Below are positions 1 to 64,000 of a stretch of DNA of 64,000 nucleotides, one piece after another. The notes beneath the pieces were generated by a model that worked only from the letters and a program-made list of their open reading frames with translations, was not told the origin of the DNA and ran no database searches. The stretch's first letter is position 1; the number at the start of each line of letters is the position of its first letter. Both the position numbers and the translations under genes were made by a program. Origin of the DNA: Alphaproteobacteria bacterium (lineage in GTDB: Bacteria; Pseudomonadota; Alphaproteobacteria; Micropepsales; Micropepsaceae); NCBI GenBank assembly GCA_947474565.1, contig CANJIS010000011.1, forward strand, positions 1 through 64,000. The letters run 5' to 3'.

Positions 1-83
1 ATCGATTTACCCTGTGACGTCGCCACCTCTATTTGCCTCAGCAGTGTCACTATCTGCTCCGGCGTCGGTCTTTTCTTCGGCAT
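1..83 (-). CDS. Transposase OrfA, N-terminal fragment (IS3 family)
   Basis: From an ATG at 83 the minus strand encodes MPKKRPTPEQIVTLLRQIEV and continues off the left edge (about 27 residues visible). This N-terminus with the PEQIV..LRQIEV signature is typical of the helix-turn-helix OrfA protein of IS407-type IS3 elements, which binds the element ends and, after a programmed frameshift, forms OrfAB transposase. A GGAG-like ribosome binding site precedes the ATG on the minus strand. Everything beyond the HTH start is outside the window. Confidence 0.75.
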   Translation of the reverse strand, partial: MPKKRPTPEQIVTLLRQIEVATSQGKS

Positions 84-148
84 GTCCAAGCTCCTTTCCA
101 AGCCAATTTCTATCAATTCGCTTGGTACAAAAAGAGCCGGGCAGGTCA
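1..148 (-). mobile_element. End of an IS3-family (IS407-like) insertion sequence, truncated by the window edge
   Basis: Read on the minus strand, the segment begins with a terminus of the form TGACCTGCCCGG (positions 148 to 137), followed about 65 bases later by the start of an OrfA-type transposase reading frame. The short leader, the terminus sequence and the OrfA start are the usual layout of the left end of IS407-type IS3 elements. The other end lies outside the window, so neither the target duplication nor completeness can be checked. The exact boundary at 148 is inferred from where host coding sequence resumes on the plus strand. Confidence 0.65.
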
Positions 149-425
149 CGGCAACAATCCCAGCGGTACGGTTGCCTGGAGCTGCACCCAGGGCGGCACG
201 GTGCGCAGCGGCACCTATAACTTTCCCACCGCCGCACAGGGCGTGATCACCAGAGGCAGCGGCGACAGCGTGATCATGGCGGAAGTGACCTACACCTATA
301 CGCTGCCCTTCACGGTCAACATTCCGGGCTTTGCCAGCCTGACCGGGCCCTACACCATGACCAACACCTTCTATTCCAAGCCGCGGCGGGTGCAGAAGAT
401 CACGGCGCCCAGCGCCTGCCCGTAA
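149..425 (+). pseudogene. C-terminal remnant of a TadE/TadG-like pseudopilin, cut by the IS end
   Basis: The frame ending at 425 encodes about 90 residues including VAWSC near the start, an IMAEVTYTYT stretch, a FTVNIPGF segment and a final NTFYSKPRRV...C tail. This pattern (a cysteine, then a V-x-Y-x-Y beta strand, then an R-P-R end) is that of the C-terminal domain of TadE/TadG proteins, minor pseudopilins of Flp/tight-adherence pili. The N-terminal membrane segment that family members need is missing: upstream of about 149 the reading frame runs into the IS end. It is therefore probably an inactivated gene. Assignment rests on motif memory, and a generic secreted protein is an alternative. 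Confidence 0.55.
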
Positions 426-427
426 GG

Positions 428-1306
428 TCACCCGCGCGGACGAATTAAACCCTCCTGCGCCACCGATGCGATCAGCGTGCCGTCGCGGCGGAAAATCGCG
501 CCACGATTGAAACCGCGCGCACCGGAAGCCGATGGACTGTCCTGGGCATAGAGCAGCCAATCATCGAAGCGAATCGGGTGATGAAACCACATCGCATGAT
601 CCAGGCTTGCCACCTGCAAATTCGAGAAAATGCTTTTGCCGTGCGGCAGCAATGACGTGGAGAGCAGCGTGGCGTCGGAGACAAAAGCCAGCAGCGGCTG
701 CGCCAGCGCGTCGGGCACCGGACCGCAGGCGCGAAACCAGACATTGTCGAATGGCGGGCGCGCAGGCCGGTCGCCGGGCGGATCGATAATCACTGGCCGC
801 GCTTCAAAGGGACGCGGTCGCGTCAGCCATTCGCGTAAGGCTTCCGGCAATTGATCGGCGGTGCGGCGGCGCACTTCAATTTCATCTTCCAGTGCTTCCG
901 GCGGCGGCACGTCGGGCATGGGAAATTGATGGGTGAAGCCGCTCTCAGGCACCTGGAAGGAACAGGCGAGATTGAAGATCTGCTTGCCGTGCTGGATCGC
1001 AACCACGCGCCTGGCGCTGAAGCTGTGGCCATCGCGGGAGCGGTCCACCTCGTACAGGATCGGCACGCGCGGATCGCCGGGACGCAGGAAATAGGCGTGC
1101 AAAGAATGACAAATGCGTGACGGATCGATGGTGCGGATCGCCGCCATCAGCGCCTGGCCCGCTACCTGCCCGCCGAACACGCGCTGCACCCGGCCTTCGG
1201 AACTCTGGCCGCGGAAAATGTCTTGCTCGATCAATTCCAGATCGAGCAAGCCCAGCACCTGCTCCAACGATTTTTTTCCGTCGTCCATGTTTCGCCAATC
1301 CGTCAT
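428..1306 (-). CDS. tesB: Acyl-CoA thioesterase II
   Basis: The 292-residue product matches the double hot-dog TesB family in length and order: an N-terminal hot-dog with VFGGQVAGQAL near residues 43-53 and LHAYFLRPGD near 69-78, and a C-terminal hot-dog with the catalytic trio recognisable as Asp211 (FVSDATLL), Ser234 in ASLDHAMWFH and Gln284 (SVAQEG). It hydrolyses medium and long acyl-CoA to free acid and CoA in the cytoplasm. The ATG at 1306 is preceded by AGGG seven bases upstream; a second ATG six codons later is less well placed. It is divergent from btaA, with only about 48 bases between the two starts. Confidence 0.92.
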   Translation of the reverse strand: MTDWRNMDDGKKSLEQVLGLLDLELIEQDIFRGQSSEGRVQRVFGGQVAGQALMAAIRTIDPSRICHSLHAYFLRPGDPRVPILYEVDRSRDGHSFSARRVVAIQHGKQIFNLACSFQVPESGFTHQFPMPDVPPPEALEDEIEVRRRTADQLPEALREWLTRPRPFEARPVIIDPPGDRPARPPFDNVWFRACGPVPDALAQPLLAFVSDATLLSTSLLPHGKSIFSNLQVASLDHAMWFHHPIRFDDWLLYAQDSPSASGARGFNRGAIFRRDGTLIASVAQEGLIRPRG

Positions 1307-1354
1307 GCAAATGCCCTATCCCCTCCGCATCAGATTCGCGGAAGGCAAGTCATC

Positions 1355-2578
1355 ATGGTCAATCTGCTCCTGGAACGCGCTGCACATCAACGCCCCCTCA
1401 CCTCGCCTCGCGGCGCTTTGGAGCGGCTTTTCACCCTTATGTTTCAAGGATTTGTATACAACCAGATCTGGGAAGATCCGGCTGTCGATCTGGAAGCGCT
1501 GCAATTGAAGCCGCATCACCGCCTGCTCACCATCGCCAGCGGCGGCTGCAACATTCTCAATTACCTGGCGCATGCGCCGGCGCAAATCGTGGCGGTGGAC
1601 TTGAATCCCAACCATGTCGCGCTGACAAAACTTAAACTGGCGGCGCTTGAACATCTGCCGAACCATGAAAGCTTTTTCCGCTTTTTCGGGGAAGCCAGCG
1701 CCGGCGCCAATGTTGAAGCCTTTGACCGCTTTCTGGCGCCGCTGCTGGATGAGGAAACGCGAGGCTACTGGCAGAAAAAAGCGGGGCCAAGAAAACGCCG
1801 GATCGAGATGTTCGCGCGCGGGCTTTATCATCATGGACTGATGGGCCGCTTCATCGGCCTGATGCATGGCGTGGCGCGGCTGCACGGCAAGAAGCTGGAC
1901 GCGATCTTGACTGCACGCACGCCGGGCGAGCAGCGTGCCGCCTTCGATACCTTGATCGCGCCCCTGTTTGAATCCAAGGCGCTGAAGCTGATTTCCAAAT
2001 CGCCCATTTCGCTTTACGCCCTTGGCATCCCGCCGGCCCAGTATGACGCGCTGATGGCCTCTAGCAATGGCGGCGCCATGGCGGTGCTGCGCGAACGGGT
2101 GGAGCGGCTGGCCTGCGACTTCCCGCTCAAGGACAACTACTTCGCCTGGCAGGCGTTCGGCCGCAGCTATGACCTGGATAATCGCGAAGCGGTGCCCGCC
2201 TATCTGCGCCAGGACAATTACGAAGCGCTCAAGGCGCGGATCAACAATGTCAGCATCGAGCATGCCTCACTGGTAGATTACCTGAAGACCCAGCCGGCCC
2301 AGTCGTTCAACCGCTATGTGCTGCTGGATGCGCAAGACTGGATGACGCCGGAGCAGTTGGCGGCACTTTGGCGCGAGATCGACCGCACCGCTGATTCCCG
2401 CGACGCCAAGGTGATCTTTCGCACCGCCGGTCCGGATTCGCCACTGCCGGAAAAACTGGCATCCGATCTTCTGGCGCCGTGGCTTTATCATGAGTGGCAG
2501 AGCCGGGTGCTGCATGCGCAGGACCGCTCCTCCATCTATGGAGGCTTTCATGTCTATGCACGCCGGCCTCTCTGCTGA
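1355..2578 (+). CDS. btaA: SAM:diacylglycerol 3-amino-3-carboxypropyltransferase (betaine lipid synthesis)
   Basis: The 407-residue product looks like BtaA/DUF3419: a FQGFVYNQIWEDP segment near the N-terminus, the SAM-binding TIASGGCNILNYL loop followed by VDLNPNH, and a C-terminal FHVYARRP ending. In the known pathway (Rhodobacter) BtaA moves the aminocarboxypropyl group of SAM onto diacylglycerol to give DGHS, the precursor of the phosphorus-free betaine lipid DGTS. The reading frame is open further upstream, but the ATG at 1355 has GGAAGG about ten bases before it and the family N-terminus begins there. It overlaps btaB by 29 bases. I saw no convincing Pho box upstream. Confidence 0.88.
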   Translation: MVNLLLERAAHQRPLTSPRGALERLFTLMFQGFVYNQIWEDPAVDLEALQLKPHHRLLTIASGGCNILNYLAHAPAQIVAVDLNPNHVALTKLKLAALEHLPNHESFFRFFGEASAGANVEAFDRFLAPLLDEETRGYWQKKAGPRKRRIEMFARGLYHHGLMGRFIGLMHGVARLHGKKLDAILTARTPGEQRAAFDTLIAPLFESKALKLISKSPISLYALGIPPAQYDALMASSNGGAMAVLRERVERLACDFPLKDNYFAWQAFGRSYDLDNREAVPAYLRQDNYEALKARINNVSIEHASLVDYLKTQPAQSFNRYVLLDAQDWMTPEQLAALWREIDRTADSRDAKVIFRTAGPDSPLPEKLASDLLAPWLYHEWQSRVLHAQDRSSIYGGFHVYARRPLC

Positions 2579-3260
2579 TCGGCAAAAAGGCGGTCATGCG
2601 GGGCTGATGGACCAGGTCTATCAGCGGCAACGCTATATCTATGACTTCACCCGCAAGTATTACCTGTTCGGGCGCGACAGCCTGATTGGATCCCTGGCGC
2701 TCCAGCCCGGCGAATCGCTGGTGGAGATCGGCTGCGGTACCGCCCGCAACCTGATTGCCATTGCGCGAGCCTATCCCGGGGTCCGGCTGTTCGGCCTCGA
2801 TGCTTCAGAGGCAATGCTGAAGACCGCGCGCCAGCAGGTGAGGCGGGCCGGACTTGAAGACCGCATTCTCCTGGTCCAGGGGTTGGCGGAGGCGATGGCC
2901 CCGGCGACCTTCGGCCAGGCGGAATTCGATCATGTTTTGTTCTCGTATAGCCTGTCGATGATTCCCGACTGGCGAGGGGCGATTGCTGCAGCTGCGAACA
3001 GTCTTTCCGACCAAGGCCGGCTTCATATCGTCGACTTTGGCGACCTGAAAACCATGCCTGGCCGAGGCATTATACGGGGTTGGCTGAGCTTGTTTCACGT
3101 CAGCCCGCTTGAGACCCTGTTACACACCCTGGAAGAGGAAGTTAACGAGGCAGATGAAGGGCTTAAGATTCTGCCGGGACGTTATGCATTCCGCCTGAGC
3201 GCCGCGAAAGGTACGTTGGGAGCATTCGCCTGTGGCCAGACTGACACAGCCCGAGGGTAA
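2550..3260 (+). CDS. btaB: DGHS N-methyltransferase (betaine lipid synthesis)
   Basis: This is a class I SAM methyltransferase of 236 residues with motif I LVEIGCGTARNL, motif II acidic LFGLDAS, and a YSLSMIPDW post-motif region, as in BtaB-type enzymes that trimethylate DGHS to DGTS. Its position directly after btaA supports that role over a generic methyltransferase. Start chosen at the ATG at 2550, with GGAGG five bases upstream, inside the end of btaA; the 29-base overlap suggests translational coupling. A 147-base spacer without recognised genes follows. Confidence 0.85.
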   Translation: MSMHAGLSADRQKGGHAGLMDQVYQRQRYIYDFTRKYYLFGRDSLIGSLALQPGESLVEIGCGTARNLIAIARAYPGVRLFGLDASEAMLKTARQQVRRAGLEDRILLVQGLAEAMAPATFGQAEFDHVLFSYSLSMIPDWRGAIAAAANSLSDQGRLHIVDFGDLKTMPGRGIIRGWLSLFHVSPLETLLHTLEEEVNEADEGLKILPGRYAFRLSAAKGTLGAFACGQTDTARG

Positions 3261-3407
3261 AACCTTGAAATAGGATGCCTGTCGGGTTCCTATTGTGCGG
3301 TTGCGATGGAGACTTTTTGCCTTATCGCAGTTAATAAGCCCAGTATTCATTGTAACGGCATTTGGCGTGGGCATCCTGCTCGCCGTTCATTTTAAGCGAG
3401 GGAAAAT

Positions 3408-4475
3408 ATGAAAATTCGCATCATCGCCTTGGCGGGCGTTGCGGCGCTTGCGCTGTCGACACCGGCAATGGCCCACGAAGGCTGGTATCTCGGTCTCGGC
3501 GCAGGCTGGGATCAACAGCTCGGTATCAAGGACACGTCCGTTCCGCGTCCAGCCTATACCGGCAAGACCCAGCAGTCCAATGGCGCGATCATCGCGGGTT
3601 CGGTTGGCTATGCCTGGGAAAACGGCATCCGCATTGAAAACGAAGTGGCATGGACCGGCCATGACCTGAAGGCCGCTGGTGCTCGCGTCGGTTATTCCGG
3701 CGTCACCACCGACATGGTGAACCTGCTTTGGGATATTCCGCTGGATGACAGCTGGAAGCTGACCGTCGGTGGCGGTATCGGCGTCGGCGCCGTCCGCGCT
3801 CACATTCAGGCCCCGGCCCGCGTCGGTGTTGCCGATCTGGTCAACGGTTCGAAGACCGGCCTGGCCTTCCAGGGCATCGCCGGCCTTTCTTACGCGCTGG
3901 CGCCGGACGTCGATCTGTTCGTCGAATATCGCTATCGCGAAATTGACGCCACTGGTAACCGCCCGAGCGGCTTTGCAGCGCTGTCGCCGATCAAGCTCGG
4001 CCCGGTGCAGGAAAACGTGGCGATGGTTGGCTTCCGTTGGTTCCTGACGCCGCCGCCGCCGCCGCCGCCGCCCCCGCCGCCGCCTCCACCGCCTCCTCCG
4101 CCGCCTCCGCCTCCGCCGCCGCCGCCGCCGCCTCCGCCGCCGGCGAAGACGTACATCGTCTTCTTCGACTTTGATAAGTCGAACCTGACGGCTGAAGCGC
4201 AGTCGACCGTGACCCAGGCCGTTGCCGGCGCCAAGCAGCTTGGCGCAGTGCGGATCATGGTCACCGGCCACACCGATACGGTTGGCTCGGACCGCTACAA
4301 TCAGGCCCTCTCGATCCGCCGCGCCAATGCGGTCAAGGACGAGATGGTCCGCCAGGGCGTCGGCGCCGGCGAGATCGCGATTGAAGGCAAGTCATTCCAC
4401 GATCCGATGGTCCCGACGGGTCCGAACGTCCGCGAGCCGAAGAACCGCCGTGCGGTTATCGACCTCGGCGGCTAA
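3408..4475 (+). CDS. OmpA-family outer membrane protein with poly-proline linker
   Basis: 355 residues: a signal peptide (cleavage after STPAMA, about residue 22), an N-terminal eight-strand-type beta-barrel (about 25-213, ending VAMVGFRWF), a run of 31 consecutive prolines (residues 215-245), and a C-terminal OmpA domain with FFDFDKSNLT, VTGHTDTVGSDRYNQALSIR and NRRAVIDL. The OmpA domain binds meso-diaminopimelate of peptidoglycan through the Asp and Arg of its GHTD and LSxRRA segments, so the protein should tether outer membrane to wall. Start: ATG after GCGAGGGAAAAT. A strong terminator follows. The proline run is mostly CCG/CCT/CCC codons. Confidence 0.93.
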   Translation: MKIRIIALAGVAALALSTPAMAHEGWYLGLGAGWDQQLGIKDTSVPRPAYTGKTQQSNGAIIAGSVGYAWENGIRIENEVAWTGHDLKAAGARVGYSGVTTDMVNLLWDIPLDDSWKLTVGGGIGVGAVRAHIQAPARVGVADLVNGSKTGLAFQGIAGLSYALAPDVDLFVEYRYREIDATGNRPSGFAALSPIKLGPVQENVAMVGFRWFLTPPPPPPPPPPPPPPPPPPPPPPPPPPPPPPPAKTYIVFFDFDKSNLTAEAQSTVTQAVAGAKQLGAVRIMVTGHTDTVGSDRYNQALSIRRANAVKDEMVRQGVGAGEIAIEGKSFHDPMVPTGPNVREPKNRRAVIDLGG

Positions 4476-4495
4476 TCGGTCCGCATAAGGAACGG

Positions 4496-4524
4496 AAAAG
4501 GCCGGTCGCAAGACCGGCCTTTTT
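4496..4524 (+). terminator. Rho-independent terminator after the OmpA-like gene
   Basis: The inverted repeat AAAAGGCCGGTC / GACCGGCCTTTT with a GCAA loop (GNRA-type) is followed by T residues, 20 bases after the stop codon. The A-rich 5' arm makes it potentially active on both strands. Confidence 0.9.
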
Positions 4525-4550
4525 CTTTGGCTTAGTGTGTGTGCAGCACA

Positions 4551-4582
4551 AACAAAAACGACGCGATTTGCATCGCGCCGTT
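4551..4582 (-). terminator. Minus-strand terminator for the secreted protein at 4604-5197
   Basis: On the minus strand the sequence AACGGCGCGAT-GCAA-ATCGCGTCGTT forms a stem with one mismatch, and it runs into TTTTTGTTT. It lies about 20 bases downstream of the minus-strand gene's stop, back to back with the OmpA terminator. Confidence 0.75.
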
Positions 4583-4603
4583 CTTATTTAAAGCCCGCCT
4601 GAT

Positions 4604-5197
4604 TTACGGGAAAAGACTCTGATTGGGCGGATCGCCGGGGAGATCGGGCCGCGCCATCGGCGACACCGCCGGATTGACCGCCACGCCCTGCAGGGTCACC
4701 CCCACCTTGATCTCACACATATCCACCGGGCTTTGTTCGACCACCGGAACGCCGGCCACAAAGTCCTCCAACACCGGCTTGTCGGGAGCCAGCGCCGCCG
4801 CGAACACGATATCAGCGGCTTTGCAGAAATTTTCCGCCTGGCCGGGAATGGTGCGGCGCTGCTCGGCATGGGCGATAGCGCGGGTCTTGTAAGCGTCATA
4901 GGCAGCATTGCCGGCGGCGCTGCCTTTCATCCGCTTGAACATGGTCAGCATCACGGCATCGGAGCGGCGCAGCTCTGTCCGGAACGTCGTCTGGAAACGA
5001 TTGAACAGCGCGACTTCCCGTTCGCCGCAAGCCAAGGCCGCATCGGTCAATTCCTGCTGCACCGCCGAGACCTGGACGGCGCTGATTTCCGCCGCTGTGG
5101 CGCAACTGCCGGTCGAGATTGGCGCAGCCTGTGCCAACTGGGCGCCGCTGAATACAAGAAGGGTGGCATAGGCGCCGGCCCGCATTCCTTTGTGCAT
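4604..5197 (-). CDS. Secreted protein of unknown function
   Basis: About 197 residues with a clear Sec signal peptide (hydrophobic AYATLLVFSGAQL then AQAAP), followed by a charged, helix-prone domain containing four cysteines in the mature part (SCATAA, ALACGE, ENFCKA, VDMCEI), which may form two disulfides. The C-terminal 30 residues are proline-rich (NPAVSPMARPDLPGDPPNQS). I do not recognise the family. The start at 5197 is preferred over one six codons upstream because GAGG lies nine bases before it and the shorter form gives a normal signal peptide. Monocistronic, with its own terminator. Confidence 0.7.
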   Translation of the reverse strand: MHKGMRAGAYATLLVFSGAQLAQAAPISTGSCATAAEISAVQVSAVQQELTDAALACGEREVALFNRFQTTFRTELRRSDAVMLTMFKRMKGSAAGNAAYDAYKTRAIAHAEQRRTIPGQAENFCKAADIVFAAALAPDKPVLEDFVAGVPVVEQSPVDMCEIKVGVTLQGVAVNPAVSPMARPDLPGDPPNQSLFP

Positions 5198-5354
5198 CTT
5201 ATTTTCCTCACCCAACGGAGCCGCAGTTTAGTTCGTTTTCGCGGTCTTACAATCGTCTCTCACCCTAGGACAAATTCCTTTCCAAGCGGCAAAGGTTGCA
5301 ACCCGGCGCCTGCAAAACCGTTTTCACTTTGTGGAAAGCATAGAGTTCCAGGCC

Positions 5355-5675
5355 ATGCAGGGACCGGTCAAAATCATATTCGCTGTGGCGTTAGTGGCGG
5401 CGAGCCCCGCGATGGCACGCAGTTTGTTTGCCACCCCGCCAGCTCTCTCTGCCCGGGATTATCCCGGGGCCCAGAAACCGGTCTATGAAGACCGAGAGCG
5501 TGCGCCCTATGCCATGACTTATACCGAGGAAGCGGCCCAAAGCCTGGGTTTCCATGACGGGCGCGCGGAGGTTTTCTCGACCAAACCCCAAAGCCACTCA
5601 TATTGGCCTAGTTTCAGCGGCGGTTTGGGCGGAAATGGCGCCATGCTGAAATTGCAGTGGCACCCGGGACAATAA
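5355..5675 (+). CDS. Small secreted protein of unknown function
   Basis: About 106 residues: a signal peptide (KIIFAVALVAASPAMA) and a mature part rich in Pro, Tyr and Gly (ARDYPGAQKPVYEDRERAPY, then SYWPSFSGGLGGNGAMLKLQW). I recognise no domain. The frame opens with a GTG at 5331, but the ATG at 5355 gives a conventional signal peptide; neither has a strong ribosome binding site. The aromatic, glycine-rich C-terminus could be a beta-strand outer-membrane anchor, but that is speculation. Confidence 0.6.
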   Translation: MQGPVKIIFAVALVAASPAMARSLFATPPALSARDYPGAQKPVYEDRERAPYAMTYTEEAAQSLGFHDGRAEVFSTKPQSHSYWPSFSGGLGGNGAMLKLQWHPGQ

Positions 5676-5759
5676 CCCCCTTCCCGGAACCCCCCTTATT
5701 TTAGTATCTGTCCGGCCCGCCCAGGGCAAAGTTCCCATGGGCCTGAAAGGATGCGGACG

Positions 5760-6788
5760 GTGTCGTACAAAATTGCAGTGGTCGGCGCGACCGGGAATGT
5801 CGGGCGCGAAATGCTGTCGGTGTTGGCGGAACGCCAATTTCCCGCGAGCGAAGTGGTGGCGCTGGCTTCCACCCGTTCGGTGGGCACCGAGGTTTCTTTC
5901 GGGGACAAGATCCTGAAGGTGAAGGCCCTCGACTATTACGACTTCAAGGGCACCGATATCGCGCTGATGTCCGCGGGCGGATCCATTGCCAAGGAATGGG
6001 CGCCGAAGATCGCGGCCCAGGGCTGCCTGGTGATCGACAATTCCAGCGCCTGGCGCATGGACCGTGACGTGCCGCTGGTGGTGCCGGAGGTCAACGCGCA
6101 CGCGCTGACCGAAATCAAGAAGGGCATCATCGCCAATCCCAATTGCTCGACCGCCCAGCTGGTGGTGGTCCTGAAGCCGCTGCACGATCTGGCAAAGATC
6201 AAGCGCGTGGTGGTCTCGACGTATCAATCCGTCTCCGGCGCCGGCAAGGAAGGCATGGATGTGCTGTTCCGCCAGACGCGCGCCGTGTTCGTGGCCGATC
6301 CTGTGGAGGTCGAGAAGTTCACCAAGCAGATCGCCTTTAACGTCATTCCGCATATCGATGTCTTCCTGGACTCCGGTTACACCAAGGAAGAATGGAAGAT
6401 GACGGTGGAGACCCAGAAAATTCTGGATCCCGATATCCAGTTGTTCGCCACCTGCGTGCGGGTGCCGGTGTTCATCGGCCACAGCGAATCGGTCAACATC
6501 GAATTCGAACAGCCCATCACTGCCGAGAAAGCGCGTGCGGTACTGCGTGAAGCACCGGGCGTACTGGTGGTGGATAAGCGCGAAGATGGCGGTTACGCCA
6601 CGCCGCTGGAATGCGCCGGTGAAGACGCCACCTATGTCAGCCGCATCCGCAAGGACCCGACGGTGGAACATGGCCTTTCGCTGTGGGTGGTGGCGGACAA
6701 TCTGCGCAAAGGCGCGGCCCTGAATGCGGTGCAGATCGCCGAATCCCTGATCAATCGCAAGCTGTTGAAGGCGGCCGCCCATGCCTAA
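5760..6788 (+). CDS. asd: Aspartate-semialdehyde dehydrogenase
   Basis: 342 residues. It reduces aspartyl phosphate to aspartate semialdehyde with NADPH, the branch point to lysine/diaminopimelate, threonine and methionine. The N-terminal Rossmann loop VVGATGNVGRE, the catalytic cysteine in NPNCSTAQ (about residue 129), the SGAGKEG loop and the C-terminal EHGLSLWVVADN with the catalytic histidine are all present. I place the start at GTG 5760, giving MSYKIAVVGATGN, because GAAAGG lies nine bases upstream; the ATG at 5751 directly abuts that site. It overlaps the next gene by 8 bases. Confidence 0.95.
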   Translation: MSYKIAVVGATGNVGREMLSVLAERQFPASEVVALASTRSVGTEVSFGDKILKVKALDYYDFKGTDIALMSAGGSIAKEWAPKIAAQGCLVIDNSSAWRMDRDVPLVVPEVNAHALTEIKKGIIANPNCSTAQLVVVLKPLHDLAKIKRVVVSTYQSVSGAGKEGMDVLFRQTRAVFVADPVEVEKFTKQIAFNVIPHIDVFLDSGYTKEEWKMTVETQKILDPDIQLFATCVRVPVFIGHSESVNIEFEQPITAEKARAVLREAPGVLVVDKREDGGYATPLECAGEDATYVSRIRKDPTVEHGLSLWVVADNLRKGAALNAVQIAESLINRKLLKAAAHA

Positions 6789-7068
6789 GGCCTATTGGAT
6801 CGCGCGCGTCGATGTGCACGACCAGGAGACATATAAGAAGTATGTCGAGGCCAATGGCGCGGCTTTCGCCAAATACAAAGCCAAATTCCTGGCGCGCGGC
6901 GGCAAAAGCGAAGTGCTGGAAGCGCCGGGGCGCGCCCGCAATGTGGTGATCGAGTTCGCCTCGATGGAAGACGCCTTGGCCTGCTATCACTCGCCGGAAT
7001 ACACCGCCGCCAAAGTCTTTCGCCAACAGGCTTCGACCGGCGAATTCATTCTCGTCGAAGGGCTTTGA
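6781..7068 (+). CDS. DUF1330 family protein
   Basis: 95 residues beginning MPKAYWIARVDVHD, with FLARGGKSEVLE in the middle and FASMEDALACYHSPEY near the end. This is the dimeric alpha/beta-barrel (ferredoxin-like) DUF1330 fold, whose biochemical role is not established. Starts inside asd (8-base overlap) and ends at the start region of the CitE-like gene, so it is probably co-translated in this run of overlapping genes. Confidence 0.85.
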   Translation: MPKAYWIARVDVHDQETYKKYVEANGAAFAKYKAKFLARGGKSEVLEAPGRARNVVIEFASMEDALACYHSPEYTAAKVFRQQASTGEFILVEGL

Positions 7069-7079
7069 GTCCCAGCCGG

Positions 7080-7907
7080 ATGGAAAGAGCCCGGCCCAGA
7101 CGATCCGTCTTATTCATGCCCGGCAGCAATGCCCGCGCGCTCGAAAAAGTGCATGGGCTGGGCTGCGATGTGGCGGCACTGGACCTCGAAGACGCCGTCA
7201 CGCCGGAGGCAAAACAGGCTGCGCGCGAAGCAGTCTGCGCCGCCATTCCCGGCTTTGCGGAAAAAGAGATTTTTGTCCGCATCAACGCGCTTTCCACGCC
7301 CTGGGGTGAAGAAGACCTGAAAGCGGTGGCGCAGGCCGATCCCGATGCGATCATTCTGCCGAAAGTGGAGACAGCCGCCGATATCGGCGAGGTACGGGAA
7401 TTTGAAGACGGCCTGAATATCTGGGCAATGATCGAAACGCCCGCCGCAGTGCTGAATGCCGCCGCCATCGCCGCCCAGGCCGACGGTCTGATTCTGGGCA
7501 GCAATGATCTGCTGAAGGCCATGGGCGCACGCGCCATGGCGGCGCGAGAGAATCTTTGGACGGCCATGAGCCTGGTCGTGCTGGCGGCGCGGGCGGCGGG
7601 CATTCCCGTGATCGACGGCACTTATAATGATATCGGGGATATGGCGGGATTGGCCGGTGCCTGCGCCCAAGGCCGCGACTTCGGGTTCGACGGCAAAACC
7701 CTGATCCATCCCAGCCAGATCGAAACAGCAAATAATGTTTTCTCACCGAGCGAAGCAGAGATTTCGGCGGCGCGGGCTGTGCAGGCTGCGTTTGCGCTGA
7801 ACCCGGATAAAAGCGTGATTGCGTTGAACGGCCAGATGCTGGAGCGGTTGCACGCCGAAGACGCAGCGCGAATTTTGGCCCTGGCGAAAGCGATTCAAAA
7901 ACAATGA
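7080..7907 (+). CDS. HpcH/HpaI aldolase family, CitE-like CoA lyase
   Basis: 275 residues of the citrate-lyase beta/malyl-CoA lyase TIM-barrel: RSVLFMPGSN at the start, ALDLEDAV (metal ligand and substrate region), VRINAL, ILPKVETA with the metal-binding Glu, and FDGKTLIHPSQI at the end. Such enzymes cleave or form 3-hydroxy-acyl-CoA esters (malyl-CoA, methylmalyl-CoA, citramalyl-CoA); the substrate cannot be read from sequence. A TTG at 7065 overlapping the previous stop is an alternative start; ATG 7080 fits the family N-terminus. Four-base ATGA overlap with zapE. Confidence 0.88.
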   Translation: MERARPRRSVLFMPGSNARALEKVHGLGCDVAALDLEDAVTPEAKQAAREAVCAAIPGFAEKEIFVRINALSTPWGEEDLKAVAQADPDAIILPKVETAADIGEVREFEDGLNIWAMIETPAAVLNAAAIAAQADGLILGSNDLLKAMGARAMAARENLWTAMSLVVLAARAAGIPVIDGTYNDIGDMAGLAGACAQGRDFGFDGKTLIHPSQIETANNVFSPSEAEISAARAVQAAFALNPDKSVIALNGQMLERLHAEDAARILALAKAIQKQ

Positions 7908-8971
7908 TCGAGGCTTATCGCGCCGAACTTCAGGACGGCAGTCTCAAGCCCGATCCCGCCCAGGTGGCGGCGGCGGCGCGACTGGAAGCCCTGTCGCAGG
8001 CGCTGGCGGATTATAAGCAGGGCTTTTCGCTGTTCGGGAAGAAGGGGGCGCCGCGCGGCCTTTATATCTGGGGCGATGTCGGGCGCGGCAAATCCATGCT
8101 GATGGATCTGTTTTTCGAGAACGCGCCGGTTTCGCCCAAGCAAAAGCTGCATTTCAACGCCTTTATGATGGATGTGCATGGCCGCATTCATGCCGAGCGG
8201 CAGGCAGGCGGCCATGATCCCATTCCGCCGGTGGCCCGCGCCATGGCCGAACAGGCGCGGTTGATATGCTTTGACGAATTCCAGGTCACCGATGTTGCCG
8301 ATGCCATGATTTTGGGCCGGTTGTTTGAGCAGCTTTTTGCGTTGGGCACAGTGATCGTGGCGACCAGCAACATGCCGCCCGACCGGCTTTATGAAGGCGG
8401 TATCAATCGGCAGCTTTTCCTGCCCTTTATCGCGCAGATCAAAGCAAAGCTGGATGTTGTGGAGCTGAACGGCCCCACCGATTACCGGCTGCTGCATATC
8501 AAGGGGCTGAATATTTATATGTCGCCACTGTCGCCGCGCACAGATGCGGCGATGGATGCCGCCTGGTCCCGGGTGACCGATGGCGCCAAAGCCAAGCCTG
8601 CGGCATTGACTGTGCTGGGGCGCACCCTGAATGTGCCGAAAGCGGCACATGGCGCGGCGCGGTTCGATTTCGCCGATTTATGCGTATCGCCGCTGGCGGC
8701 GCCGGATTATCTGGCGATCGCTCGCCACTTTCACACCGTGCTGATAGATCATATTCCCGTGATGACCGACAATATGCACAATGTGGCGCGGCGGTTCGTG
8801 GTGATGATCGACACCCTCTATGACGAAAACGTCAAGCTGATCTGCTCGGCAGCAGCAGAGCCGGACTCGCTTTATCCCGGTGGCACCGGCTCGGAAGCCT
8901 TCCGGCGGGCGGCGTCGCGGCTCACGGAAATGCAGAGCGAGGATTATCTCAAGCGTGGGCACGGAGCATGA
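7904..8971 (+). CDS. zapE: Cell division ATPase ZapE/AFG1 family
   Basis: 355 residues, a AAA-like P-loop ATPase with Walker A GDVGRGKS (residues 57-64), Walker B LICFDEFQVTD, sensor ATSNMPPDRLY and the AFG1-specific segment HIPVMTDNMHNVARRFVVMIDTLYD near the C-terminus. In bacteria ZapE associates with the division ring and destabilises FtsZ polymers; the mitochondrial homologue AFG1/LACE1 acts in respiratory complex quality control. Starts on the ATGA overlap with the CitE-like gene and ends with another ATGA overlap, so translation is likely coupled on both sides. Confidence 0.92.
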   Translation: MIEAYRAELQDGSLKPDPAQVAAAARLEALSQALADYKQGFSLFGKKGAPRGLYIWGDVGRGKSMLMDLFFENAPVSPKQKLHFNAFMMDVHGRIHAERQAGGHDPIPPVARAMAEQARLICFDEFQVTDVADAMILGRLFEQLFALGTVIVATSNMPPDRLYEGGINRQLFLPFIAQIKAKLDVVELNGPTDYRLLHIKGLNIYMSPLSPRTDAAMDAAWSRVTDGAKAKPAALTVLGRTLNVPKAAHGAARFDFADLCVSPLAAPDYLAIARHFHTVLIDHIPVMTDNMHNVARRFVVMIDTLYDENVKLICSAAAEPDSLYPGGTGSEAFRRAASRLTEMQSEDYLKRGHGA

Positions 8972-9399
8972 CAGCCGGACTTGAACATATGCTTTGGGCC
9001 TGCCTGTTCGTGCTGGCCGGCATGGCGTTCTACAAATTCGGCCTGCCGGCACTCAAACGCATGGACGAGGCGAATGTTCGCCGCGCCGCCCAGGATGAAA
9101 ACGATATAGTGGATTCCCAGGCCCATATTCGCCACGCCATGGAGATGGCCGATGAGCAGGTGGAAGATGTGCAGGAAATTCGCCGTGGCGGCGCGGTGCA
9201 ATATCTGTTCGAAGCCGCGCTCTATCCCAGCCGCGACGAAGCCGAAGAGGCGCGCGCCGAACGGGTAGGCACCATCGCACGGCGCTTTTATCAGGAATTG
9301 CCTGCAGCGCTGGCCGGGTCAAAAACGCGTGGCCGCATGAGCGCCCGCGAGCGGTCCTCCCACAAATGGGGCAGCCGCAAGAATCAGACTTATAATTAA
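8968..9399 (+). CDS. Small membrane-anchored protein of unknown function
   Basis: 143 residues: one N-terminal transmembrane helix (LWACLFVLAGMAFYKFGL) followed by a charged cytoplasmic part rich in Glu, Arg and Ala that should be helical, ending in a basic Ser/Arg tail (RERSSHKWGSRKNQ). I do not recognise a domain. ATGA overlap with zapE places it in that operon, which might suggest a membrane partner for the ATPase, but no evidence beyond position supports this. Its stop overlaps that of the convergent ubiH-like gene. Confidence 0.65.
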   Translation: MTAGLEHMLWACLFVLAGMAFYKFGLPALKRMDEANVRRAAQDENDIVDSQAHIRHAMEMADEQVEDVQEIRRGGAVQYLFEAALYPSRDEAEEARAERVGTIARRFYQELPAALAGSKTRGRMSARERSSHKWGSRKNQTYN

Positions 9400-10613
9400 G
9401 CCGCGTCGCCGCGCAGCAGTTTCGGAAGCTTGCCGATGTCACCGCCAGCGTGACGCATGAAGAAACGGCGGGCGGGGCCGATGGCATCCACAAGACCAAG
9501 CCCCAGATCGCGCAAGTGACGCAGCGGAGCAATGTCGTTGGAGAAAAGGCGGTTGAGCGCGTCGGTGGAAACGGCCAGCGCCATCGAGTCGAAGCGGCGC
9601 CAGCGTTCATAGCGTTTCAGCGTGTCGAGCGCGCCGATGTCTCGGCCCAGACGGGCTGCATCCAGCAATGTTTCGGCCAAAGCGGCGGCGTCTTTCAGGC
9701 CCAGATTGAGGCCCTGCCCCGCGATGGGATGAATGCCATGGGCGCAATCACCCGCCAGGGCAAAGCGCGGGCGGACAAAATCGCGCGCCAGATGGAAGCT
9801 GAGCGGATAGGACCATCTTCCGCCCACGACTTTGGTTGCTCCCAGATGCGGGCCAAAGCGGCGCGCCACTTCGGCGTTAAAATCATTTTCGTCCAGCGCC
9901 ATCATGGCGGGCGCCTTGTCGTTGCGCTCGGTCCATACCAGCGACGAGCGATTCCCCGTCAGGGGCAAAATCGCAAACGGGCCCGATGGCAGGAAGTGTT
10001 CATAGGCAACGCCGTTGTGCGGCCGTTCATGTGCCACCGTGGCGACGATACCGGTCTGGGGATAGGACCAGCCAACCACGCCAATACCTTCGGAGGCACG
10101 CAATTTTGAATCGCGGCCATCTGCGGCCACGGCCAAGGCGGCCTTGATGCGCGTGCCGTTGCTGAGATGGGCGATGACACCGCCCGCGTCTTTTTCCAGC
10201 CTTGTGACGCCGGCCGGTGCAATCAGCGTCAGGTTCGGCGCCATGACGGCGAAAAGCGCGGCGCGGATATGCCGGTTCTCGGCGATATGGCCCAGCGTGG
10301 CGGCGCCGATTTCAGCCGCGTCGAAATGCAGGGAGAATGGCGAAGCCGGCTCGCCCGCCTTGCCGTCGGTGACCAGAATCTCATGGATGGGCTGGGCGTG
10401 CGGCTGCAGATGCGGCCAAACACCCAGCGCCGTCAGCATCCGCACCGAGGCATAGGCCAGGGCCGAGACCCGCCCGTCGAAGCCCGCCGCCAGGACCTTT
10501 TCCGGCGCCAGGGCATCCACCACCGTGACCGCAAGCCCGCCCTGGGCAGCGGCCAGGCCCAATGTCAGGCCCACCATGCCCCCGCCACAGACGATGATGT
10601 CGGCTTTTTGCAT
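9396..10613 (-). CDS. UbiH/COQ6-family FAD-dependent hydroxylase
   Basis: 405 residues with the three flavin-monooxygenase signatures: IIVCGGGMVGLTLGL dinucleotide loop at the N-terminus, the central AADGRDSKLR (DG motif) and ALAGDCAHGIHPIAGQGLNLG (GD motif) near residue 300. Members hydroxylate the aromatic ring of ubiquinone precursors at C5, C6 or C1; alphaproteobacteria use few enzymes with overlapping regiospecificity, so the exact position is open. Encoded alone on the minus strand, divergent from the PII/ammonium transporter cluster. Confidence 0.9.
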   Translation of the reverse strand: MQKADIIVCGGGMVGLTLGLAAAQGGLAVTVVDALAPEKVLAAGFDGRVSALAYASVRMLTALGVWPHLQPHAQPIHEILVTDGKAGEPASPFSLHFDAAEIGAATLGHIAENRHIRAALFAVMAPNLTLIAPAGVTRLEKDAGGVIAHLSNGTRIKAALAVAADGRDSKLRASEGIGVVGWSYPQTGIVATVAHERPHNGVAYEHFLPSGPFAILPLTGNRSSLVWTERNDKAPAMMALDENDFNAEVARRFGPHLGATKVVGGRWSYPLSFHLARDFVRPRFALAGDCAHGIHPIAGQGLNLGLKDAAALAETLLDAARLGRDIGALDTLKRYERWRRFDSMALAVSTDALNRLFSNDIAPLRHLRDLGLGLVDAIGPARRFFMRHAGGDIGKLPKLLRGDAA

Positions 10614-10782
10614 GCTCTAGCTAAAGCAGAAATGCTAGCAAAAGGCTCTGGTCAAAAATTAGGCAGAATCGCTTTTGCGGCTGATTTTTAGGCAAAAAGC
10701 CCCATTCGGCGCCGCCCGAATTTATCGCCAAAAATCGCACTTTATACATCTGAAACAGCGCCTTAGCGGTTTTACCGCATCG

Positions 10783-10798
10783 CGGCACGGTTCTTGAT
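10783..10798 (+). promoter_or_regulatory. Candidate sigma54 (RpoN) promoter of the PII-amtB operon
   Basis: The sequence CGGCACGGTTCTTGAT fits TGGCACGN4TTGCW with the conserved GG and TTG at the right spacing; the -12 GC is GA here. It lies 60 bases upstream of the PII start. NtrC-activated sigma54 promoters commonly drive glnK-amtB, so the context supports it, but the -12 mismatch and the lack of an obvious NtrC site keep this tentative. Confidence 0.45.
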
Positions 10799-10800
10799 AA

Positions 10801-11196
<396 letters not shown>

Positions 11197-11233
11197 GCGC
11201 GCTCACCCTTCAGGACAGTCAAGGGGACAGAAC

Positions 11234-12658
11234 ATGAGACTTGAAAGTTTGAAAAAAGCGGGACTTGCGACGCTTGCCAGCGTTGGCATGCTCGCGATGA
11301 CCGCGGGCGTTGCCTGGGCACAGGCCGCGCCGAAAGTACCGGTGCCGGACAAGGGTGACACGGCGTGGATGCTTGTCTCCACCATCCTGGTGCTGTTGAT
11401 GATCGTGCCCGGACTTGCGCTTTTCTATGGCGGGTTGGTGCGCGCCAAGAACATGCTGTCCGTGCTGACCCAGACGATGGTCATTACCTGCATCGTGATG
11501 GTGGTCTGGGCCCTGTGGGGTTACTCGGAAGCCTTCAGCGATGGCTACGGCCTGAATGCCTATGTCGGCGGCTTGTCCAAGGCGCTGCTGAAGGGCGTGG
11601 ATCCGTCCACCACTGTCGAAACCTTCTCGCGCGGCGTCGTGATTCCGGAAATCGTCTTTGTGGCGTTCCAGATGACCTTCGCGGCGATCACCACCGCGCT
11701 GGTCATTGGCGGTTTCGCGGAACGCATGAAGTTCGCAGCCATCTGCGTCTTCTCCGTTCTGTGGCCCACGCTGGTCTATTTCCCCATCGCGCACATGGTC
11801 TGGTGGTGGCCGGGACCGGAATTCGCTTCGACCCATCCGGCCGATGCGACCTCCGCTGGCGCAGGCATGATCTGGGCCTTCGGCGCGCTTGATTTCGCCG
11901 GCGGCACTGTCGTGCACATCAACGCCGGTATCGCGGCGCTGGTCGGCGCGATCCTGTGCGGCAAGCGCCTTGGCTACAAGTCCGAACCGATGGCTCCCCA
12001 CTCGCTGACGCTGACCATGGTCGGCGCGGCGCTGCTGTGGGTCGGCTGGTTCGGCTTCAATGCCGGTTCCAACCTGGAAGCCAACGGCTATGCCGGTCTG
12101 GCCATGCTCAACACCTTCCTGGCCACCGCTGCCGCTGGCATCGCCTGGCCGGCCTTGGAATGGATCATGAAGGGCAAGCCCAGCCTGCTTGGTGCAGCTT
12201 CCGGCGTGGTTGCCGGTCTGGTTGCGATCACCCCCGCCGCCGGCTTTGCCGGTCCGATGGGTGCGATCGTGCTGGGCCTGGTTGTCAGTCCGGTCTGCCT
12301 GCTCTTCGTCAGCGTGGTGAAGAACAAGCTGGGCTACGACGACAGCCTGGACGTGTTCGGTGTCCATTGCGTCGGCGGCATCATCGGCGCCATCGCCACC
12401 GGCATTGTGGTCGATCCGGCCCTGGGTGGCGCGGGCATCGTGGACTACACGGCAGGCGGCGCGGCCGTCTATCCGGGCATGGCCACGCAAGTGATCGCGC
12501 AGCTCAAGGGCGTCCTGACCACCATCGTGTGGTCCGGCGTCGGCAGCCTGATCGTGTTCGGCCTGATCAAGGTGACGATCGGCCTGCGCGTGAAGCCGGA
12601 AGTCGAGCGTGAAGGCCTCGATATCGCTGAGCATGGCGAACGTGCGTACAATATGTAA
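11234..12658 (+). CDS. amtB: Ammonium transporter, first copy
   Basis: 474 residues: a cleavable signal sequence (LATLASVGMLAMTAGVAWAQA) and eleven membrane helices of the Amt/Rh family. Key features are GDTAWMLVST, LFYGGLVRAKNML, the twin pore histidines in VVHINAG and GVHCVGG, and a cytoplasmic C-terminal tail (LRVKPEVEREGLDIAEHGE) that transmits PII binding. Start at ATG 11234, with AAGGGGAC upstream; the longer upstream frame is not needed. Follows the PII gene by 37 bases and ends in a terminator. Confidence 0.95.
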   Translation: MRLESLKKAGLATLASVGMLAMTAGVAWAQAAPKVPVPDKGDTAWMLVSTILVLLMIVPGLALFYGGLVRAKNMLSVLTQTMVITCIVMVVWALWGYSEAFSDGYGLNAYVGGLSKALLKGVDPSTTVETFSRGVVIPEIVFVAFQMTFAAITTALVIGGFAERMKFAAICVFSVLWPTLVYFPIAHMVWWWPGPEFASTHPADATSAGAGMIWAFGALDFAGGTVVHINAGIAALVGAILCGKRLGYKSEPMAPHSLTLTMVGAALLWVGWFGFNAGSNLEANGYAGLAMLNTFLATAAAGIAWPALEWIMKGKPSLLGAASGVVAGLVAITPAAGFAGPMGAIVLGLVVSPVCLLFVSVVKNKLGYDDSLDVFGVHCVGGIIGAIATGIVVDPALGGAGIVDYTAGGAAVYPGMATQVIAQLKGVLTTIVWSGVGSLIVFGLIKVTIGLRVKPEVEREGLDIAEHGERAYNM

Positions 12659-12673
12659 GACAGCTTGAAGCGG

Positions 12674-12704
12674 AAGGGGTGCGGGTAAAACCGCACCCCT
12701 TTTG
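12674..12704 (+). terminator. Terminator between the two ammonium transporter genes
   Basis: AAGGGGTGCGG pairs with CCGCACCCCTT around a GTAAAA loop and is followed by TTGTTTTTT. The second amtB begins only about 30 bases further on, so that gene is read either by partial readthrough or from its own promoter. Confidence 0.85.
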
Positions 12705-12736
12705 TTTTTTCACCATAAGAAAAAAGCGGGATTGGA

Positions 12737-14053
12737 ATGCTGAAAAAATCAAAAGCCGTAGCCCTGATCGGGCTTGCTGCAGCGCTTTGCGGGGCAACGC
12801 CCGCCTTCGCGCAAGCCGCCGCTCCCACGCTCAACACCGGCGATACCGCCTGGATGCTGACGTCCACCGCCCTGGTCCTGATGATGACCATCCCGGGGCT
12901 CGGCCTGTTTTACGGCGGCATGGTCCGCAAGAAGAATGTCCTGGCGACCCTGGCGCAAAGCTTCGGCGCCACCGCGCTGCTCAGCGTGCTTTGGATGATT
13001 ATCGGCTATTCGCTGGCCTTCAAGACCAATCCCGATGCCGGCCTCAACCAATTCATCGGCGGCTTTGACTATCTGTTCCTGAAGGGAATGGCGGTGGATG
13101 CCTTGAGCGGGACGATCCCGGAATCGGTGTTCATGACCTTCCAGATGACGTTTGCGATCATCACCCCGGCGCTGATCGCCGGCGCCCTGGCTGATCGCAT
13201 GAAGTTCAGCGCCTTCCTGTGGTTCATGGGTCTGTGGTTGATCTTCGTCTATGCCCCCATCGCCCACTGGGTCTGGGGCGGCGGCTGGCTGTTCACCATG
13301 GGCGCGCTGGACTATGCGGGCGGCTCGGTGGTGCACTTGAACGCAGGCACCGCGGCTCTGGTCACCTGCCTTGTTCTGGGCAAGCGTACCGGTTACGGCA
13401 CCGAAAATATGTCGCCCCATAATCTGGTGCTCAGCGTCATCGGCGCTTCGCTGCTGTGGGTGGGCTGGTTCGGCTTTAACGCTGGCTCCGCGCTCACGTC
13501 CGGCTTTAATGCCGGCATGGCCATGGCCGCGACGCAAATCGCCGCTGCAGCGGCCGCGCTGGGCTGGATGTTCACCGAATGGCTGATCTCCAGAAAGCCG
13601 TCCGTGCTGGGCATGATCTCTGGCGCGGTGGCGGGCCTGGTCGCCATTACCCCGGCATCGGGCTTTGTTGATCCGGTGGGGGCGCTGATCATCGGCACCG
13701 CCGCCGGCGTGGTCTGCTATTGCTCGGCAGTCTTCCTCAAGAAGGCGCTGGGCTATGATGACAGCCTGGACGCATGGGGCGTGCATGGCGTGGGCGGCGC
13801 ATTGGGCGCCATCCTCACCGGCGCCTTTGCCAACAGCGCAATCAACCCGGCCGGCAAAGGCTGGCTGATAGATGGCAATGGCCACCAGATGCTGATCCAG
13901 CTGTATGACGTGCTGGGCACCTTTGTGTACTGCGCCGTGGTCACCTTCATCATCCTGAAAGTACTGGACATGGTCGTGGGCCTGAGGGTCTCGCGCGAGG
14001 TCGAAGTCGAAGGTCTCGACATCAACCTGCATGGCGAAACCGTCCATCACTAA
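12737..14053 (+). CDS. amtB: Ammonium transporter, second copy
   Basis: 438 residues, again with a signal peptide (IGLAAALCGATPAFAQ) and the Amt fold: GDTAWMLTST, LFYGGMVRKKNVL, twin histidines in VVHLNAG and GVHGVGG, and the C-terminal LRVSREVEVEGLDINLHGE. It is clearly diverged from the preceding copy (different loop after the third helix, shorter periplasmic loop), so this is not a recent duplication. The two may differ in affinity or in response to PII; sequence does not tell which. Confidence 0.95.
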   Translation: MLKKSKAVALIGLAAALCGATPAFAQAAAPTLNTGDTAWMLTSTALVLMMTIPGLGLFYGGMVRKKNVLATLAQSFGATALLSVLWMIIGYSLAFKTNPDAGLNQFIGGFDYLFLKGMAVDALSGTIPESVFMTFQMTFAIITPALIAGALADRMKFSAFLWFMGLWLIFVYAPIAHWVWGGGWLFTMGALDYAGGSVVHLNAGTAALVTCLVLGKRTGYGTENMSPHNLVLSVIGASLLWVGWFGFNAGSALTSGFNAGMAMAATQIAAAAAALGWMFTEWLISRKPSVLGMISGAVAGLVAITPASGFVDPVGALIIGTAAGVVCYCSAVFLKKALGYDDSLDAWGVHGVGGALGAILTGAFANSAINPAGKGWLIDGNGHQMLIQLYDVLGTFVYCAVVTFIILKVLDMVVGLRVSREVEVEGLDINLHGETVHH

Positions 14054-14075
14054 CTGAACTCTCCTGAAGCAACTT

Positions 14076-14105
14076 GGGGCCGGTCGAAAGACCGGCCCCT
14101 TTTTC
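14076..14105 (+). terminator. Terminator after the second amtB
   Basis: GGGGCCGGTC / GACCGGCCCC with a GAAA loop, followed by TTTTTCTTT. The same GGCCGGTC stem core is used by the terminators at 4496 and 20931. Confidence 0.9.
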
Positions 14106-14166
14106 TTTATCTGTGAGCCCTCTAAAGTCCCGGCGCTTTGAGGGACCAACCTTGTCCGAGACATTG

Positions 14167-15339
14167 ATGAGTGCATTGCCGCCGGGGCCTTTTGCCCAGT
14201 TGGCGGCGCTATTGGGCAAGGTTGAGCCCGGCAAGCCACCGATCAGCCTTTCCATCGGCGATCCGCAAGGCGCGGTGCCCGGCTTTATCACCGAGGCGCT
14301 GGCGCGCGAGGCCAAAAGCTTCGGCACCTATCCGGCCATCACCGGCACGGAAGATTGGCGCAACGCGGCAGCGTCGTGGCTCAATACCCGCTTTGCCCTG
14401 GGCGGCAAGATCGATCCGGAAAAACATGTCCTGCCGCTGGCCGGAACACGGGAAGGATTATTCTCGGTTCTGTTTCCGCTGATGCCGCTGGCCAAGAATG
14501 GCGCGCGGCCCATCGTGGCGATGCCCAATCCTTTTTATCAATGCTATGCCGCAGGCGTTCTGGCGGCGGGCTGCGAGCCGCTTTACGTTCCGGCGACGGA
14601 AGAAACTGGCTTCCTGCCGGACTATGCCGCGCTGCCCAAAGCCACGCTTGATCGCATCGGGGCGGTTTATATCTGCTCGCCGTCCAATCCCGAAGGTGCG
14701 GTGGCGAGTGAAAGCTATTGGAAAACGCTTTTCGAATTGGCGGAGCGGCACGATTTCATCGTGCTGGCCGACGAGTGTTATGCCGATATTTATTTCGATG
14801 AGCCGCCCATCACCGCACTGACGGCGCGATGGAAGCAAACCGGCGGCATCTCCCGGCTGCTTACGTTTCATTCCTTGTCCAAACGCTCGGGCCTGCCGGG
14901 TCTGCGGTCCGGCCTGGTGGCGGGCTGCGGTTTGCTGATCGAAAAATTCCGCGGCTTTCGCAATGTTGCCGGCCCCACCGTGCCGACACCGGTACTGGCC
15001 GCATCTGCGGCGGCGTTGCGTGACGAAAACCATGTCGCGGCCAACCGCGCCGCGTATGCGCAGAAGCTGGCGGCCGCCGAACGCATTCTGGGCAACCGGA
15101 TGTGCCGGCCGGAGGGCGGGTTCTTCCTGTGGCTGAAGACCGGTAATGGCGAGCAAACCGCGCTGCGGCTGTGGCAGGAACAGGGGGTCCGGGTGCTGCC
15201 CGGCGCCTATATGGGCCGGGAAATTACACCGGGGGAAACCCAGTCAAACCCTGGCTTTTCCTATATCCGGGTGGCCCTTGTTAGTGATTTGTCAACCATT
15301 ATGACCGCACTCGAAAGGGTGAGGAGCGGCACGCTTTAG
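14167..15339 (+). CDS. PLP-dependent aminotransferase, DapC-like (succinyldiaminopimelate)
   Basis: 390 residues of fold-type I aminotransferase: LSIGDPQGAVP near the N-terminus, ICSPSNPEGA (the Asn-Pro substrate/PLP element), LADECYADIYFD with the PLP-contacting Asp, the Schiff-base lysine in HSLSKRSGLPGLRSG, and a C-terminal FSYIRVAL with the carboxylate-binding Arg. In alphaproteobacteria proteins of this type are annotated as DapC, making succinyl-LL-diaminopimelate for lysine and cell wall; a broader amino-acid aminotransferase is possible. Start at ATG 14167; a TTG at 14152 is an alternative. Confidence 0.82.
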   Translation: MSALPPGPFAQLAALLGKVEPGKPPISLSIGDPQGAVPGFITEALAREAKSFGTYPAITGTEDWRNAAASWLNTRFALGGKIDPEKHVLPLAGTREGLFSVLFPLMPLAKNGARPIVAMPNPFYQCYAAGVLAAGCEPLYVPATEETGFLPDYAALPKATLDRIGAVYICSPSNPEGAVASESYWKTLFELAERHDFIVLADECYADIYFDEPPITALTARWKQTGGISRLLTFHSLSKRSGLPGLRSGLVAGCGLLIEKFRGFRNVAGPTVPTPVLAASAAALRDENHVAANRAAYAQKLAAAERILGNRMCRPEGGFFLWLKTGNGEQTALRLWQEQGVRVLPGAYMGREITPGETQSNPGFSYIRVALVSDLSTIMTALERVRSGTL

Positions 15340-15447
15340 CGCGTGAGCAGGTCCGCTGGACCTGGGAAAGCGACGAACGCCCGTAGCGCAAGCGATGGGC
15401 CGGGTGCGCCGGGCCTCGGCCAGAGCAGAGGCAGAGGGATAAAGATT

Positions 15448-17895
15448 ATGGCTCAGGGGCGAACAGTCGGCGGCGTATATCAACCCCGCGCAAAAGGGGG
15501 CGCCATGAGCGATGCCCTGGCCGACGCCAAGCGCGCCCTGGCCAGGCTGACCCGCATGGCCGCGATGCGCGGCGCCGGGCTTCTTCTATTTATTGCCGCG
15601 CTGGCGGCGCTGGTGGCGCTGGCCAGCTATAGCGGCGACGACGCCAGCTTCAACAATGCCAATGCACGGCCGGTGAGCAATCTGCTGGGGCCGTTGGGCG
15701 CCACCGCTGCCGATCTGTTGCTGCAGACATTTGGCTTTGCGGCGCTGTGCGCTTTTGCACCGCTGCTGGTGTGGGGCATTCGCGCCCTGACCGGAAAACA
15801 TCTGCGCTATGCCATGTGGCGGCTGCTGGCCTGGCCGCTGGGTACGATGACCGTGGCGGCTGGCCTTGGCATTCTGCCTGCACCCGCCAGTCTTCCCGCC
15901 GGCGCCGGCGGCTGGATCGGCATCGCCGCCGCCAGCATGGCGACACATGCGGCGCAAAGTTTCGGCGCGCCAAGCCTGTCCTGGGTGCTGCCGCTGTTTC
16001 TTCTGCTGGTGGGCCTGCCATTGGCTTTTCTGGCCACGGGCCTGCGCCTTGTTCCTATTCTTTACGGGCTTTGGAGCCTCAAAGATCTGCCCGAGACGCT
16101 CTCCGGGTTTGGCAGCTGGTTCAAGATTTCCAATTTCCGCGTCCCCAGCGTGCGCAAAGCGGCATCCGCGAAAACGGCGCCATCCTTTGATGAGGAGGAT
16201 GAGCATTACGAGTATGACGAAGACAGCGACGATGAGGGTTATCACCTCGATGAAACGCCGCCCGACTCCATTGCCGCAGCCCGTCTGGCTGAGCGGCGTG
16301 AAACCCGGGTCCGGCGTGAAGAAACCAGGAAGGTCACGCCTGGCGCCAAGCGCAGCCAAACGACGCTGAAGCTGGCCACGGGAGAGTATCAACTCCCGGC
16401 GCTGGAACTGCTGGCCGAGCCGGTGGCGATCAAGGACACCCAGCGGCTGACCGATGAGGCGCTGGAAGAAAATGCCCGCATGCTGGAAGCGGTGCTGGCC
16501 GATTTCGGCGTGAAGGGCCGCATCACCGCGGTGCGTCCCGGCCCGGTGGTGACGCTGTATGAATTCGAACCGGCGGCAGGTGTGAAATCCAGCCGGGTGA
16601 TTTCGCTGTCTGATGACGTGGCTCGTTCCATGTCGGCGGTGGCGGCGCGTATCGCGGGAATTTCCGGCCGCAATGTCATCGGCATCGAACTGCCCAACCA
16701 GGTACGCGAAACCGTGTTTCTGCGCGAGATGCTGGCCAGCGGTGATTTTGAAAAAGCCCGCGCGCCGCTGACTCTGGCGCTGGGCAAGACCATCGGCGGC
16801 GAGCCGGTCATGACCGATCTAGCCAAGATGCCTCACCTTCTGGTGGCGGGCACCACCGGCTCGGGTAAGTCGGTTGGCCTCAACACGATGATCCTGTCCC
16901 TGCTCTATCGCATGGCGCCGGAACAGTGCCGCATGATCATGATCGACCCCAAGATGCTGGAATTGTCGGTCTATGACGGCATTCCACATCTGCTGGCGCC
17001 GGTGGTGACTGATCCGCGCAAGGCCATTGTCGCCTTGAAGTGGGCGGTGCGTGAAATGGAAGAGCGTTATCGCAAAATGTCCAAGATGGGCGTGCGCGGT
17101 GTCGAGGCTTTCAATGACCGGGTTCGCGTCGCCAAGGAAAAGGGCGAAGTTCTCAAGCGCACGGTACAGACCGGCTTTGACCGCGAAACCGGCAAGCCGA
17201 TCTATGAGGACGAGAATCTCGAATTCGAAGTGCTGCCCTATATCGTGGTGGTGGTGGACGAAGTCGCTGACCTGATGATGGTTTCGGGCAAGGAAATCGA
17301 AGGCGCGGTGCAACGGCTGGCGCAGATGGCGCGCGCGGCTGGCATTCACTTGATTGCCGCCACCCAGCGCCCCTCGGTGGACGTGATCACCGGCACCATC
17401 AAGGCCAACTTCCCCACCCGCATCTCCTTCCAGGTCACCAGCAAGATCGACAGCCGCACCATTCTGGGTGAGCAGGGCGCCGAGCAGCTGCTGGGCCAGG
17501 GCGACATGCTGTACATGGCGGCGGGCGGGCGTATTCGCCGCGTCCACGGCCCCTTTGTTTCGGATCACGAAGTCGAAGATGTGGTGCGCTTCCTCAAGAG
17601 TCAGGGCGTGCCGGAATATCTGGACGCCGTCACCGAAGACACGGATGAGGAAAGCGAAGATCCTTATGCGGTGATGATGGCGGGCAATGGCGAATCCGGT
17701 GACGATCTTTACGACAAGGCGCTGGCTGTTGTGGCGCGGGATCGCAAGGCATCCACCTCTTATATCCAGCGCCGTCTGGGCATCGGCTATAACCGCGCCG
17801 CCACCCTGATCGAGCGGATGGAACAGGAAGGGGTCATTTCAAGCCCGAACCATAAGGGCTTCAGGGAAGTATTGTTGCCCGATCACGATCGCTGA
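15448..17895 (+). CDS. ftsK: DNA translocase FtsK
   Basis: 815 residues: four N-terminal membrane helices, an acidic then basic linker (EDEHYEYDEDSDDEGYH), the RecA-like motor with Walker A GTTGSGKS (about residues 468-475) and Walker B IVVVVDEVADLMM, and the C-terminal gamma winged helix (STSYIQRRLGIGYNRAATLIERME) that reads KOPS and activates XerCD. It links septation to chromosome dimer resolution. Start at ATG 15448, with AGAGGGA upstream, leaving a 108-base spacer after the aminotransferase. The last codons recur as a near copy downstream (see repeat). Confidence 0.95.
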   Translation: MAQGRTVGGVYQPRAKGGAMSDALADAKRALARLTRMAAMRGAGLLLFIAALAALVALASYSGDDASFNNANARPVSNLLGPLGATAADLLLQTFGFAALCAFAPLLVWGIRALTGKHLRYAMWRLLAWPLGTMTVAAGLGILPAPASLPAGAGGWIGIAAASMATHAAQSFGAPSLSWVLPLFLLLVGLPLAFLATGLRLVPILYGLWSLKDLPETLSGFGSWFKISNFRVPSVRKAASAKTAPSFDEEDEHYEYDEDSDDEGYHLDETPPDSIAAARLAERRETRVRREETRKVTPGAKRSQTTLKLATGEYQLPALELLAEPVAIKDTQRLTDEALEENARMLEAVLADFGVKGRITAVRPGPVVTLYEFEPAAGVKSSRVISLSDDVARSMSAVAARIAGISGRNVIGIELPNQVRETVFLREMLASGDFEKARAPLTLALGKTIGGEPVMTDLAKMPHLLVAGTTGSGKSVGLNTMILSLLYRMAPEQCRMIMIDPKMLELSVYDGIPHLLAPVVTDPRKAIVALKWAVREMEERYRKMSKMGVRGVEAFNDRVRVAKEKGEVLKRTVQTGFDRETGKPIYEDENLEFEVLPYIVVVVDEVADLMMVSGKEIEGAVQRLAQMARAAGIHLIAATQRPSVDVITGTIKANFPTRISFQVTSKIDSRTILGEQGAEQLLGQGDMLYMAAGGRIRRVHGPFVSDHEVEDVVRFLKSQGVPEYLDAVTEDTDEESEDPYAVMMAGNGESGDDLYDKALAVVARDRKASTSYIQRRLGIGYNRAATLIERMEQEGVISSPNHKGFREVLLPDHDR

Positions 17896-17965
17896 CCGCC
17901 CTTCTTTGTCTTATTGCGCGCCTCCGCGCGCGGGGCTTCAGAGAAGTCTTGTTGCCCGATCACGA
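17856..17965 (+). repeat. Duplicated ftsK 3' end (two 33-bp direct copies)
   Basis: Positions 17856-17888 (end of ftsK) and 17933-17965 match at 31 of 33 bases. Both copies encode GFREVLLPDHD followed by Arg and, in each, a stop (TGA or TAG); the two differences are synonymous. The copies are 77 bases apart and out of frame with each other. The spacer holds a perfect GCGCGC-CTCC-GCGCGC hairpin at 17916-17931. This looks like a fossil of a duplicated or replaced gene end. Confidence 0.85.
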
Positions 17966-17993
17966 CAGGTAGCCCCTGCCAAAGAAACCTATT

Positions 17994-18025
17994 AAAACTC
18001 CCGTGTCGCCGCACGGGAGTTTTTT
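17994..18025 (+). terminator. Terminator-like hairpin that contains the next gene's ribosome binding site
   Basis: AAAACTCCCGTG and CACGGGAGTTTT form a perfect 12-bp stem with a TCGCCG loop, followed by six T residues that abut the ATG at 18026. The GGGAG in the 3' arm is the only plausible Shine-Dalgarno for that gene, at six-base spacing. In an RNA reading through from ftsK, the site would be paired; a transcript starting inside the hairpin would expose it. Confidence 0.8.
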
Positions 18026-18439
18026 ATGTCCTATATCAAGGAATCTCTGGGCGATGGCGAAACCATCATCACCGAAGCCCACTTCCCCTGGATCTATAGC
18101 GCGCTGGCCTGGGCGGCGCTGATCTTTCTGGGCATCTTTGTGATCGGCATCGTGATCTTCATTGTCATGATGGTGAAGAAATGGACCACCGAGATCGGCA
18201 TCACCAGCCACCGTTTTGTGGAAAAGCGGGGCTTGATCGGCCGGCGCACCAATGAGATCGCCCTGCCGAATATCGAAGGCGTGAAAGTCGATCAAAGTGC
18301 ACTGGGCCGTATTCTGGATTACGGCACGGTGCGGATTGAAGGTACCGGCGTGGACACGGTGACCACGCCCAATATCGCTGATCCGGTGGGATTTGTTCGC
18401 GCTATACAGACGGCGAAAGAACATGCGGCCAAGGGTTAG
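18026..18439 (+). CDS. Bacterial PH-domain membrane protein
   Basis: 137 residues: two closely spaced membrane helices (about 22-53, ALAWAALIFLGIFVIGIVIF and onward), then a bacterial PH domain with TTEIGITSHRFVEKRGLIGRRTNEIAL and VKVDQSALGRILDYGTVRIEGTG. This is the usual bPH2/YdbT-like layout; function is unknown, though such proteins are often linked to membrane stress. Stop overlaps that of the convergent kinase remnant. Translation may be controlled by the hairpin just upstream. Confidence 0.88.
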   Translation: MSYIKESLGDGETIITEAHFPWIYSALAWAALIFLGIFVIGIVIFIVMMVKKWTTEIGITSHRFVEKRGLIGRRTNEIALPNIEGVKVDQSALGRILDYGTVRIEGTGVDTVTTPNIADPVGFVRAIQTAKEHAAKG

Positions 18440-20304
18440 CCGGCGGCGGCGAACTCAAGCGTATCGGCATTGATGCGCGGGAACGTCACAAAGACGCGCG
18501 TGCCCTGATCGCGGGCGCTTTCGAACCGCATCACGCCGCCATGCAGTTCAACAAAGGCGCGGGTGAGCGGCAGGCCAAGGCCCGTGCCCTCATACTTGCG
18601 CTCCAGCCGGTTATCCACCTGGCCGAATGGCTGCATCGCCACATCCATGTCTTCCGCGCTCATGCCGATGCCATTGTCGCCCACCATGACGGTGACGCCA
18701 TCGATGGTCATCTTGGCATCTAGCCAGACTTTGCCGCCGGACGGCGTGAACTTCATGGCGTTGGACAGAAGGTTGAGGAAAACCTGGCGCAGCTTGGCGG
18801 GATCGCCTTCCAGCGGCAGATGCTCGTCCAGACCAGACGCCTCAAAGGCAAGGCCGGCGCCGATGATCTGTTCTTTCACCATGGTGACGCAATCCTTCAA
18901 CACCTCGCCCATATCGGCCGGGCGGATATCGAGCATCATCTTGCCGCTTTCACTTTTGGCGAGATCGAGCACCGAATTGATCACATCCAGCAGATGCCGC
19001 CCGCTGCGCAGGATATCGCCGGAATAATCCAGATAGCGGTCATTGCCGATGACACCGAACAACTGGCCATGAATGATTTCGGAGAAGCCGATAATGGCGT
19101 TGAGCGGCGTGCGCAGCTCATGGCTCATATTGGCCAGGAAGCGGGTCTTGGCGGCGTTGGCGGCTTCGGCGGCGCGGGTGGCGCGGCGCAAGCTTTCTTC
19201 GCGTTCCTTGACCAGGGTAAAGTCCGACAACAGCATGATCGAGCCGCCATCGCTGGTGGCGCTGGCGGTGATGCGGACCCAGCGGCCATTGGCCAATTCC
19301 AGTTCGGCATGACCGGTGAGATCGGCGCCGCCCGGCTGGCTGGGGGTGACCGCAAGCTGAGTCTGGATCAACGCCAAGGCTTCGGCGAAGCGCGCGCCAC
19401 TGATCAGTGAACCAGCAATGGCGGGGAAGAAATCGCGCAGGCTCGAATTGGCCAGCACGATATGGCCATCGGGAGAAACCAGGATGACGCCTTCGCGCGA
19501 AGTCTCAAGCGCGTCAGCGAGACGGTTTTCAGCGGACAGACGCAGCGAGGTTTCGCGCATCATCATCTCGCGGATGCTGTCCTGCATCACGGTCATGGAC
19601 TTCAGCAGGGCGCTGGTTTCGTCATTGCCGCCGGAGGGAATCACGGTCTACAACTGGCCCTTGGCGATGCGGTCGGCGACCTGGGCGGCATCCGCCAAGG
19701 GACGGATGATGCGGCGGCGCAGGAACAGGGTAATGGCGGCAGCCAGCAGCAGCGCCAGCACGGTGCCGCCAATGGTAGCATATCGATAGTGGCTGACATT
19801 ATCGACGGTCTGGCGGCGGCGAACGAAAGAATGGTCCGTGTTGAGTTCAATCAGCAGGTCGAATTTTTCGTCGATCTGGGTATCCAGTTTTTCCAGCGCC
19901 CGGTGGTCGCCACGGTTGCGGACCTCGCGCCATTGCGCCACCAGCGCCTTGATCTGATGGATCAGGCGTTGTTCATCCGACGCGAAGGAGCGTTGTTCTG
20001 CAATCGCCAGATCTTCGCTGAAGGTGGTGGCGGTCTGGGCGATCTCTTCCAGGATCGCAGTTTTTTCCGCCGGATTGGTGACGGATTCGAAGCGCAGCTC
20101 GTCCAGTTGCAGTTGGGTGAAATCGGTCTGGGCGCGGGCGGCATAGTTGATCGCCATCAACGGGCCGTCGAACGTCATCACCGCCATGTCGCCGGCGGCG
20201 GAGAGAATGAAATAGCTCGTCACGCCCAGGACCGCGATAATCGCGCTCATAGCGACGAAGGCACCGAAGATACGCGTGCCGATGGAATAGCCTTGGGGCT
20301 TCAT
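18436..20304 (-). pseudogene. Hybrid-length sensor histidine kinase interrupted by one in-frame amber codon
   Basis: From the ATG at 20304: a membrane helix (ARIFGAFVAMSAIIAVLGV region), a periplasmic four-helix sensor, a second helix (TIGGTVLALLLAAAITLFL), and a HAMP domain that stops at TAG 19648-19650 after RIAKGQL. The same frame continues without any shift through the rest of HAMP, a PAS domain, HisKA (FLANMSHELRTPLNAIIGFS) and HATPase (NLLSNAMKFTP, GDNGIGM, GTGLGLPLTRAF) to 18436. Only one codon separates an intact kinase from two halves. Possible explanations are a nonsense mutation, sequencing error, suppression, or reinitiation at GTG 19644 to give a soluble kinase half. No partner regulator is adjacent. 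Confidence 0.85.
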
Positions 20305-20383
20305 CCGTCCCGAAATGCTCTAACGCATTGAAGAATATGAAGGGATTAAGTTGAGGAGCGCTTAAAACGGGCCCTGGTCCGCA

Positions 20384-20692
20384 CTACCGGACATGCACCA
20401 CCAGCCGCATTTTGGTGTGGATATGGCAGCGGACCTCGAAGGTACCGGTCTGCGGAAAGTTTTCGGTAACGTTTTCGCCCGGGTTCTTCTCGTCAGAATC
20501 GAACAGGCCGGTGACGAAAATCTGATGGATGAAAGCATCCTGGTTGGTGAAGGTGAGCGCCTCGCCTTTGGCGATCATGGCCTCAGCGGGATGGAAGGTG
20601 CGGTCGCGCTGGGTGACGGTGTGGGCGGCGTCGGCCGCCGATGCGGCCGTGGCCAGCGCGGTGAGCACCGATGCCAGCAGAATCTTTTTCAT
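20384..20692 (-). CDS. Periplasmic cupredoxin (plastocyanin-like)
   Basis: 102 residues: signal peptide (ILLASVLTALATAASA) and a small blue-copper fold with the expected ligands, His in AFIHQIF and Cys, His, Met in VRCHIHTKM near the C-terminus. The Cys-x-His-x-x-x-Met spacing fits a type 1 copper site. It probably carries electrons in the periplasm or binds copper; no partner oxidase or reductase is adjacent. Divergent from the tRNA gene. Confidence 0.82.
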   Translation of the reverse strand: MKKILLASVLTALATAASAADAAHTVTQRDRTFHPAEAMIAKGEALTFTNQDAFIHQIFVTGLFDSDEKNPGENVTENFPQTGTFEVRCHIHTKMRLVVHVR

Positions 20693-20810
20693 CGGCTACC
20701 CCCGCAAGACCTCTCAGCCGGAACAGGGTAAGCCAACCGGCTTAAGAGGCCGTAAATGATAAATCGGTGTCTTTGACAAACGATAACAATATCAATGGGA
20801 TGCAGCGGGG

Positions 20811-20839
20811 TGGACAGGCAGGGGCCAACAGCCTATATC
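20811..20839 (+). promoter_or_regulatory. Sigma70-type promoter of the initiator tRNA
   Basis: TGGACA (20811-20816), a 17-base spacer and TATATC (20834-20839) precede the tRNA by 15 bases, which fits a start a few bases before the mature 5' end. Confidence 0.6.
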
Positions 20840-20854
20840 CGCCTCCCTCCATGA

Positions 20855-20930
<76 letters not shown>

Positions 20931-20931
<1 letters not shown>

Positions 20932-20971
20932 ATAAAATAGGGCCGGTCCCAAAGACCGGCCCTATTTTATT
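20931..20971 (+). terminator. Long terminator directly at the tRNA 3' end
   Basis: An uninterrupted 18-bp inverted repeat: the 5' arm starts at the last A of CCA with AATAAAATAGGGCCGGTC, then a CCAAA loop and the perfect complement ending in TATTTTATT. It is symmetrical in its A/T flanks and so could stop transcription from both sides. The stem core GGCCGGTC matches other terminators in the window. Confidence 0.9.
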
Positions 20972-21186
20972 GCCCTAGCGACAGCGTAGGGCCTTATCGA
21001 GGCTGGAAAACACTGCTGCCCTTGTGGGGATCGGCCCTTTTTTGATGTCTGCGCGGCAGCGTACAGAAAAGCGCCGTTTGCCTTATTTTCCAAGACACAC
21101 AATAGCGATTGCTGGGGTAGGACCGCCTCGCTATAAACCGCGCCTTCACGGCGGTCATTTCCGCCGATTCGCGCGTAGGAGTGTGC

Positions 21187-21603
21187 ATGGGAATTCAGCT
21201 CCCGGCTGACTACAGGCCGTCGGAATCCGAACCTTTCATGAATGAGCGTCAGCGGGAGTATTTCCGCCGCAAGCTCAATGGATGGAAAGAGGAGATCCTC
21301 AAGGAAAGCCGCGAAACCATCCAGAATCTCCAGGCCGAGACCGTGCCCCATGCCGATCTCGCCGACCGTGCGTCCACCGAAGCGGAGCGCCAGCTGGAAC
21401 TGCGGACCCGCGACCGCCAGCGCAAGCTGATCGCCAAGATCGACGCGGCGTTGCGCCGGATCGAAGACGGCTCTTACGGTTTCTGTGAAGAGACGGGCGA
21501 GCCGATTTCGCTGAAGCGGCTGGATGCCCGGCCCATCGCCACCCTGTCCATCGAGGCGCAGGAGCGGCATGAGCGGCGCGAGAAGGTCTATCGCGACGAT
21601 TAG
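21187..21603 (+). CDS. dksA: RNA polymerase-binding transcription factor DksA
   Basis: 138 residues: a long coiled coil (about 20-100) and a C-terminal globule with GSYGFCEETGEPISLKRLDARPIATLSIEAQ. DksA enters the secondary channel of RNA polymerase and, with ppGpp, resets rRNA and amino-acid promoters. Only the first zinc-finger cysteine remains; the other three positions are Thr, Ser and Ala. This is the usual alphaproteobacterial form, expected to fold without zinc. Start at ATG 21187, with TAGGAG five bases upstream. The 215 bases before it hold only the tRNA terminator and probable promoter sequence. Confidence 0.93.
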   Translation: MGIQLPADYRPSESEPFMNERQREYFRRKLNGWKEEILKESRETIQNLQAETVPHADLADRASTEAERQLELRTRDRQRKLIAKIDAALRRIEDGSYGFCEETGEPISLKRLDARPIATLSIEAQERHERREKVYRDD

Positions 21604-21624
21604 GTCCGCTGCGCGGACCTTTTT
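21602..21624 (+). terminator. Terminator after dksA
   Basis: AGGTCCGC and GCGGACCT pair around a three-base loop, then TTTTG; the stem begins within the TAG stop of dksA. A second perfect hairpin, GCCGTGC-GAC-GCACGGC, follows about ten bases later. Confidence 0.85.
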
Positions 21625-21656
21625 GTTCGATTGCCGTGCGACGCACGGCGGGGCCC

Positions 21657-21839
21657 TTATTTCGGCTTCCAGGTTCCCTTGCCGGCATCAATCTTCGCCC
21701 AGGCCTGCTGCCGCGTCTTGGATGGACGCCGCTTTGGCAGTGGGTGATTGGCCATAGCCTGATCAGGCAATGATACCGCTTCGGGTTTCACATCGGGAAC
21801 CCGATGGGTTGGTGTTTCACCGGCAGTCAGTTTGTTCAT
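21657..21839 (-). CDS. Small basic protein of unknown function
   Basis: 60 residues from ATG 21839 (preceded by AAGGTGAG): an N-terminal linker rich in Pro and Thr, then a basic C-terminal part (PLPKRRPSKTRQQAWAKIDA, ending GTWKPK). Low complexity is limited and the ribosome binding site is good, so I think it is a real small gene. I recognise no family. An upstream in-frame ATG at 21899 is possible but has no ribosome binding site. Confidence 0.5.
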   Translation of the reverse strand: MNKLTAGETPTHRVPDVKPEAVSLPDQAMANHPLPKRRPSKTRQQAWAKIDAGKGTWKPK

Positions 21840-21933
21840 CGCGCTCACCTTTGGTCGAAAGGTGGCAGAGCGCGCCTGACTGCCGCCCCAACGCGGCATT
21901 CATTTTCAGTTCAGGATGGAACCGCGACGGCGG

Positions 21934-22437
21934 TTACCAGGGCATGATGATGTCGAAGAGCTGCGAGCCGTAACGCGGCTGCTGCACATCGCTGACCGTG
22001 CCGAGGCCGCCATACGAGACGCGGGCTTCAGCGATCTGGGCCAGATCCACGGTGTTCTTCGGGGTAATGTCCTGGCTGCGCACGATGCCGGAGATGGCGA
22101 GGTCGCGCAGTTCGTTGTTCACCCGCACCTGCTGATGGCCGGCGATCACCATGTTGCCGTTGGGCAGAACCTGGGCGATCAGCGCCGCCATGGTCATGTC
22201 GATGCTTTCCGAACGATTGATCGAACCGGCGCCGACATTTGAATTGTCCGAGCCCATCTTGACCAGGCTGCCGGGATCCATGTGGCTGGCGGGCGGCTTT
22301 TTGTTTTCATGATGGCGCAGACAAGGCGTGTGCACCTTGTATCCGGCACTTTTGAATTTTCCGGTAAAACCACCCCACACCCAGGGACCGGTGAACGCGC
22401 CGTGGATCATGACCACCGGCGGTTTCTTGGCCGTCAT
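21934..22437 (-). pseudogene. Chimera: alpha/beta-hydrolase N-terminus fused in frame to FlgH C-terminus
   Basis: From ATG 22437 (overlapping the rppH stop as ATGA) the first 50 or so residues read as the start of an alpha/beta hydrolase (VVMIHGAFTGPWVWGGF, with the oxyanion HGAF motif). From about 22290 the frame is the C-terminal half of the flagellar L-ring protein FlgH: GAGSINRSESIDM, IAQVLPNGNMVIAGHQQVRV, IAEARVSYGG and DVQQPRYGSQLFDII. The hydrolase lacks its nucleophile elbow and the FlgH part lacks its lipoprotein signal, so neither function should survive. An in-frame deletion or an assembly join would both give this; no flagellar neighbours are present. Confidence 0.8.
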
Positions 22438-22901
22438 GGCGCCAGACCGCGAAAGACCTTCAGCACCGCAGCATAGCTGTCGCGCTTGAACGGCACGATC
22501 AGTTCCGGCAGCGCATCCATATCCACCCATTTCCATTCGGCGAATTCTGGTTCATGGGTGCTGATGTCGATGTCGCGATCTTCACCCAGAAAGCGCAGCG
22601 CAAACCATTTCTGGCGTTGACCGCGATATCGGCCGTGAAACGCGATGCCGATCAGATGCGGCGGCAGGTCGTATGTGACCCAGTCTTCCATCTCGGCGAT
22701 GATTTCGGCCTTGCCGGTGCCGGTCTCTTCTTTCAATTCCCGCAGCGCGGCGGTGCGCGGCTCTTCACCGGCATCAATGCCGCCCTGCGGCATCTGCCAG
22801 CCTTCCACCGTCTGGTCGATGCGCTTGCCGACAAAAACCTGACCGCGGCCGTTAAGCAGCATCAAGCCGACGCAGGGACGATAAGGAAGATCGGAGGACA
22901 T
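22434..22901 (-). CDS. rppH: RNA pyrophosphohydrolase
   Basis: 155 residues of the Nudix family in RppH/IalA form: YRPCVGLMLLNGRGQVFVGKR at the start, WQMPQGGIDAGEEPRTAALR with the Nudix box (GGIDAG to EETGT), and a C-terminal W-x-W-V segment (EWKWVDMDALPELIVPFKR). It removes pyrophosphate from mRNA 5' ends, licensing RNase E decay. Ends in a four-base overlap with the chimera and sits just downstream of the deacetylase-like gene; the ctpA-deacetylase-rppH order is common in alphaproteobacteria. Confidence 0.93.
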   Translation of the reverse strand: MSSDLPYRPCVGLMLLNGRGQVFVGKRIDQTVEGWQMPQGGIDAGEEPRTAALRELKEETGTGKAEIIAEMEDWVTYDLPPHLIGIAFHGRYRGQRQKWFALRFLGEDRDIDISTHEPEFAEWKWVDMDALPELIVPFKRDSYAAVLKVFRGLAP

Positions 22902-22912
22902 TCAGGCGCGCT

Positions 22913-23959
22913 TTATTGTTTGGGCGCGCTCACTATGGCCGATACCGGCACCAGAACAAAGCCCCGGCCTTGCAGGCCTTTCGACCAGGCGGCGATGCGG
23001 TCCACCGTCACCGGATACAGAAAGCCGGAGCCGATGGCGCTGCCATGGGTGCGGGCTTCTTCTTCCAGTGCGGAAAGACGGCGGTCAATTTCCAGCGCAG
23101 TCTGGATGCTGTCCAATGTCTCATTGGCCTGCGCGAAGGGCGTGGCGGTGGAAGCGGCCGACTGCGGAGCGACGGACTGGCTTGCGGCGCCATTGTCATA
23201 GAAATAAAGCCCGTGGCGGGCGAGATACGTCATCGCCGGTGACAGCGCGCCGCTATTCGACAGGAAGCGCTGGCCCAGAAGACTGGTCACGCCGGCATAG
23301 CCGGTGAAACGCGACAGGGTCCAGGTCAACCGCTGAAGATTGGAATTCTCATCCACACCCGTGCGAAGCGTGTGAGGGCCGGGATCGCTGTCAGGAAAAT
23401 CAAACGGTTCCATCGGCACTTCCAGCACCACTTCATGGCCGAACTGGCGTGCCTGACTTACCCAGTGCTGAACATCACCGGCATAAGGCGCAAAGCCCAG
23501 CGTCACGCCGGCGGGCAGGCTTGCGAGCGCGGCGGTGGTGGATTTGGCGCTGATGCCCAATCCCGAAACCACGATGGCGATACGGAATTTTCCGGCCGTT
23601 GCCGGCGCGGCATACACCATCATGGGCTTGCGGCCGTCATCGGCGATGCGCGGCAACGGACCTTGGGGAGAATTTTCAATGAGAGCCGGATCGGCGACCA
23701 GCGCACTGCCGGCGTAAATCACTTTGTCGATCACCACGGGCGGCGGAAGCGCATCGGCAGTGGGGCCAAGTCTTGCGGCCGGTTTGGATTCGATGAGCCC
23801 ATCCAGGCTGAGGCTCACGCTGGGCTGGCGCGCATGGCCGAGCAAGGTGATGACGAGGGCCCCGGCGGTCAGGGTGCAAAAGAAGAAAGCAGCGCTGAAG
23901 GCCAGCGCGCGGGCGGCAAAAGGCGCCCGTGTTTCCGATGTGAAAGCGGTCTCGGCCAT
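22913..23959 (-). CDS. Divergent polysaccharide deacetylase family protein
   Basis: 348 residues: one N-terminal membrane helix (AFSAAFFFCTLTAGALVITLL), a linker, then a NodB-like barrel in the divergent (YibQ/DUF610) form with RIAIVVSGLGIS, VTLGFAPYAG, EVVLEVPMEPFD and a C-terminal AIGSGFLYPVTVDRI. The family sits next to envC and ctpA in many proteobacteria and is thought to act on the cell wall; activity is not established. It has lost the plain metal-binding Asp-Asp of classical deacetylases (VSGLG here). Confidence 0.85.
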   Translation of the reverse strand: MAETAFTSETRAPFAARALAFSAAFFFCTLTAGALVITLLGHARQPSVSLSLDGLIESKPAARLGPTADALPPPVVIDKVIYAGSALVADPALIENSPQGPLPRIADDGRKPMMVYAAPATAGKFRIAIVVSGLGISAKSTTAALASLPAGVTLGFAPYAGDVQHWVSQARQFGHEVVLEVPMEPFDFPDSDPGPHTLRTGVDENSNLQRLTWTLSRFTGYAGVTSLLGQRFLSNSGALSPAMTYLARHGLYFYDNGAASQSVAPQSAASTATPFAQANETLDSIQTALEIDRRLSALEEEARTHGSAIGSGFLYPVTVDRIAAWSKGLQGRGFVLVPVSAIVSAPKQ

Positions 23960-24000
23960 GGGCCAAAAGTTAACGGGGTACGGTTACTGGTTGGTTAATA

Positions 24001-24080
24001 ACCCCCTCTGGCTTCGCTGGCCCGAGGGCCAGCTACGCCATCTCCCCCTTCCAGGCGCTTCGCGCCGAAGGGGGGGGGCG
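24001..24080 (-). repeat. GC-rich palindromic intergenic element, copy A
   Basis: Between the deacetylase-like gene and ctpA lies a stretch with two nested hairpins: CTGGCCCGAGGGCCAG and CCCCCTTC...GCGC-TTC-GCGC...GAAGGGGG, ending in nine G residues. Its CTTCGCTGGC, GGCCAGCTACGCCA and CTCCCC blocks recur in the same order in the element inside lptE (37070-37176). Confidence 0.65.
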
Positions 24081-24101
24081 GGCCTGTGCAGGCTGCAAAG
24101 A

Positions 24102-24130
24102 AAAAAGGCGCCCACGAGGAGCGCCTTTTT
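24102..24130 (-). terminator. Terminator after ctpA
   Basis: AAAAAGGCGC and GCGCCTTTTT pair around a nine-base loop, about 20 bases beyond the ctpA stop on the minus strand. A/T tracts on both sides make it symmetrical. Confidence 0.85.
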
Positions 24131-24148
24131 CGCCGATAGGATCGAGAC

Positions 24149-25462
24149 TTACTGCTTGGTGGCAGCGGGCGCTTCGGGCTTGGTGGTGGCCGAGGCGACC
24201 GTCATTTTGCCGTTGAGCAGGTCCAGCGCATAGGAGAGCTGGAAGTCGTCATACTTCTTGCCCGGGGCGGGGCTGATCACGGGCCCCGGCTTGCGTGTGA
24301 GCGGCTCGCCCACCAGATGGCCCGGCAGGTCGGCTTCCGAAGGCCGCGCGATCTTGGGAATGTTGGCTTCATCGCCCTGCGACACCAGAATGTCGGGCAG
24401 GATGCCCTGGGCCTGAATGGTGTGGCCGGACGGCGTGAAGTAACGCGCCGTGGTCAGGCGCAGCGCACCACCGCCATCACCCAGCGGAATGATGGTCTGC
24501 ACCGAGCCTTTGCCGAAGCTGGTCACGCCGACAACCGTGGCGCGCTTGTGATCCTGCAGCGCGCCGGAAACGATTTCCGAAGCCGAGGCGGTACCGGCAT
24601 TGATCAGAATGACAACCGGCTTGCCGTTGGTGACGTCGCCCTTCTTGGCGTCATAGCGCTGCGTGTCTTCCGGATGGCGGCCGCGGGTGGAGACGATCTG
24701 GCCGCTGGTGAGGAAGTCGTCTGAAACCTGGATCGCCTGATCCAGCAAGCCGCCGGGATTGTTGCGCAGATCGAGCACGTATCCCTTGAGGCCGGGGCCG
24801 ATGGTCTTCTGCAATTCGCGCACGCCCTTTTCCAGGCCTGCGGCAGTCTGCTCATTGAAGCCCGGCATGCGGATATAGCCGATATCGCCTTCGCGGCGCC
24901 ATGTGGTGGCGTCCACCTGAACATTGGCGCGTTCCAGCGTCACGTCGAAAGGCTTCTTCTCGCCTTCGCGCAGAATGGTGAGCGTGATCTTCTTGCCGAC
25001 GGGGCCGCGCATCTTGTCGATGGCATCATTCAGCGGCAGGCCTTGGATCGAACTGCCGTCAATGCCGGCGATGCGGTCGCCCGACTTGATGCCGGCGCGG
25101 GCGGCGGGCGTGCCGTCAATCGGGGAGATCACTTTGATCAACCCGTCTTCCTGGGTGACTTCGATGCCGACGCCGCCGAACTGGCCGCGCGTGGTGACCT
25201 GCATGTCGCCATAGGCCTTGGTGTCCATATAGCTGGAATGCGGGTCGAGGCTGGAGACCATGCCCTGAATGGCGTTGTCGATCAGATCGCCGTCCTGCAC
25301 CGGGCGCACATAATTGGCGCGCACGCGTTCGAATGCGTCGGAGAAGAGACTGAGCTTGCGATACGTGTTGCTGTCATTCGCGCCATGCGCCGCCGACACC
25401 ACGCCGAGCGCGATGCCGAAACCCGCCACCATCCCGCTGCCGATCAGTGCAAACTTTCTCAT
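24149..25462 (-). CDS. ctpA: Carboxy-terminal processing protease (S41)
   Basis: 437 residues: N-terminal signal or anchor, a PDZ domain (about 90-165, GVGIEVTQEDGLIKV to DGSSIQGLP), and the S41 core with the Ser-Lys dyad Ser293 (NAGTASASEI) and Lys318 (TSFGKGSVQT). It is a periplasmic tail-specific protease that in Gram-negatives trims cell-wall hydrolases and lipoproteins. Overlaps envC by four bases (ATGA), so the two are coupled; the C-terminal Ala/Thr tail is disordered. Confidence 0.95.
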   Translation of the reverse strand: MRKFALIGSGMVAGFGIALGVVSAAHGANDSNTYRKLSLFSDAFERVRANYVRPVQDGDLIDNAIQGMVSSLDPHSSYMDTKAYGDMQVTTRGQFGGVGIEVTQEDGLIKVISPIDGTPAARAGIKSGDRIAGIDGSSIQGLPLNDAIDKMRGPVGKKITLTILREGEKKPFDVTLERANVQVDATTWRREGDIGYIRMPGFNEQTAAGLEKGVRELQKTIGPGLKGYVLDLRNNPGGLLDQAIQVSDDFLTSGQIVSTRGRHPEDTQRYDAKKGDVTNGKPVVILINAGTASASEIVSGALQDHKRATVVGVTSFGKGSVQTIIPLGDGGGALRLTTARYFTPSGHTIQAQGILPDILVSQGDEANIPKIARPSEADLPGHLVGEPLTRKPGPVISPAPGKKYDDFQLSYALDLLNGKMTVASATTKPEAPAATKQ

Positions 25463-26748
25463 GTCTTCTTCGCTTTCCGCATGTCACGCGTTAACCAAGG
25501 TTCCGGATCAAGACCCTTGCCGTTCTGGCGCAGCTCGAAATAGAGCCGAGTATCAGTGTTGTCCGCCGGCATGATCCCGACGGGTTCTCCCGCGAGCAAT
25601 TCATCACCAAGCCGGACCGTAACGCTCCCAAGTCCGGCCAGAACAATATCGTAGCCAGTGGTTATCTCCAGGATCAAGACCTGACCCTGCTTATGGTAAG
25701 GACCGGCATACAGAACCTTGCCATCGGCAGGCGCAATCACCTGAGCCCCGCCCAGGGTTTGATAGGTCCGGCCGGGGTTTTTCTCGTCCTCGGACCCGGG
25801 CGGCAACAAAGTTCCGGCCACCGGTTCGAACAATGAACCTTTCGCCAGACCGCCGGAACCCGAACTTTGTGCGGTGACGGTGACGATGCTGGCTTCGGCG
25901 CCACCGGGAGCCTGGCGGCGAAGCGCATCGACGCGGGCCACCAGGGTGGCGTAATCCGCCGCTTGCTGTGCCACCTGTTCCAGCCGCGCCGCCATGCCGC
26001 TGTAAAGGTTAGCGGCACCTTCCGCCTCGCGGTCTTTCTGGGCCGAGAGCGCAGCCAGTTCGCCCTGTGCTTGTCCCAGCGCAGCAGTGTTCTGGGACGC
26101 TTCCAACTGGCGCGCCACCAGAGCGGCGCGGGTGGACCGGAGATTTTCAATCCGCCGCGCCAAGGAGGCCGCCTGGGCATAAACCGGCGGCAGTGACGCG
26201 CCCACCAGCATGGAGCCGCGCGCCGCCGCCAAGGCATCGTCAGGGCGCACGGCCAGCGCCGGCGGCATGTCATGTTGCAGCCGTTCCAGAAGGGCGAGCA
26301 GCTTGGTCACCGCCACGCGATCATTGGCAAAGCCCGCCGCCAGCGCATCGTCCTGCGCTTGCAGTTTCGCGATATCGGTTTGCAGCGATGCCTTTTGCGT
26401 TTCCAGTGTTTGAATCTTGGCGGCGGTGTCGATCAGATTTTTGCGCAGGCGTTCGGCTTCAGACGCCAAGGCGTCGCTCTTCGCCTTGGCAGTGGCCACC
26501 GCTGGACGGCTTTTCGCCAGTTCGGCGTTCAGAGCGCCCAACTGATCCTTGCTGGAAGGCAGACTCTTGAGACTGTTTTCCGGCAGGGCATGGCTGAGAT
26601 CGGTGGGCTCGGGCGCGGCCGGTGGCGCATCGGATTTGAGCGCCGGGCGCGGGCTTGGCGTGGCGGGAACCGATACCGTGGCAGCCAAAGCAGGCGCGGC
26701 AAAAAGAGATGCCGCGAAGAGGCAGATATATTTTGCCGCGTCTCTCAG
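25459..26748 (-). CDS. envC: Murein hydrolase activator EnvC
   Basis: About 429 residues: a signal peptide (ICLFAASLFAAPALA), a long coiled coil (about 70-290) and a C-terminal LytM domain. LytM zinc ligands are missing: HG is replaced in LILEITTGYD, YAHL by LAGL and HLHFEL by RLYFEL, so it should activate amidases rather than cut. It acts in septal wall splitting. No ATG, GTG or TTG is found between the gpmI stop and the signal peptide; a CTG at 26748, overlapping the gpmI TGA, with AAGGA six bases upstream, is the best start. Confidence 0.88.
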   Translation of the reverse strand: MRDAAKYICLFAASLFAAPALAATVSVPATPSPRPALKSDAPPAAPEPTDLSHALPENSLKSLPSSKDQLGALNAELAKSRPAVATAKAKSDALASEAERLRKNLIDTAAKIQTLETQKASLQTDIAKLQAQDDALAAGFANDRVAVTKLLALLERLQHDMPPALAVRPDDALAAARGSMLVGASLPPVYAQAASLARRIENLRSTRAALVARQLEASQNTAALGQAQGELAALSAQKDREAEGAANLYSGMAARLEQVAQQAADYATLVARVDALRRQAPGGAEASIVTVTAQSSGSGGLAKGSLFEPVAGTLLPPGSEDEKNPGRTYQTLGGAQVIAPADGKVLYAGPYHKQGQVLILEITTGYDIVLAGLGSVTVRLGDELLAGEPVGIMPADNTDTRLYFELRQNGKGLDPEPWLTRDMRKAKKT

Positions 26749-28298
26749 GCGTTTTCCTTTTTTGCGGCAACGCCCGCCAGCAGCGAATGGCCGGTCATGG
26801 CGGCAGGCTGTTCCATGCCCATCAGGTCCAGCATGGTGGGTGCGATGTCGGCGAGGCGGCCATTTTCCAGCTTGGCCCCTTTTGCGGCGCCATAGATCAC
26901 AATCGGCACATCGAAGGTGGTGTGGGCGGTGAAGGGCTCGCCGGTAACAGGATCCTTCATCAATTCGATATTGCCGTGATCGGCGGTGAGCAACATAAAG
27001 CCGCCAACCTTGTCGAGGGCGGTAACCAGCCGGCCCAGACATTCATCAATCGTGTCCACTGCCTTGACCGCTGCCGACATGATGCCGGTGTGACCGACCA
27101 TATCGGGATTGGCGTAATTGCAGACGATCAGATCGTATTTGCCGGAAGTGATCGCCTCTTCCAGCTTTTCCGTCACCTGATAGGCGCTCATCTCCGGCTG
27201 ATGATCGTAGGTGGCGACTTTGGGGCTGGGCACCAGGATGCGGTCTTCGCCGGGGAATGGCTCTTCGCGCCCGGCATTCAGGAAGAAAGTGACATGGGCG
27301 TATTTTTCGGTCTCGGCGATACGCAGTTGTTTCAGATGATGCGCGGCCATGATCTCGCCCAGGCTTTCGCGCACATCCTGCGGCTCGAACAGCGAGGTCA
27401 TAAGCTTCTTCAGTTCGTCGGAATATTCCGTCATGCCGGAAGCGGCGGCGAATTGAATCACCCGGCTGCGCTTAAACCCGGAGAAATTCCGGTCGAGCAA
27501 TGCCAGCGAAATCTCGCGCGCCCGGTCGGCGCGGAAATTGGCGAACAACAGAACGTCGTGGTCCGCGATGCCGGCATAATCGCCCAGCACCGCCGGCACC
27601 AGGAATTCGTCGGTGACGGTTTCGGCATAAGACGCATCCAGGGCCGCGAAGGCGTCATCAAAGCGCCTGGCATCAGCATCCACCATCGCGGCGTATGTCT
27701 TCTCAACCCGGTCCCAGCGCTGGTCGCGGTCCATGGCGTAATAGCGGCCTGATACGGTGGCCAGACGTACGCCGGGCAGACCTTGGATATCCGCCGTGAA
27801 TTTTTCCAGAAAGCCGCGTGCGCTTTTGGGCGGCGTGTCGCGGCCATCCAGAAAGGCGTGAATGAATACCGGCACGCCCGCTGTGGAAAGAATTTTGGTC
27901 AGCGCCGCCATATGATCCTGATGCGAATGCACGCCGCCGGGCGACAGGAGGCCCATCAGATGGACGGCGTCTTCTTCCTCTTTGGCTTTGGCGATCAGCG
28001 CTTGCAGAGCGGGACACGCCGCCAGCGAGCCGTCTTCAATCGCGGAATCGATACGGGGCAGATCCTGGGCCACCACCCGGCCGGCGCCGATATTCATGTG
28101 ACCCACTTCGGAGTTGCCCATCTGGCCGGTGGGCAAGCCGACGGCGCGGCCCGAGGTCTGCAGAAGCGCGTGCGGGCACTCCTTCAGCAGCCTTGTGTAG
28201 GTGGGGGTATGGGCGGCAGCGATAGCATTGTCTTGCGGGTCGGTACGCCAGCCCCAGCCGTCAAGAATGCAAAGCAAAGCAGGGCGCGAACGAGACAT
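26745..28298 (-). CDS. gpmI: 2,3-bisphosphoglycerate-independent phosphoglycerate mutase
   Basis: 517 residues of the alkaline-phosphatase superfamily: LCILDGWGWR at the start (first metal Asp), PTGQMGNSEVGHMNIGAGR with the phosphorylated Ser, FLDGRDTPPKSA, and the C-terminal metal site LTADHGNIE with FTAHTT. It interconverts 3- and 2-phosphoglycerate in glycolysis/gluconeogenesis and needs Mn. Start at ATG 28298 with AGGA six bases upstream; the open frame upstream of it is not conserved. It precedes envC directly, a common arrangement in alphaproteobacteria. Confidence 0.95.
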   Translation of the reverse strand: MSRSRPALLCILDGWGWRTDPQDNAIAAAHTPTYTRLLKECPHALLQTSGRAVGLPTGQMGNSEVGHMNIGAGRVVAQDLPRIDSAIEDGSLAACPALQALIAKAKEEEDAVHLMGLLSPGGVHSHQDHMAALTKILSTAGVPVFIHAFLDGRDTPPKSARGFLEKFTADIQGLPGVRLATVSGRYYAMDRDQRWDRVEKTYAAMVDADARRFDDAFAALDASYAETVTDEFLVPAVLGDYAGIADHDVLLFANFRADRAREISLALLDRNFSGFKRSRVIQFAAASGMTEYSDELKKLMTSLFEPQDVRESLGEIMAAHHLKQLRIAETEKYAHVTFFLNAGREEPFPGEDRILVPSPKVATYDHQPEMSAYQVTEKLEEAITSGKYDLIVCNYANPDMVGHTGIMSAAVKAVDTIDECLGRLVTALDKVGGFMLLTADHGNIELMKDPVTGEPFTAHTTFDVPIVIYGAAKGAKLENGRLADIAPTMLDLMGMEQPAAMTGHSLLAGVAAKKENA

Positions 28299-28455
28299 GG
28301 ATAGTCCTGATAAAATGCAGCCCGAACATAGAAATGCAGGGCCTTTCTGTCCATGACAGGTACCCGGGGGCATGCCGGGTATGCACCGGAAAAGCATGCA
28401 TTTTCCGCTCCGTCGGGTAGTTTTGCGGAATAAGACGGGGGTTCCTGAAATTCCA

Positions 28456-29193
28456 TCATGCTTTTGCGGTCGTGGCGGTGGTGTTCTTCGCCTTGCTGGC
28501 CGCCGCGGGCGTGCGCTCCACCCCTGCCGTGCTGATGGTGCCGGAAACATAAAGCTGGTTGCCGGACACGGTCAGGCCGCCAATGCCGCCGCCGGCCTGC
28601 AACGCGCCCAGATTCTGGGTCCAAAGCGGCGCCGCGGTGATGTCGCCGCCGGCATATTTGGCAATGACCGCTTCGCCATTCTGCGTGCTGGCGACATACA
28701 GGCTGCCGTCGCTGCCGAAGGCTGTGGCGCTGACCTGGTCCGCGCCGGTGGTGCCGAACTGATTTTCGGCGAGAATCTTGCCCTTGTGGTTCAGGGTAAC
28801 AAGATACGCGTCGCTGGTGCCGCCTTGACGAACCTGGCCCGCGCCTACCACACCGCCGGAAACACTGCCGCCGATTGTGATATTGCCGCTTGCGTCGACG
28901 CTGACAGCGTTGGCCTGGTTCGCAGCCAGGGTGGGAATCTGTTTTACACAGCTTTGCGTGCCCTGACTGTCATAGAGCGCGACAAAGGAATCGTTGTTGC
29001 CGGTGCCGATCGACGTCGTCGTCATATTGGCGGTGGACGTGCCGGCGATCGCAACGCCGCCCGCAGGGTCGAGCGCCATGCTGAAGCCGGCGGCCGTGCC
29101 GGCGCTGCCTACCAAATTCTGCCACGCCACATTGCCGGCGGAATCATACTTGGTGAGATAAACCCGAACGTCTCGCCAAACTCGTAAAATAGG
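28456..29193 (-). pseudogene. Headless beta-propeller-repeat protein remnant
   Basis: The frame between the stop of the upstream gene (29194-29196) and 28456 encodes about 240 residues of repeating blades: YLTKYDSAGNVAWQNLVGS, GVAIAGTSTA, FVALYDSQGT, NITIGGSVSG, YLVTLNHKGKILAENQFGT, SLYVASTQNGE and QLYVSGTIST. The blade pattern D-x-Y-L-x-K-Y-D-x-x-G-N is that of SBBP-type repeats, as in some surface and flagellin-regulatory (FlaEY-like) proteins. It begins in mid-blade, with no ribosome binding site or start, so the front is missing. The C-terminal Ala/Thr/Lys tail and stop look natural. Confidence 0.65.
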
Positions 29194-29562
29194 CTAGATC
29201 TCTTCCTCATCGTAAAGAGCGAAGACAAATGGGCGGCCGCGTGATAGTGGCTCCCAACCTGCCTCGATCGCCAGACGGATATCGGCGGCGAGCTTTACGG
29301 GATCAATCTTGGGCCGGTCGGGAAAGCGCGACGGCTTTCGCTGCCGTTTTTCAAAGGCATATTCCAGGATCAATTCGCGGTGCGCCTTGTTTTTGGGCGC
29401 CAGCGGATTTCGGGCCGTGATCACGCCCTCTGCCTCAATCGTCAGGCACAGGCCGACATTGCCGTCATCATTGCGCTTCGGTTCGCTGCGAACTTCCCAC
29501 AGCAGCGTCACGCCATCCACCACCAGCTTGCCGGTGATTGCGCGTTTGCGGCGCTGGGTCAC
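29194..29562 (-). CDS. Conserved protein of unknown function
   Basis: 122 residues starting with GTG 29562, which overlaps the TGA of the upstream chimera (GTGA). The product has a beta-rich N-terminal half (GKLVVDGVTLLWEVRSEPKR, VGLCLTIEAEGV) and a helical, basic C-terminal half (RELILEYAFEKRQRKPSRFP), ending in an acidic DEEEI. I do not recognise a named family. Position right after a transglutaminase-type gene suggests an old operon. Its frame is the same as that of the propeller remnant beyond its stop. Confidence 0.6.
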   Translation of the reverse strand: MTQRRKRAITGKLVVDGVTLLWEVRSEPKRNDDGNVGLCLTIEAEGVITARNPLAPKNKAHRELILEYAFEKRQRKPSRFPDRPKIDPVKLAADIRLAIEAGWEPLSRGRPFVFALYDEEEI

Positions 29563-30452
29563 TGTTGCTGCTGCTGTTGCTGCTGGTACGCATAAATGCG
29601 TTCGGGCATGGACACTGTCGCCGGCGATGCCATGGGACGCGCCACTTTCAGGAAGTCTTCATGCCGCACCGGCGCCTGGGTGGGCTCGATTCCCACTGCG
29701 ATGGAAAGCTCGCTGTCGGAGGTCCCCTTGAAGGTACCGCGCGTCGGCGGCGCATCGGCATAGTCACGGCCGACAGCGGCGCGCACATGCCGCTCCCCGG
29801 CCGGGATATTGTTGGTGGGATCAAAGCCAACCCAGCCCAGGGACGGCAGATAGGCCTCAACCCAGGCATGGGTGGCATCGGCCTGGGAACGGTCCTTGGA
29901 ACCGCGATGATACATGTAGCCCGAGACATAGCGCGCCGGCACGCCCCAGGCACGGGCAATGGCGATCATGGCGCGCGGCACCACGCCGTCTTTCAGCACC
30001 CGGCCATCACTATAAATTTCACGCAGGAAGAGATTGAGCGCCATGATGCGCTGGGTCAGGCCGCGTTCAATCCGCTCCCATTCCGCCGCAGTAACGATGC
30101 GCGGCAGAAGATCGGTGGGAATGATCCGCTCGGTAGCGCGGTTGTCGTTATAGACGGTGAAGGTAATGCCCTGGTGCAGAAAGCTTTGCTCGCAGGCCTG
30201 CTGGCGGCGATTCAGTTCGTCCAACGGCAATGTCGAGATTCGGCTGTTCAGGGATGCATAAGGCCCGCGCACCGTGCCATCGGGCGCGAACATTTCGTCA
30301 TAGGCTGCACCGAGTTGATAAGCCTTATAGGGCGCGTCCTGCCCGGGCCGTGACTGACCGATCGGCCCGGCAACGATATCGGGACCACCAAAATCTTCCG
30401 GATGGACAAGCGCCTCATGCTGCATACGCGAAGTGTGACGGCGGCATGGCAT
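29559..30452 (-). pseudogene. Chimera: circularly permuted ATP-grasp N-terminus fused to transglutaminase-like C-terminus
   Basis: Residues about 45-158 match the start of circularly permuted ATP-grasp proteins (AAYDEMFAPDG, FLHQGITFTVY, ERIIPTDLLPRI, RVLKDGVVP). From about 160 the frame becomes the C-terminal half of a bacterial transglutaminase-like protein (AIARAWGVPARYVSGYMYH, DATHAWVEAYLPSLGWVGFD with catalytic His and Asp). The transglutaminase Cys, which lies before AIARAWG in the family, is missing. In many bacteria the order is ATP-grasp, alpha-E (DUF403), transglutaminase; a deletion from the first to the third gene, with the join at about 29970-29985, gives exactly this ORF. It ends in eight Gln encoded by CAG/CAA repeats. 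Confidence 0.8.
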
Positions 30453-30515
30453 TCAGGCAAGCGGCGGATTTGCCGCTGCCAGCCCGAACGGAGCCAGCGT
30501 TATAGAAAATACTAA

Positions 30516-31205
30516 TTAATTCAGTGTGTTAAGAAGAGATTCGAGGTTGGGCCGGGGTGCGACATGAACAGCGGCAAAGCGCAGCGGCACCAACGCTTGC
30601 GCCGTGGCCGCACTGATGGCGGCGGCCGCAATGCCATCCAGCTTCAGGTCTTCCTCTCGCATCAAGTCACGGAAAACCGCAGCGCTGCGGGGCGAGAAAA
30701 ACAGCGCCGCATCAACCTCTGCATTGCGAAGCGCCGCCAGGGCCTGAGCCGGCATTTTCTCCACCGCTGTCACGGCATAAAGAATTTCCCGGCGCACGGA
30801 AAAATCGGAAAGGCTTGCCGCCAGTTTCCCGTCATTGCCCTCCCCCGCCACATGCAGCAACGCGCCATTTTCCGGCTTTGCCCAATCGCGTGCGGCGCGC
30901 GCCAGAGTTGCGGCATCGCCATCAGCGTTTTTCACATCGGAAAATCCATGGGCCATGGCCTCGGCCGTAGTCTGGGGGCCCACGGCAAAAATGGGCAGGC
31001 CGCGCTGGCGCGTGCGGCGGGCCAAGGCCCGAACCCCATTGGCGCTGGTGGCCAAAATCGCTTGCACGCCGTCCAGCACAACCTCGGGCCCGTCAAAAAA
31101 TCGTGTCGCAAGCAATGGCGCCAACAACGCCTCATGGCCACGCGCCGCCAGTTCCCGGGCGGTTTCCGCTCCATCTTCCAACGGACGAGTGACCAGTACG
31201 CGCAT
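30516..31205 (-). CDS. hemD: Uroporphyrinogen-III synthase
   Basis: 229 residues in the poorly conserved HemD fold: MRVLVTRPLEDGAETARELA at the start, AILATSANGVRALA, PIFAVGPQTTAEAMAHGF, LLHVAGEGNDGKL and ALFFSPRSAAVFRDL, each a usual family block. It closes and inverts hydroxymethylbilane to uroporphyrinogen III for haem. Start ATG 31205, 60 bases from the divergent tsaD. hemC, which often lies between hemD and tsaD in alphaproteobacteria, is not there. Confidence 0.88.
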   Translation of the reverse strand: MRVLVTRPLEDGAETARELAARGHEALLAPLLATRFFDGPEVVLDGVQAILATSANGVRALARRTRQRGLPIFAVGPQTTAEAMAHGFSDVKNADGDAATLARAARDWAKPENGALLHVAGEGNDGKLAASLSDFSVRREILYAVTAVEKMPAQALAALRNAEVDAALFFSPRSAAVFRDLMREEDLKLDGIAAAAISAATAQALVPLRFAAVHVAPRPNLESLLNTLN

Positions 31206-31265
31206 CTTTTGCGATCTCGCTTTATCTGCGTTAGACCGACAGCGTCTTAGCGGAAGAACGGCCTT

Positions 31266-32339
31266 TTGCACACATTCACCGTCCTGGGGATTGAGACCAG
31301 CTGTGATGAAACCGCAGCGGCAGTGGTGCGCGGCGGGCTGCCCGGCCCCGGCGAGATTCTGTCCAACGCCCTGTTCAGCCAGACCGAAGCGCATGCGCCA
31401 TATGGCGGGGTGGTGCCGGAAATCGCCTCCCGCGCCCATTTGGAAATTCTGGATGGAATGATCGAAAAGGCGCTGGCTGACGCCAAAATCCCGTTGGAAA
31501 AGATGGACGCCATTGCTGTTACCGCCGGCCCCGGCCTGATTGGCGGGGTGATGGTGGGGCTTACCACCGCCAAGGCGCTGGCATTGGCCGTCGGAAAACC
31601 GCTGATCGCAGTCAATCATCTGGTTGGGCATGCGCTGACGGCACGGCTGACCGATGGTGTGGCGTTCCCCTTTTTGCTGCTTCTGGTGTCCGGCGGTCAT
31701 TGCCAGTTGCTGGCGGTGGAAGGGCCCGATGCATTCCGCCTTTACGGCACCACCCAGGATGATGCGGCCGGTGAAGCCTATGACAAGGTCGCCAAGCTTT
31801 TGGGGCTGGCTTATCCGGGCGGCCCCAATGTCGAAAAAGCGGCAGAACACGGCAATCCCAAGCGCTATGCCCTGCCCCGCCCACTCCTGGGGCGCAATTC
31901 TTCCGCACTGAAAAACAGCGCAGACTTTTCTTTTTCCGGATTGAAAACCGCCATGCGCCAATTGGTGCTCACAGGCGGCGTGGATGTGAATGATGCTTGC
32001 GCATCATTCCAGGCGGCGGTCATCGATATTCTGCGCGACCGCACGGCCAACGCATTGGCGCTATTTCAGCGCGACTTTCCTGATGTCGAAAATCCCACCC
32101 TGGTGGTGGCCGGCGGTGTCGCCGCCAATATCGCCATCGGTTCGGCTCTCACCCAATTGGCGCTGCGCCATGATTTTCAAATCCGCATTCCCCCGCCCAG
32201 GCTTTGCACGGACAATGCGGTGATGATTGCCTGGGCCGGACTGGAAAAGCTGGCCGGCGGCGCTTCTGATCCGGTCAGCATTGGACCGCGGGCGCGCTGG
32301 CCGTTGGACCCGCGCAGCATGGAAGGAATGCAAAAGTGA
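31266..32339 (+). CDS. tsaD: tRNA threonylcarbamoyladenosine biosynthesis protein TsaD
   Basis: 357 residues of the ASKHA-fold Kae1/TsaD family: [30 protein letters not shown], the metal-binding histidines in [37 protein letters not shown] and the late [10 protein letters not shown] and [12 protein letters not shown]. It transfers threonylcarbamoyl to A37 of ANN-decoding tRNAs with TsaB (58866-59516 here) and TsaE. The start is a TTG at 31266 with GGAAG about eleven bases upstream; no in-frame ATG is close. Overlaps xthA by four bases. Confidence 0.95.
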
Positions 32340-33130
32340 AGGTCGCGACCTGGAACATCAATTCGGTGCGGCATCGCATCGGGCTGGTGACCCGCTTTTT
32401 GCGCGACCAGCAGCCGGACGTTCTGGCGCTGCAAGAGACCAAAGTGATCAACGAGCTTTTTCCGGCGGAGCCGCTGCGAAAGCTGGGCTATGTCCATCAG
32501 GCCATTCACGGCCAGAAGGCCTATCATGGGGTGGCGATCCTTTCACGGCTGCCTTTCCAGGAAACCCGGGTGGAAGATTTCTGCCGCGAAGGCCATGCCC
32601 GCCACATGCAGGTCAAGTTCGAGAACGGGCTGGAGCTGCACAATTTCTATGTGCCCGCAGGCGGCGACATTCCCGATCCCAAGCGCAATGAGAAGTTCGA
32701 TCACAAGCTGCACTTCTTGAAGGGGATGGAGAAATTCTTTTCCGCCCGGCGAACGCGCAAAAGCGATCCGATGATGCTGATGGGCGATCTGAATGTGGCG
32801 CCCCTGGAAAACGATGTCTGGAGCCACAAGCAATTGCTGGACGTGGTGAGCCATACCCCGGTCGAGACACAGTTATTGGGCGAAGTGCAGTCGGCGCTGG
32901 ATTGGACGGATTCCACGCGGCATTTCATTCCCGAAGATGAGAAAATCTATTCCTGGTGGAGTTATCGCGCTTTGGATTGGGAAGCCTCGGACCGTGGCCG
33001 CAGGCTGGATCACGCCTGGATCAGCCCGGGTCTGAAGGGCGCGCTCAAATCCCAGACCATCCTGAAGAAAATGCGGGGCTGGCAAAAGGCTTCCGACCAT
33101 GTGCCGCTGATCGTGGAACTCGATATCTGA
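32336..33130 (+). CDS. xthA: Exodeoxyribonuclease III
   Basis: 264 residues of the exonuclease III/AP endonuclease family: [23 protein letters not shown] (metal Glu), [31 protein letters not shown] (Asp, Asn), [16 protein letters not shown] and the final SDHVPL with catalytic His. It repairs abasic sites and 3' blocked ends. Starts with GTG overlapping the tsaD TGA (GTGA), hence coupled translation. Confidence 0.95.
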
Positions 33131-33131
33131 C

Positions 33132-33713
33132 ATGCGTATCGCGTTGCTGCGTCATGGTCCGACCGACTGGAATGCGCAGCATCTGATCCAGGGCCATACC
33201 GATATTCCACTCAGCGAAGAAGGCTTGCGCAAGATGCAGGGCCTGCGCGCACCCTTTGCGGCGGCGCGTATTTTCTCAAGCCCGCTGCTGCGCGCCCAAC
33301 AAACCGCCAAGGCGATGAGGCTTGAAAATCCCGTGCTGGACGCCCGGCTGATGGAGCAGCATTGGGGCCGCTGGGAGGGCATGAGGCTTCAGGCGATCAC
33401 CGACAGGCACGGCAAAGACGCTTTTCTGTGCGCCGGGCGCAAAGAGCAGTTTCGCCCGCCGGGCGGCGAATCCACGTCCGAGTTGATGGCGCGGTTGGGC
33501 GCGTTTCTGATTGATGTGGCGCGGGAAGACAGCGATGCCGTCGCGGTTACGCATATGGGCGTGCTGCGCGCTGCCTATACCCTGGCCACGGGATGGAACA
33601 TGGCGACACCGATGCCGCCTGATCTGGATACGGGGAAAATCCTGGTGCTGGAATTGGGCGCGGATGGCAAGCCCGGCATTCACGCCCTGAATATGGAATT
33701 CAGCGCGGCTTAA
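33132..33713 (+). CDS. Histidine phosphatase (phosphoglycerate mutase-like) family
   Basis: 193 residues with the catalytic RHG in IALLRHGPTDWN, the second Arg in SPLLRAQQTA, Glu in MEQHWGRWEG, and the second His in AVTHMGVLRA. The length and the GESTSELMARL segment resemble CobC/GpmB-type small-molecule phosphatases, but the substrate cannot be assigned. One base after the xthA stop; likely in the same operon. Confidence 0.85.
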   Translation: MRIALLRHGPTDWNAQHLIQGHTDIPLSEEGLRKMQGLRAPFAAARIFSSPLLRAQQTAKAMRLENPVLDARLMEQHWGRWEGMRLQAITDRHGKDAFLCAGRKEQFRPPGGESTSELMARLGAFLIDVAREDSDAVAVTHMGVLRAAYTLATGWNMATPMPPDLDTGKILVLELGADGKPGIHALNMEFSAA

Positions 33714-33724
33714 GCCCAGCCCAC

Positions 33725-34693
33725 TTAACTGGCCCAGAAGGGCTTAACGCTTTTCAACCGGCCCCAGCGCTTCATCATCTTCTTCACCAGACGAGGACGG
33801 CGGGCGCCATACCAGCCCTGTACCGTGCCGGCGGCGAAGCGCAGCGCAGCGGAATTCTTCTGCGACAGCGGCGCCAATTCTGCCACCACCGAACGGGCAT
33901 GGGCGATATCATTCAGGCGGCCCAGGGCTTCCTGAAGCCTTTTGATCCTGGCGATATAGCGTTTGACCTTTTTCTCTTTGAAGAGCGGGGCAAAAAACTC
34001 TGCGGTATAGCGCAGCTTTTTCAGCGAGATGCGCAAGCGATGCAGGTCGCCTTCTTCATGGCTGCGGGCGGCGCGGCCGCGTTTTTTCGCCCGGCGGCCA
34101 TGACGTTCCAGAATCCGCCGCGCCATGGACTTCAGGCGACTGTCATGCGCCAGCGGCAGGCGCGATTGGGCCAGGCCCGCGACATCGTCGAGAAAGACCG
34201 CGAAATCCTGACTGGTGATGCAGGCTTGAACATTTTTCCAGGCGGCGTCGCGTGCGGTTTGCGCATGATCGCGCAGAGGTGCGAACATTTCCGCATTGCC
34301 GTCGCTGGAGATAGCCTTGGCCGGGGCGGCCAGCAATTCTTCCAGAAATACGTCCAGGTCGCGCGCCGGACCCAACCGGGCGGAAAGCACCTTGGCGCGG
34401 CCACGCAGTTCTTCCAGCCAGGACTGTTTGAAGGCCTGCGCGAAACATTGCAGCGCCACTTCCAGGCGGCGCAGCCCCACCCGCAGCTGATGCAACCCTT
34501 CGGTGGAGCGGCCGGCGCGGATCACCCCGGCATTGGCGGTCATCTGCGCCAGACAATCCGACAGGATGGCGCGGAAGGCGTCATCCGGGGACATTTTGGG
34601 ATGGATGCGCACGCCACGCGCCTTTACCGGCTGGGCGGGCGGGAACACCCGGCGAGACAGCGAATGAATGGAAGCCGGGCGCGGATCGTCCAT
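33725..34693 (-). CDS. CHAD domain protein
   Basis: 322 residues containing a single CHAD domain made of two helical repeats, each marked by a conserved His-x-x-Arg-x-x-x-Lys/Arg-Lys/Arg-x-Arg: LHQLRVGLRRLEVALQCF (about 66-83) and LHRLRISLKKLRYTAEFF (about 217-234). CHAD domains bind polyphosphate through these basic faces; here the usual CYTH partner domain is absent. The C-terminus is very basic (VKKMMKRWGRLKSVK). Stand-alone gene, convergent with the phosphatase. Confidence 0.87.
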   Translation of the reverse strand: MDDPRPASIHSLSRRVFPPAQPVKARGVRIHPKMSPDDAFRAILSDCLAQMTANAGVIRAGRSTEGLHQLRVGLRRLEVALQCFAQAFKQSWLEELRGRAKVLSARLGPARDLDVFLEELLAAPAKAISSDGNAEMFAPLRDHAQTARDAAWKNVQACITSQDFAVFLDDVAGLAQSRLPLAHDSRLKSMARRILERHGRRAKKRGRAARSHEEGDLHRLRISLKKLRYTAEFFAPLFKEKKVKRYIARIKRLQEALGRLNDIAHARSVVAELAPLSQKNSAALRFAAGTVQGWYGARRPRLVKKMMKRWGRLKSVKPFWAS

Positions 34694-34786
34694 GAATCAA
34701 CCTAACAGGGAGCATCGGCCAGGAAAAGTGCGGCGGCGACACAGAAACACAATGACGCCCGCGGTTTTCCGTCGGCCGTGCGACCG

Positions 34787-35545
34787 TCAAGAACGCGTCG
34801 GCAACCCGGCTGCCCGCAGCGCACGCTTGGCGTCAGCGACGCTGGCTTCGCCGAAGTGAAAGATCGAAGCCGCCAGCACAGCGCTGGCATGGCCTTCGGT
34901 GACGCCTTTGACCAGATCATCCAGAGTACCGACGCCGCCCGAAGCAATCACCGGAACCGAAACCGCATCGGCGATAGCGCGGGTAAGCGGCAGGTCGTAG
35001 CCCTTTTTGGTGCCGTCACGATCCATGGAGGTCAGCAGAATTTCGCCCGCACCCAGCGACACGACCTTTTTGGCATACTCCACCGCATCGATACCGGTGG
35101 CCTGGCGGCCGCCATGGGTGAAGATTTCAAACTTGCCGCTTTCGGCCTTCTTGGCGTCAATCGCCGCGACAATGCATTGGCTGCCGAATTTTTCCGCCGC
35201 TTCGCGGATGAATTCCGGGCGCTTCACGGCGGTGGTGTTGATGGAGACCTTGTCGGCGCCTGCCAGCAGAAGGCCGCGAATATCGTCGAGGGTGCGCACC
35301 CCGCCGCCCACCGTCAGCGGCATGAAGCAGACCGCAGCCGTGCGGGCCACAACATCCAGCAGGGTACCCCGCGCTTCGTGCGAGGCGGTGATGTCGAGAA
35401 AGCAAAGCTCATCCGCGCCGGCTGCGTCATACAGGATCGCCTGTTCCACCGGATCGCCGGCATCGCGCAAGCCGACAAAGTTCACGCCTTTGACGACGCG
35501 GCCATCCTTGATGTCGAGGCAGGGGATGACTCTTACTTTCAACAT
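34787..35545 (-). CDS. hisF: Imidazole glycerol phosphate synthase, cyclase subunit
   Basis: 252 residues of (beta/alpha)8 barrel: [20 protein letters not shown] with catalytic Asp11, [19 protein letters not shown] with catalytic Asp130, [17 protein letters not shown] and [13 protein letters not shown]. With HisH it makes IGP and AICAR. It is separated from the other his genes: only hisE appears elsewhere (51170), and here it follows holA with a one-base overlap (TGATG). Confidence 0.95.
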
Positions 35546-36570
35546 CAGGCTCGGCCTTTCGCCATGGCGGCGATGTTCATCAGGGTGCGGCCGCAGACCG
35601 CTTCATTGGGCACGGCCGTGGTCTTGGTCAAGGTCTCGGCTTCCAGCAGCATATCCAGGGCATCGCTCAGCTTCTCACCATTCCAGTTGCGAAGCTGGGC
35701 CTTGAAACTATCGGCCCGCAGAAAATGCAAAGGCGGGCGCAGGCGCTTCAGCGCGCTATCGATATTTTCGCCCCGGTCCACGGTTTCTCTCACTTGCGCC
35801 AAACGCTGAAAATGGCCCATGGCGCCGCGAAGTACGGCGATGGCGGAGGTTTCTGCAATCCATAGTCTTTCCAACGCCAGATCGAGGCGGGCGAAATCGC
35901 CGATGCCTGCCGCGTCAGACGCTTCTTCGGTGCGGGCCTCAGCCTCATCGCCCATCACGGCGCGGACATCATCGAGACTGATGCTTTTCTGGCCCTTGCA
36001 GTAAAGCGCCAGTTTTTCCAGCTCGCGCCGCGACACGCCACGATCAGAGCCCAACCGCGACACGGCATCGGCCAATGCATCCGGCGCAATGGTAAAGCCT
36101 TCGGCGCGCAAGGCATCGCGAACCAGATCTTCAAGGCTGCGGGCGGTATCGGCGTAACAAGCGATGGCTGCGGCCTTGTCGTCTTCCTCGAACAATTTGC
36201 GCAAGGCCGCGCTTTTGTTCAGGTCGCCCGCTTCCACCACCACCAGCGCGTCGCCGGGAGGGCCTTCCAGAAAGGTTTCGAACAGACCGGCCAGGCCGTT
36301 GCCGGCACCACGCACCCGCACCACCCGCCGGCCGCCCATCATGGAAATGGCGGCAACTTCGTCGGAGAGACGGGCGGGATCGGCGTCCAGCACGGCTTCA
36401 CTGAGATCGGCAACATTGAAGGCATCGGTGAGATCGGGCACCACCGATTTCATCAGCTTTTCGGCACGCTCCTGCACCAGGCCGGCATCGGGACCGAACA
36501 CCAAAGCAGCGCGGAGATTCTTGGGGGGCGCGGCCGCGAAACGGTCCGCATCGCGCGGGCCCACTATCAT
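35545..36570 (-). CDS. holA: DNA polymerase III delta subunit
   Basis: 341 residues, clamp-loader delta subunit: [19 protein letters not shown] at the N-terminus (the degenerate nucleotide-binding loop), [48 protein letters not shown] and a C-terminal helical collar. It opens the beta clamp. ATG 36570 begins the family-like N-terminus; the ribosome binding site is weak and the lptE stop is only 13 bases upstream, so coupling to lptE is likely, as in other alphaproteobacteria. Confidence 0.88.
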
Positions 36571-36583
36571 GAAAATAACCGGA

Positions 36584-37192
36584 TCATCGCCCGCCTCTGC
36601 GGCGGAAAAACGCGGCAAGATCTGTGCGGACGCGTTCGGCAATATCCTGGGCGGCCCGCTTGTCGCTGTCCTGCTGCGCCGCCAGGGTGGCGTAAGGCGA
36701 TGGCGCGACGTTGAAGGAAGCCAAGCTGGACTGGGTGCCCTTTGTGATTTCCTGGCCTTTGGGATCACTGAGCACGTAATCCACCGTCAGCGTGTCGTTA
36801 TAGCGGGTGATGCTGGCGTTGTTCCGGAACACCACACCACGATTGGTTTCATTCAGGGTCATTTTAAGGCGATAGGCCTTGCCGCGTACTTGGCCGTCAG
36901 AGCCCAGAAGATTGATCAGCGTGTTGCGCAGCTCATAACCGTCACGCTCCGCCACCGGCTCGACATAGATGAATTTAAGCTGCGGCTGCAGGCGCGTGTC
37001 GCCATACAACGGCCGGAAGCTGCAACCACCCAGCACGAAACAGAGCGCGAGACCTAGGCCAAGCGCAGCCCCGCCTCCCCTGTGCGCGCGTAGCGCGCTG
37101 ATAGGGGAGGTGGCTGTAGCTGGCCGAGGGCGCGGGCTATGACCGCGCGCCCGACCGCCAGCGAAAGCCGGAGGGGACGAGAAAGCCTTCAT
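36584..37192 (-). CDS. lptE: LPS-assembly lipoprotein LptE, with an in-frame repeat in its signal peptide
   Basis: 202 residues. The conserved part starts at a lipobox, [10 protein letters not shown] (Cys57), followed by [32 protein letters not shown] and [13 protein letters not shown], as in LptE, the outer-membrane plug that helps LptD insert LPS. The front is odd: MKAFSS is followed by 35 residues rich in Arg, Pro, Ala and Gly encoded by a palindromic element, then the hydrophobic core. Without those 35 codons the N-terminus would read [20 protein letters not shown], a normal signal. ATG 37192 overlaps the leuS stop (ATGA); no later start is in frame before the lipobox. Confidence 0.85.
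37070..37176 (-). repeat. GC-rich palindromic element inserted in the lptE coding sequence, copy B
   Basis: On the minus strand the element runs from CCCCTCCGGCTTTCGCTGGC to ...CAGGGGAGG, with an internal GGGCGCG...CGCGCCC hairpin and a CAGCGCGC-TAC-GCGCGC hairpin near the end. The order CTTCGCTGGC, GGCCAGCTAC, CCACCTCCCC, hairpin, AGGGG is shared with the intergenic element at 24001-24080. Length between the flanking lptE codons is 105 bases, a multiple of three, with no stop in the lptE frame. Confidence 0.7.
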
Positions 37193-39732
37193 GCGACGAT
37201 ATTGACGATACGGTTGGGCACCACAATGACTTTTTTGGGCGCGGCCCCGGCCAGGGCGCGGATCACGCCTTCTTCGGCCAAAGCCGCGGCTTCCACCGCC
37301 TTGTTATCGGCGCCGACCGGCACCGTCACTTCGCCCCGGCGCTTGCCATTCACCTGAACAGCCAGGGTAACGGTATCGCTCTTGAGCAATGAGGGATCAT
37401 GCTTGGGCCAGGGCGTTGCGGCGGCCAGCGTCGTGTGACCCAGCGCCTGCCAGCATTCTTCCGACAGATGCGGCATCATCGGAGCAGACAGCAGAACCAA
37501 GGCTTCCACCGCTTCACGGCGGGTCGCGGCATCAGCGCCGGCGGCATCTGCGATGGCATTGGCGAGCATATAAATCTGCGCGACGGCGCGATTAAAGCGC
37601 AGTTGCGCCAGATCGTCGGTCACCGCGGCAATGGCCTTGTGCGTGGCCTGGCGCAAATTGCGCGACGCTTCGTCGGCTGGATTGGGGACGGTACCGGCAG
37701 GCGCGAGGCCTTCTGCTTCCCCGGCCATGCGCCAGATGCGCTGAACAAACCGCCAGCAGCCTTCCGCGCCCGCATCGGTCCATTCGATGTCGCGTTCCGG
37801 CGGCGTGTCGGACAGCATGAACCAACGGATGGTATCGGCGCCGTAGACATCAATGATCTCTTCCGGCGCGATCACATTCTTTTTGGACTTGGACATTTTC
37901 TCGGACGCACCGATTTCCACCGGCTCGCCAGACGACTTCAAAAATGCCTTGCCGTCTTTTTTCTCGATCTGCTCGGGTGTGACCCAGACGCCGGACGCGT
38001 CCTTATAGGTTTCATGGCAGACCATGCCCTGGGTGAAGAGGCCGGCAAACGGTTCCGCCGTCGGGGCCAGGCCCATGCTGTGCAGGGCGCGGGTGAAGAA
38101 GCGGGCATAGAGCAGATGCAGGATCGCATGCTCGATGCCGCCGATATACTGATCCACCGGCAGCCAGTAATCTGCCGCCTTCTGATTGACCGGCGTGGGG
38201 GATGCGGGGTCGGTGAAGCGGATGAAGTACCAGCTACTATCCGCAAAGGTATCGAGCGTGTCGGTATCGCGCACTGCGCCTTCACCGCAGGATGGGCAGA
38301 CCGACGTCTTCCAATCCAGATCGGCATCCAGCGGATTGCCTTTGACCGCGAAATTGATTGTCTCGGGCAGCAGCACTGGCAGCGCGCCTTCCGGCACCGG
38401 CACCACACCACAGGTGGCGCAATGCACCATCGGAATCGGGCAACCCCATGGCCGCTGGCGCGACACCAGCCAGTCGCGCAAACGGTAGTTGGTGGTGCGT
38501 TCGCCGATGCCGGCTTTTTCCAGACGTGCCGCCACTTCGGCTTTGGCCTGTTCCACCGTCATGCCGTCAAGGAATTTCGAATTGGCGAGCTTGCCGGGGC
38601 CGGTATAGGCCTCTTTGCCCACCGCGAAGCTTTTCGGATCGGCGTCCGACGGCACCACCACCGGCGTCACGGAAAGTCCGTATTTACGGGCGAAATCGAG
38701 ATCACGCTGGTCATGCGCAGGGCAGCCGAAAATCGCGCCGGTGCCGTAACCCATCAGCACAAAATTGGCGACCATCACCTTCAGCTTCCAATTCGGATCG
38801 AAAGGATGGGCGGCGATGAGGCCGGTGTCATAGCCCAGCTTTTCCGCTTTCTCGATTTCGGCTTCGGCGGTGCCGGTCTTGCGGCACTCGGCGATGAAAT
38901 CCGCCAGCTTGGAATCCTTGAGCGCCAATTCCTGGGTGAGCGGATGTTCCGGCGACAGCGCGACGAAGGACGCGCCGAACAGCGTGTCGGGGCGCGTGGT
39001 GAAGACATCGAGCTTTTCGGTGTTGGACAACGCGAACTGGAAGCGCAGCCCTTCGCTCTTGCCGATCCAGTTCTTCTGCATCAGCCGGACTTTTTCCGGC
39101 CAACGATCCAGCGTGTCGAGCGCCGAAAGCAATTCTTCCGAGAAGGCGGTGATCTTGAAGAACCATTGCGACAGCTTGCGCCGTTCGACCGTGGCGCCCG
39201 AGCGCCAGCCGCGCCCATCAATCACTTGCTCATTGGCGAGCACGGTCATGTCCACCGGGTCCCAATTGACGTCGGCTTCTTTGCGATAGACCAGCCCGTG
39301 CTTATAGAATTCCAGGAACAGCTTCTGCTGCTGGTGATAATAGGCCGGATCGCAGGTTGCGAATTCACGCGACCAGTCCAGCGACAGGCCCATCATCTTC
39401 AGCTGGGTGCGCATCGCGGCGATGTTTTCGTACGTCCAATCACGCGGGCTTACGCCCTTTTCACGGGCAGCATTTTCCGCCGGCAGGCCGAACGCATCCC
39501 AACCCATGGGATGCAGCACGTTGTAACCCTGGGCGCGGCGGAAGCGGGCGATGACATCGCCCATGGTGTAGTTGCGCGTATGGCCCATATGGATGCGCCC
39601 CGACGGATAGGGAAACATCTCCAGCACATAGGATTTGGGTTTGTCGGAATCCGTGGGTGTGACGAACAGGGCGCGGTCATCCCACACCTTCTGCCAGCGC
39701 TTTTCCGATTCCTTGGCGTTGTAGCGCGCCAT
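37189..39732 (-). CDS. leuS: Leucyl-tRNA synthetase
   Basis: 847 residues, class Ia synthetase: the HIGH-type motif in [16 protein letters not shown], the connective editing domain (about 230-420), and [17 protein letters not shown] for ATP use, followed by the anticodon-binding helices and a short C-terminal domain ([25 protein letters not shown]). Lies between DUF3576 and lptE, the usual alphaproteobacterial order. The long antisense frame over this gene is a composition shadow. Confidence 0.97.
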
Positions 39733-39782
39733 GATGCGTGTCCTCGATGCGGCGCCTGGCCGATCGGCAGGCCTGGATAGAT

Positions 39783-40238
39783 CTACGAAGCCTGGTTAAG
39801 CGACGCCAGACGCAATTCGCGGGCGCGGGTAAGAATGGCGTCTTCCAGCTTGTGCGCGGTATCGGCGCTGGGCTGGGCATCGCCCCACACCCCGTTCGCC
39901 TGGGTCTGACGGAACACCACGACCTTCAGGCCGTCAGCCCGCAAGGTGCGGTCCATGATGTAGATCGTCACTTTCAACCGTTCGCCGGGCGCGTTGGGCG
40001 CGACATACCAGTCGGTGATCACGACGCCGCCGAATGGATCGGCGCTGGCCAAGGGCATGAAGGCCAAAGTGTCGAGGGTCGCGTGCCAAAGATAGGAATT
40101 GACGCCCAGCGTCAGACGGCCATTGCCGCCGGCCACGATGGTGGCGCCGGTATCCATGTCGGTGGTGGTGGCGGGGGTCGAACTGCAGGCAGCCAGTGGC
40201 AGCATCGCCACGCAAAGCAGAACAGGCAGAATTCGCAT
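39783..40238 (-). CDS. DUF3576 lipoprotein
   Basis: 151 residues with a lipoprotein signal ([16 protein letters not shown]) and the DUF3576 core: [51 protein letters not shown] and a C-terminal [14 protein letters not shown]. Function is unknown; it is an alphaproteobacterial family that regularly stands before leuS, which suggests a link with the LptE/envelope genes rather than with translation. 174 bases without recognised genes separate it from the divergent porin. Confidence 0.88.
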
Positions 40239-40412
40239 CGGGTTACTCTATCCTTCGCTGGCGGCGCCCTTGGGGCTGGCCGCGCACCCCCGATTAAGCC
40301 TGAGTTGGCTTATAATGGGCCGCCCCTTGGGACGCAACGGCGGAAAAAGGCCGAGCCGGGCGGGTAAGGCTTATGTTAGAAGGGCTTAAGTGAGGCAGCC
40401 GGAGCAGGACGC

Positions 40413-41591
40413 GTGCGCAGAACAAGCTGGATTGTGGGATTGTTGGCGGCAGCGGCGTTCGGCCAGAGCGCCATGGCCGAACCGTGGGACGGCACCATCG
40501 AGCCTTTGCGCTTTTTCCCCGGCGATTTGAGCCTGACTTTGGGTGCCGAGGCCGGCGGGGCGGCGTTCGGCGCTTCCGGGCACGGTAACCGGAACGTCAG
40601 CGGCGTTTTCAAATTCATGCCCCGGCTGGCGCGCGATTATGACAGCGGCTGGTCGATAGGGCTGAATGCCGTCATCACCGGCAGCGATCCTTTGTCCCGC
40701 GGGCGGTATGACGGAAAAGTAATCGAAAAAGCCTATGCCAATGTGCGCGTCGGCCTGGGCGAGATCCAGATCGGCAATACCGATGGCGCCGCCTACGCCA
40801 TGGCGGTGACCGGCCCCAAAGTGGATGCGGCGGTGAGCTTGGATAATTCCCAGACCACATTCTTCCGCGATCCTTCTACCGGCAACGCCTTCACCGATAT
40901 TTTCGCCTTGCGTAGCCAAGTCGGCGCGTCGCTCAACTATGCCAAATTTGTCTATCTCAGCCCCGAACTGTTCGGCGCGCAGCTGGCGCTGTCTTTCACG
41001 CCGGATGGCCAAAGTCGTTACGGCCTTCCTTTTTTGCATCGCGGGCCGCAAGTGCCGGGACGGCAGGTGGCGATCTGGGAAGGCGCCATCAAATATTCCG
41101 ATCAGTTCGGGCCGGTTACGATTTCGGCCTATGGCGGCGGCGCCTGGGGACGTGGCGAGCACAAGCTGCCCGGCCAGGAAGGCGTCAGCGATCTGGGCGC
41201 GGGTCTGAAGCTGGACTATCCGCTGAGTGATGAAATCACGCTGTCGGCGGGCGGCGCCTATCGTCAGACCAACGCCTACGCCTTTCAGATCGCCAACGCC
41301 TATCAGGCGGGGACGACACGCGTGATGCAGGCAAGCTGGGCCGTGAATTACAATGCCTGGATGCTGGGTATGGAGTATGGCAACGGCGATGCCGATGCGG
41401 TGGCAGGCAAATCGCGCCTGGGCGTGAACGCATACCAGGGCTCGCTGGGCTATATTTTCAGCGACAGCATTTCGGCCAGCGCCGGCTGGCAACGGTTGGT
41501 TTATCAACGCTCCAGCGGCGCGTTTTACAACGCCCTGCCGCGCGTCAATCTGGACGCGGTTTTTCTGCACCTTAATTTAAAGACTCAATAA
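40413..41591 (+). CDS. Gram-negative porin
   Basis: 392 residues: signal peptide (IVGLLAAAAFGQSAMA) and a beta-barrel of alternating strands with aromatic girdles (FKFMPRLARDYDSGW, YANVRVGLGEIQIGN, AWMLGMEYGNGDAD, LGYIFSDSISASAGWQRLVY). The pattern fits trimeric porins of the Rhodobacter type (porin_4), with the eyelet loop near FFRDPSTGNAF. The C-terminus lacks the classical final Phe. Start codon is GTG at 40413. Substrate cannot be inferred. Confidence 0.85.
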   Translation: MRRTSWIVGLLAAAAFGQSAMAEPWDGTIEPLRFFPGDLSLTLGAEAGGAAFGASGHGNRNVSGVFKFMPRLARDYDSGWSIGLNAVITGSDPLSRGRYDGKVIEKAYANVRVGLGEIQIGNTDGAAYAMAVTGPKVDAAVSLDNSQTTFFRDPSTGNAFTDIFALRSQVGASLNYAKFVYLSPELFGAQLALSFTPDGQSRYGLPFLHRGPQVPGRQVAIWEGAIKYSDQFGPVTISAYGGGAWGRGEHKLPGQEGVSDLGAGLKLDYPLSDEITLSAGGAYRQTNAYAFQIANAYQAGTTRVMQASWAVNYNAWMLGMEYGNGDADAVAGKSRLGVNAYQGSLGYIFSDSISASAGWQRLVYQRSSGAFYNALPRVNLDAVFLHLNLKTQ

Positions 41592-41596
41592 TGGTC

Positions 41597-41639
41597 GCAC
41601 CGCCTACGGAAAACCGCTTCACACTTTTCCGGGCGGTGC
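41597..41639. terminator. Long hairpin between convergent porin and ThiE-like genes
   Basis: GCACCGCC pairs with GGCGGTGC and, after a small asymmetry (TAC against G), GGAAAA pairs with TTTTCC around an 11-base loop. It fills the 50 bases between the two stop codons. No T tract follows on either side, so it may act as an mRNA end protector or weak bidirectional terminator. Confidence 0.5.
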
Positions 41640-41641
41640 TC

Positions 41642-42223
41642 CTAGGCTAAAGCGCCAATCGCCGCCAGGCCGGAAAATCCGGACAGCAGAATTGCGTTCT
41701 GCGCTGTGATGCCGCCTAGCGCGAAGATCGGCATCTTGACTTGCCGCGCCATCAGACGGGCGCGCGCAGGCGTGAGCGCAGCGGCGTTGCGATGACTCTG
41801 CGTGGCGAAGACCGGCGAAAGAAAAATCGCATCGGCATATGTGGCCAGAAGCGCCGCGCGCAAGGAATGGGCGGAAGCAGTGATAAGCCAGTTTGGGTTC
41901 TGCGCCCGTAGATGGGCTGCATGACGGGCTTGTGATTCAGGAAGATGGACGCCGTGGGCGCCAAGCCGGCGCGCCAACGAAGCGTCATCGGCGATCAGCA
42001 AAAGAAGACCGCGACGGCGCGCGATGGCGGCCAAGGCGCGCGCGCGCTCGGCGCGCTGTTTTGGGTCATTGGCGCGGACAATCACCAGGCTGGCGGGCGG
42101 CAGCCGCCGTGCCGCTTCCCGCGCATCGGGCAAGCGTGTGTCATCCGTCATCAAAACAAGGACGCCTGCATTGAGGGCGCGCGCCGCTCTTGCTAGTTTG
42201 ACGCGCGATAAGGCAGTGGACAT
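41642..42223 (-). CDS. Thiamine-phosphate synthase-like (ThiE/TenI) protein
   Basis: 193 residues of TMP-synthase TIM-barrel: LVLMTDDTRLPD, SLVIVRAND, LLLLIADDASLARRLGAHGVHLPE (the usual V-H-L motif), ITASAHSL, AIFLSPVFATQSH and IFALGGITAQN. The glycine-rich phosphate loop is present but the second Asp/Lys details differ from ThiE, so it may be a TenI-like or stand-alone variant. Its ATG (42223-42221) overlaps the yggS ATG on the other strand; another ATG two codons upstream would increase the overlap. Confidence 0.8.
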   Translation of the reverse strand: MSTALSRVKLARAARALNAGVLVLMTDDTRLPDAREAARRLPPASLVIVRANDPKQRAERARALAAIARRRGLLLLIADDASLARRLGAHGVHLPESQARHAAHLRAQNPNWLITASAHSLRAALLATYADAIFLSPVFATQSHRNAAALTPARARLMARQVKMPIFALGGITAQNAILLSGFSGLAAIGALA

Positions 42224-42887
42224 GAGCATTTCCGACAATCTGGCCGATATTCTGGCGCGCATCCAGGCCGCGCGAAAGGCTGCTTTGCATTCTGCGCCAC
42301 AGACGAGACTGGTGGCGGTGAGCAAAACGGTGGACGAAGCCGGTGTGCGGGCGGCGCTGGCGGCGGGACAACGCCTGTTCGGGGAGAACCGGGTACAGGA
42401 AGCGCTTGGCAAATTTCCGGCGTTAAAAGCTGAGTTTTCCGACTTGGAATTGCATCTGATCGGGCCGCTGCAGACCAACAAAGTCAAAGAAGCGGCGGCG
42501 CTGTTCGACTGCATTGAAACCTTGGACCGCGCCAAGCTCGCCGACGCCCTGGCGGCAGAGCGAGACAGAAGCAGCAAATGCCCCCGCCTGTTGGTGCAAG
42601 TGAATACCGGCGAAGAACCGCAAAAGGCCGGCGTGCTGCCCAACGAGGCGGGCGAATTGATCGCCCACGCCCGTAATTTGAATCTGCCGGTGACGGGCCT
42701 GATGTGCATTCCACCGCATGATCAAGACCCTGCGCCGCATTTCGGCTTTCTGGCCAAGCTGGCGCGCGACCATAACCTTGCCGAACTCAGCATGGGCATG
42801 AGCGGAGATTTCGAAATGGCGATCCGCTTTGGCGCGACGTCTGTGCGCGTGGGCACCGCAATCTTCGGAGAGCGCATCGCGCTTTAG
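42222..42887 (+). CDS. YggS family PLP homeostasis protein
   Basis: 221 residues, single-domain fold-type III PLP protein: LVAVSKTVDE with the PLP lysine, RLFGENRVQEALGKF, LHLIGPLQTNKVKEA, LVQVNTGEEPQKAG, LMCIPP and ELSMGMSGDFEMAIRFGATSVRVGTAIFG. It buffers free PLP and affects amino-acid pools; no catalytic reaction is known. Start ATG 42222, with AAGG eight bases upstream. Its stop overlaps that of the convergent L,D-transpeptidase-like gene. Confidence 0.93.
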   Translation: MSISDNLADILARIQAARKAALHSAPQTRLVAVSKTVDEAGVRAALAAGQRLFGENRVQEALGKFPALKAEFSDLELHLIGPLQTNKVKEAAALFDCIETLDRAKLADALAAERDRSSKCPRLLVQVNTGEEPQKAGVLPNEAGELIAHARNLNLPVTGLMCIPPHDQDPAPHFGFLAKLARDHNLAELSMGMSGDFEMAIRFGATSVRVGTAIFGERIAL

Positions 42888-43387
42888 CCAATACGGATTT
42901 TATCGCCGGGCTGCAGCTGTTCCAGCGCAGCGACCAGGTCTTCCTGCTTCAGCGCGACGCAGCCGGCGGTGGGAAGATAATCCGGCTTGGCGAGATGCAG
43001 GAAAATGGCGCTGCCTTTGCCCGGCACCGCCGGATCATCATTGAAACCGACCACCGCCACGAGATCATAGAGATTGTCGTCGCGCCACATGGTCTCGGCG
43101 CTGGCGGAATACGGCAGACGCACCAACTGATTGTAACGCGGATCATCCGGTGCATCGCACCAGCCATCGTGCTTTTCGATGGCGCGGATGGGAAGCGCAA
43201 CACGCGGTTGGGCGATGCGGTCGGCGCGATAGAAAATCTCTCGCAGAGAAAAAACGCCCAGCGGCGTGATGCCATCGCCTTCGGCGGCCTTGCGGCCAAT
43301 GCCGGCCGGACCGATGGCGCAACGGCGCGGGCCGCTGCCCCAATCGAGCACGGCACCTTCGGGGGAATAGGAAACCAGCAGATCCAT
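42884..43387 (-). CDS. L,D-transpeptidase (YkuD) family protein
   Basis: 167 residues; the YkuD core with IGRKAAEGDGITPLGVF at the start, a His in IFLHLAKPDYLPTAGCVAL and the catalytic Cys in TAGC (HGC-type motif with Ala in place of His). No signal peptide is visible, unlike wall-crosslinking members. This short form is common in alphaproteobacteria and its substrate is unknown; peptidoglycan or a cytoplasmic relative are both possible. Confidence 0.82.
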   Translation of the reverse strand: MDLLVSYSPEGAVLDWGSGPRRCAIGPAGIGRKAAEGDGITPLGVFSLREIFYRADRIAQPRVALPIRAIEKHDGWCDAPDDPRYNQLVRLPYSASAETMWRDDNLYDLVAVVGFNDDPAVPGKGSAIFLHLAKPDYLPTAGCVALKQEDLVAALEQLQPGDKIRIG

Positions 43388-43401
43388 CGCAGCACTATAG
43401 C

Positions 43402-43938
43402 TTACCGCGCGGCGGCCATCACCATGTTGGGAAGGGTCATGGACTTCTGATAGGCGACGATGGCGCGCTGGGCCACGGTGCTGTCAAAGCCCTTTGCCGC
43501 CAAGGAAGCGGTAAGCGCCATCACATTGGGATCAGCCGGCATGGCGACGCCCGGCGTGATCGTCACCGGCTTGATATCCTCATTGCTGGCGACCTGGATA
43601 TTGCTTTTGTCGTGCGGGCCGGTGAAGAGCGCCAGCACTGTTTCGCCGAAATCCTTGCCTGTGACAGCCTTGAACGCGGCATCGGCCACGCCGGAAACCG
43701 CACCCCACAAGCCGCCATACAGCGCATCGCCGGCGATTTTCTCCGGAATGCCGATGGGATCGTGAGTGATGGCGCGATAGATGGTGCCGATCACCGGCAG
43801 GTGCTGCAGCGGGTTTACGATCGACAAAAGATCGTGAAAGGAAAAACCCTTGTGCTCAGCGGGCGCGGCTTTGGCCTGCGCTGCCGGAAGCTGCGGAAAG
43901 GATAAAATCGCGGGATCGATCTGTGTCACAGCAAACAT
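43402..43938 (-). CDS. Conserved alphaproteobacterial protein of unknown function
   Basis: 178 residues. The middle, FSFHDLLSIVNPLQHLPVIG to TIYRAITHD and then GGLWGAVSGVADAAFKAVTG, is a pattern I recall from many alphaproteobacterial hypothetical proteins. It is glycine-rich and mildly hydrophobic, without a signal peptide, and ends in a helical AQRAIVAYQKSMTLPNMV segment. I cannot assign a function. Divergent from the response regulator, 136 bases apart. Confidence 0.7.
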   Translation of the reverse strand: MFAVTQIDPAILSFPQLPAAQAKAAPAEHKGFSFHDLLSIVNPLQHLPVIGTIYRAITHDPIGIPEKIAGDALYGGLWGAVSGVADAAFKAVTGKDFGETVLALFTGPHDKSNIQVASNEDIKPVTITPGVAMPADPNVMALTASLAAKGFDSTVAQRAIVAYQKSMTLPNMVMAAAR

Positions 43939-44074
43939 CCAGCAAGAAGCGGGCCCAAGAAAATTTCCCGCTGTTGCTGGGTTTTCATGACGCTTCTGTC
44001 AGTTGGACCCGGCAAAAATTTCCCGGTCCAGGCGAATTCGGTCTATGATCCCGCCGAACAGAAAATTCGAGCCC

Positions 44075-44707
44075 ATGCCCAGCGCCAAACGCATTCTTCT
44101 GGTGGACGCTCAAACTGTGCCGCGCCACTCCCTGGCCGAGCAGCTGGCGCAGGAAGGCGACTATGCTGTGATCGAAGCCGGATCGGCGGATGAGGCGCGC
44201 GCCGCCAGCGATTACCTGTTCGCCATTATCGATCTGGACGATGGCGCAAGCCTGGGGCGTGGATTGCGCCAGGACGGCTATGGCGGGCCCATTCTGTTTC
44301 TGGGCGAAGGCGATGCCGGGCTGGGCGAGCACTTGGCCAAACCCTTCCGCCTTTCCGCCCTTTTGGCGCGGCTTTCCGCGCACTTAAGCCACCATGGCGC
44401 GATGGAAGATCGGGCCGTCAGGATTGGGCCTTATCAATTCCGCCCTGCCGCCAAGCTTTTGACCGGCGACGGCCAGCGCAAAATCCGGCTGACCGAGAAG
44501 GAAACGAATATCCTGAAATTCCTGCATGACGCCGGGCGCGCCGTGCCGCGCGAGACCCTGTTGCACGAAGTGTGGGGCTATAGCCCCGCCGTCACCACCC
44601 ACACCCTGGAAACCCATATTTACCGGCTGCGCCGCAAAATCGAGGAAAACCCGGGGCGGGCGAAAATCCTGATTACCGAGGATGGCGGCTACCGCCTGGG
44701 TGGTTAA
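44075..44707 (+). CDS. OmpR/PhoB-type response regulator with a degenerate receiver
   Basis: 210 residues: a receiver (KRILLVDAQTV, FAIIDLDDG, GPILFLGEGD, LAKPFRLSALLARL) and a winged-helix DNA-binding domain (KIRLTEKETNILKFLHDAGR, VPRETLLHEVWGYSP, THTLETHIYRLRRKI). The phospho-acceptor Asp and the Lys are kept, but one acidic-pocket residue is Ala (VDA) and the switch Thr is replaced (LGEG). It may therefore act without normal phosphorylation. Start at ATG 44075. No histidine kinase is adjacent. Confidence 0.87.
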   Translation: MPSAKRILLVDAQTVPRHSLAEQLAQEGDYAVIEAGSADEARAASDYLFAIIDLDDGASLGRGLRQDGYGGPILFLGEGDAGLGEHLAKPFRLSALLARLSAHLSHHGAMEDRAVRIGPYQFRPAAKLLTGDGQRKIRLTEKETNILKFLHDAGRAVPRETLLHEVWGYSPAVTTHTLETHIYRLRRKIEENPGRAKILITEDGGYRLGG

Positions 44708-44753
44708 ACAAATCTTTATGAGCCGTTAACGCCTGCGGCCCGATAAATTGGGC

Positions 44754-46691
44754 ATGGCAAAACGGGCCCCCGCCAAGAAATCTTCGCCGCCGCGTGGCAA
44801 GCGCGTCCGCCGCGATGACAGCGAAGATGCGCCGCCGCCACCGCGCAAATCCAAAGCGGTCTGGCCGTTCATTGTGGCGATGCTGCTGGCCTGGGGCGGA
44901 ATTTTCGGCGCCGTCGCCTATTCCCATTTTCTCTCGGAATTGCCGGATGTGAAAAACCTTCTCGCCGAAGGGCCGACCCGCGACGTCACCATCGTGGACA
45001 GCCAGGGGCGGATGGTGGCACGGCGCGGCTTGACGCAAGGCGATATCGTCAAAACCGAAACACTGCCCAATTACGTCGCCAACGCTTTCATCGCCGTCGA
45101 AGACCGGCGCTTCCGCGATCACTTCGGGCTTGATCCTGTCGGCATGGTGCGCGCGGGCATTGCCAATGCGCTGGCCGGTCATGTGGTGCAAGGCGGCTCT
45201 ACTCTCACCCAACAGCTGGCGAAGAATCTTTTCCTTAGCCCCAGCCGCACCTTCGACCGCAAGGCCCAGGAAGCGATGCTAGCCATGTATCTGGAGTCGC
45301 GTTACACCAAAAATCAGATCCTGACGCTGTATCTCAATCGCGTGTATTTCGGAGCCGGCGTCTTTGGCATCGAAGCGGCGTCGGAGAAATTCTTCGGCAA
45401 ACATGCCGACCAGCTTGGCCTGACGGAAGCCGCGATGCTGGCCGGAAGCGTGAAAGCCCCGGCGCGCTACAATCCCATCGCCGACACCGACGCATCCCTG
45501 GCACGCAGCGCCGTTGTGCTGCGCGCCATGCGGGATGCCGGATTCATCGACGAAGCCGCCCGTGCCGCCGCAGAAGCCACCCGGCCCAGAATCGTGAAGG
45601 ATTCCGGCACGCCGGGGTCCGGTTATTTCGCCGACTGGGTTTTGTCGCAATTGGACAAATATCTCGGCAGCGACAGGCAGCCGGTGATTGTTGAAACCAG
45701 CTTTGATCTTCAGGCCCAGGCCATGGCCGAGCATGCCGTGGCCCGGCTGATGGACAGCGAAGGCGGCCGCATCGGCGCGTCGCAGGCAGCTCTGGTGGCG
45801 ATGACGCCGGACGGCGCCATTCGCGCCATGGTCGGCGGGCGCTCCTATGCCAGTTCCACCTTCAACCGTGCTGCCGATGCCCAGCGCCAGCCGGGCAGCG
45901 CCTTCAAACCCTTTGTCTATCTGGCGGCCTTCGAGCACGGCCATACCCCGGACGACATCATGAATGACGGGCCGGTGGATATTCACGGCTGGCAGCCGAA
46001 GGACTTCGAGGGCGAGTTTCAGGGTGACATCACGCTCACGCACGCCTTCGCGGAATCGTCCAATGTCATTGCCGCCCAGCTCACCGATGAAGTCGGCGCC
46101 AAGGCTGTGGCGGCCACGGCGCGGCGGCTAGGCATTCGCTCACCGCTGGTCGAAGTGTCGTCGCTGGCGCTGGGTACATCCGATGTCACGCCGCTGGAGT
46201 TGACCGGCGCCTATGCCGCCTTCGCCAATGGCGGCCAGGGCGTTTCGCCGTTTGCCATTGTCAGCATCCGCACCAAGGCCGGAAAAATTCTTTACAGCCG
46301 CAAGACGCCGGAAGCCCGGCCCGTGATGTCACCGGAAAATAACGCCGCGATGACCAAGCTGATGGTGGAAACCGTCACCACCGGCACCGGCAAGACGGCC
46401 CGGCTGGCCGACCGGCCCACCGCCGGCAAGACCGGCACCACCCAGGATTCGCATGACGCCTGGTTTGTCGGCTTTACCGCCGATCTGGTGTGCGGTGTGT
46501 GGGTGGGCAATGACAATGCCGCGCCGATGCACAAGGCGCCCGGCCTGACCGCCACCGGCGGCGGCGTGCCGGCGCATATTTTCCACGCCTTTATGGAAGA
46601 TGCCGAACAGGGCTTGGCCGTACAACCACTCACCGGCACCAATCTGGCCAATGCCGATGCCGTGGCGATGGCCGCGCGCCGGATGCGATAG
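44754..46691 (+). CDS. Penicillin-binding protein 1A (bifunctional class A)
   Basis: 645 residues: basic cytoplasmic tail, one membrane helix ([20 protein letters not shown]), a GT51 glycosyltransferase ([43 protein letters not shown]) and a transpeptidase with SxxK in [11 protein letters not shown] (Ser about 382), SSN in AESSNVIAA and KTGTT. It polymerises and cross-links peptidoglycan. Smaller than typical PBP1A, lacking the OB insertion, as in PBP1a-like alphaproteobacterial forms. Start ATG 44754; a TTG six bases upstream is possible. Confidence 0.94.
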
Positions 46692-46745
46692 ATCGCATCC
46701 TGGCCAGCCTTTTTGGCAACTGACCCCTCTGCTGTGTTTGGTTCG

Positions 46746-47507
46746 CTAATTGAAGCGAAGGAGATTGCGGCCGTTTTCGCGCAACCATTTGCGGGCGCGG
46801 CGGGCATGGGGCGTGAGCGCATCAACATGGGCCCAGAAACGCGGACCGTGATTCATTTCTTTCAGATGCGCCGCTTCATGCGCCACGACATAGTCGCGCA
46901 CATAATCCGGAGCGAAGATCAGCCGCCAGGAAAAGGACAGCGACCGCGCCGAAGAGCAGGAACCCCAGCGGCTGGAGGTGTCGCGTACCGTGATGCGGGT
47001 GGGGCGTACGCCCAGCCGATCACCGAAGACCATCACGCTGGCTTCAAAACTTTTGCGGGCTTCACTCTTGAAAAAATCCGTCAGGCGGCGGCCGGCATGC
47101 TCGATGCGGCCACTGACGAAAATTTCCTCGCCTTCGCGCCACACCGGCGCGGGGCCCTTTGTTTTGGCCGCACAGATGCGATGGGGAATCCCTAAGAAAG
47201 GCACGGTTGCGCCCGGTGCGAGCGCCACCTGTTTGGGTGCCTTGGCGCGCTGATTGCTGACCCACAAGGTTTCGCCGCGCACGAAAGCCAGGGCGGCGGC
47301 GCGGCCCAGGCGCGCGGGCGCGGTCACCATCACATCACCGGAAACCGGGTCGATCCGCATCACCATGCGCCGGGCGCGGGGATTAAGCCGGACCACCACG
47401 CCCAGCTTTTCACCGTCAATCGCCAGAAGTTCGCGCGTCACCTTAAAATTGCGCGGCTTTTTCTTCTTTTTCAGGATGGCCAGCACGGCTCGCATTTTTT
47501 TCATCAT
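46746..47507 (-). CDS. YgjP-like M48/WSS1-type metallopeptidase
   Basis: 253 residues: N-terminal beta domain (RARRMVMRIDPVSGDVMVTAP, FVRGETLWVSNQRAKAP) and a zinc-peptidase domain, DTSSRWGSCSSARSLSFSWRL then VVAHEAAHLKEMNHGPRFW, with the HExxH-like HEAAH plus a third His. This is the DUF45/SprT-like family whose substrates are unknown. Very basic N-terminus. Divergent from the VOC gene with only 17 bases between starts. Confidence 0.88.
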   Translation of the reverse strand: MMKKMRAVLAILKKKKKPRNFKVTRELLAIDGEKLGVVVRLNPRARRMVMRIDPVSGDVMVTAPARLGRAAALAFVRGETLWVSNQRAKAPKQVALAPGATVPFLGIPHRICAAKTKGPAPVWREGEEIFVSGRIEHAGRRLTDFFKSEARKSFEASVMVFGDRLGVRPTRITVRDTSSRWGSCSSARSLSFSWRLIFAPDYVRDYVVAHEAAHLKEMNHGPRFWAHVDALTPHARRARKWLRENGRNLLRFN

Positions 47508-47524
47508 GTGGCTAGGCTCGACCC

Positions 47525-47947
47525 ATGAACCAGCGGCCGCGATTTCATCTGGCCTTTCCGGTGCGCGATCTTGCTGAAGCGCGCGCTTTTTACGGCGAGC
47601 TGCTGGGCTGTCCTGAAGGACGCTCTAGCGAAGAATGGATTGATTTTGATTTTTTCGGTCATCAGATCGTGGCGCATTTAAGCGCGAATGACCGGGGACA
47701 CAAAGAACATAATGTTGTTGACGGCGAGAATGTACCGGTGCGTCATTTCGGTGCGATTCTATCCATGGATGAATGGCGGAAACTTGCGGCAAGGCTTCAG
47801 GAAAGAAATGTTTCTTTCATCATAGAGCCGGGAATTCGGTTTGAAGGCATGCCGGGCGAACAGGCGACATTCTTTTTCTGCGATTTCAGCGGCAATGCGC
47901 TGGAATTCAAGGCATTCAACAATGAGGACCGGATCTTTGCGCGCTGA
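47525..47947 (+). CDS. VOC (glyoxalase/dioxygenase-like) family protein
   Basis: 140 residues with two beta-alpha-beta-beta-beta modules: RFHLAFPVRDLAEARAFYGE at the start (first metal-ligand His), RHFGAILSMDEW, and FFFCDFSGNALEFKAF (Glu ligand) at the end. This arrangement fits a vicinal oxygen chelate protein of the small dioxygenase-like class. Substrate unknown. The downstream DsbB-like gene starts inside its end. Confidence 0.85.
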   Translation: MNQRPRFHLAFPVRDLAEARAFYGELLGCPEGRSSEEWIDFDFFGHQIVAHLSANDRGHKEHNVVDGENVPVRHFGAILSMDEWRKLAARLQERNVSFIIEPGIRFEGMPGEQATFFFCDFSGNALEFKAFNNEDRIFAR

Positions 47948-48389
47948 CAAAATCGCAATGGGCGTGGGCCTGGGCGCGCTTGCGCTCATTATCGGCGCGC
48001 TGGGCTTTCAATACATCGCCGGCATCAGGCCGTGCGAGATGTGTCATTGGCAGCGCTGGCCGCATATCGCCGCCGCGTTGGCTGGCATTATCGGCGTGGC
48101 GCTGGCGAAAGACAAAGCCCGGGCGCTGGCCTGGATCGCAGTGGCGCTGGTGACCGTGTCGGGGCTGATCGGCCTTTATCAAAGCGGCATGCAATGGGGG
48201 TTCCTGCCGGGGCCGGCCTCGTGTACCGGACAGCGCTTTGTGCTGGGCAGCAACATAGTTCCCGAAGTGCAATGCGATGTGGTGACCTGGTCCCTGTTCG
48301 GCCTGTCGCTGGCCACTTATAATGCGATCTTCTCATTCCTGATCGCGGGGGCCGGCGCCCTTGGCCTGGTAAAAAATCAAAATGCGTAA
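47922..48389 (+). CDS. DsbB-like disulfide bond formation protein
   Basis: 155 residues with four membrane helices, the redox pair CEMC in IRPCEMCHWQRWPH and a second cysteine pair in the loop SCTGQRFVLG...VQCD. This matches DsbB, which reoxidises DsbA and passes electrons to ubiquinone. I start it at ATG 47922, 26 bases inside the VOC gene, because the N-terminus is then positively charged ahead of helix 1; ATG 47958 is the alternative. Overlaps coq7 by eight bases, which links it with quinone synthesis. Confidence 0.85.
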   Translation: MRTGSLRADKIAMGVGLGALALIIGALGFQYIAGIRPCEMCHWQRWPHIAAALAGIIGVALAKDKARALAWIAVALVTVSGLIGLYQSGMQWGFLPGPASCTGQRFVLGSNIVPEVQCDVVTWSLFGLSLATYNAIFSFLIAGAGALGLVKNQNA

Positions 48390-48921
48390 AGCCAAACCCA
48401 AAGCGCCTGGCGCTGCCATCGATACCGAAGCCATGATCCGGGTGGATCATGCCGGTGAATATGGCGCGGTCCGCATCTATGAAGGTCAGCTGGCGATTTT
48501 GGGCAAGCGGCCCAGCGGTGATCTGATCCGCCATATGGCTGAGCAGGAACAGCATCATTTGCAGACTTTCGACAGACTGGTGAATGAGCGGCGGGTGCGG
48601 CCCACCGCCTTGGAACCGGTATGGCGCGTGGCGGGATTTGCCTTGGGCGCGGCCACCGCCCTGATGGGTGAGAAAGCGGCCTTTGCCTGCACTGCTGCGG
48701 TGGAAGAAGCGATTGACGAACATTACGCCGCCCAGATCGAAGCCTTGGGGGACAGCGATCCGGATTTGAAAAAGACGGTGGAAGATTTCCGTGCCGATGA
48801 AGCGGCCCATCGCCAGACGGCGTTGGACAATGGCGCGGAGCAGGCGCCCGGCTACAAGCTTCTCAGCGAAGCGGTCAAGGTGGGCTGCCGGGTCGCGATC
48901 AAGCTGTCCGAGAAAATCTGA
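48382..48921 (+). CDS. coq7: Demethoxyubiquinone hydroxylase
   Basis: 179 residues, di-iron Coq7 fold: RVDHAGEYGAVRIYEGQ (Glu ligand), MAEQEQHHLQTF (ExxH), ACTAAVEEAIDEHY and FRADEAAHRQTAL (ExxH). It hydroxylates demethoxyubiquinone at C6 before the last methylation. Alphaproteobacteria often use Coq7 in place of UbiF, and the window also has a UbiH-family hydroxylase. Confidence 0.94.
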   Translation: MRKAKPKAPGAAIDTEAMIRVDHAGEYGAVRIYEGQLAILGKRPSGDLIRHMAEQEQHHLQTFDRLVNERRVRPTALEPVWRVAGFALGAATALMGEKAAFACTAAVEEAIDEHYAAQIEALGDSDPDLKKTVEDFRADEAAHRQTALDNGAEQAPGYKLLSEAVKVGCRVAIKLSEKI

Positions 48922-48922
48922 A

Positions 48923-49471
48923 CTACGGTTCCAGCTCGCTGTCCCAATACAGATAGTCTGCCCAAGACTCATGCAAATAGTTGGGCGGAAAGCGGCGGCC
49001 ACGCTCACGCAATTCCGTGACCGTGGGCTGGCGCGGCCGATGCCGGGGAAACATCCTGGCCTGAACCGGCAGCAGCCCGCCCTTGGTCAGATTGCAGGGG
49101 CTGCAAGCGGTGACGACATTTTCCCAGGTGGTGCGGCCGCCTTTGGAGCGCGGCACCACGTGATCGAAGGTCAGGTCTTCGGCGTCACCGCAATACTGGC
49201 ATTCAAACTGATCGCGCAGGAAAACATTGAAGCGGGTAAAGGCGGGATTGCGCGCGGGCTTGATATAAGTCTTGAGCGAAACCACCGAAGGCAGCCGCAT
49301 CTCGAACTTCGCGGAGCGCACCACCCGGTCATATTCTTCCAGGATCGTCACCCGCTCCAGGAACACCGCCTTGATGGCATCCTGCCAGCACCACAGCGAC
49401 AGCGGATAATAGCTCAGCGGGCGGTAATCCGCGTTCAGAACCAGCGCCGGGCAGGCGCTTGCGGTGCGCAT
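48923..49471 (-). CDS. HNH endonuclease family protein
   Basis: 182 residues from ATG 49471: [19 protein letters not shown], then an HNH zinc-type core with [39 protein letters not shown] and a C-terminal WADYLYW tail. This is the widespread chromosomal HNH protein found beside housekeeping genes; it is not part of a visible restriction or phage module. The longer upstream frame (to 49579) would add a non-conserved segment. Confidence 0.88.
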
Positions 49472-49536
49472 AGGAGCTAACACGGATGAAATCCTGTGAA
49501 GGCAGTTCTCCTCGGTGGGTAATACTAAAAGTGATT

Positions 49537-49553
49537 CCTTGGCCCTGCCAAGG
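49537..49553. other. Short perfect hairpin in the HNH upstream region
   Basis: CCTTGGC-CCT-GCCAAGG lies between the stop of the esterase gene (49595) and the HNH start (49471). There is no T tract close enough for a strong terminator; role unknown. The other ~100 bases in this spacer hold nothing I recognise. Confidence 0.4.
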
Positions 49554-49594
49554 TGTGCCGTAGGCGCGTGACAGCCCAATTACATTAGACAGGA

Positions 49595-50287
49595 TTACGG
49601 CTGGCGCGGAAAAGCGCAGGAAAGCGGGCCTTCGCAGGCCAATCGCCCCGCTGCGGCCAAGGCCAGAAACTGGCCGGACAACGCCATGGTGTCGGGGTCG
49701 ACGCCATGGGCGATACCGCGCGCCATGTGCCATTGCACCGCCCGGCCCGCCGCGCCCAGCATCATCACCGCCATCAGCATGGCCTGGACGGGGACGACAT
49801 CATCAGCGTCGCCATGGGCCAGAAAGACGGGCGGTCCATCGGCGCGGGCGGGCGGGGGCGCGGTCAAGACGCCCGACAGCGCGATCACGGCTGCGGGCGG
49901 CACCGTTCTGCGCAATCCCAAATGCAGAGACAGCATTGCACCCTGGCTGAAGCCCGCCAGAACCAGGCGCTCAGGTGGAAGTTGAAGACGGGCAAGCTCT
50001 GTATCCAGAAACTGATCCAGGGTGGCGGCGACGCTTTCCACGCCGCGGTTCATTTCCATGGGATCGATGCGGGAAATGGGAAACCATTGAAAGCCGGGCG
50101 AGCCGGGTAGCGGATCGGGGGCATGCGGCGCAATAAAATGGGCGGATGGCAGAAACTGCTGCCAATGCGGCGCCAACCCGATCAAGTCATTGCCATCCGA
50201 ACCATAGCCATGCACCAGCACGACCAGATGGCTGGCGGGGCCTTTGGCAGGCGGGAGACTGGGGCCGGTGAGAGAGTGCAAAGCCAT
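49595..50287 (-). CDS. Phospholipase/carboxylesterase (alpha/beta hydrolase)
   Basis: 230 residues of the acyl-protein thioesterase-like family: HLVVLVHGYGSDGNDLIGLA, FIAPHAPDP, the nucleophile elbow VLAGFSQGAMLSL, VFLAHGDADDVVP with the acid Asp, and GIAHGVDPD with the catalytic His. Broad-specificity carboxylesterase on short acyl esters is the safest call. Divergent from gluQ with 28 bases between. Confidence 0.88.
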   Translation of the reverse strand: MALHSLTGPSLPPAKGPASHLVVLVHGYGSDGNDLIGLAPHWQQFLPSAHFIAPHAPDPLPGSPGFQWFPISRIDPMEMNRGVESVAATLDQFLDTELARLQLPPERLVLAGFSQGAMLSLHLGLRRTVPPAAVIALSGVLTAPPPARADGPPVFLAHGDADDVVPVQAMLMAVMMLGAAGRAVQWHMARGIAHGVDPDTMALSGQFLALAAAGRLACEGPLSCAFPRQP

Positions 50288-50315
50288 GAATGGAATTTTC
50301 TACTAGAATACGGGC

Positions 50316-51173
50316 ATGACTGTTACACGCTTCGCGCCGTCACCGACAGGGTATCTGCATCTGGGCCACGCTTTTGCGGCACTCATGGCCGCGCAGGCTG
50401 GCACGCGATTTCTGGTGCGTATCGAGGATCTGGATCGGGGCCGGGCGCGCGAGGAATTCGTCAAAGGTATTTTTGAAGACCTGCATTGGCTGGGCCTGAC
50501 TTGGGAAGAACCGGTACTACACCAATCCAGCCGCATGGAAGCGTACCAGAGCGCGCTATCCCGGTTGCAAAAGAAGGAATTGCTTTATCCCTGTTTCTGC
50601 AGCCGCGCCCACATCAGCGAAGAAATTGCGCGCGCCATCGAGGCTCCACACTTTGATCCTTTGTCGGCTCCGCCGACGGGGCCCGATGGCCCCCACTATC
50701 CCGGCACCTGCCGCCATCTCGATGGCCAGGAAAGATCAAACCGCATCGCATCCGGCGCGCCCTATACGTTAAGGCTGGATGTGGCCAAGACGGCCAAACA
50801 GACCGGTCCCCTCACCTTGCGTGAAAAGAATGAGACGGTGGCGGTTGATCCGTTTCTGTTCGGCGATCCGGTGCTGGCGCGCAAGGACGTGCCCGCCTCT
50901 TACCATCTGGCCGTTGTGGTGGATGACGCGTTCCAGAATGTGGACCTGGTGACACGGGGCGAAGACTTAGGCCCGGCCGCTCACATCCAGCGATTGTTGC
51001 AGACGCTGTTGAAACTGCCCCAACCAGCCTATGCCCATCATCGTCTGATCCTGGACGATGACGGCCGCAAATTTTCCAAGCGCGACCAGGCTGTAACCCT
51101 GCGGCAGATGCGGGCGGACGGCGCCAAAGCAGAAGACATTCGCGCCCGGCTTGTGGTAATGGGGCTGCCATGA
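50316..51173 (+). CDS. gluQ: Glutamyl-Q tRNA(Asp) synthetase
   Basis: 285 residues, a truncated glutamyl-tRNA synthetase: FAPSPTGYLHLGHAFAAL (HIGH motif), LVRIEDLDRGRAREEF, zinc-type CFCSRAHISEE, VVVDDAFQNVDLVTRGEDL and DDGRKFSKRDQAVTLR (KMSKS-type). It lacks the anticodon-binding domain and therefore glutamylates queuosine on tRNA-Asp. Four-base ATGA overlap with hisE. Confidence 0.92.
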   Translation: MTVTRFAPSPTGYLHLGHAFAALMAAQAGTRFLVRIEDLDRGRAREEFVKGIFEDLHWLGLTWEEPVLHQSSRMEAYQSALSRLQKKELLYPCFCSRAHISEEIARAIEAPHFDPLSAPPTGPDGPHYPGTCRHLDGQERSNRIASGAPYTLRLDVAKTAKQTGPLTLREKNETVAVDPFLFGDPVLARKDVPASYHLAVVVDDAFQNVDLVTRGEDLGPAAHIQRLLQTLLKLPQPAYAHHRLILDDDGRKFSKRDQAVTLRQMRADGAKAEDIRARLVVMGLP

Positions 51174-51493
51174 GCGAGCATCCCCTCGACAGGCTTTTTG
51201 CCACCATTGCCGCGCGCAAGGCCGCCGGCGATACGGACGCGTCCTATACCGCCAAGCTGCTTTCGCAGGGCGTGGAGAAGTGCGCCAAGAAATTCGGCGA
51301 GGAAGCGGTGGAAGCGGTGCTGGCTTCCGTGAGCGGCGACAAGGCGCATCTGGCGGCGGAATCTGCCGATGTTCTTTATCACCTGCTGGTGTTGTGGGCG
51401 GCGGCGGGCATCACGCCGGATGATGTCTACGCCGCGCTGAAAGCCCGCGAAGCCCAGTCGGGCATCGCCGAGAAGGCTTCACGTCCCAAGTAA
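51170..51493 (+). CDS. hisE: Phosphoribosyl-ATP pyrophosphatase
   Basis: 107 residues of the MazG-like all-alpha fold: LDRLFATIAARKAAGDTDASY, KLLSQGVEKCAKKFGEEAVE with the conserved Glu metal ligands, and AAESADVLYHLLVLWAA. Second step of histidine synthesis. It stands apart from hisF (34787), coupled to gluQ instead. Confidence 0.93.
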   Translation: MSEHPLDRLFATIAARKAAGDTDASYTAKLLSQGVEKCAKKFGEEAVEAVLASVSGDKAHLAAESADVLYHLLVLWAAAGITPDDVYAALKAREAQSGIAEKASRPK

Positions 51494-51496
51494 ACT

Positions 51497-51946
51497 TCAG
51501 CTTTCGGACTCTTCTTCGGCGAGGCTTTTCACCAGGTCGAGCACGCGCTTGCGGACCTTGGGGTCTCTGATCTTCATGAAGGCCAGGCTGAGCTGCAGGC
51601 CCTCTCCCGAGGAAACGAATTCCATCACGGGCGCGCCATGGGATTCGGCAACGCCGTCCCCGACACCCGATACGCCTTCATAGAAGAAATTGATCGGCAC
51701 GCCCAAAATGCGCGCGATCTCATACAGGCGGCCCGCACCAATGCGGTTGACGCCTTTTTCGTACTTCTGCACCTGTTGAAAGGTCAGCCCGAGCATTTCG
51801 CCGAGCTTTTCCTGGCTCATCCCAATCAGCATTCGCCTGATACGCACGCGATTGCCGACTTGTGTATCTACTGGATTAGCTTGTTTTTTTGGCACGCCGC
51901 ACACACACAAATCATTGCCGGGCGCGAACTTACTCGCATTGGTCAC
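51497..51946 (-). CDS. XRE-family transcriptional regulator
   Basis: 149 residues: a cysteine-containing N-terminal tail (NDLCVCGVPKK), a helix-turn-helix (VGNRVRIRRMLIGMSQEKLG, then LTFQQVQKYEKGVNRIGAGR, LYEIARILGVPINFFYEG) and a C-terminal DPKVRKRVLDLVKSLAEEE. This is the conserved alphaproteobacterial HTH protein (PraR/SinR-like group) located next to lnt; its role here cannot be read. The start could be a few codons downstream of 51946. Confidence 0.85.
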   Translation of the reverse strand: MTNASKFAPGNDLCVCGVPKKQANPVDTQVGNRVRIRRMLIGMSQEKLGEMLGLTFQQVQKYEKGVNRIGAGRLYEIARILGVPINFFYEGVSGVGDGVAESHGAPVMEFVSSGEGLQLSLAFMKIRDPKVRKRVLDLVKSLAEEESES

Positions 51947-51972
51947 ATAACTGAAAGAAATAATTCCCGGCG

Positions 51973-53526
51973 CTACCGCGTCAATTTCGTCAGGAAAAAA
52001 GCCGCTACTGCCGCCATGATCAGCAAGAGCAGCAACATTAAATCACCATAACGCGCATAGGTTGATTGAGACGCTGCCTTCGGCAACCGCGCGTCGAGAA
52101 CACCCATCTTTCCAAGGGCCAATTCTGCGGTAATCCGGCCATAGGGATCAATCACCGCTGATATGCCGGTGTTGGCCGCGCGCGCCACAGGCAGCGCTTC
52201 CTCAATCGCGCGTGCGCGGGCAATCACAAGATGCTGATAAGGCCCCGCCCATGGGCCGAACCAGGAGTCGTCGGTAACGTTGACGAACCAGCCTGGACGC
52301 TCGCTCTGATTAGATGTCACTGCCGCAGGAAAAATGATTTCGTAGCAAATCAGCGGCGTAACCGAAGGCATGCCTGCGAGCGGATATGTTCGCGGACCAT
52401 CGCCAAAAGCAAAGCCTTCCTGACCCGCTGTCAGTTTTGTGATGCCGATGCGATTAAGCATACCGGCGAAGGGGACATATTCCCCGAAGGGCACAAGATG
52501 GAATTTGTCGAAGACCTGCGGCGCCGCGCCGGCGGGCGGGAAAATGAACAGGCTGTTGTAAAATGACAAATGATCGCCAGTGCGCGCCGCCCGTGTCGCG
52601 CCGGTGATCAAGGTGCGGCGGGCGCCCGTCAGTAGCCCCACCTGATCAAGCGCGGCAGGGTCACGGCTGAACAAGAATGGCGGTGTCGCGGCTTCCGGCC
52701 AGATGATGACACTGGGGTTGCCGGGGGAGACGCTGAGATCCAGCAGTCGTTGCCAGTTGCGGGCGTAATAGCGCGACTGCTCTTTTTCGCGCTGGGACAC
52801 GTTGGGCTGGACAATACGAAGCTGCACGCCGGAGACGGTTTGGACCGGATGCGACACCAGCCTGTATGTGCCGCCCGCCCATAACAGCGCGAACAAAAAG
52901 ATCATCGACAAGGGCGCTTTCCAAGTGCTGCGCCTGGTCAGATCGGCCAGTGACGCGCCCAGCAAAACGGTGAGAAAGGAAAGACCGTAAGCGCCGATCA
53001 CGGCCATGGATTGCTGGACCGCCAGCGACGCGCCCCAGCCATAGGCTGGCAGATTCCAGGGAAAGCCGGTGAAGATATGGCCGCGAACCCATTCGAGCAC
53101 GGTGTAAACGATGGCGAACACCAGAAAACGCGCCGGACCTTCTTGCCAGAAATAAAGCGCCAAGAAGCAACCCAACCCGCCAAAGAGAGCAAGCCCGGCG
53201 GGCAGCAGCGTCACCGCAAAAGGCAGTTGCCACAGATGCGCATCGGGATCGACCAGGAAGGCATAGCCGATCCAATGCAGGCCGATGAGAAATTGGCCGA
53301 ACGCGAAAGCCCAGCCGAGACCAAAACCTGCGCGGAGAGATTTGGGCGCCGCATCGGCAGCGTCGAGCAACAGCAACAGAACCGCGAAGCCCAACAGCAG
53401 GAGAGGAAAAATCCCCAATGGTGCGAAACCGAGCGCGGAAAGCGCGCCAGCGCCGAACGCCAGTCCATAACGCCGCCAGCCGGCAAGGCCGCGCACCCAA
53501 TCGCCGCTTGAAAGCAGAAAATTCAT
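51973..53526 (-). CDS. lnt: Apolipoprotein N-acyltransferase
   Basis: 517 residues: about six N-terminal membrane helices and a nitrilase domain with the Glu-Lys-Cys triad in VIIWPEAATP, FDKFHLVPFGEYVPF and PLICYEIIFP, then NVTDDSWFGPWAGPYQH. It adds the third acyl chain to lipoproteins on the periplasmic face. Last gene of the conserved fur-to-lnt transcription unit, followed by the XRE regulator. Confidence 0.95.
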   Translation of the reverse strand: MNFLLSSGDWVRGLAGWRRYGLAFGAGALSALGFAPLGIFPLLLLGFAVLLLLLDAADAAPKSLRAGFGLGWAFAFGQFLIGLHWIGYAFLVDPDAHLWQLPFAVTLLPAGLALFGGLGCFLALYFWQEGPARFLVFAIVYTVLEWVRGHIFTGFPWNLPAYGWGASLAVQQSMAVIGAYGLSFLTVLLGASLADLTRRSTWKAPLSMIFLFALLWAGGTYRLVSHPVQTVSGVQLRIVQPNVSQREKEQSRYYARNWQRLLDLSVSPGNPSVIIWPEAATPPFLFSRDPAALDQVGLLTGARRTLITGATRAARTGDHLSFYNSLFIFPPAGAAPQVFDKFHLVPFGEYVPFAGMLNRIGITKLTAGQEGFAFGDGPRTYPLAGMPSVTPLICYEIIFPAAVTSNQSERPGWFVNVTDDSWFGPWAGPYQHLVIARARAIEEALPVARAANTGISAVIDPYGRITAELALGKMGVLDARLPKAASQSTYARYGDLMLLLLLIMAAVAAFFLTKLTR

Positions 53527-53544
53527 GCCGTCACACCGACGCCA

Positions 53545-54414
53545 TCATGACGATGGAGGGCATATGCGCAAGCGCCGGACGCGCCGGGGATCGGCATCGA
53601 GTACTTCGAATTCATAGCCGGTGGGATGACTAATAATCTCACCACGCTGCGGCACCCGGCCCAGCAGCGAGGTTACGAGGCCGCCCAGCGAATCCACCTC
53701 TTCCTCGTTTTCGGGCGTGGCGAAGTCAATTCCAGTTTCGCTTTTGAAATCTTCCAGGGCGGTGCGGGCGTCCAGCACAAAACAGGTGCCATCGCGGCGC
53801 AGGCCAACGCCTTCTTCATCATGCTCGTCGGCGATGTCGCCGACAATCTCTTCGATAATGTCTTCGATGGAGACAAGGCCGTCTGTGCCGCCATACTCAT
53901 CGATCACCAGCGCCATATGGGTGTGGCTGGTCTGCATTTTCAGCAACAGATCGACGGCGCGCATGGACGGCGGCACAAACAGGATCGGGCGCTTGATTCG
54001 GATGATGGAGGAATCTTCCAGGCGGTAATCGCCATCGGGGCGCATTTCCAAAAGGCTCATCAGGTCTTTGACATGCACCAGGCCGACGGGGTCATCGAGG
54101 GTTTCATGGAAGACCGGCAGGCGCGAATGCTTGCCGACGCGGAACAGCGTGACCAGTTCGGGCAGCGGCATGTTTTCCTCCACCGCCACGATTTCAGCAC
54201 GCGGCACCATGACATCGCGCACTTTGAGCTCGCCGAACGCCAGCAGGTTGGTCATCATCACCCGCTCCTGCTTCGACAGGGCGGGCGACTGACGGTCGCT
54301 TTCCTCGATGACCTCTTCCAGGCTTTCGCGGATGGCGGCGCTGGACGCATCCTCGCCGCGCATGATCTGCATCAGGCGTTTGAGCAGGGATGGGGATTCG
54401 GCGGCGTCACTCAT
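53545..54414 (-). CDS. CorC/HlyC-type CBS-domain protein
   Basis: 289 residues: VRDVMVPRAEIVAVEENMPL and SRLPVFHETLDDPVGLVHVKD (first CBS), RPILFVPPSMRAVDLLLKMQ with HMALVIDEYGGTDGLVSIED (second CBS), and a C-terminal transporter-associated FAD-like domain (GYEFEVLDADPRRVRRLRI). Without the membrane DUF21 part; E. coli CorC (YbeX) has the same layout and is linked to Mg/Co efflux and ribosome assembly. Overlaps ybeY by four bases. Confidence 0.93.
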   Translation of the reverse strand: MSDAAESPSLLKRLMQIMRGEDASSAAIRESLEEVIEESDRQSPALSKQERVMMTNLLAFGELKVRDVMVPRAEIVAVEENMPLPELVTLFRVGKHSRLPVFHETLDDPVGLVHVKDLMSLLEMRPDGDYRLEDSSIIRIKRPILFVPPSMRAVDLLLKMQTSHTHMALVIDEYGGTDGLVSIEDIIEEIVGDIADEHDEEGVGLRRDGTCFVLDARTALEDFKSETGIDFATPENEEEVDSLGGLVTSLLGRVPQRGEIISHPTGYEFEVLDADPRRVRRLRICPPSS

Positions 54415-54860
54415 GTCGTAACCTTGTAGGGATCAGCGATGCCAAGCTTCTTGAGAATTTTCACTTCCAGCGGCTCCATGATTTTGGCGTCGCGCGGTTT
54501 TTCGTGGTCATAGCCTGCCAGATGCAGCACGCCGTGCACCACCAGATGGCAGGCATGATCGGCAAGCGTCTTGCCCGAAGCCTTGGACTCTTTCGCCGTC
54601 ACGCCAAAGGCAATCGCGATATCGCCGCGATAGCCGTCTTCACCATCGGCGGGAAAGGACAGAACATTGGTGGCTTTGTTCTTGCCCCGGAAATCAAGAT
54701 TGAGACTTTTGAGCTTGGCGTCGCTGCCGAGCAGAATGGTGCATTCACCCTTCAAACGGGCGGCGGTGAGCGCTGCCTCGGCGGCGCGCTTCAAATGCGT
54801 GACCAGCCCGCGCGATTTGCGCCAGCCCGGATCGTCAACCAACAAGGTAATGGCGCTCAT
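54411..54860 (-). CDS. ybeY: Endoribonuclease YbeY
   Basis: 149 residues with the zinc motif HLVVHGVLHLAGYDHEK, preceded by NVLSFPADGEDGYRGDIAIA. YbeY trims 16S rRNA 3' ends and takes part in ribosome quality control. ATGA overlaps with phoH before it and corC after it. Confidence 0.95.
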   Translation of the reverse strand: MSAITLLVDDPGWRKSRGLVTHLKRAAEAALTAARLKGECTILLGSDAKLKSLNLDFRGKNKATNVLSFPADGEDGYRGDIAIAFGVTAKESKASGKTLADHACHLVVHGVLHLAGYDHEKPRDAKIMEPLEVKILKKLGIADPYKVTT

Positions 54861-55804
54861 CTTCCCTTGGCAGTATAGGCGCGGACGATGCGGCTGACGA
54901 GAGCGTGGCGCACCACGTCCGCATCGCTAAAGCGTTGGATTGCAACCCCTTCCACCCCTTCCAGGATAGAGAGCGCCTCGTTAAGGCCCTCTGCCCGGCC
55001 GCCGGGCAGGTCGCTTTGCCCCGGATCGGCGGTGATAACCATCTGGGACTCTTCCCCCAGCCGGGTCAGCACCATCTTCATCTGGGCGGGGGTGGTGTTC
55101 TGGGCTTCGTCCAGAATCACAAAGGCGCGGCTCAAGGTGCGGCCGCGCATGAAAGCCAGCGGCGCCACTTCGATCACACCCTGCTCGATCAGGCGGCCGG
55201 CCTGTTCGCCCAGCACATCGAACAGCGCGTCATAAAGCGGGCGAAGATAAGGATCGATCTTCTCTTTCAAATCGCCAGGCAGGAAGCCAAGCCGCTCACC
55301 CGCTTCCAGCGCCGGCCGCGACAGGATCAGCCGCTCGACCCGGCGCTGATACAGCATGTGGGCGCCGAAAGCCGCGGCCAGATAGGTCTTGCCGGTGCCG
55401 GCGGGGCCGATGCCGAACACCAACGGATTGGTGCGCATCAATTCAAGATAAGCGGCCTGCACCGGACTGCGCGGCCGGGTCAGGCGCGCACCGGAGGTGC
55501 GGATGGCGCCGGACGCTTCGGCGCGGGCGCTTTCGGAAAAGCGCAATTCGGAATCCACTTCGGCCAGCGTCACGCTTTCGCCCGCTTCCAGCCGGGCATA
55601 CAGCGCCGACAGAATGGTGGCGGCGCGCCCACGCCCGCTTCCGCTGACGGCAACGCGGTTGCCGCGCTGGGTGATCTCGACATCCAGCCGCTGTTCCAGC
55701 CGGGCAAAATTCTTTTCATGCGCACCGCCCAGCGCGGCGAGGAGCTTGTTGTTGTCGAATTCCAGCGTGGTCTGCTCGCTGATGCTTTTTTTGGATTTCT
55801 TCAC
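54857..55804 (-). CDS. phoH: PhoH-like ATPase (YbeZ)
   Basis: 315 residues: N-terminal KH-like part, Walker [35 protein letters not shown], Walker [18 protein letters not shown] and [15 protein letters not shown]-loop RNA-helicase-like ATPase that works with YbeY on rRNA. Overlaps miaB and ybeY by four bases each. Confidence 0.95.
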
Positions 55805-57147
55805 GCCAAAGCACTTTCGAGAAGCACGCTCTCGTCATGCAGCGCACCATGCAAGCTGTTGGCCGTGAGTCTTTCGATCGCAACATCCGCCACCCTGCCG
55901 ATCAGGCTTTTGGGGCCATGGACGTGTACGGGCTGGAGCCAGGGCGTGCGACCGACCAATTGGCCCGGATCGCGCCCCGATTTTTCAAACAGTACTGGAA
56001 CAGATTTTCCGATGACCGAAAGATTGGCTTGATCCTGCTGCTGCAGCAGCAGCGCCTGTAATGCCTGCAATCGTTCGGTTTTCACCGCTTCGGCAATCAC
56101 TTTGCGCGCGCCGGCAGCGGGCGTGCCGGGGCGCGGCGAATATTTGAACGAGAAACATTGGGCGAACTTCACGGTCCGCACCAAATCCATGGTGGCCTGG
56201 AAATCAGCGTCGCTTTCGCCCGGAAAGCCAACAATGAAATCCGATGAGAAGGCGATGTCGGGCCGCGCCGCGCGCAAACGTTCGATCAGGCGCAGGTAAT
56301 CATCTGCCGTGTGCTGGCGGTTCATTGCCTCCAGAACCGTGTCGGAGCCGGACTGCCCCGGCAGATGCAGGAACGGCATCAGCTTTTCATTCGCGCCATG
56401 CGCGGCGATCAGCTCGTCATCCATGTCGCGGGGATGACTGGTCATGTAGCGGATACGAAGAATGTCTTCGACGTCGGCCAGGCCCGCGGCCAGTCGCGCC
56501 AGATTCCAGATTTTTCCGGCCGCGTCGGTGCCGCGATAGGCGTTCACATTCTGGCCCAGCAGTACGATCTCGCGCGCGCCGCGTGACGCCAGCGCCTTTG
56601 CTTCCGCGATCACACTTTCGGGAGAGCGCGAATGTTCAGGGCCGCGTGTGTAGGGCACCACGCAGAAGGTGCAGAATTTATCGCAGCCTTCCTGCACCGT
56701 AAGAAAAGCACTGACGGCGGTATCCGTCGACTGCGGCAGATGGTCGAATTTTTCCAGCGCCGGAAAATCCGTTTCCAGCACCTGACCCTGACCACGGGCG
56801 TGCCGCGCGATCATCTCCGGCAGGCGATGATAGGATTGCGGCCCCACCAGCATGTCGATTGCCGGAACGCGCGTGGTCATCTCTTCGCCCTCGGCCTGGG
56901 CGATGCAGCCGGCCACCGCCACCAGCAGGCCGGGCTTTTCGCGCTTCATCTGCGCCAGGCGGCCCAGTTCGGAATAAACCTTCTCGGCCGCCTTTTCCCG
57001 GATATGGCAGGTGTTGAGGATCACCATGTCGGCGCCGTCCGCCGCGTCCGTGGCGGCATAACCCAGAGGCGCCAGCAGATCCGCCATGCGGGCGGAATCA
57101 TAGGCGTTCATCTGGCAGCCATAGGTCTTGATGAAGAGCTTCTTCAT
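55801..57147 (-). CDS. miaB: tRNA-2-methylthio-N6-isopentenyladenosine synthase
   Basis: 448 residues: an N-terminal UPF0004 domain with cysteines in [22 protein letters not shown] and VAGCIAQ, the radical [18 protein letters not shown] cluster, and a C-terminal TRAM domain. It inserts methylthio at A37 of tRNAs after MiaA. The glutamine-rich [16 protein letters not shown] segment is the linker to TRAM. First gene of the four-base-overlap chain miaB-phoH-ybeY-corC. Confidence 0.96.
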
Positions 57148-57162
57148 GCGCGCGGTTATAGG

Positions 57163-57200
57163 AAAAAAACTAGCGAAAACACAGGGTTTTTGCGGCTAGC
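57163..57200 (-). terminator. Terminator between plsC and miaB (minus strand)
   Basis: On the minus strand CTAGCCGCAAAAAC pairs imperfectly with GTTTTCGCTAG and runs into seven T residues just before miaB. The stem starts at the plsC stop codon, so plsC and miaB may be partly separate transcripts despite the conserved order. Confidence 0.65.
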
Positions 57201-57972
57201 CAGAGCCTGAAAGTGCGCGCATCTGGCCCGCCCGAACCGTCAATTCCGCCTCTTTTGCCAATTGCTTGCGGTCCATCGCGTCCAGGCTGAGGGGGGGGTG
57301 AAACTCCATCACCACATCCAGCGGGCCTGCCTTCAGCGCCCCCCACAGATGCGGCACCAGTTCCATGTCGCCATACCAGGCGAACATCGGGCGATTTTCG
57401 CGGCCCATGGGGATGCCGTGCATGCCGGTGTAGGCAGTGGAGACCGGCTGCACCAGGACATGGCGGCCGTTGATTTCCGCTTCCGCCGCACCGAGCAGCG
57501 CGCTTTTGAACGGCAGCACATTGTTGCCATCGCTGGAGGTGCCTTCGGGAAACAATACCAGCGCATCGCCCGCCAACAGCCGGGCGCGGATACCATCGCG
57601 TGTCTGGGCCGTCTGGCTGCGGCGTGTCCGGGCGACAAATACCGTGCGTTGCAGCCGGGCCAGGGTGCCGAAGAACGGCCAGCTATTCACTTCCGACTTG
57701 GCGACAAAAGAAAGCGGCATCACCGCCGAAAAAATCACAATGTCCATCCAGCCGGTGTGATTGGCGAGCAGGAGCACGCCCTGATCCCGCACCGGTTCGC
57801 CGCGGACATGAATGTGAATGCCGAACAGCCGCGCCACGAATTTGTGATAGGCGTAGGGGAACGTGCGGCGGGCGGGAAGCGCCAGCGTCACGAACAGCCA
57901 TTGCAGCGGAATCAGAAGAAGGGTGACGGTCAGGAACACGGTCAGCACCGCGCCCGCACGCAACGCACGCAT
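57196..57972 (-). CDS. plsC: 1-acyl-sn-glycerol-3-phosphate acyltransferase
   Basis: 258 residues: an N-terminal membrane helix (AVLTVFLTVTLLLIPLQWLF), the HX4D motif in LLANHTGWMDIVIF, SFVAKSEVNSWPFFG, and the FPEGTSSDG substrate motif. It makes phosphatidic acid from lysophosphatidic acid. Start overlaps the fur stop by one base (TGATG). Confidence 0.92.
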   Translation of the reverse strand: MRALRAGAVLTVFLTVTLLLIPLQWLFVTLALPARRTFPYAYHKFVARLFGIHIHVRGEPVRDQGVLLLANHTGWMDIVIFSAVMPLSFVAKSEVNSWPFFGTLARLQRTVFVARTRRSQTAQTRDGIRARLLAGDALVLFPEGTSSDGNNVLPFKSALLGAAEAEINGRHVLVQPVSTAYTGMHGIPMGRENRPMFAWYGDMELVPHLWGALKAGPLDVVMEFHPPLSLDAMDRKQLAKEAELTVRAGQMRALSGSG

Positions 57973-58391
57973 CAGCTTTTGGGCTTCTTGCCCTTGGGCA
58001 CGCCGTACAATTCCAGCCGGTGATCCACCAGCTCGAAACCCAATTCCTCGGCGACCCGGCGTTGCAGCTTTTCAATATCTTCGTTGCGGAATTCGATCAC
58101 GCTGCCGGTCTGCACATCGATCAGATGATCGTGGTGGCTTTCGGGCGCTTCTTCATAGCGGGCGCGGCCATCGCGGAAATCATGCCGCTCCAGGATACCG
58201 GCATCTTCGAACAGCTTGACCGTGCGATAGACGGTGGCGATGGAAATACGCGGGTCAATCGCGGCGGCGCGGCGATAAAGTTCTTCGGCGTCGGGATGGT
58301 CACCCGCACCCGACAGCACGCGCGCGATCACGCGGCGCTGCTCCGTCATGCGGAGGCCCTTGTCAACGCAGATTTTTTCGATCCGCGTCAC
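57972..58391 (-). CDS. fur: Fur-family transcriptional regulator (alphaproteobacterial type)
   Basis: 139 residues: winged helix LRMTEQRRVIARVLSGAGDHPDAEEL...STVYRT-like VYRTVKLFEDAG, then the metal segment ESHHDHLIDVQTG and a histidine near the C-terminus. The two CxxC structural zinc pairs of classical Fur are absent (DVQTG in place of CxxCG), as in alphaproteobacterial Fur/Mur proteins, where the regulator responds to manganese or iron. Which metal applies here is open. Confidence 0.9.
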   Translation of the reverse strand: MTRIEKICVDKGLRMTEQRRVIARVLSGAGDHPDAEELYRRAAAIDPRISIATVYRTVKLFEDAGILERHDFRDGRARYEEAPESHHDHLIDVQTGSVIEFRNEDIEKLQRRVAEELGFELVDHRLELYGVPKGKKPKS

Positions 58392-58422
58392 GCGGCACTC
58401 CTGTGGGATTTGCCGATCAAAC

Positions 58423-58869
58423 TTAGGCGAATTTTCGGGCCAGTGAAAGCGGCAGGGATGTTTTCAGCACCCAGGCGTCCCGGCCGTCATAATAGCCTTT
58501 ACGCTGCCCCACCCGTTCGAAGCCAACCCCGGCATAGAGCGCCAGTGCGGCGGGATTGTCGTGACCCACTTCCAGAAACAGGCTGGCCGCACCCATTGCT
58601 TGCGCGTGGGTAGCCAGGATCTGAATAAGTGCGCGGCCCAATCCCCTGCCCCGCGCGGCGGGTATCACCGCCAAGGTGAGGATTTCCGCTTCATCGTCCA
58701 CAGCCCGGCCCATGACAAATCCATCATCGGTGAAGAAGACGAATACGCCTGGACCTGCGAGCAAGTCGCAGATGGCGTGATTGCTCCAGGGATCGGGAAA
58801 GGCGACGGCATGCAGCGCCGCCAGATGTGCGGCATCGTCGCGGGTAGGATCAAAGAGTGCGGGCGTCAT
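58423..58869 (-). CDS. GNAT N-acetyltransferase, RimI-like
   Basis: 148 residues of GNAT fold with AVIPAARGRGLGRALIQ (acetyl-CoA loop R-x-x-G-x-G/A), SLFLEVGHDNPAALALYAGVGFERVGQRKGYY. Its place after tsaB, with a four-base overlap, is that of RimI, which acetylates ribosomal protein S18; alternative GNAT substrates remain possible. Confidence 0.87.
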   Translation of the reverse strand: MTPALFDPTRDDAAHLAALHAVAFPDPWSNHAICDLLAGPGVFVFFTDDGFVMGRAVDDEAEILTLAVIPAARGRGLGRALIQILATHAQAMGAASLFLEVGHDNPAALALYAGVGFERVGQRKGYYDGRDAWVLKTSLPLSLARKFA

Positions 58870-59516
58870 GCAGGTGCAGGAAGCTTGGCGTCGGGCGCGC
58901 GCAGATAAAGCGGCGCAGCTGGCTCATTCGAGATCGGCCGCATCAATGCCAGCCGCGCCACCCATAGCGCATCGGGCTGACGGATGTCGGTCAGGGTGAA
59001 TTCAGGGCCCAACGATTCTGCGGCGGCAGGTGCGCCGGTGCCGGTAAGGGCACAAGCACCAAAGGCGCGAATTTTTTCAACGGCATCGGCAAAGGGCAGC
59101 ACTTCGGGTTCGAGTACGGTTTCACCCCGATCCCACAACGACAGGTATGCTTCATCGCGCCTGGCGTCATGGATCGCGGCGGCGCGGGCGCTAAGCGAAG
59201 CTGCCGCCATCGCTTCCAGGGTGGTGATGCCGGTGAGCGGCTTTTTCAACGCGATGCGCAAGCCACGCATGAAAGCCAGCCCGACGCGCTGACCGGTGAA
59301 GGTGCCCGGCCCGGTGGTGACGGCGAGACGATCAAGATCGGCGAAAGCGATGCCCGCCTTGGCCATGGTTTCTTCCACCATCGGCGCCAGCCTCTCAGCA
59401 TGGCCGCGCGGCATTTCTTCAAAAGCGTGCGCCAGGATTTTTTCGTTTTCCAGCACAGCCACCGAACAGGCGCCTAGTGCGGTTTCGGCAGCCAATATTC
59501 TCACAGTATTTTGCAC
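58866..59516 (-). CDS. tsaB: tRNA threonylcarbamoyladenosine biosynthesis protein TsaB
   Basis: 216 residues, the shorter ASKHA homologue of TsaD: ILAAETALGACSVAVL, RGHAERLAPMVEETM, VTTGPGTFTGQRVGLAFMRG. It forms the TsaB-TsaD-TsaE complex for t6A37. Its start region overlaps the end of the nitroreductase by 16 bases. Confidence 0.92.
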   Translation of the reverse strand: MQNTVRILAAETALGACSVAVLENEKILAHAFEEMPRGHAERLAPMVEETMAKAGIAFADLDRLAVTTGPGTFTGQRVGLAFMRGLRIALKKPLTGITTLEAMAAASLSARAAAIHDARRDEAYLSLWDRGETVLEPEVLPFADAVEKIRAFGACALTGTGAPAAAESLGPEFTLTDIRQPDALWVARLALMRPISNEPAAPLYLRAPDAKLPAPA

Positions 59517-60094
59517 GCTTGATCGAACGACAGGCGCGGCGCGCGCGGATACAACGCCGCCGGATTGCCGTGACCCAGAGCACAGAGAAAGTTGGATTTG
59601 ATATTGGTGCCGGCGAAAAATTCCTTGTCCACGCCGGCGTGGTCAAAGCCGCCCATGGGGCCGCAATCCAACCCCAAAGCGCGCGCCGCCATCATGAAAT
59701 AGGCCCCTTGCAGCGAGCCGTTGCGGAAGGCGTCTTCGCGCACCATTTCAGCCTTATTTTCGTAGTATTTTTTCGCGTTGGGCGCGTACGGCTTGAGAAT
59801 GGAAAGCGTGTCGGGGAAATCCAGATCGTACGCGATGATCGCCAGCGCCGGGGCGGTCATGGATTTTTCCACATTGCCCCCATCCAGATGCGGCTTCAGC
59901 CGCTCCTTGGCCGCCGGCGTGGTGAGGAACAGAAATCGCGCCGGGGTGGTGTTGCCGGCGGTGGGGCCCCAGCGCATCAGATCATACAACGCCATCAGCG
60001 GCGCATCGGAGACCGGCTCGTCCGTCCAGCGGTTATGGCTGCGCGCGTTGCGGAACAGCGTGTCCAGCGCTTCGTCGCTGACGGCGTGCGGCAT
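59501..60094 (-). CDS. RutE-like nitroreductase (malonic semialdehyde reductase family)
   Basis: 197 residues of the FMN nitroreductase fold: SHNRWTDEPVSDAPLMALYD, MRWGPTAGNTTPARFLFL, SLQGAYFMMAARALGLDCGPMGGFD and FLCALGHGNPAAL. The closest type is HadB/RutE, which reduces malonic semialdehyde to 3-hydroxypropionate in uracil breakdown. No other rut genes are here, so a general aldehyde or enone reductase is possible. Confidence 0.85.
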   Translation of the reverse strand: MPHAVSDEALDTLFRNARSHNRWTDEPVSDAPLMALYDLMRWGPTAGNTTPARFLFLTTPAAKERLKPHLDGGNVEKSMTAPALAIIAYDLDFPDTLSILKPYAPNAKKYYENKAEMVREDAFRNGSLQGAYFMMAARALGLDCGPMGGFDHAGVDKEFFAGTNIKSNFLCALGHGNPAALYPRAPRLSFDQACKIL

Positions 60095-60114
60095 GGAGAA
60101 CCCCGATAATGAAA

Positions 60115-60672
60115 TCAGACCGACTCGACGGCGGTCACTTCCGGAAAATAATGGCGCAGCATGTTTTCAATGCCGTTCTTGAGCGTGATCGCCGAAGACG
60201 GGCAGCCCGCGCAGGAGCCTTGCAGATGCAGCGAGACGATGCCGGTGGCGGCATCGAAGCCCTTGAAGATGATGTCGCCGCCATCCTGCGCCACCGCGGG
60301 GCGCACGCGGGTGTCGATGGTTTCCTTGATCTGGGCGATCAGCTCGGCATCTTCGCCTTCGTAGACTTGTTCAACTTCTTCGGCAGAGCCGTCCATCAAG
60401 GCGTGGCCTTGCGTGAAATGCTCCATGATGGTGCCGAGCAAAGCAGGCTTCAGATGCTTCCAGTCGCCATCCCGCTTGGTGATGGAAATAAAATCGCTGC
60501 CGAAAAACACACGGGAGACTTCCGGCGTTGCGAACAGCGCCTTGGCCAGGGGTGAGCGGGCGGCGCTTTCGTTGCTGGGAAAGTCAGCCACCGCGCCTGT
60601 GCCCATGACGTCGCGGCCGGGCAGGAATTTCAGGGTGGCGGGGTTGGGCGTGGATTCGGTCTGGATAAACAT
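60115..60672 (-). CDS. NfuA-like iron-sulfur carrier protein
   Basis: 185 residues from ATG 60672: an N-terminal Nfu domain (MFIQTESTPNPATLKFLPGR, RVFFGSDFISITK) and a C-terminal NifU domain with the cluster-binding CAGC in LHLQGSCAGCPSSAITLKNG. It carries Fe-S clusters to client proteins. The upstream extension to 60708 is not conserved. Confidence 0.9.
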   Translation of the reverse strand: MFIQTESTPNPATLKFLPGRDVMGTGAVADFPSNESAARSPLAKALFATPEVSRVFFGSDFISITKRDGDWKHLKPALLGTIMEHFTQGHALMDGSAEEVEQVYEGEDAELIAQIKETIDTRVRPAVAQDGGDIIFKGFDAATGIVSLHLQGSCAGCPSSAITLKNGIENMLRHYFPEVTAVESV

Positions 60673-60760
60673 GGGTGTGCTCCTGCCAGATAGATGAACC
60701 TCAGGCACGGCTGCATCAAGGCCGAAGGGCTAAAAGCAGCGAAAAGGGTCAAATAAAATA

Positions 60761-60801
60761 ATACCCGGATAATATTGACTTCTTAGTTTTACCCTGGTAA
60801 T
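60761..60801 (+). promoter_or_regulatory. Two near-identical boxes upstream of the DUF2239 gene
   Basis: ATACCCGGATAAT (60761-60773) and TTACCCTGGTAAT (60789-60801) agree at 10 of 13 bases, are each roughly palindromic, and are offset by 28 bases in an AT-rich leader. They end nine bases before the ATG. This spacing suggests a repressor or activator operator pair; the regulator is unknown. Confidence 0.4.
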
Positions 60802-60810
60802 TTATTTCCC

Positions 60811-61302
60811 ATGACTTATACAGCTTTCTCCGGCTTTTCTCATGTCGCTTCGGGCGGGTTGGCCGAGGTCTATCGCGCCAGCCAGGCCGTTCCGGGCGCC
60901 CTTATCTTTGATGAGGAGACCGGCCGGGTGGTGGACATAGACCCGCGCTTTCCACCCACCGAGGATGCCGCCCGCCCGGGCCGGCCCAAGCTGGGGGTGG
61001 TGGCGCGGGAAGTGACCTTGCTGCCCCGGCATTGGGACTGGCTGGCGACCCAGCCGGGCGGGGCGTCGGTTGCGTTGCGCAAACTGGTGGAGGAGGCGCG
61101 GCGCGACCCGAAGTCCAAGATCAAGGCGGCGCGGGACAGTCTTTATCGCTTCAGTGTGGCGGTGGTGGGAAATGCGCCAGGCTATGAAGAAGCGATGCGC
61201 GCGCTTTACGCGGGGCAGCAGGAAGATTTCATCGCCCATATCGAAGGCTGGCCGCAAGACATCCGCGCCAAGCTGGAAGAAATGGCGAACGCGGCTTTTT
61301 AA
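60811..61302 (+). CDS. DUF2239 family protein
   Basis: 163 residues: TAFSGFSHVASGGLAEVYRA, ALIFDEETGRVVDIDPR, GRPKLGVVAREVTLLPRHWD and WLATQPGGASVALRKLVEEA, which I recognise as DUF2239, a family of unknown function that looks DNA- or regulator-related because of its basic, helical C-terminus. The AT-rich leader differs in composition from its neighbours. Stop overlaps that of the convergent DUF1674 gene. Confidence 0.82.
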   Translation: MTYTAFSGFSHVASGGLAEVYRASQAVPGALIFDEETGRVVDIDPRFPPTEDAARPGRPKLGVVAREVTLLPRHWDWLATQPGGASVALRKLVEEARRDPKSKIKAARDSLYRFSVAVVGNAPGYEEAMRALYAGQQEDFIAHIEGWPQDIRAKLEEMANAAF

Positions 61303-61502
61303 AAGTCCGAAATCAGGCCCTTCTTTTCCCAATCGCCGTAGCGCGTGGGTTCAGGGCCTTTGGGGCCGCCGCGTTCCGGCGGCAAGGAATGCGGTTGCTC
61401 CCCGGCGCGGCGCGCATCGGCTTCCGCTTTGGCGCGCGCGCCAGCCTGCGCGATCCGTTCGGCAACCCCCTGGTCGTCCAAGTCTTTCTCTTTGGCCGTC
61501 AT
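61299..61502 (-). CDS. DUF1674 (succinate dehydrogenase assembly factor 4-like) protein
   Basis: 67 residues: a charged helical part (RIAQAGARAKAEADARRAGE) and the diagnostic C-terminus GPKGPEPTRYGDWEKKGLISDF-type, of which PTRYGDWEKKG is the core. SDHAF4/Sdh8, its mitochondrial relative, protects flavinylated SdhA during complex II assembly. Divergent from htpX by 57 bases. Confidence 0.88.
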   Translation of the reverse strand: MTAKEKDLDDQGVAERIAQAGARAKAEADARRAGEQPHSLPPERGGPKGPEPTRYGDWEKKGLISDF

Positions 61503-61559
61503 GCTTGACCTTCTGCCGTGCGAGCTTACATCAATTGTGGATATTACCAGAGTGGTGGC

Positions 61560-62426
61560 ATGAACACGTTCAAGACCGGCATTTTGATGAGCCTCATGAT
61601 GGGGCTGTTCCTGGTGGTCGGCGCCATGATCGGCGGCCAGAACGGCATGCTGTTCGCGTTTGTGCTGGCGGCGGGGTTGAACCTGTTCGCCTATTGGAAT
61701 TCCGACAAAATGCTTCTGTCGATGTTCGGCGCGCGCCAGGTGGATGCGGGATCCGAGCCCGAGCTTTATCGCCTGGTGGAAAAGCTGGCGGGCAATGCCA
61801 AGCTGCCCATGCCCAAGGTTTTCATTTCCGAAAATCCCCAGCCCAATGCTTTTGCCACGGGGCGCAATCCCGAACATGCCGCGGTCTGCGTCACCACCGG
61901 CTTGCTGGCCAAGACCAGCAAAGAAGAACTTGCAGGCGTTATCGCCCATGAGCTGGGCCATGTGCGCAATCGCGATACGCTCATCATGACCATCACCGCG
62001 GTGATCGCGGGCGCCATCGGCATGCTGGCCCATATGGCGTTCTTCATGGGTGGCGGCGAACGGCGGAATAATCCGCTTGGGTTTGTCGGCATTCTGCTGG
62101 TGACGTTGCTGGCGCCCCTTGCCGCCATGCTGGTGCAGGCGGCGATCAGCCGTTCGCGCGAGTTTGAAGCCGACAAGGCCGGTGCAGAATTCACGGGCAA
62201 GCCGCTGTGGCTGGCCAATGCGTTGGCGGCCATCGAAAGTTCGGCGCGCCGGATCGACAATCCTGCTGCCGACGCCAATCCGGCAACGGCGCATCTGTTC
62301 ATCATCAATCCGCTGCATGGCGGCATTTCCGGATTGTTCGCCACCCATCCGCCCACTGAGGAGCGGATCGCGCGCCTGCGGGCGATGGCGGGTGCCCCCG
62401 CACCGGCTAGTGGCCCGTGGGGATGA
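61560..62426 (+). CDS. htpX: Membrane metalloprotease HtpX
   Basis: 288 residues from ATG 61560: two N-terminal membrane helices, [21 protein letters not shown], the zinc motif [15 protein letters not shown], two more helices, and [16 protein letters not shown] with the third ligand Glu. It degrades misfolded membrane proteins together with FtsH. Overlaps rsmB by four bases. Confidence 0.94.
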
Positions 62427-63703
62427 GTGACAGCGCGGGCCTACCTGCAAGGGCGGCTGCGCTCTCATTACTCTCCGGTGTGCTGCGGCAGAAGCGGCCG
62501 CTGGATGCTTTGCTCGACACTCTGAAACCCCTGCCACCGCGTGACGCAGCGTTTGCCCGCGCCCTGGCCAGCAGTGCGCTGCGCCATTTCGGCGAACTGG
62601 ATGCCATAATCCGAAAGTTCGTGGAGAAGCCGCTGCCGCCGCACAAGACCGGCCCGGCGATGGAAATTCTTCTGCTGGGCGCGGCGGAATTGCTGATTTT
62701 GAAAAATGCGGCCCATGCCGCCGTGGATGGCGCTAACAGGCTGGCGGCGGCCGACAAGAAGGCGGTGCATTTCAAGCCGCTGATCAATGCCGTGCTGCGC
62801 CGCATGACGCGCGAAGGCGAGGCTGTGCGGGAAACGCTGGATGCGCCGCGTCTTAATACGCCAGACTGGCTGTGGGCGCGTTGGGTTGCGCAATATGGCG
62901 AGGAGCAAGCGCGCGCCATCGCCATGGCGCACACACGCGAAGCGCCGCTGGATATCAATCTGAAAAATTCCGCCGCAGTTGCGCCAGAGGGGCGTGATCT
63001 GCTGCCGCTTGTCCGGCGTCTCACGGCGGAAGGCCGGGTCGAGGACATGCCCGGCTTTGCGGATGGTGGCTGGTGGGTGCAGGACATTGCGGCGACCTTG
63101 CCGGTGCTGATGCTGGGTGATGTTGCGGGAAAGAAAGTGATCGATCTTTGCGCCGCGCCAGGCGGCAAGACCATGCAACTGGCGGCGCGCGGCGCTGAGG
63201 TAACAGCGGTGGAACTGGATGCAACGCGCCTGGAGCGGGTGAAGGAAAACCTGGCCCGCACAAAACTGAACGCTACTTTGGTCGCGAGCGATGCGCGGGA
63301 CTTTACAGAGCGTGCGCCTTTGGTGCTGATTGATGCGCCCTGCACCGCCACCGGCACTATCCGCCGCCATCCGGACCTACCCTGGATCAAGCAAGGCGGC
63401 GATGTGACGGCGCGCGGTTCGCTGGCCTATGAAATTCTGGAAAGCGCCCGCGATATGGTTGAACCAGGCGGGCTGCTGGTCTTCGCGGTCTGTTCGCTGG
63501 AACGGGAAGAAGGCGAAGAGCAGATCGAAGTGTTTCTGGAGACCCACCCGGAATTCGTGCGCGCACCCCTTTCCGCCGAAGAACTATCTGGCCACAGCGA
63601 ATGGATTTCCGAAAAAGGCGATCTTCGCACCCTGCCTTTCCATCTGGCGGCGGAAGGCGGGATGGACGGGTTCTATGCCGCGCGCTTGCGGCGCAATTCA
63701 TAA
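62423..63703 (+). CDS. rsmB: 16S rRNA m5C967 methyltransferase family (RsmB)
   Basis: 426 residues: NusB-like N-terminal RNA-binding domain ([28 protein letters not shown]) and a Rossmann methyltransferase with [13 protein letters not shown] (SAM), the two catalytic cysteines in [15 protein letters not shown] and [12 protein letters not shown]. Starts at ATG 62423 on the htpX stop; the pair htpX-rsmB is common in alphaproteobacteria. Confidence 0.93.
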
Positions 63704-63719
63704 ACTACGGGGGCGATTC

Positions 63720-64000
63720 ATGGTCACGACAGCGGAAAAGCGGGCGCGATTTCGCGCCTTGCACCAGAAGGGATGCTTTGTCCTGCCCAATCCCTGGGAT
63801 GCGGGCAGTGCGCGGCTGTTGCAGCATCTGGGCTTTGAGGCTCTCGCCTCGACCAGCGCCGGTCATGCCTGGTCCATCGGAAAACCCGATTATGCGACCA
63901 GCCGCGACGAAGTCCTGGCGCACCTGACCCAGCTTTGCGCTTCAACGGATCTGCCGGTGAATGCCGATTTTGCATCCGGGTTTGCCGATGATCCCGAAGA
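63720..64000 (+). CDS. Isocitrate lyase/PEP mutase family protein, N-terminal part (runs off the window)
   Basis: About 93 residues visible: GCFVLPNPWDAGSARLLQHL, ALASTSAGHAWSIGKPDYAT and LPVNADFASGFADDPEE, typical of the short PEP mutase/isocitrate-lyase-like proteins that cleave or hydrolyse 2-oxo or oxaloacetate-type substrates. The catalytic KKxCGH region would lie beyond the edge. GGGGG about seven bases before the ATG is a fair ribosome binding site. Confidence 0.8.
   Translation, partial: MVTTAEKRARFRALHQKGCFVLPNPWDAGSARLLQHLGFEALASTSAGHAWSIGKPDYATSRDEVLAHLTQLCASTDLPVNADFASGFADDPE

Follow-up and report, generated by a model that had tools for sequence, protein, structure and literature searches.

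A probable deletion scar of a lost ATP-grasp/alpha-E/transglutaminase operon in an uncultured water bacterium

An operon with the gene order ATP-grasp, alpha-E, transglutaminase and Anbu has been described (PMC6376114, where Iyer et al. 2009 is cited for this operon type); phosphate release from ATP was observed with its ATP-grasp protein, and the functional hypotheses proposed for it, which involve protein tagging, remain unconfirmed (PMC6376114). The window analysed here, a stretch of 64,000 nucleotides from an uncultured water bacterium (labelled G000 in our comparison set), carries one open reading frame (ORF) whose two halves are recognisable members of the ATP-grasp and transglutaminase families, and the same gene order and families are found in its congeners. 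The window differs from the described operon in being without alpha-E and both catalytic cores. In its operon relatives, moreover, a 122-aa gene, here called dn, and not Anbu, comes directly after the transglutaminase.

The chimeric reading frame and its junction

The original prediction of an ATP-grasp front and a Cys-less transglutaminase back in one ORF was borne out by Pfam, by PDB sequence matches and by comparison with G009, the nearest intact congener. Positions 29559-30452 of the minus strand form an open ORF of 297 aa with an ATG start and a TGA stop. Met10 (30425), from which the product would have 288 aa, is likely the real start, because all homologues begin MQ(H/Q)EA or nearly so. 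The front (29970-30425, minus strand; 161 residues of the 297-aa ORF) represents the first ~152 residues of a circularly permuted ATP-grasp gene of 506 aa in G009, with 85% amino acid identity to the latter, and the rear (29562-29969, minus strand) represents roughly the final third of a transglutaminase-like gene, from just past the catalytic Cys, with 88% identity. The Pfam profiles CP_ATPgrasp_2 (E 1.1e-15) and CP_ATPgrasp_1 (1.9e-15) match at fusion residues 117-170, through the profile start alone (~54 positions, 1-54 of 374), and Transglut_core (9.1e-13) matches at residues 160-212 with profile positions 59-108, the Cys part being missing. Similarly, fusion residues 50-167 match positions 9-126 of the 474 of PDB 3n6x, a putative glutathionylspermidine synthase with a circularly permuted ATP-grasp, of which the ~350 remaining residues are absent here, and residues 162-247 match positions 188-264 of 3isr, a transglutaminase-like putative cysteine protease whose N-terminal half, including the catalytic Cys, has no counterpart here. 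The fusion thus holds no full ATP-grasp domain (PF14403/PF04174), its front stopping at residue 154 of 506 in G009 numbering, and it lacks the transglutaminase (PF01841) catalytic Cys of GVCQDFAH, the junction falling just past this motif; the His (DATHAW) and the Asp (FDPTNN) are retained, as in relatives. As the transglutaminase has lost its Cys and the ATP-grasp domain its greater part, the sequence shows that neither enzyme can work.

The predicted ancestral order of ATP-grasp, alpha-E and transglutaminase is seen in intact relatives, and a search for the intact three-gene operon found it in G009 and in other congeners, most of those that keep the locus having it. The G009 operon is complete, with little or no spacing between its genes, and lies between the same neighbours as the fusion does: hisF-side genes, a gene labelled tsaD, hemD and then dn. 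In the window, hemD (uroporphyrinogen-III synthase; 30519-31205, minus strand) is the upstream neighbour, in the same order as in G009. The gene labelled tsaD from its sequence (31266-32339, plus strand) is at the locus in nearly all relatives and served as anchor and tree marker. The downstream neighbour is dn (29194-29562, minus strand).

Aligned with the G009 locus, the window shows a single gap (2,570 bp), whose flanks overlap at the 6-bp microhomology CATGAT (29965-29970, minus strand), a repeat present in both G009 donor genes. A single deletion of roughly 3 kb had been proposed, with a join after about 158 residues; the chimera and the single deletion stand, with a size of 2,570 bp relative to G009 instead and the exact join at fusion residues 161/162 (window 29970-29965). 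The fusion reads GVVPRAMIAIARAW at the junction where G009 reads GVCQDFAHIMIAIARAW, and the transglutaminase motif GVCQDFAHIMI has become GVVPRAMI, with loss of the Cys. ATG-AT(C/T) at CATGAT gives Met-Ile codons in both G009 genes, and comparison with G009 shows that both copies are in the same codon phase, and therefore that the halves were joined in frame. One deletion of ~2.57 kb between the CATGAT copies of the ATP-grasp and transglutaminase genes would have occurred in the lineage of G000, so that the ATP-grasp gene lost its back, the transglutaminase gene its front, and alpha-E was removed entirely.

The G000 genome is small (2.18 Mb in 39 contigs; 99.84% complete). No match to alpha-E (PF04168) was found anywhere in it, nor were further ATP-grasp or transglutaminase relatives, or a second copy of either half, detected there. 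A second version of the operon with ATP-grasp and alpha-E fused, which many congeners carry, is also absent from it. The operon pathway has been lost in G000, since the genome has neither alpha-E nor any other match to the chimera. The fusion could also be an assembly or binning artefact, in which contigs from different operon parts or strains were joined, as could happen in a genome in 39 contigs that is probably a metagenome assembly. However, the 6 bp of junction homology are far under assembler overlaps, codon-level divergence from G009 and synonymous divergence from relatives are comparable on both sides of the join, alpha-E is nowhere in G000, and independent assemblies show like collapses with other junctions, all of which makes an assembly join extremely unlikely.

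A second gene remnant lies beside the fusion at ~28470-28550 (plus strand), where the start fragment of an MFS-type transporter, HHAFAVVAVVFFALLAAAGVRSTPAVLMVP, is followed by a stop shortly after; this transporter is intact in G044 (L034 3911-5173), and apparently in G015 too. A repeat-rich, beta-propeller-like ORF (28456-29190, minus strand; first listed start 29130), which has no Pfam match at cut-off, runs antisense through the transporter remnant with its C-terminal end and is probably truncated.

Other collapsed loci in the genus

Collapsed loci were sought in 69 genomes of the genus, the loci being read individually. Six species, G000 included, have a collapsed locus with six different junctions, four of them in frame and two broken. 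The in-frame cases besides G000 are G108, with ATP-grasp residues 1-85 joined to transglutaminase residues 204-end (193 aa) and an internal in-frame 21-bp deletion in the front; G044, with residues 1-177 joined to 256-end (254 aa); and G102 (L168 5700-5900), where ~20 residues of the ATP-grasp start and PGRLYHQQQQQQQ make up an in-frame mini-ORF of ~33 aa. In the broken G015 locus, ATP-grasp 1-211 and transglutaminase 243-end are in differing frames, with internal stops and no ATG, and in G006 ~33 ATP-grasp residues are followed by the tail out of frame. Both genes are cleanly lost in G057. That four of six collapses are in frame does not depart significantly from chance (P about 0.10, at one third each). 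The ATP-grasp part that is retained varies (residues 1-154, 1-85, 1-177, or about 20). An identical chimera was found in none of 100 genomes, which included 60 of the genus, and no record in a plasmid collection covered 80% of the query. The search for the same join in sister genomes, which had been proposed as a check, thus returned different junctions of like kind instead of an identical one.

In a tree of the flanking genes, intact species fall between most of the collapsed ones. G009 is placed beside G000 and G108, G008 beside G044 and G006, G035 and G041 beside G015 and G039, and G106 beside G102. A tree of 31 genes is best with G009 and G108 as sisters, the grouping of G000 with G108 not being rejected (AU P = 0.256). 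Independent events in G000 and G108 are favoured by this tree, although in principle a fusion common to both might have undergone a second deletion to give the G108 version; at least four of the collapses are independent. Alpha-E is also absent from the collapsed genomes G015, G044, G006, G108 and G102, and from ~25 other congeners. Most collapsed genomes have 1.9-2.5 Mb, G102 having 3.5 Mb, and the flagellar genes that lie downstream in many intact relatives are missing at this locus in most of them.

Selection, the glutamine tail and possible coupling to dn

In a codon model on the tree, omega (dN/dS) was 0.094 on the G000 branch vs 0.088 elsewhere, with no overall rise; an omega of 0.15 was borderline (2dL 3.3) and 0.2 was rejected (2dL 8.65). 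The in-frame fusions of G108 (0.116) and G044 (0.057) were unremarkable. Omega was raised in the frame-broken G015 (0.181 vs 0.080, 2dL 7.84), and the codon test is therefore able to detect relaxation. A finer test, scaled by branch length, counted the changes at those sites that do not vary among 13 intact species, and gave 8 observed vs 2.72 expected changes in G000 (P = 0.007, Poisson; P = 0.016, conditional), 5 vs 1.66 in G044, 3 vs 1.31 in G108 and 14 vs 1.62 in G015. The excess in G000 equals full neutrality over ~2% of the branch, and the omega limit gives at most ~7%; since omega is not raised, a neutral fusion must date from about the last 7% of the G000 branch. The fusion is either young, or old with partial constraint, both of which fit the two tests. 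A young fusion is favoured, since those bacterial pseudogenes that last long enough to be observed are generally of recent origin. Given the mild relaxation, the protein that it encodes most likely has no function of its own and is a young relic; the fusion is best regarded as what gene loss has left behind, and is probably no new enzyme.

It could be argued that the fusion protein has been retained, its ATP-grasp N-terminal and transglutaminase C-terminal regions having been selected in several lineages for a non-catalytic role such as partner binding through the poly-Gln tail, given that dN/dS is low in G000, G108 and G044 and not in the broken G015, that the tail is pure in the in-frame loci and eroded in G015 and G006, and that the 21-bp deletion within the G108 front preserved the frame. 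However, invariant sites show an excess of changes in G000 and G044, the parts kept differ widely among species, with just the start and the tail in common, the partner proteins are gone, and the predicted structure is poor (pLDDT 52, pTM 0.25, though from a weak alignment of mostly front rows). We consider such a retained protein, binding through its tail included, rather unlikely.

The tail consists of eight terminal Gln codons, mixed CAG and CAA (29562-29585, minus strand), and is the conserved poly-Gln tail of this transglutaminase family. The operon transglutaminase ends in a run of at least three Gln in 74 of the 77 loci examined (among L081-L160), a count with a possible bias, since one of the six locus-search patterns contained Gln, though front patterns by themselves picked up many of the loci. 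These loci span Alphaproteobacteria, Acidobacteriota, Chloroflexota and others, and the tail is missing from other transglutaminase relatives in the genus, at six loci. All four in-frame collapses keep it as pure Gln, in shortened products of 297 (G000), 193 (G108), 254 (G044) and ~33 aa (G102), and in the broken ones it is altered (QQEQE in G015, QQQKQQQ in G006). A search of one literature library found no paper on this poly-Gln tail. It may act as a substrate or for docking; since transglutaminases classically use glutamine side chains as substrates, the tail bears on what the operon modifies. It is distinctly unlikely, in our opinion, that after operon loss the ATP-grasp start and the Gln tail were selected to remain in frame in several lineages for an enzyme-independent function.

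As had been predicted, the ORF is open and overlaps the next gene, the GTG start of dn overlapping the fusion TGA (GTGA) in the window as in G009. The dn start is directly behind the Gln codons, which contain no evident ribosome-binding site. An overlap or near-overlap is also seen in G108, where the GTG comes immediately after the stop codon, and in G017, G016 and G106; in many congeners dn starts 40-200 nt downstream, so that coupling is not universal. The dn family is present in 38 of the 69 genomes, with invariant W22, E27, REL (62-64) and RGR (108-110), and is kept even after operon loss or with the operon elsewhere in the genome. Searches of Pfam and NCBIfam gave nothing above cut-off for it, and its structure model (pLDDT 74) found no credible fold match in the PDB. 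Ribosomes finishing at the fusion TGA may start dn at the overlapping GTG; frame-breaking deletions would then silence dn, so that the fusion frame would probably stay open. In lineages where dn overlaps or abuts the preceding gene (G000, G108, G102) three of three collapses are in frame, and in those with a spacer (G044, G015, G006) one of three is; this is no more than suggestive of an in-frame bias tied to the dn overlap, being a post hoc comparison of tiny numbers.

Taken further, the fusion ORF could be a mere leader for dn, in which the start, the open frame and the stop position matter and the amino acids do not. The GTGA overlap without an evident ribosome-binding site, the frames of the overlap-type lineages compared with those with a spacer, the G102 mini-ORF that retains just a start and a Gln tail, and the persistence of dn after operon loss would all agree with this. 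Nevertheless, the three of three (P = 1/27) was chosen post hoc, a one-base insertion in G102 (or else an error of sequencing) shifts the dn start so that the overlapping in-frame start is lost, and low dN/dS would not be predicted unless the event is young, and we regard a mere leader as very unlikely.

Probable gene decay and comparison with known systems

Overall, it is quite likely that the fusion ORF is a natural deletion scar of the lost operon. Of the origins first put forward, a natural fossil is best supported, by the synteny with G009, the exact junction and the different junctions in sister genomes. The mechanism is ordinary gene decay, and its repetition within one genus is mildly interesting. 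Since the odd two-family ORF is a product of gene decay, its annotation as an enzyme or a novel domain architecture should be avoided. One genus offers here a small natural series of an intact operon, six different collapses and one clean loss, and short-homology deletions can be compared in it for their age and selective fate. The cross-phylum poly-Gln tail, a side finding, may matter more than the fusion, being relevant to the modification target of a poorly understood operon.

The locus resembles what is generally known of deletion-fusion pseudogenes in shrinking bacterial genomes, with a short-homology deletion, retained neighbours, repeats in sister lineages and mostly smaller genomes, and, as expected of a pseudogene, the intact ancestral arrangement is found at the same place in close relatives (G009 and others). 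It departs from them in that several of the collapses are in frame, keeping the start of the first gene and the Gln tail of the last.
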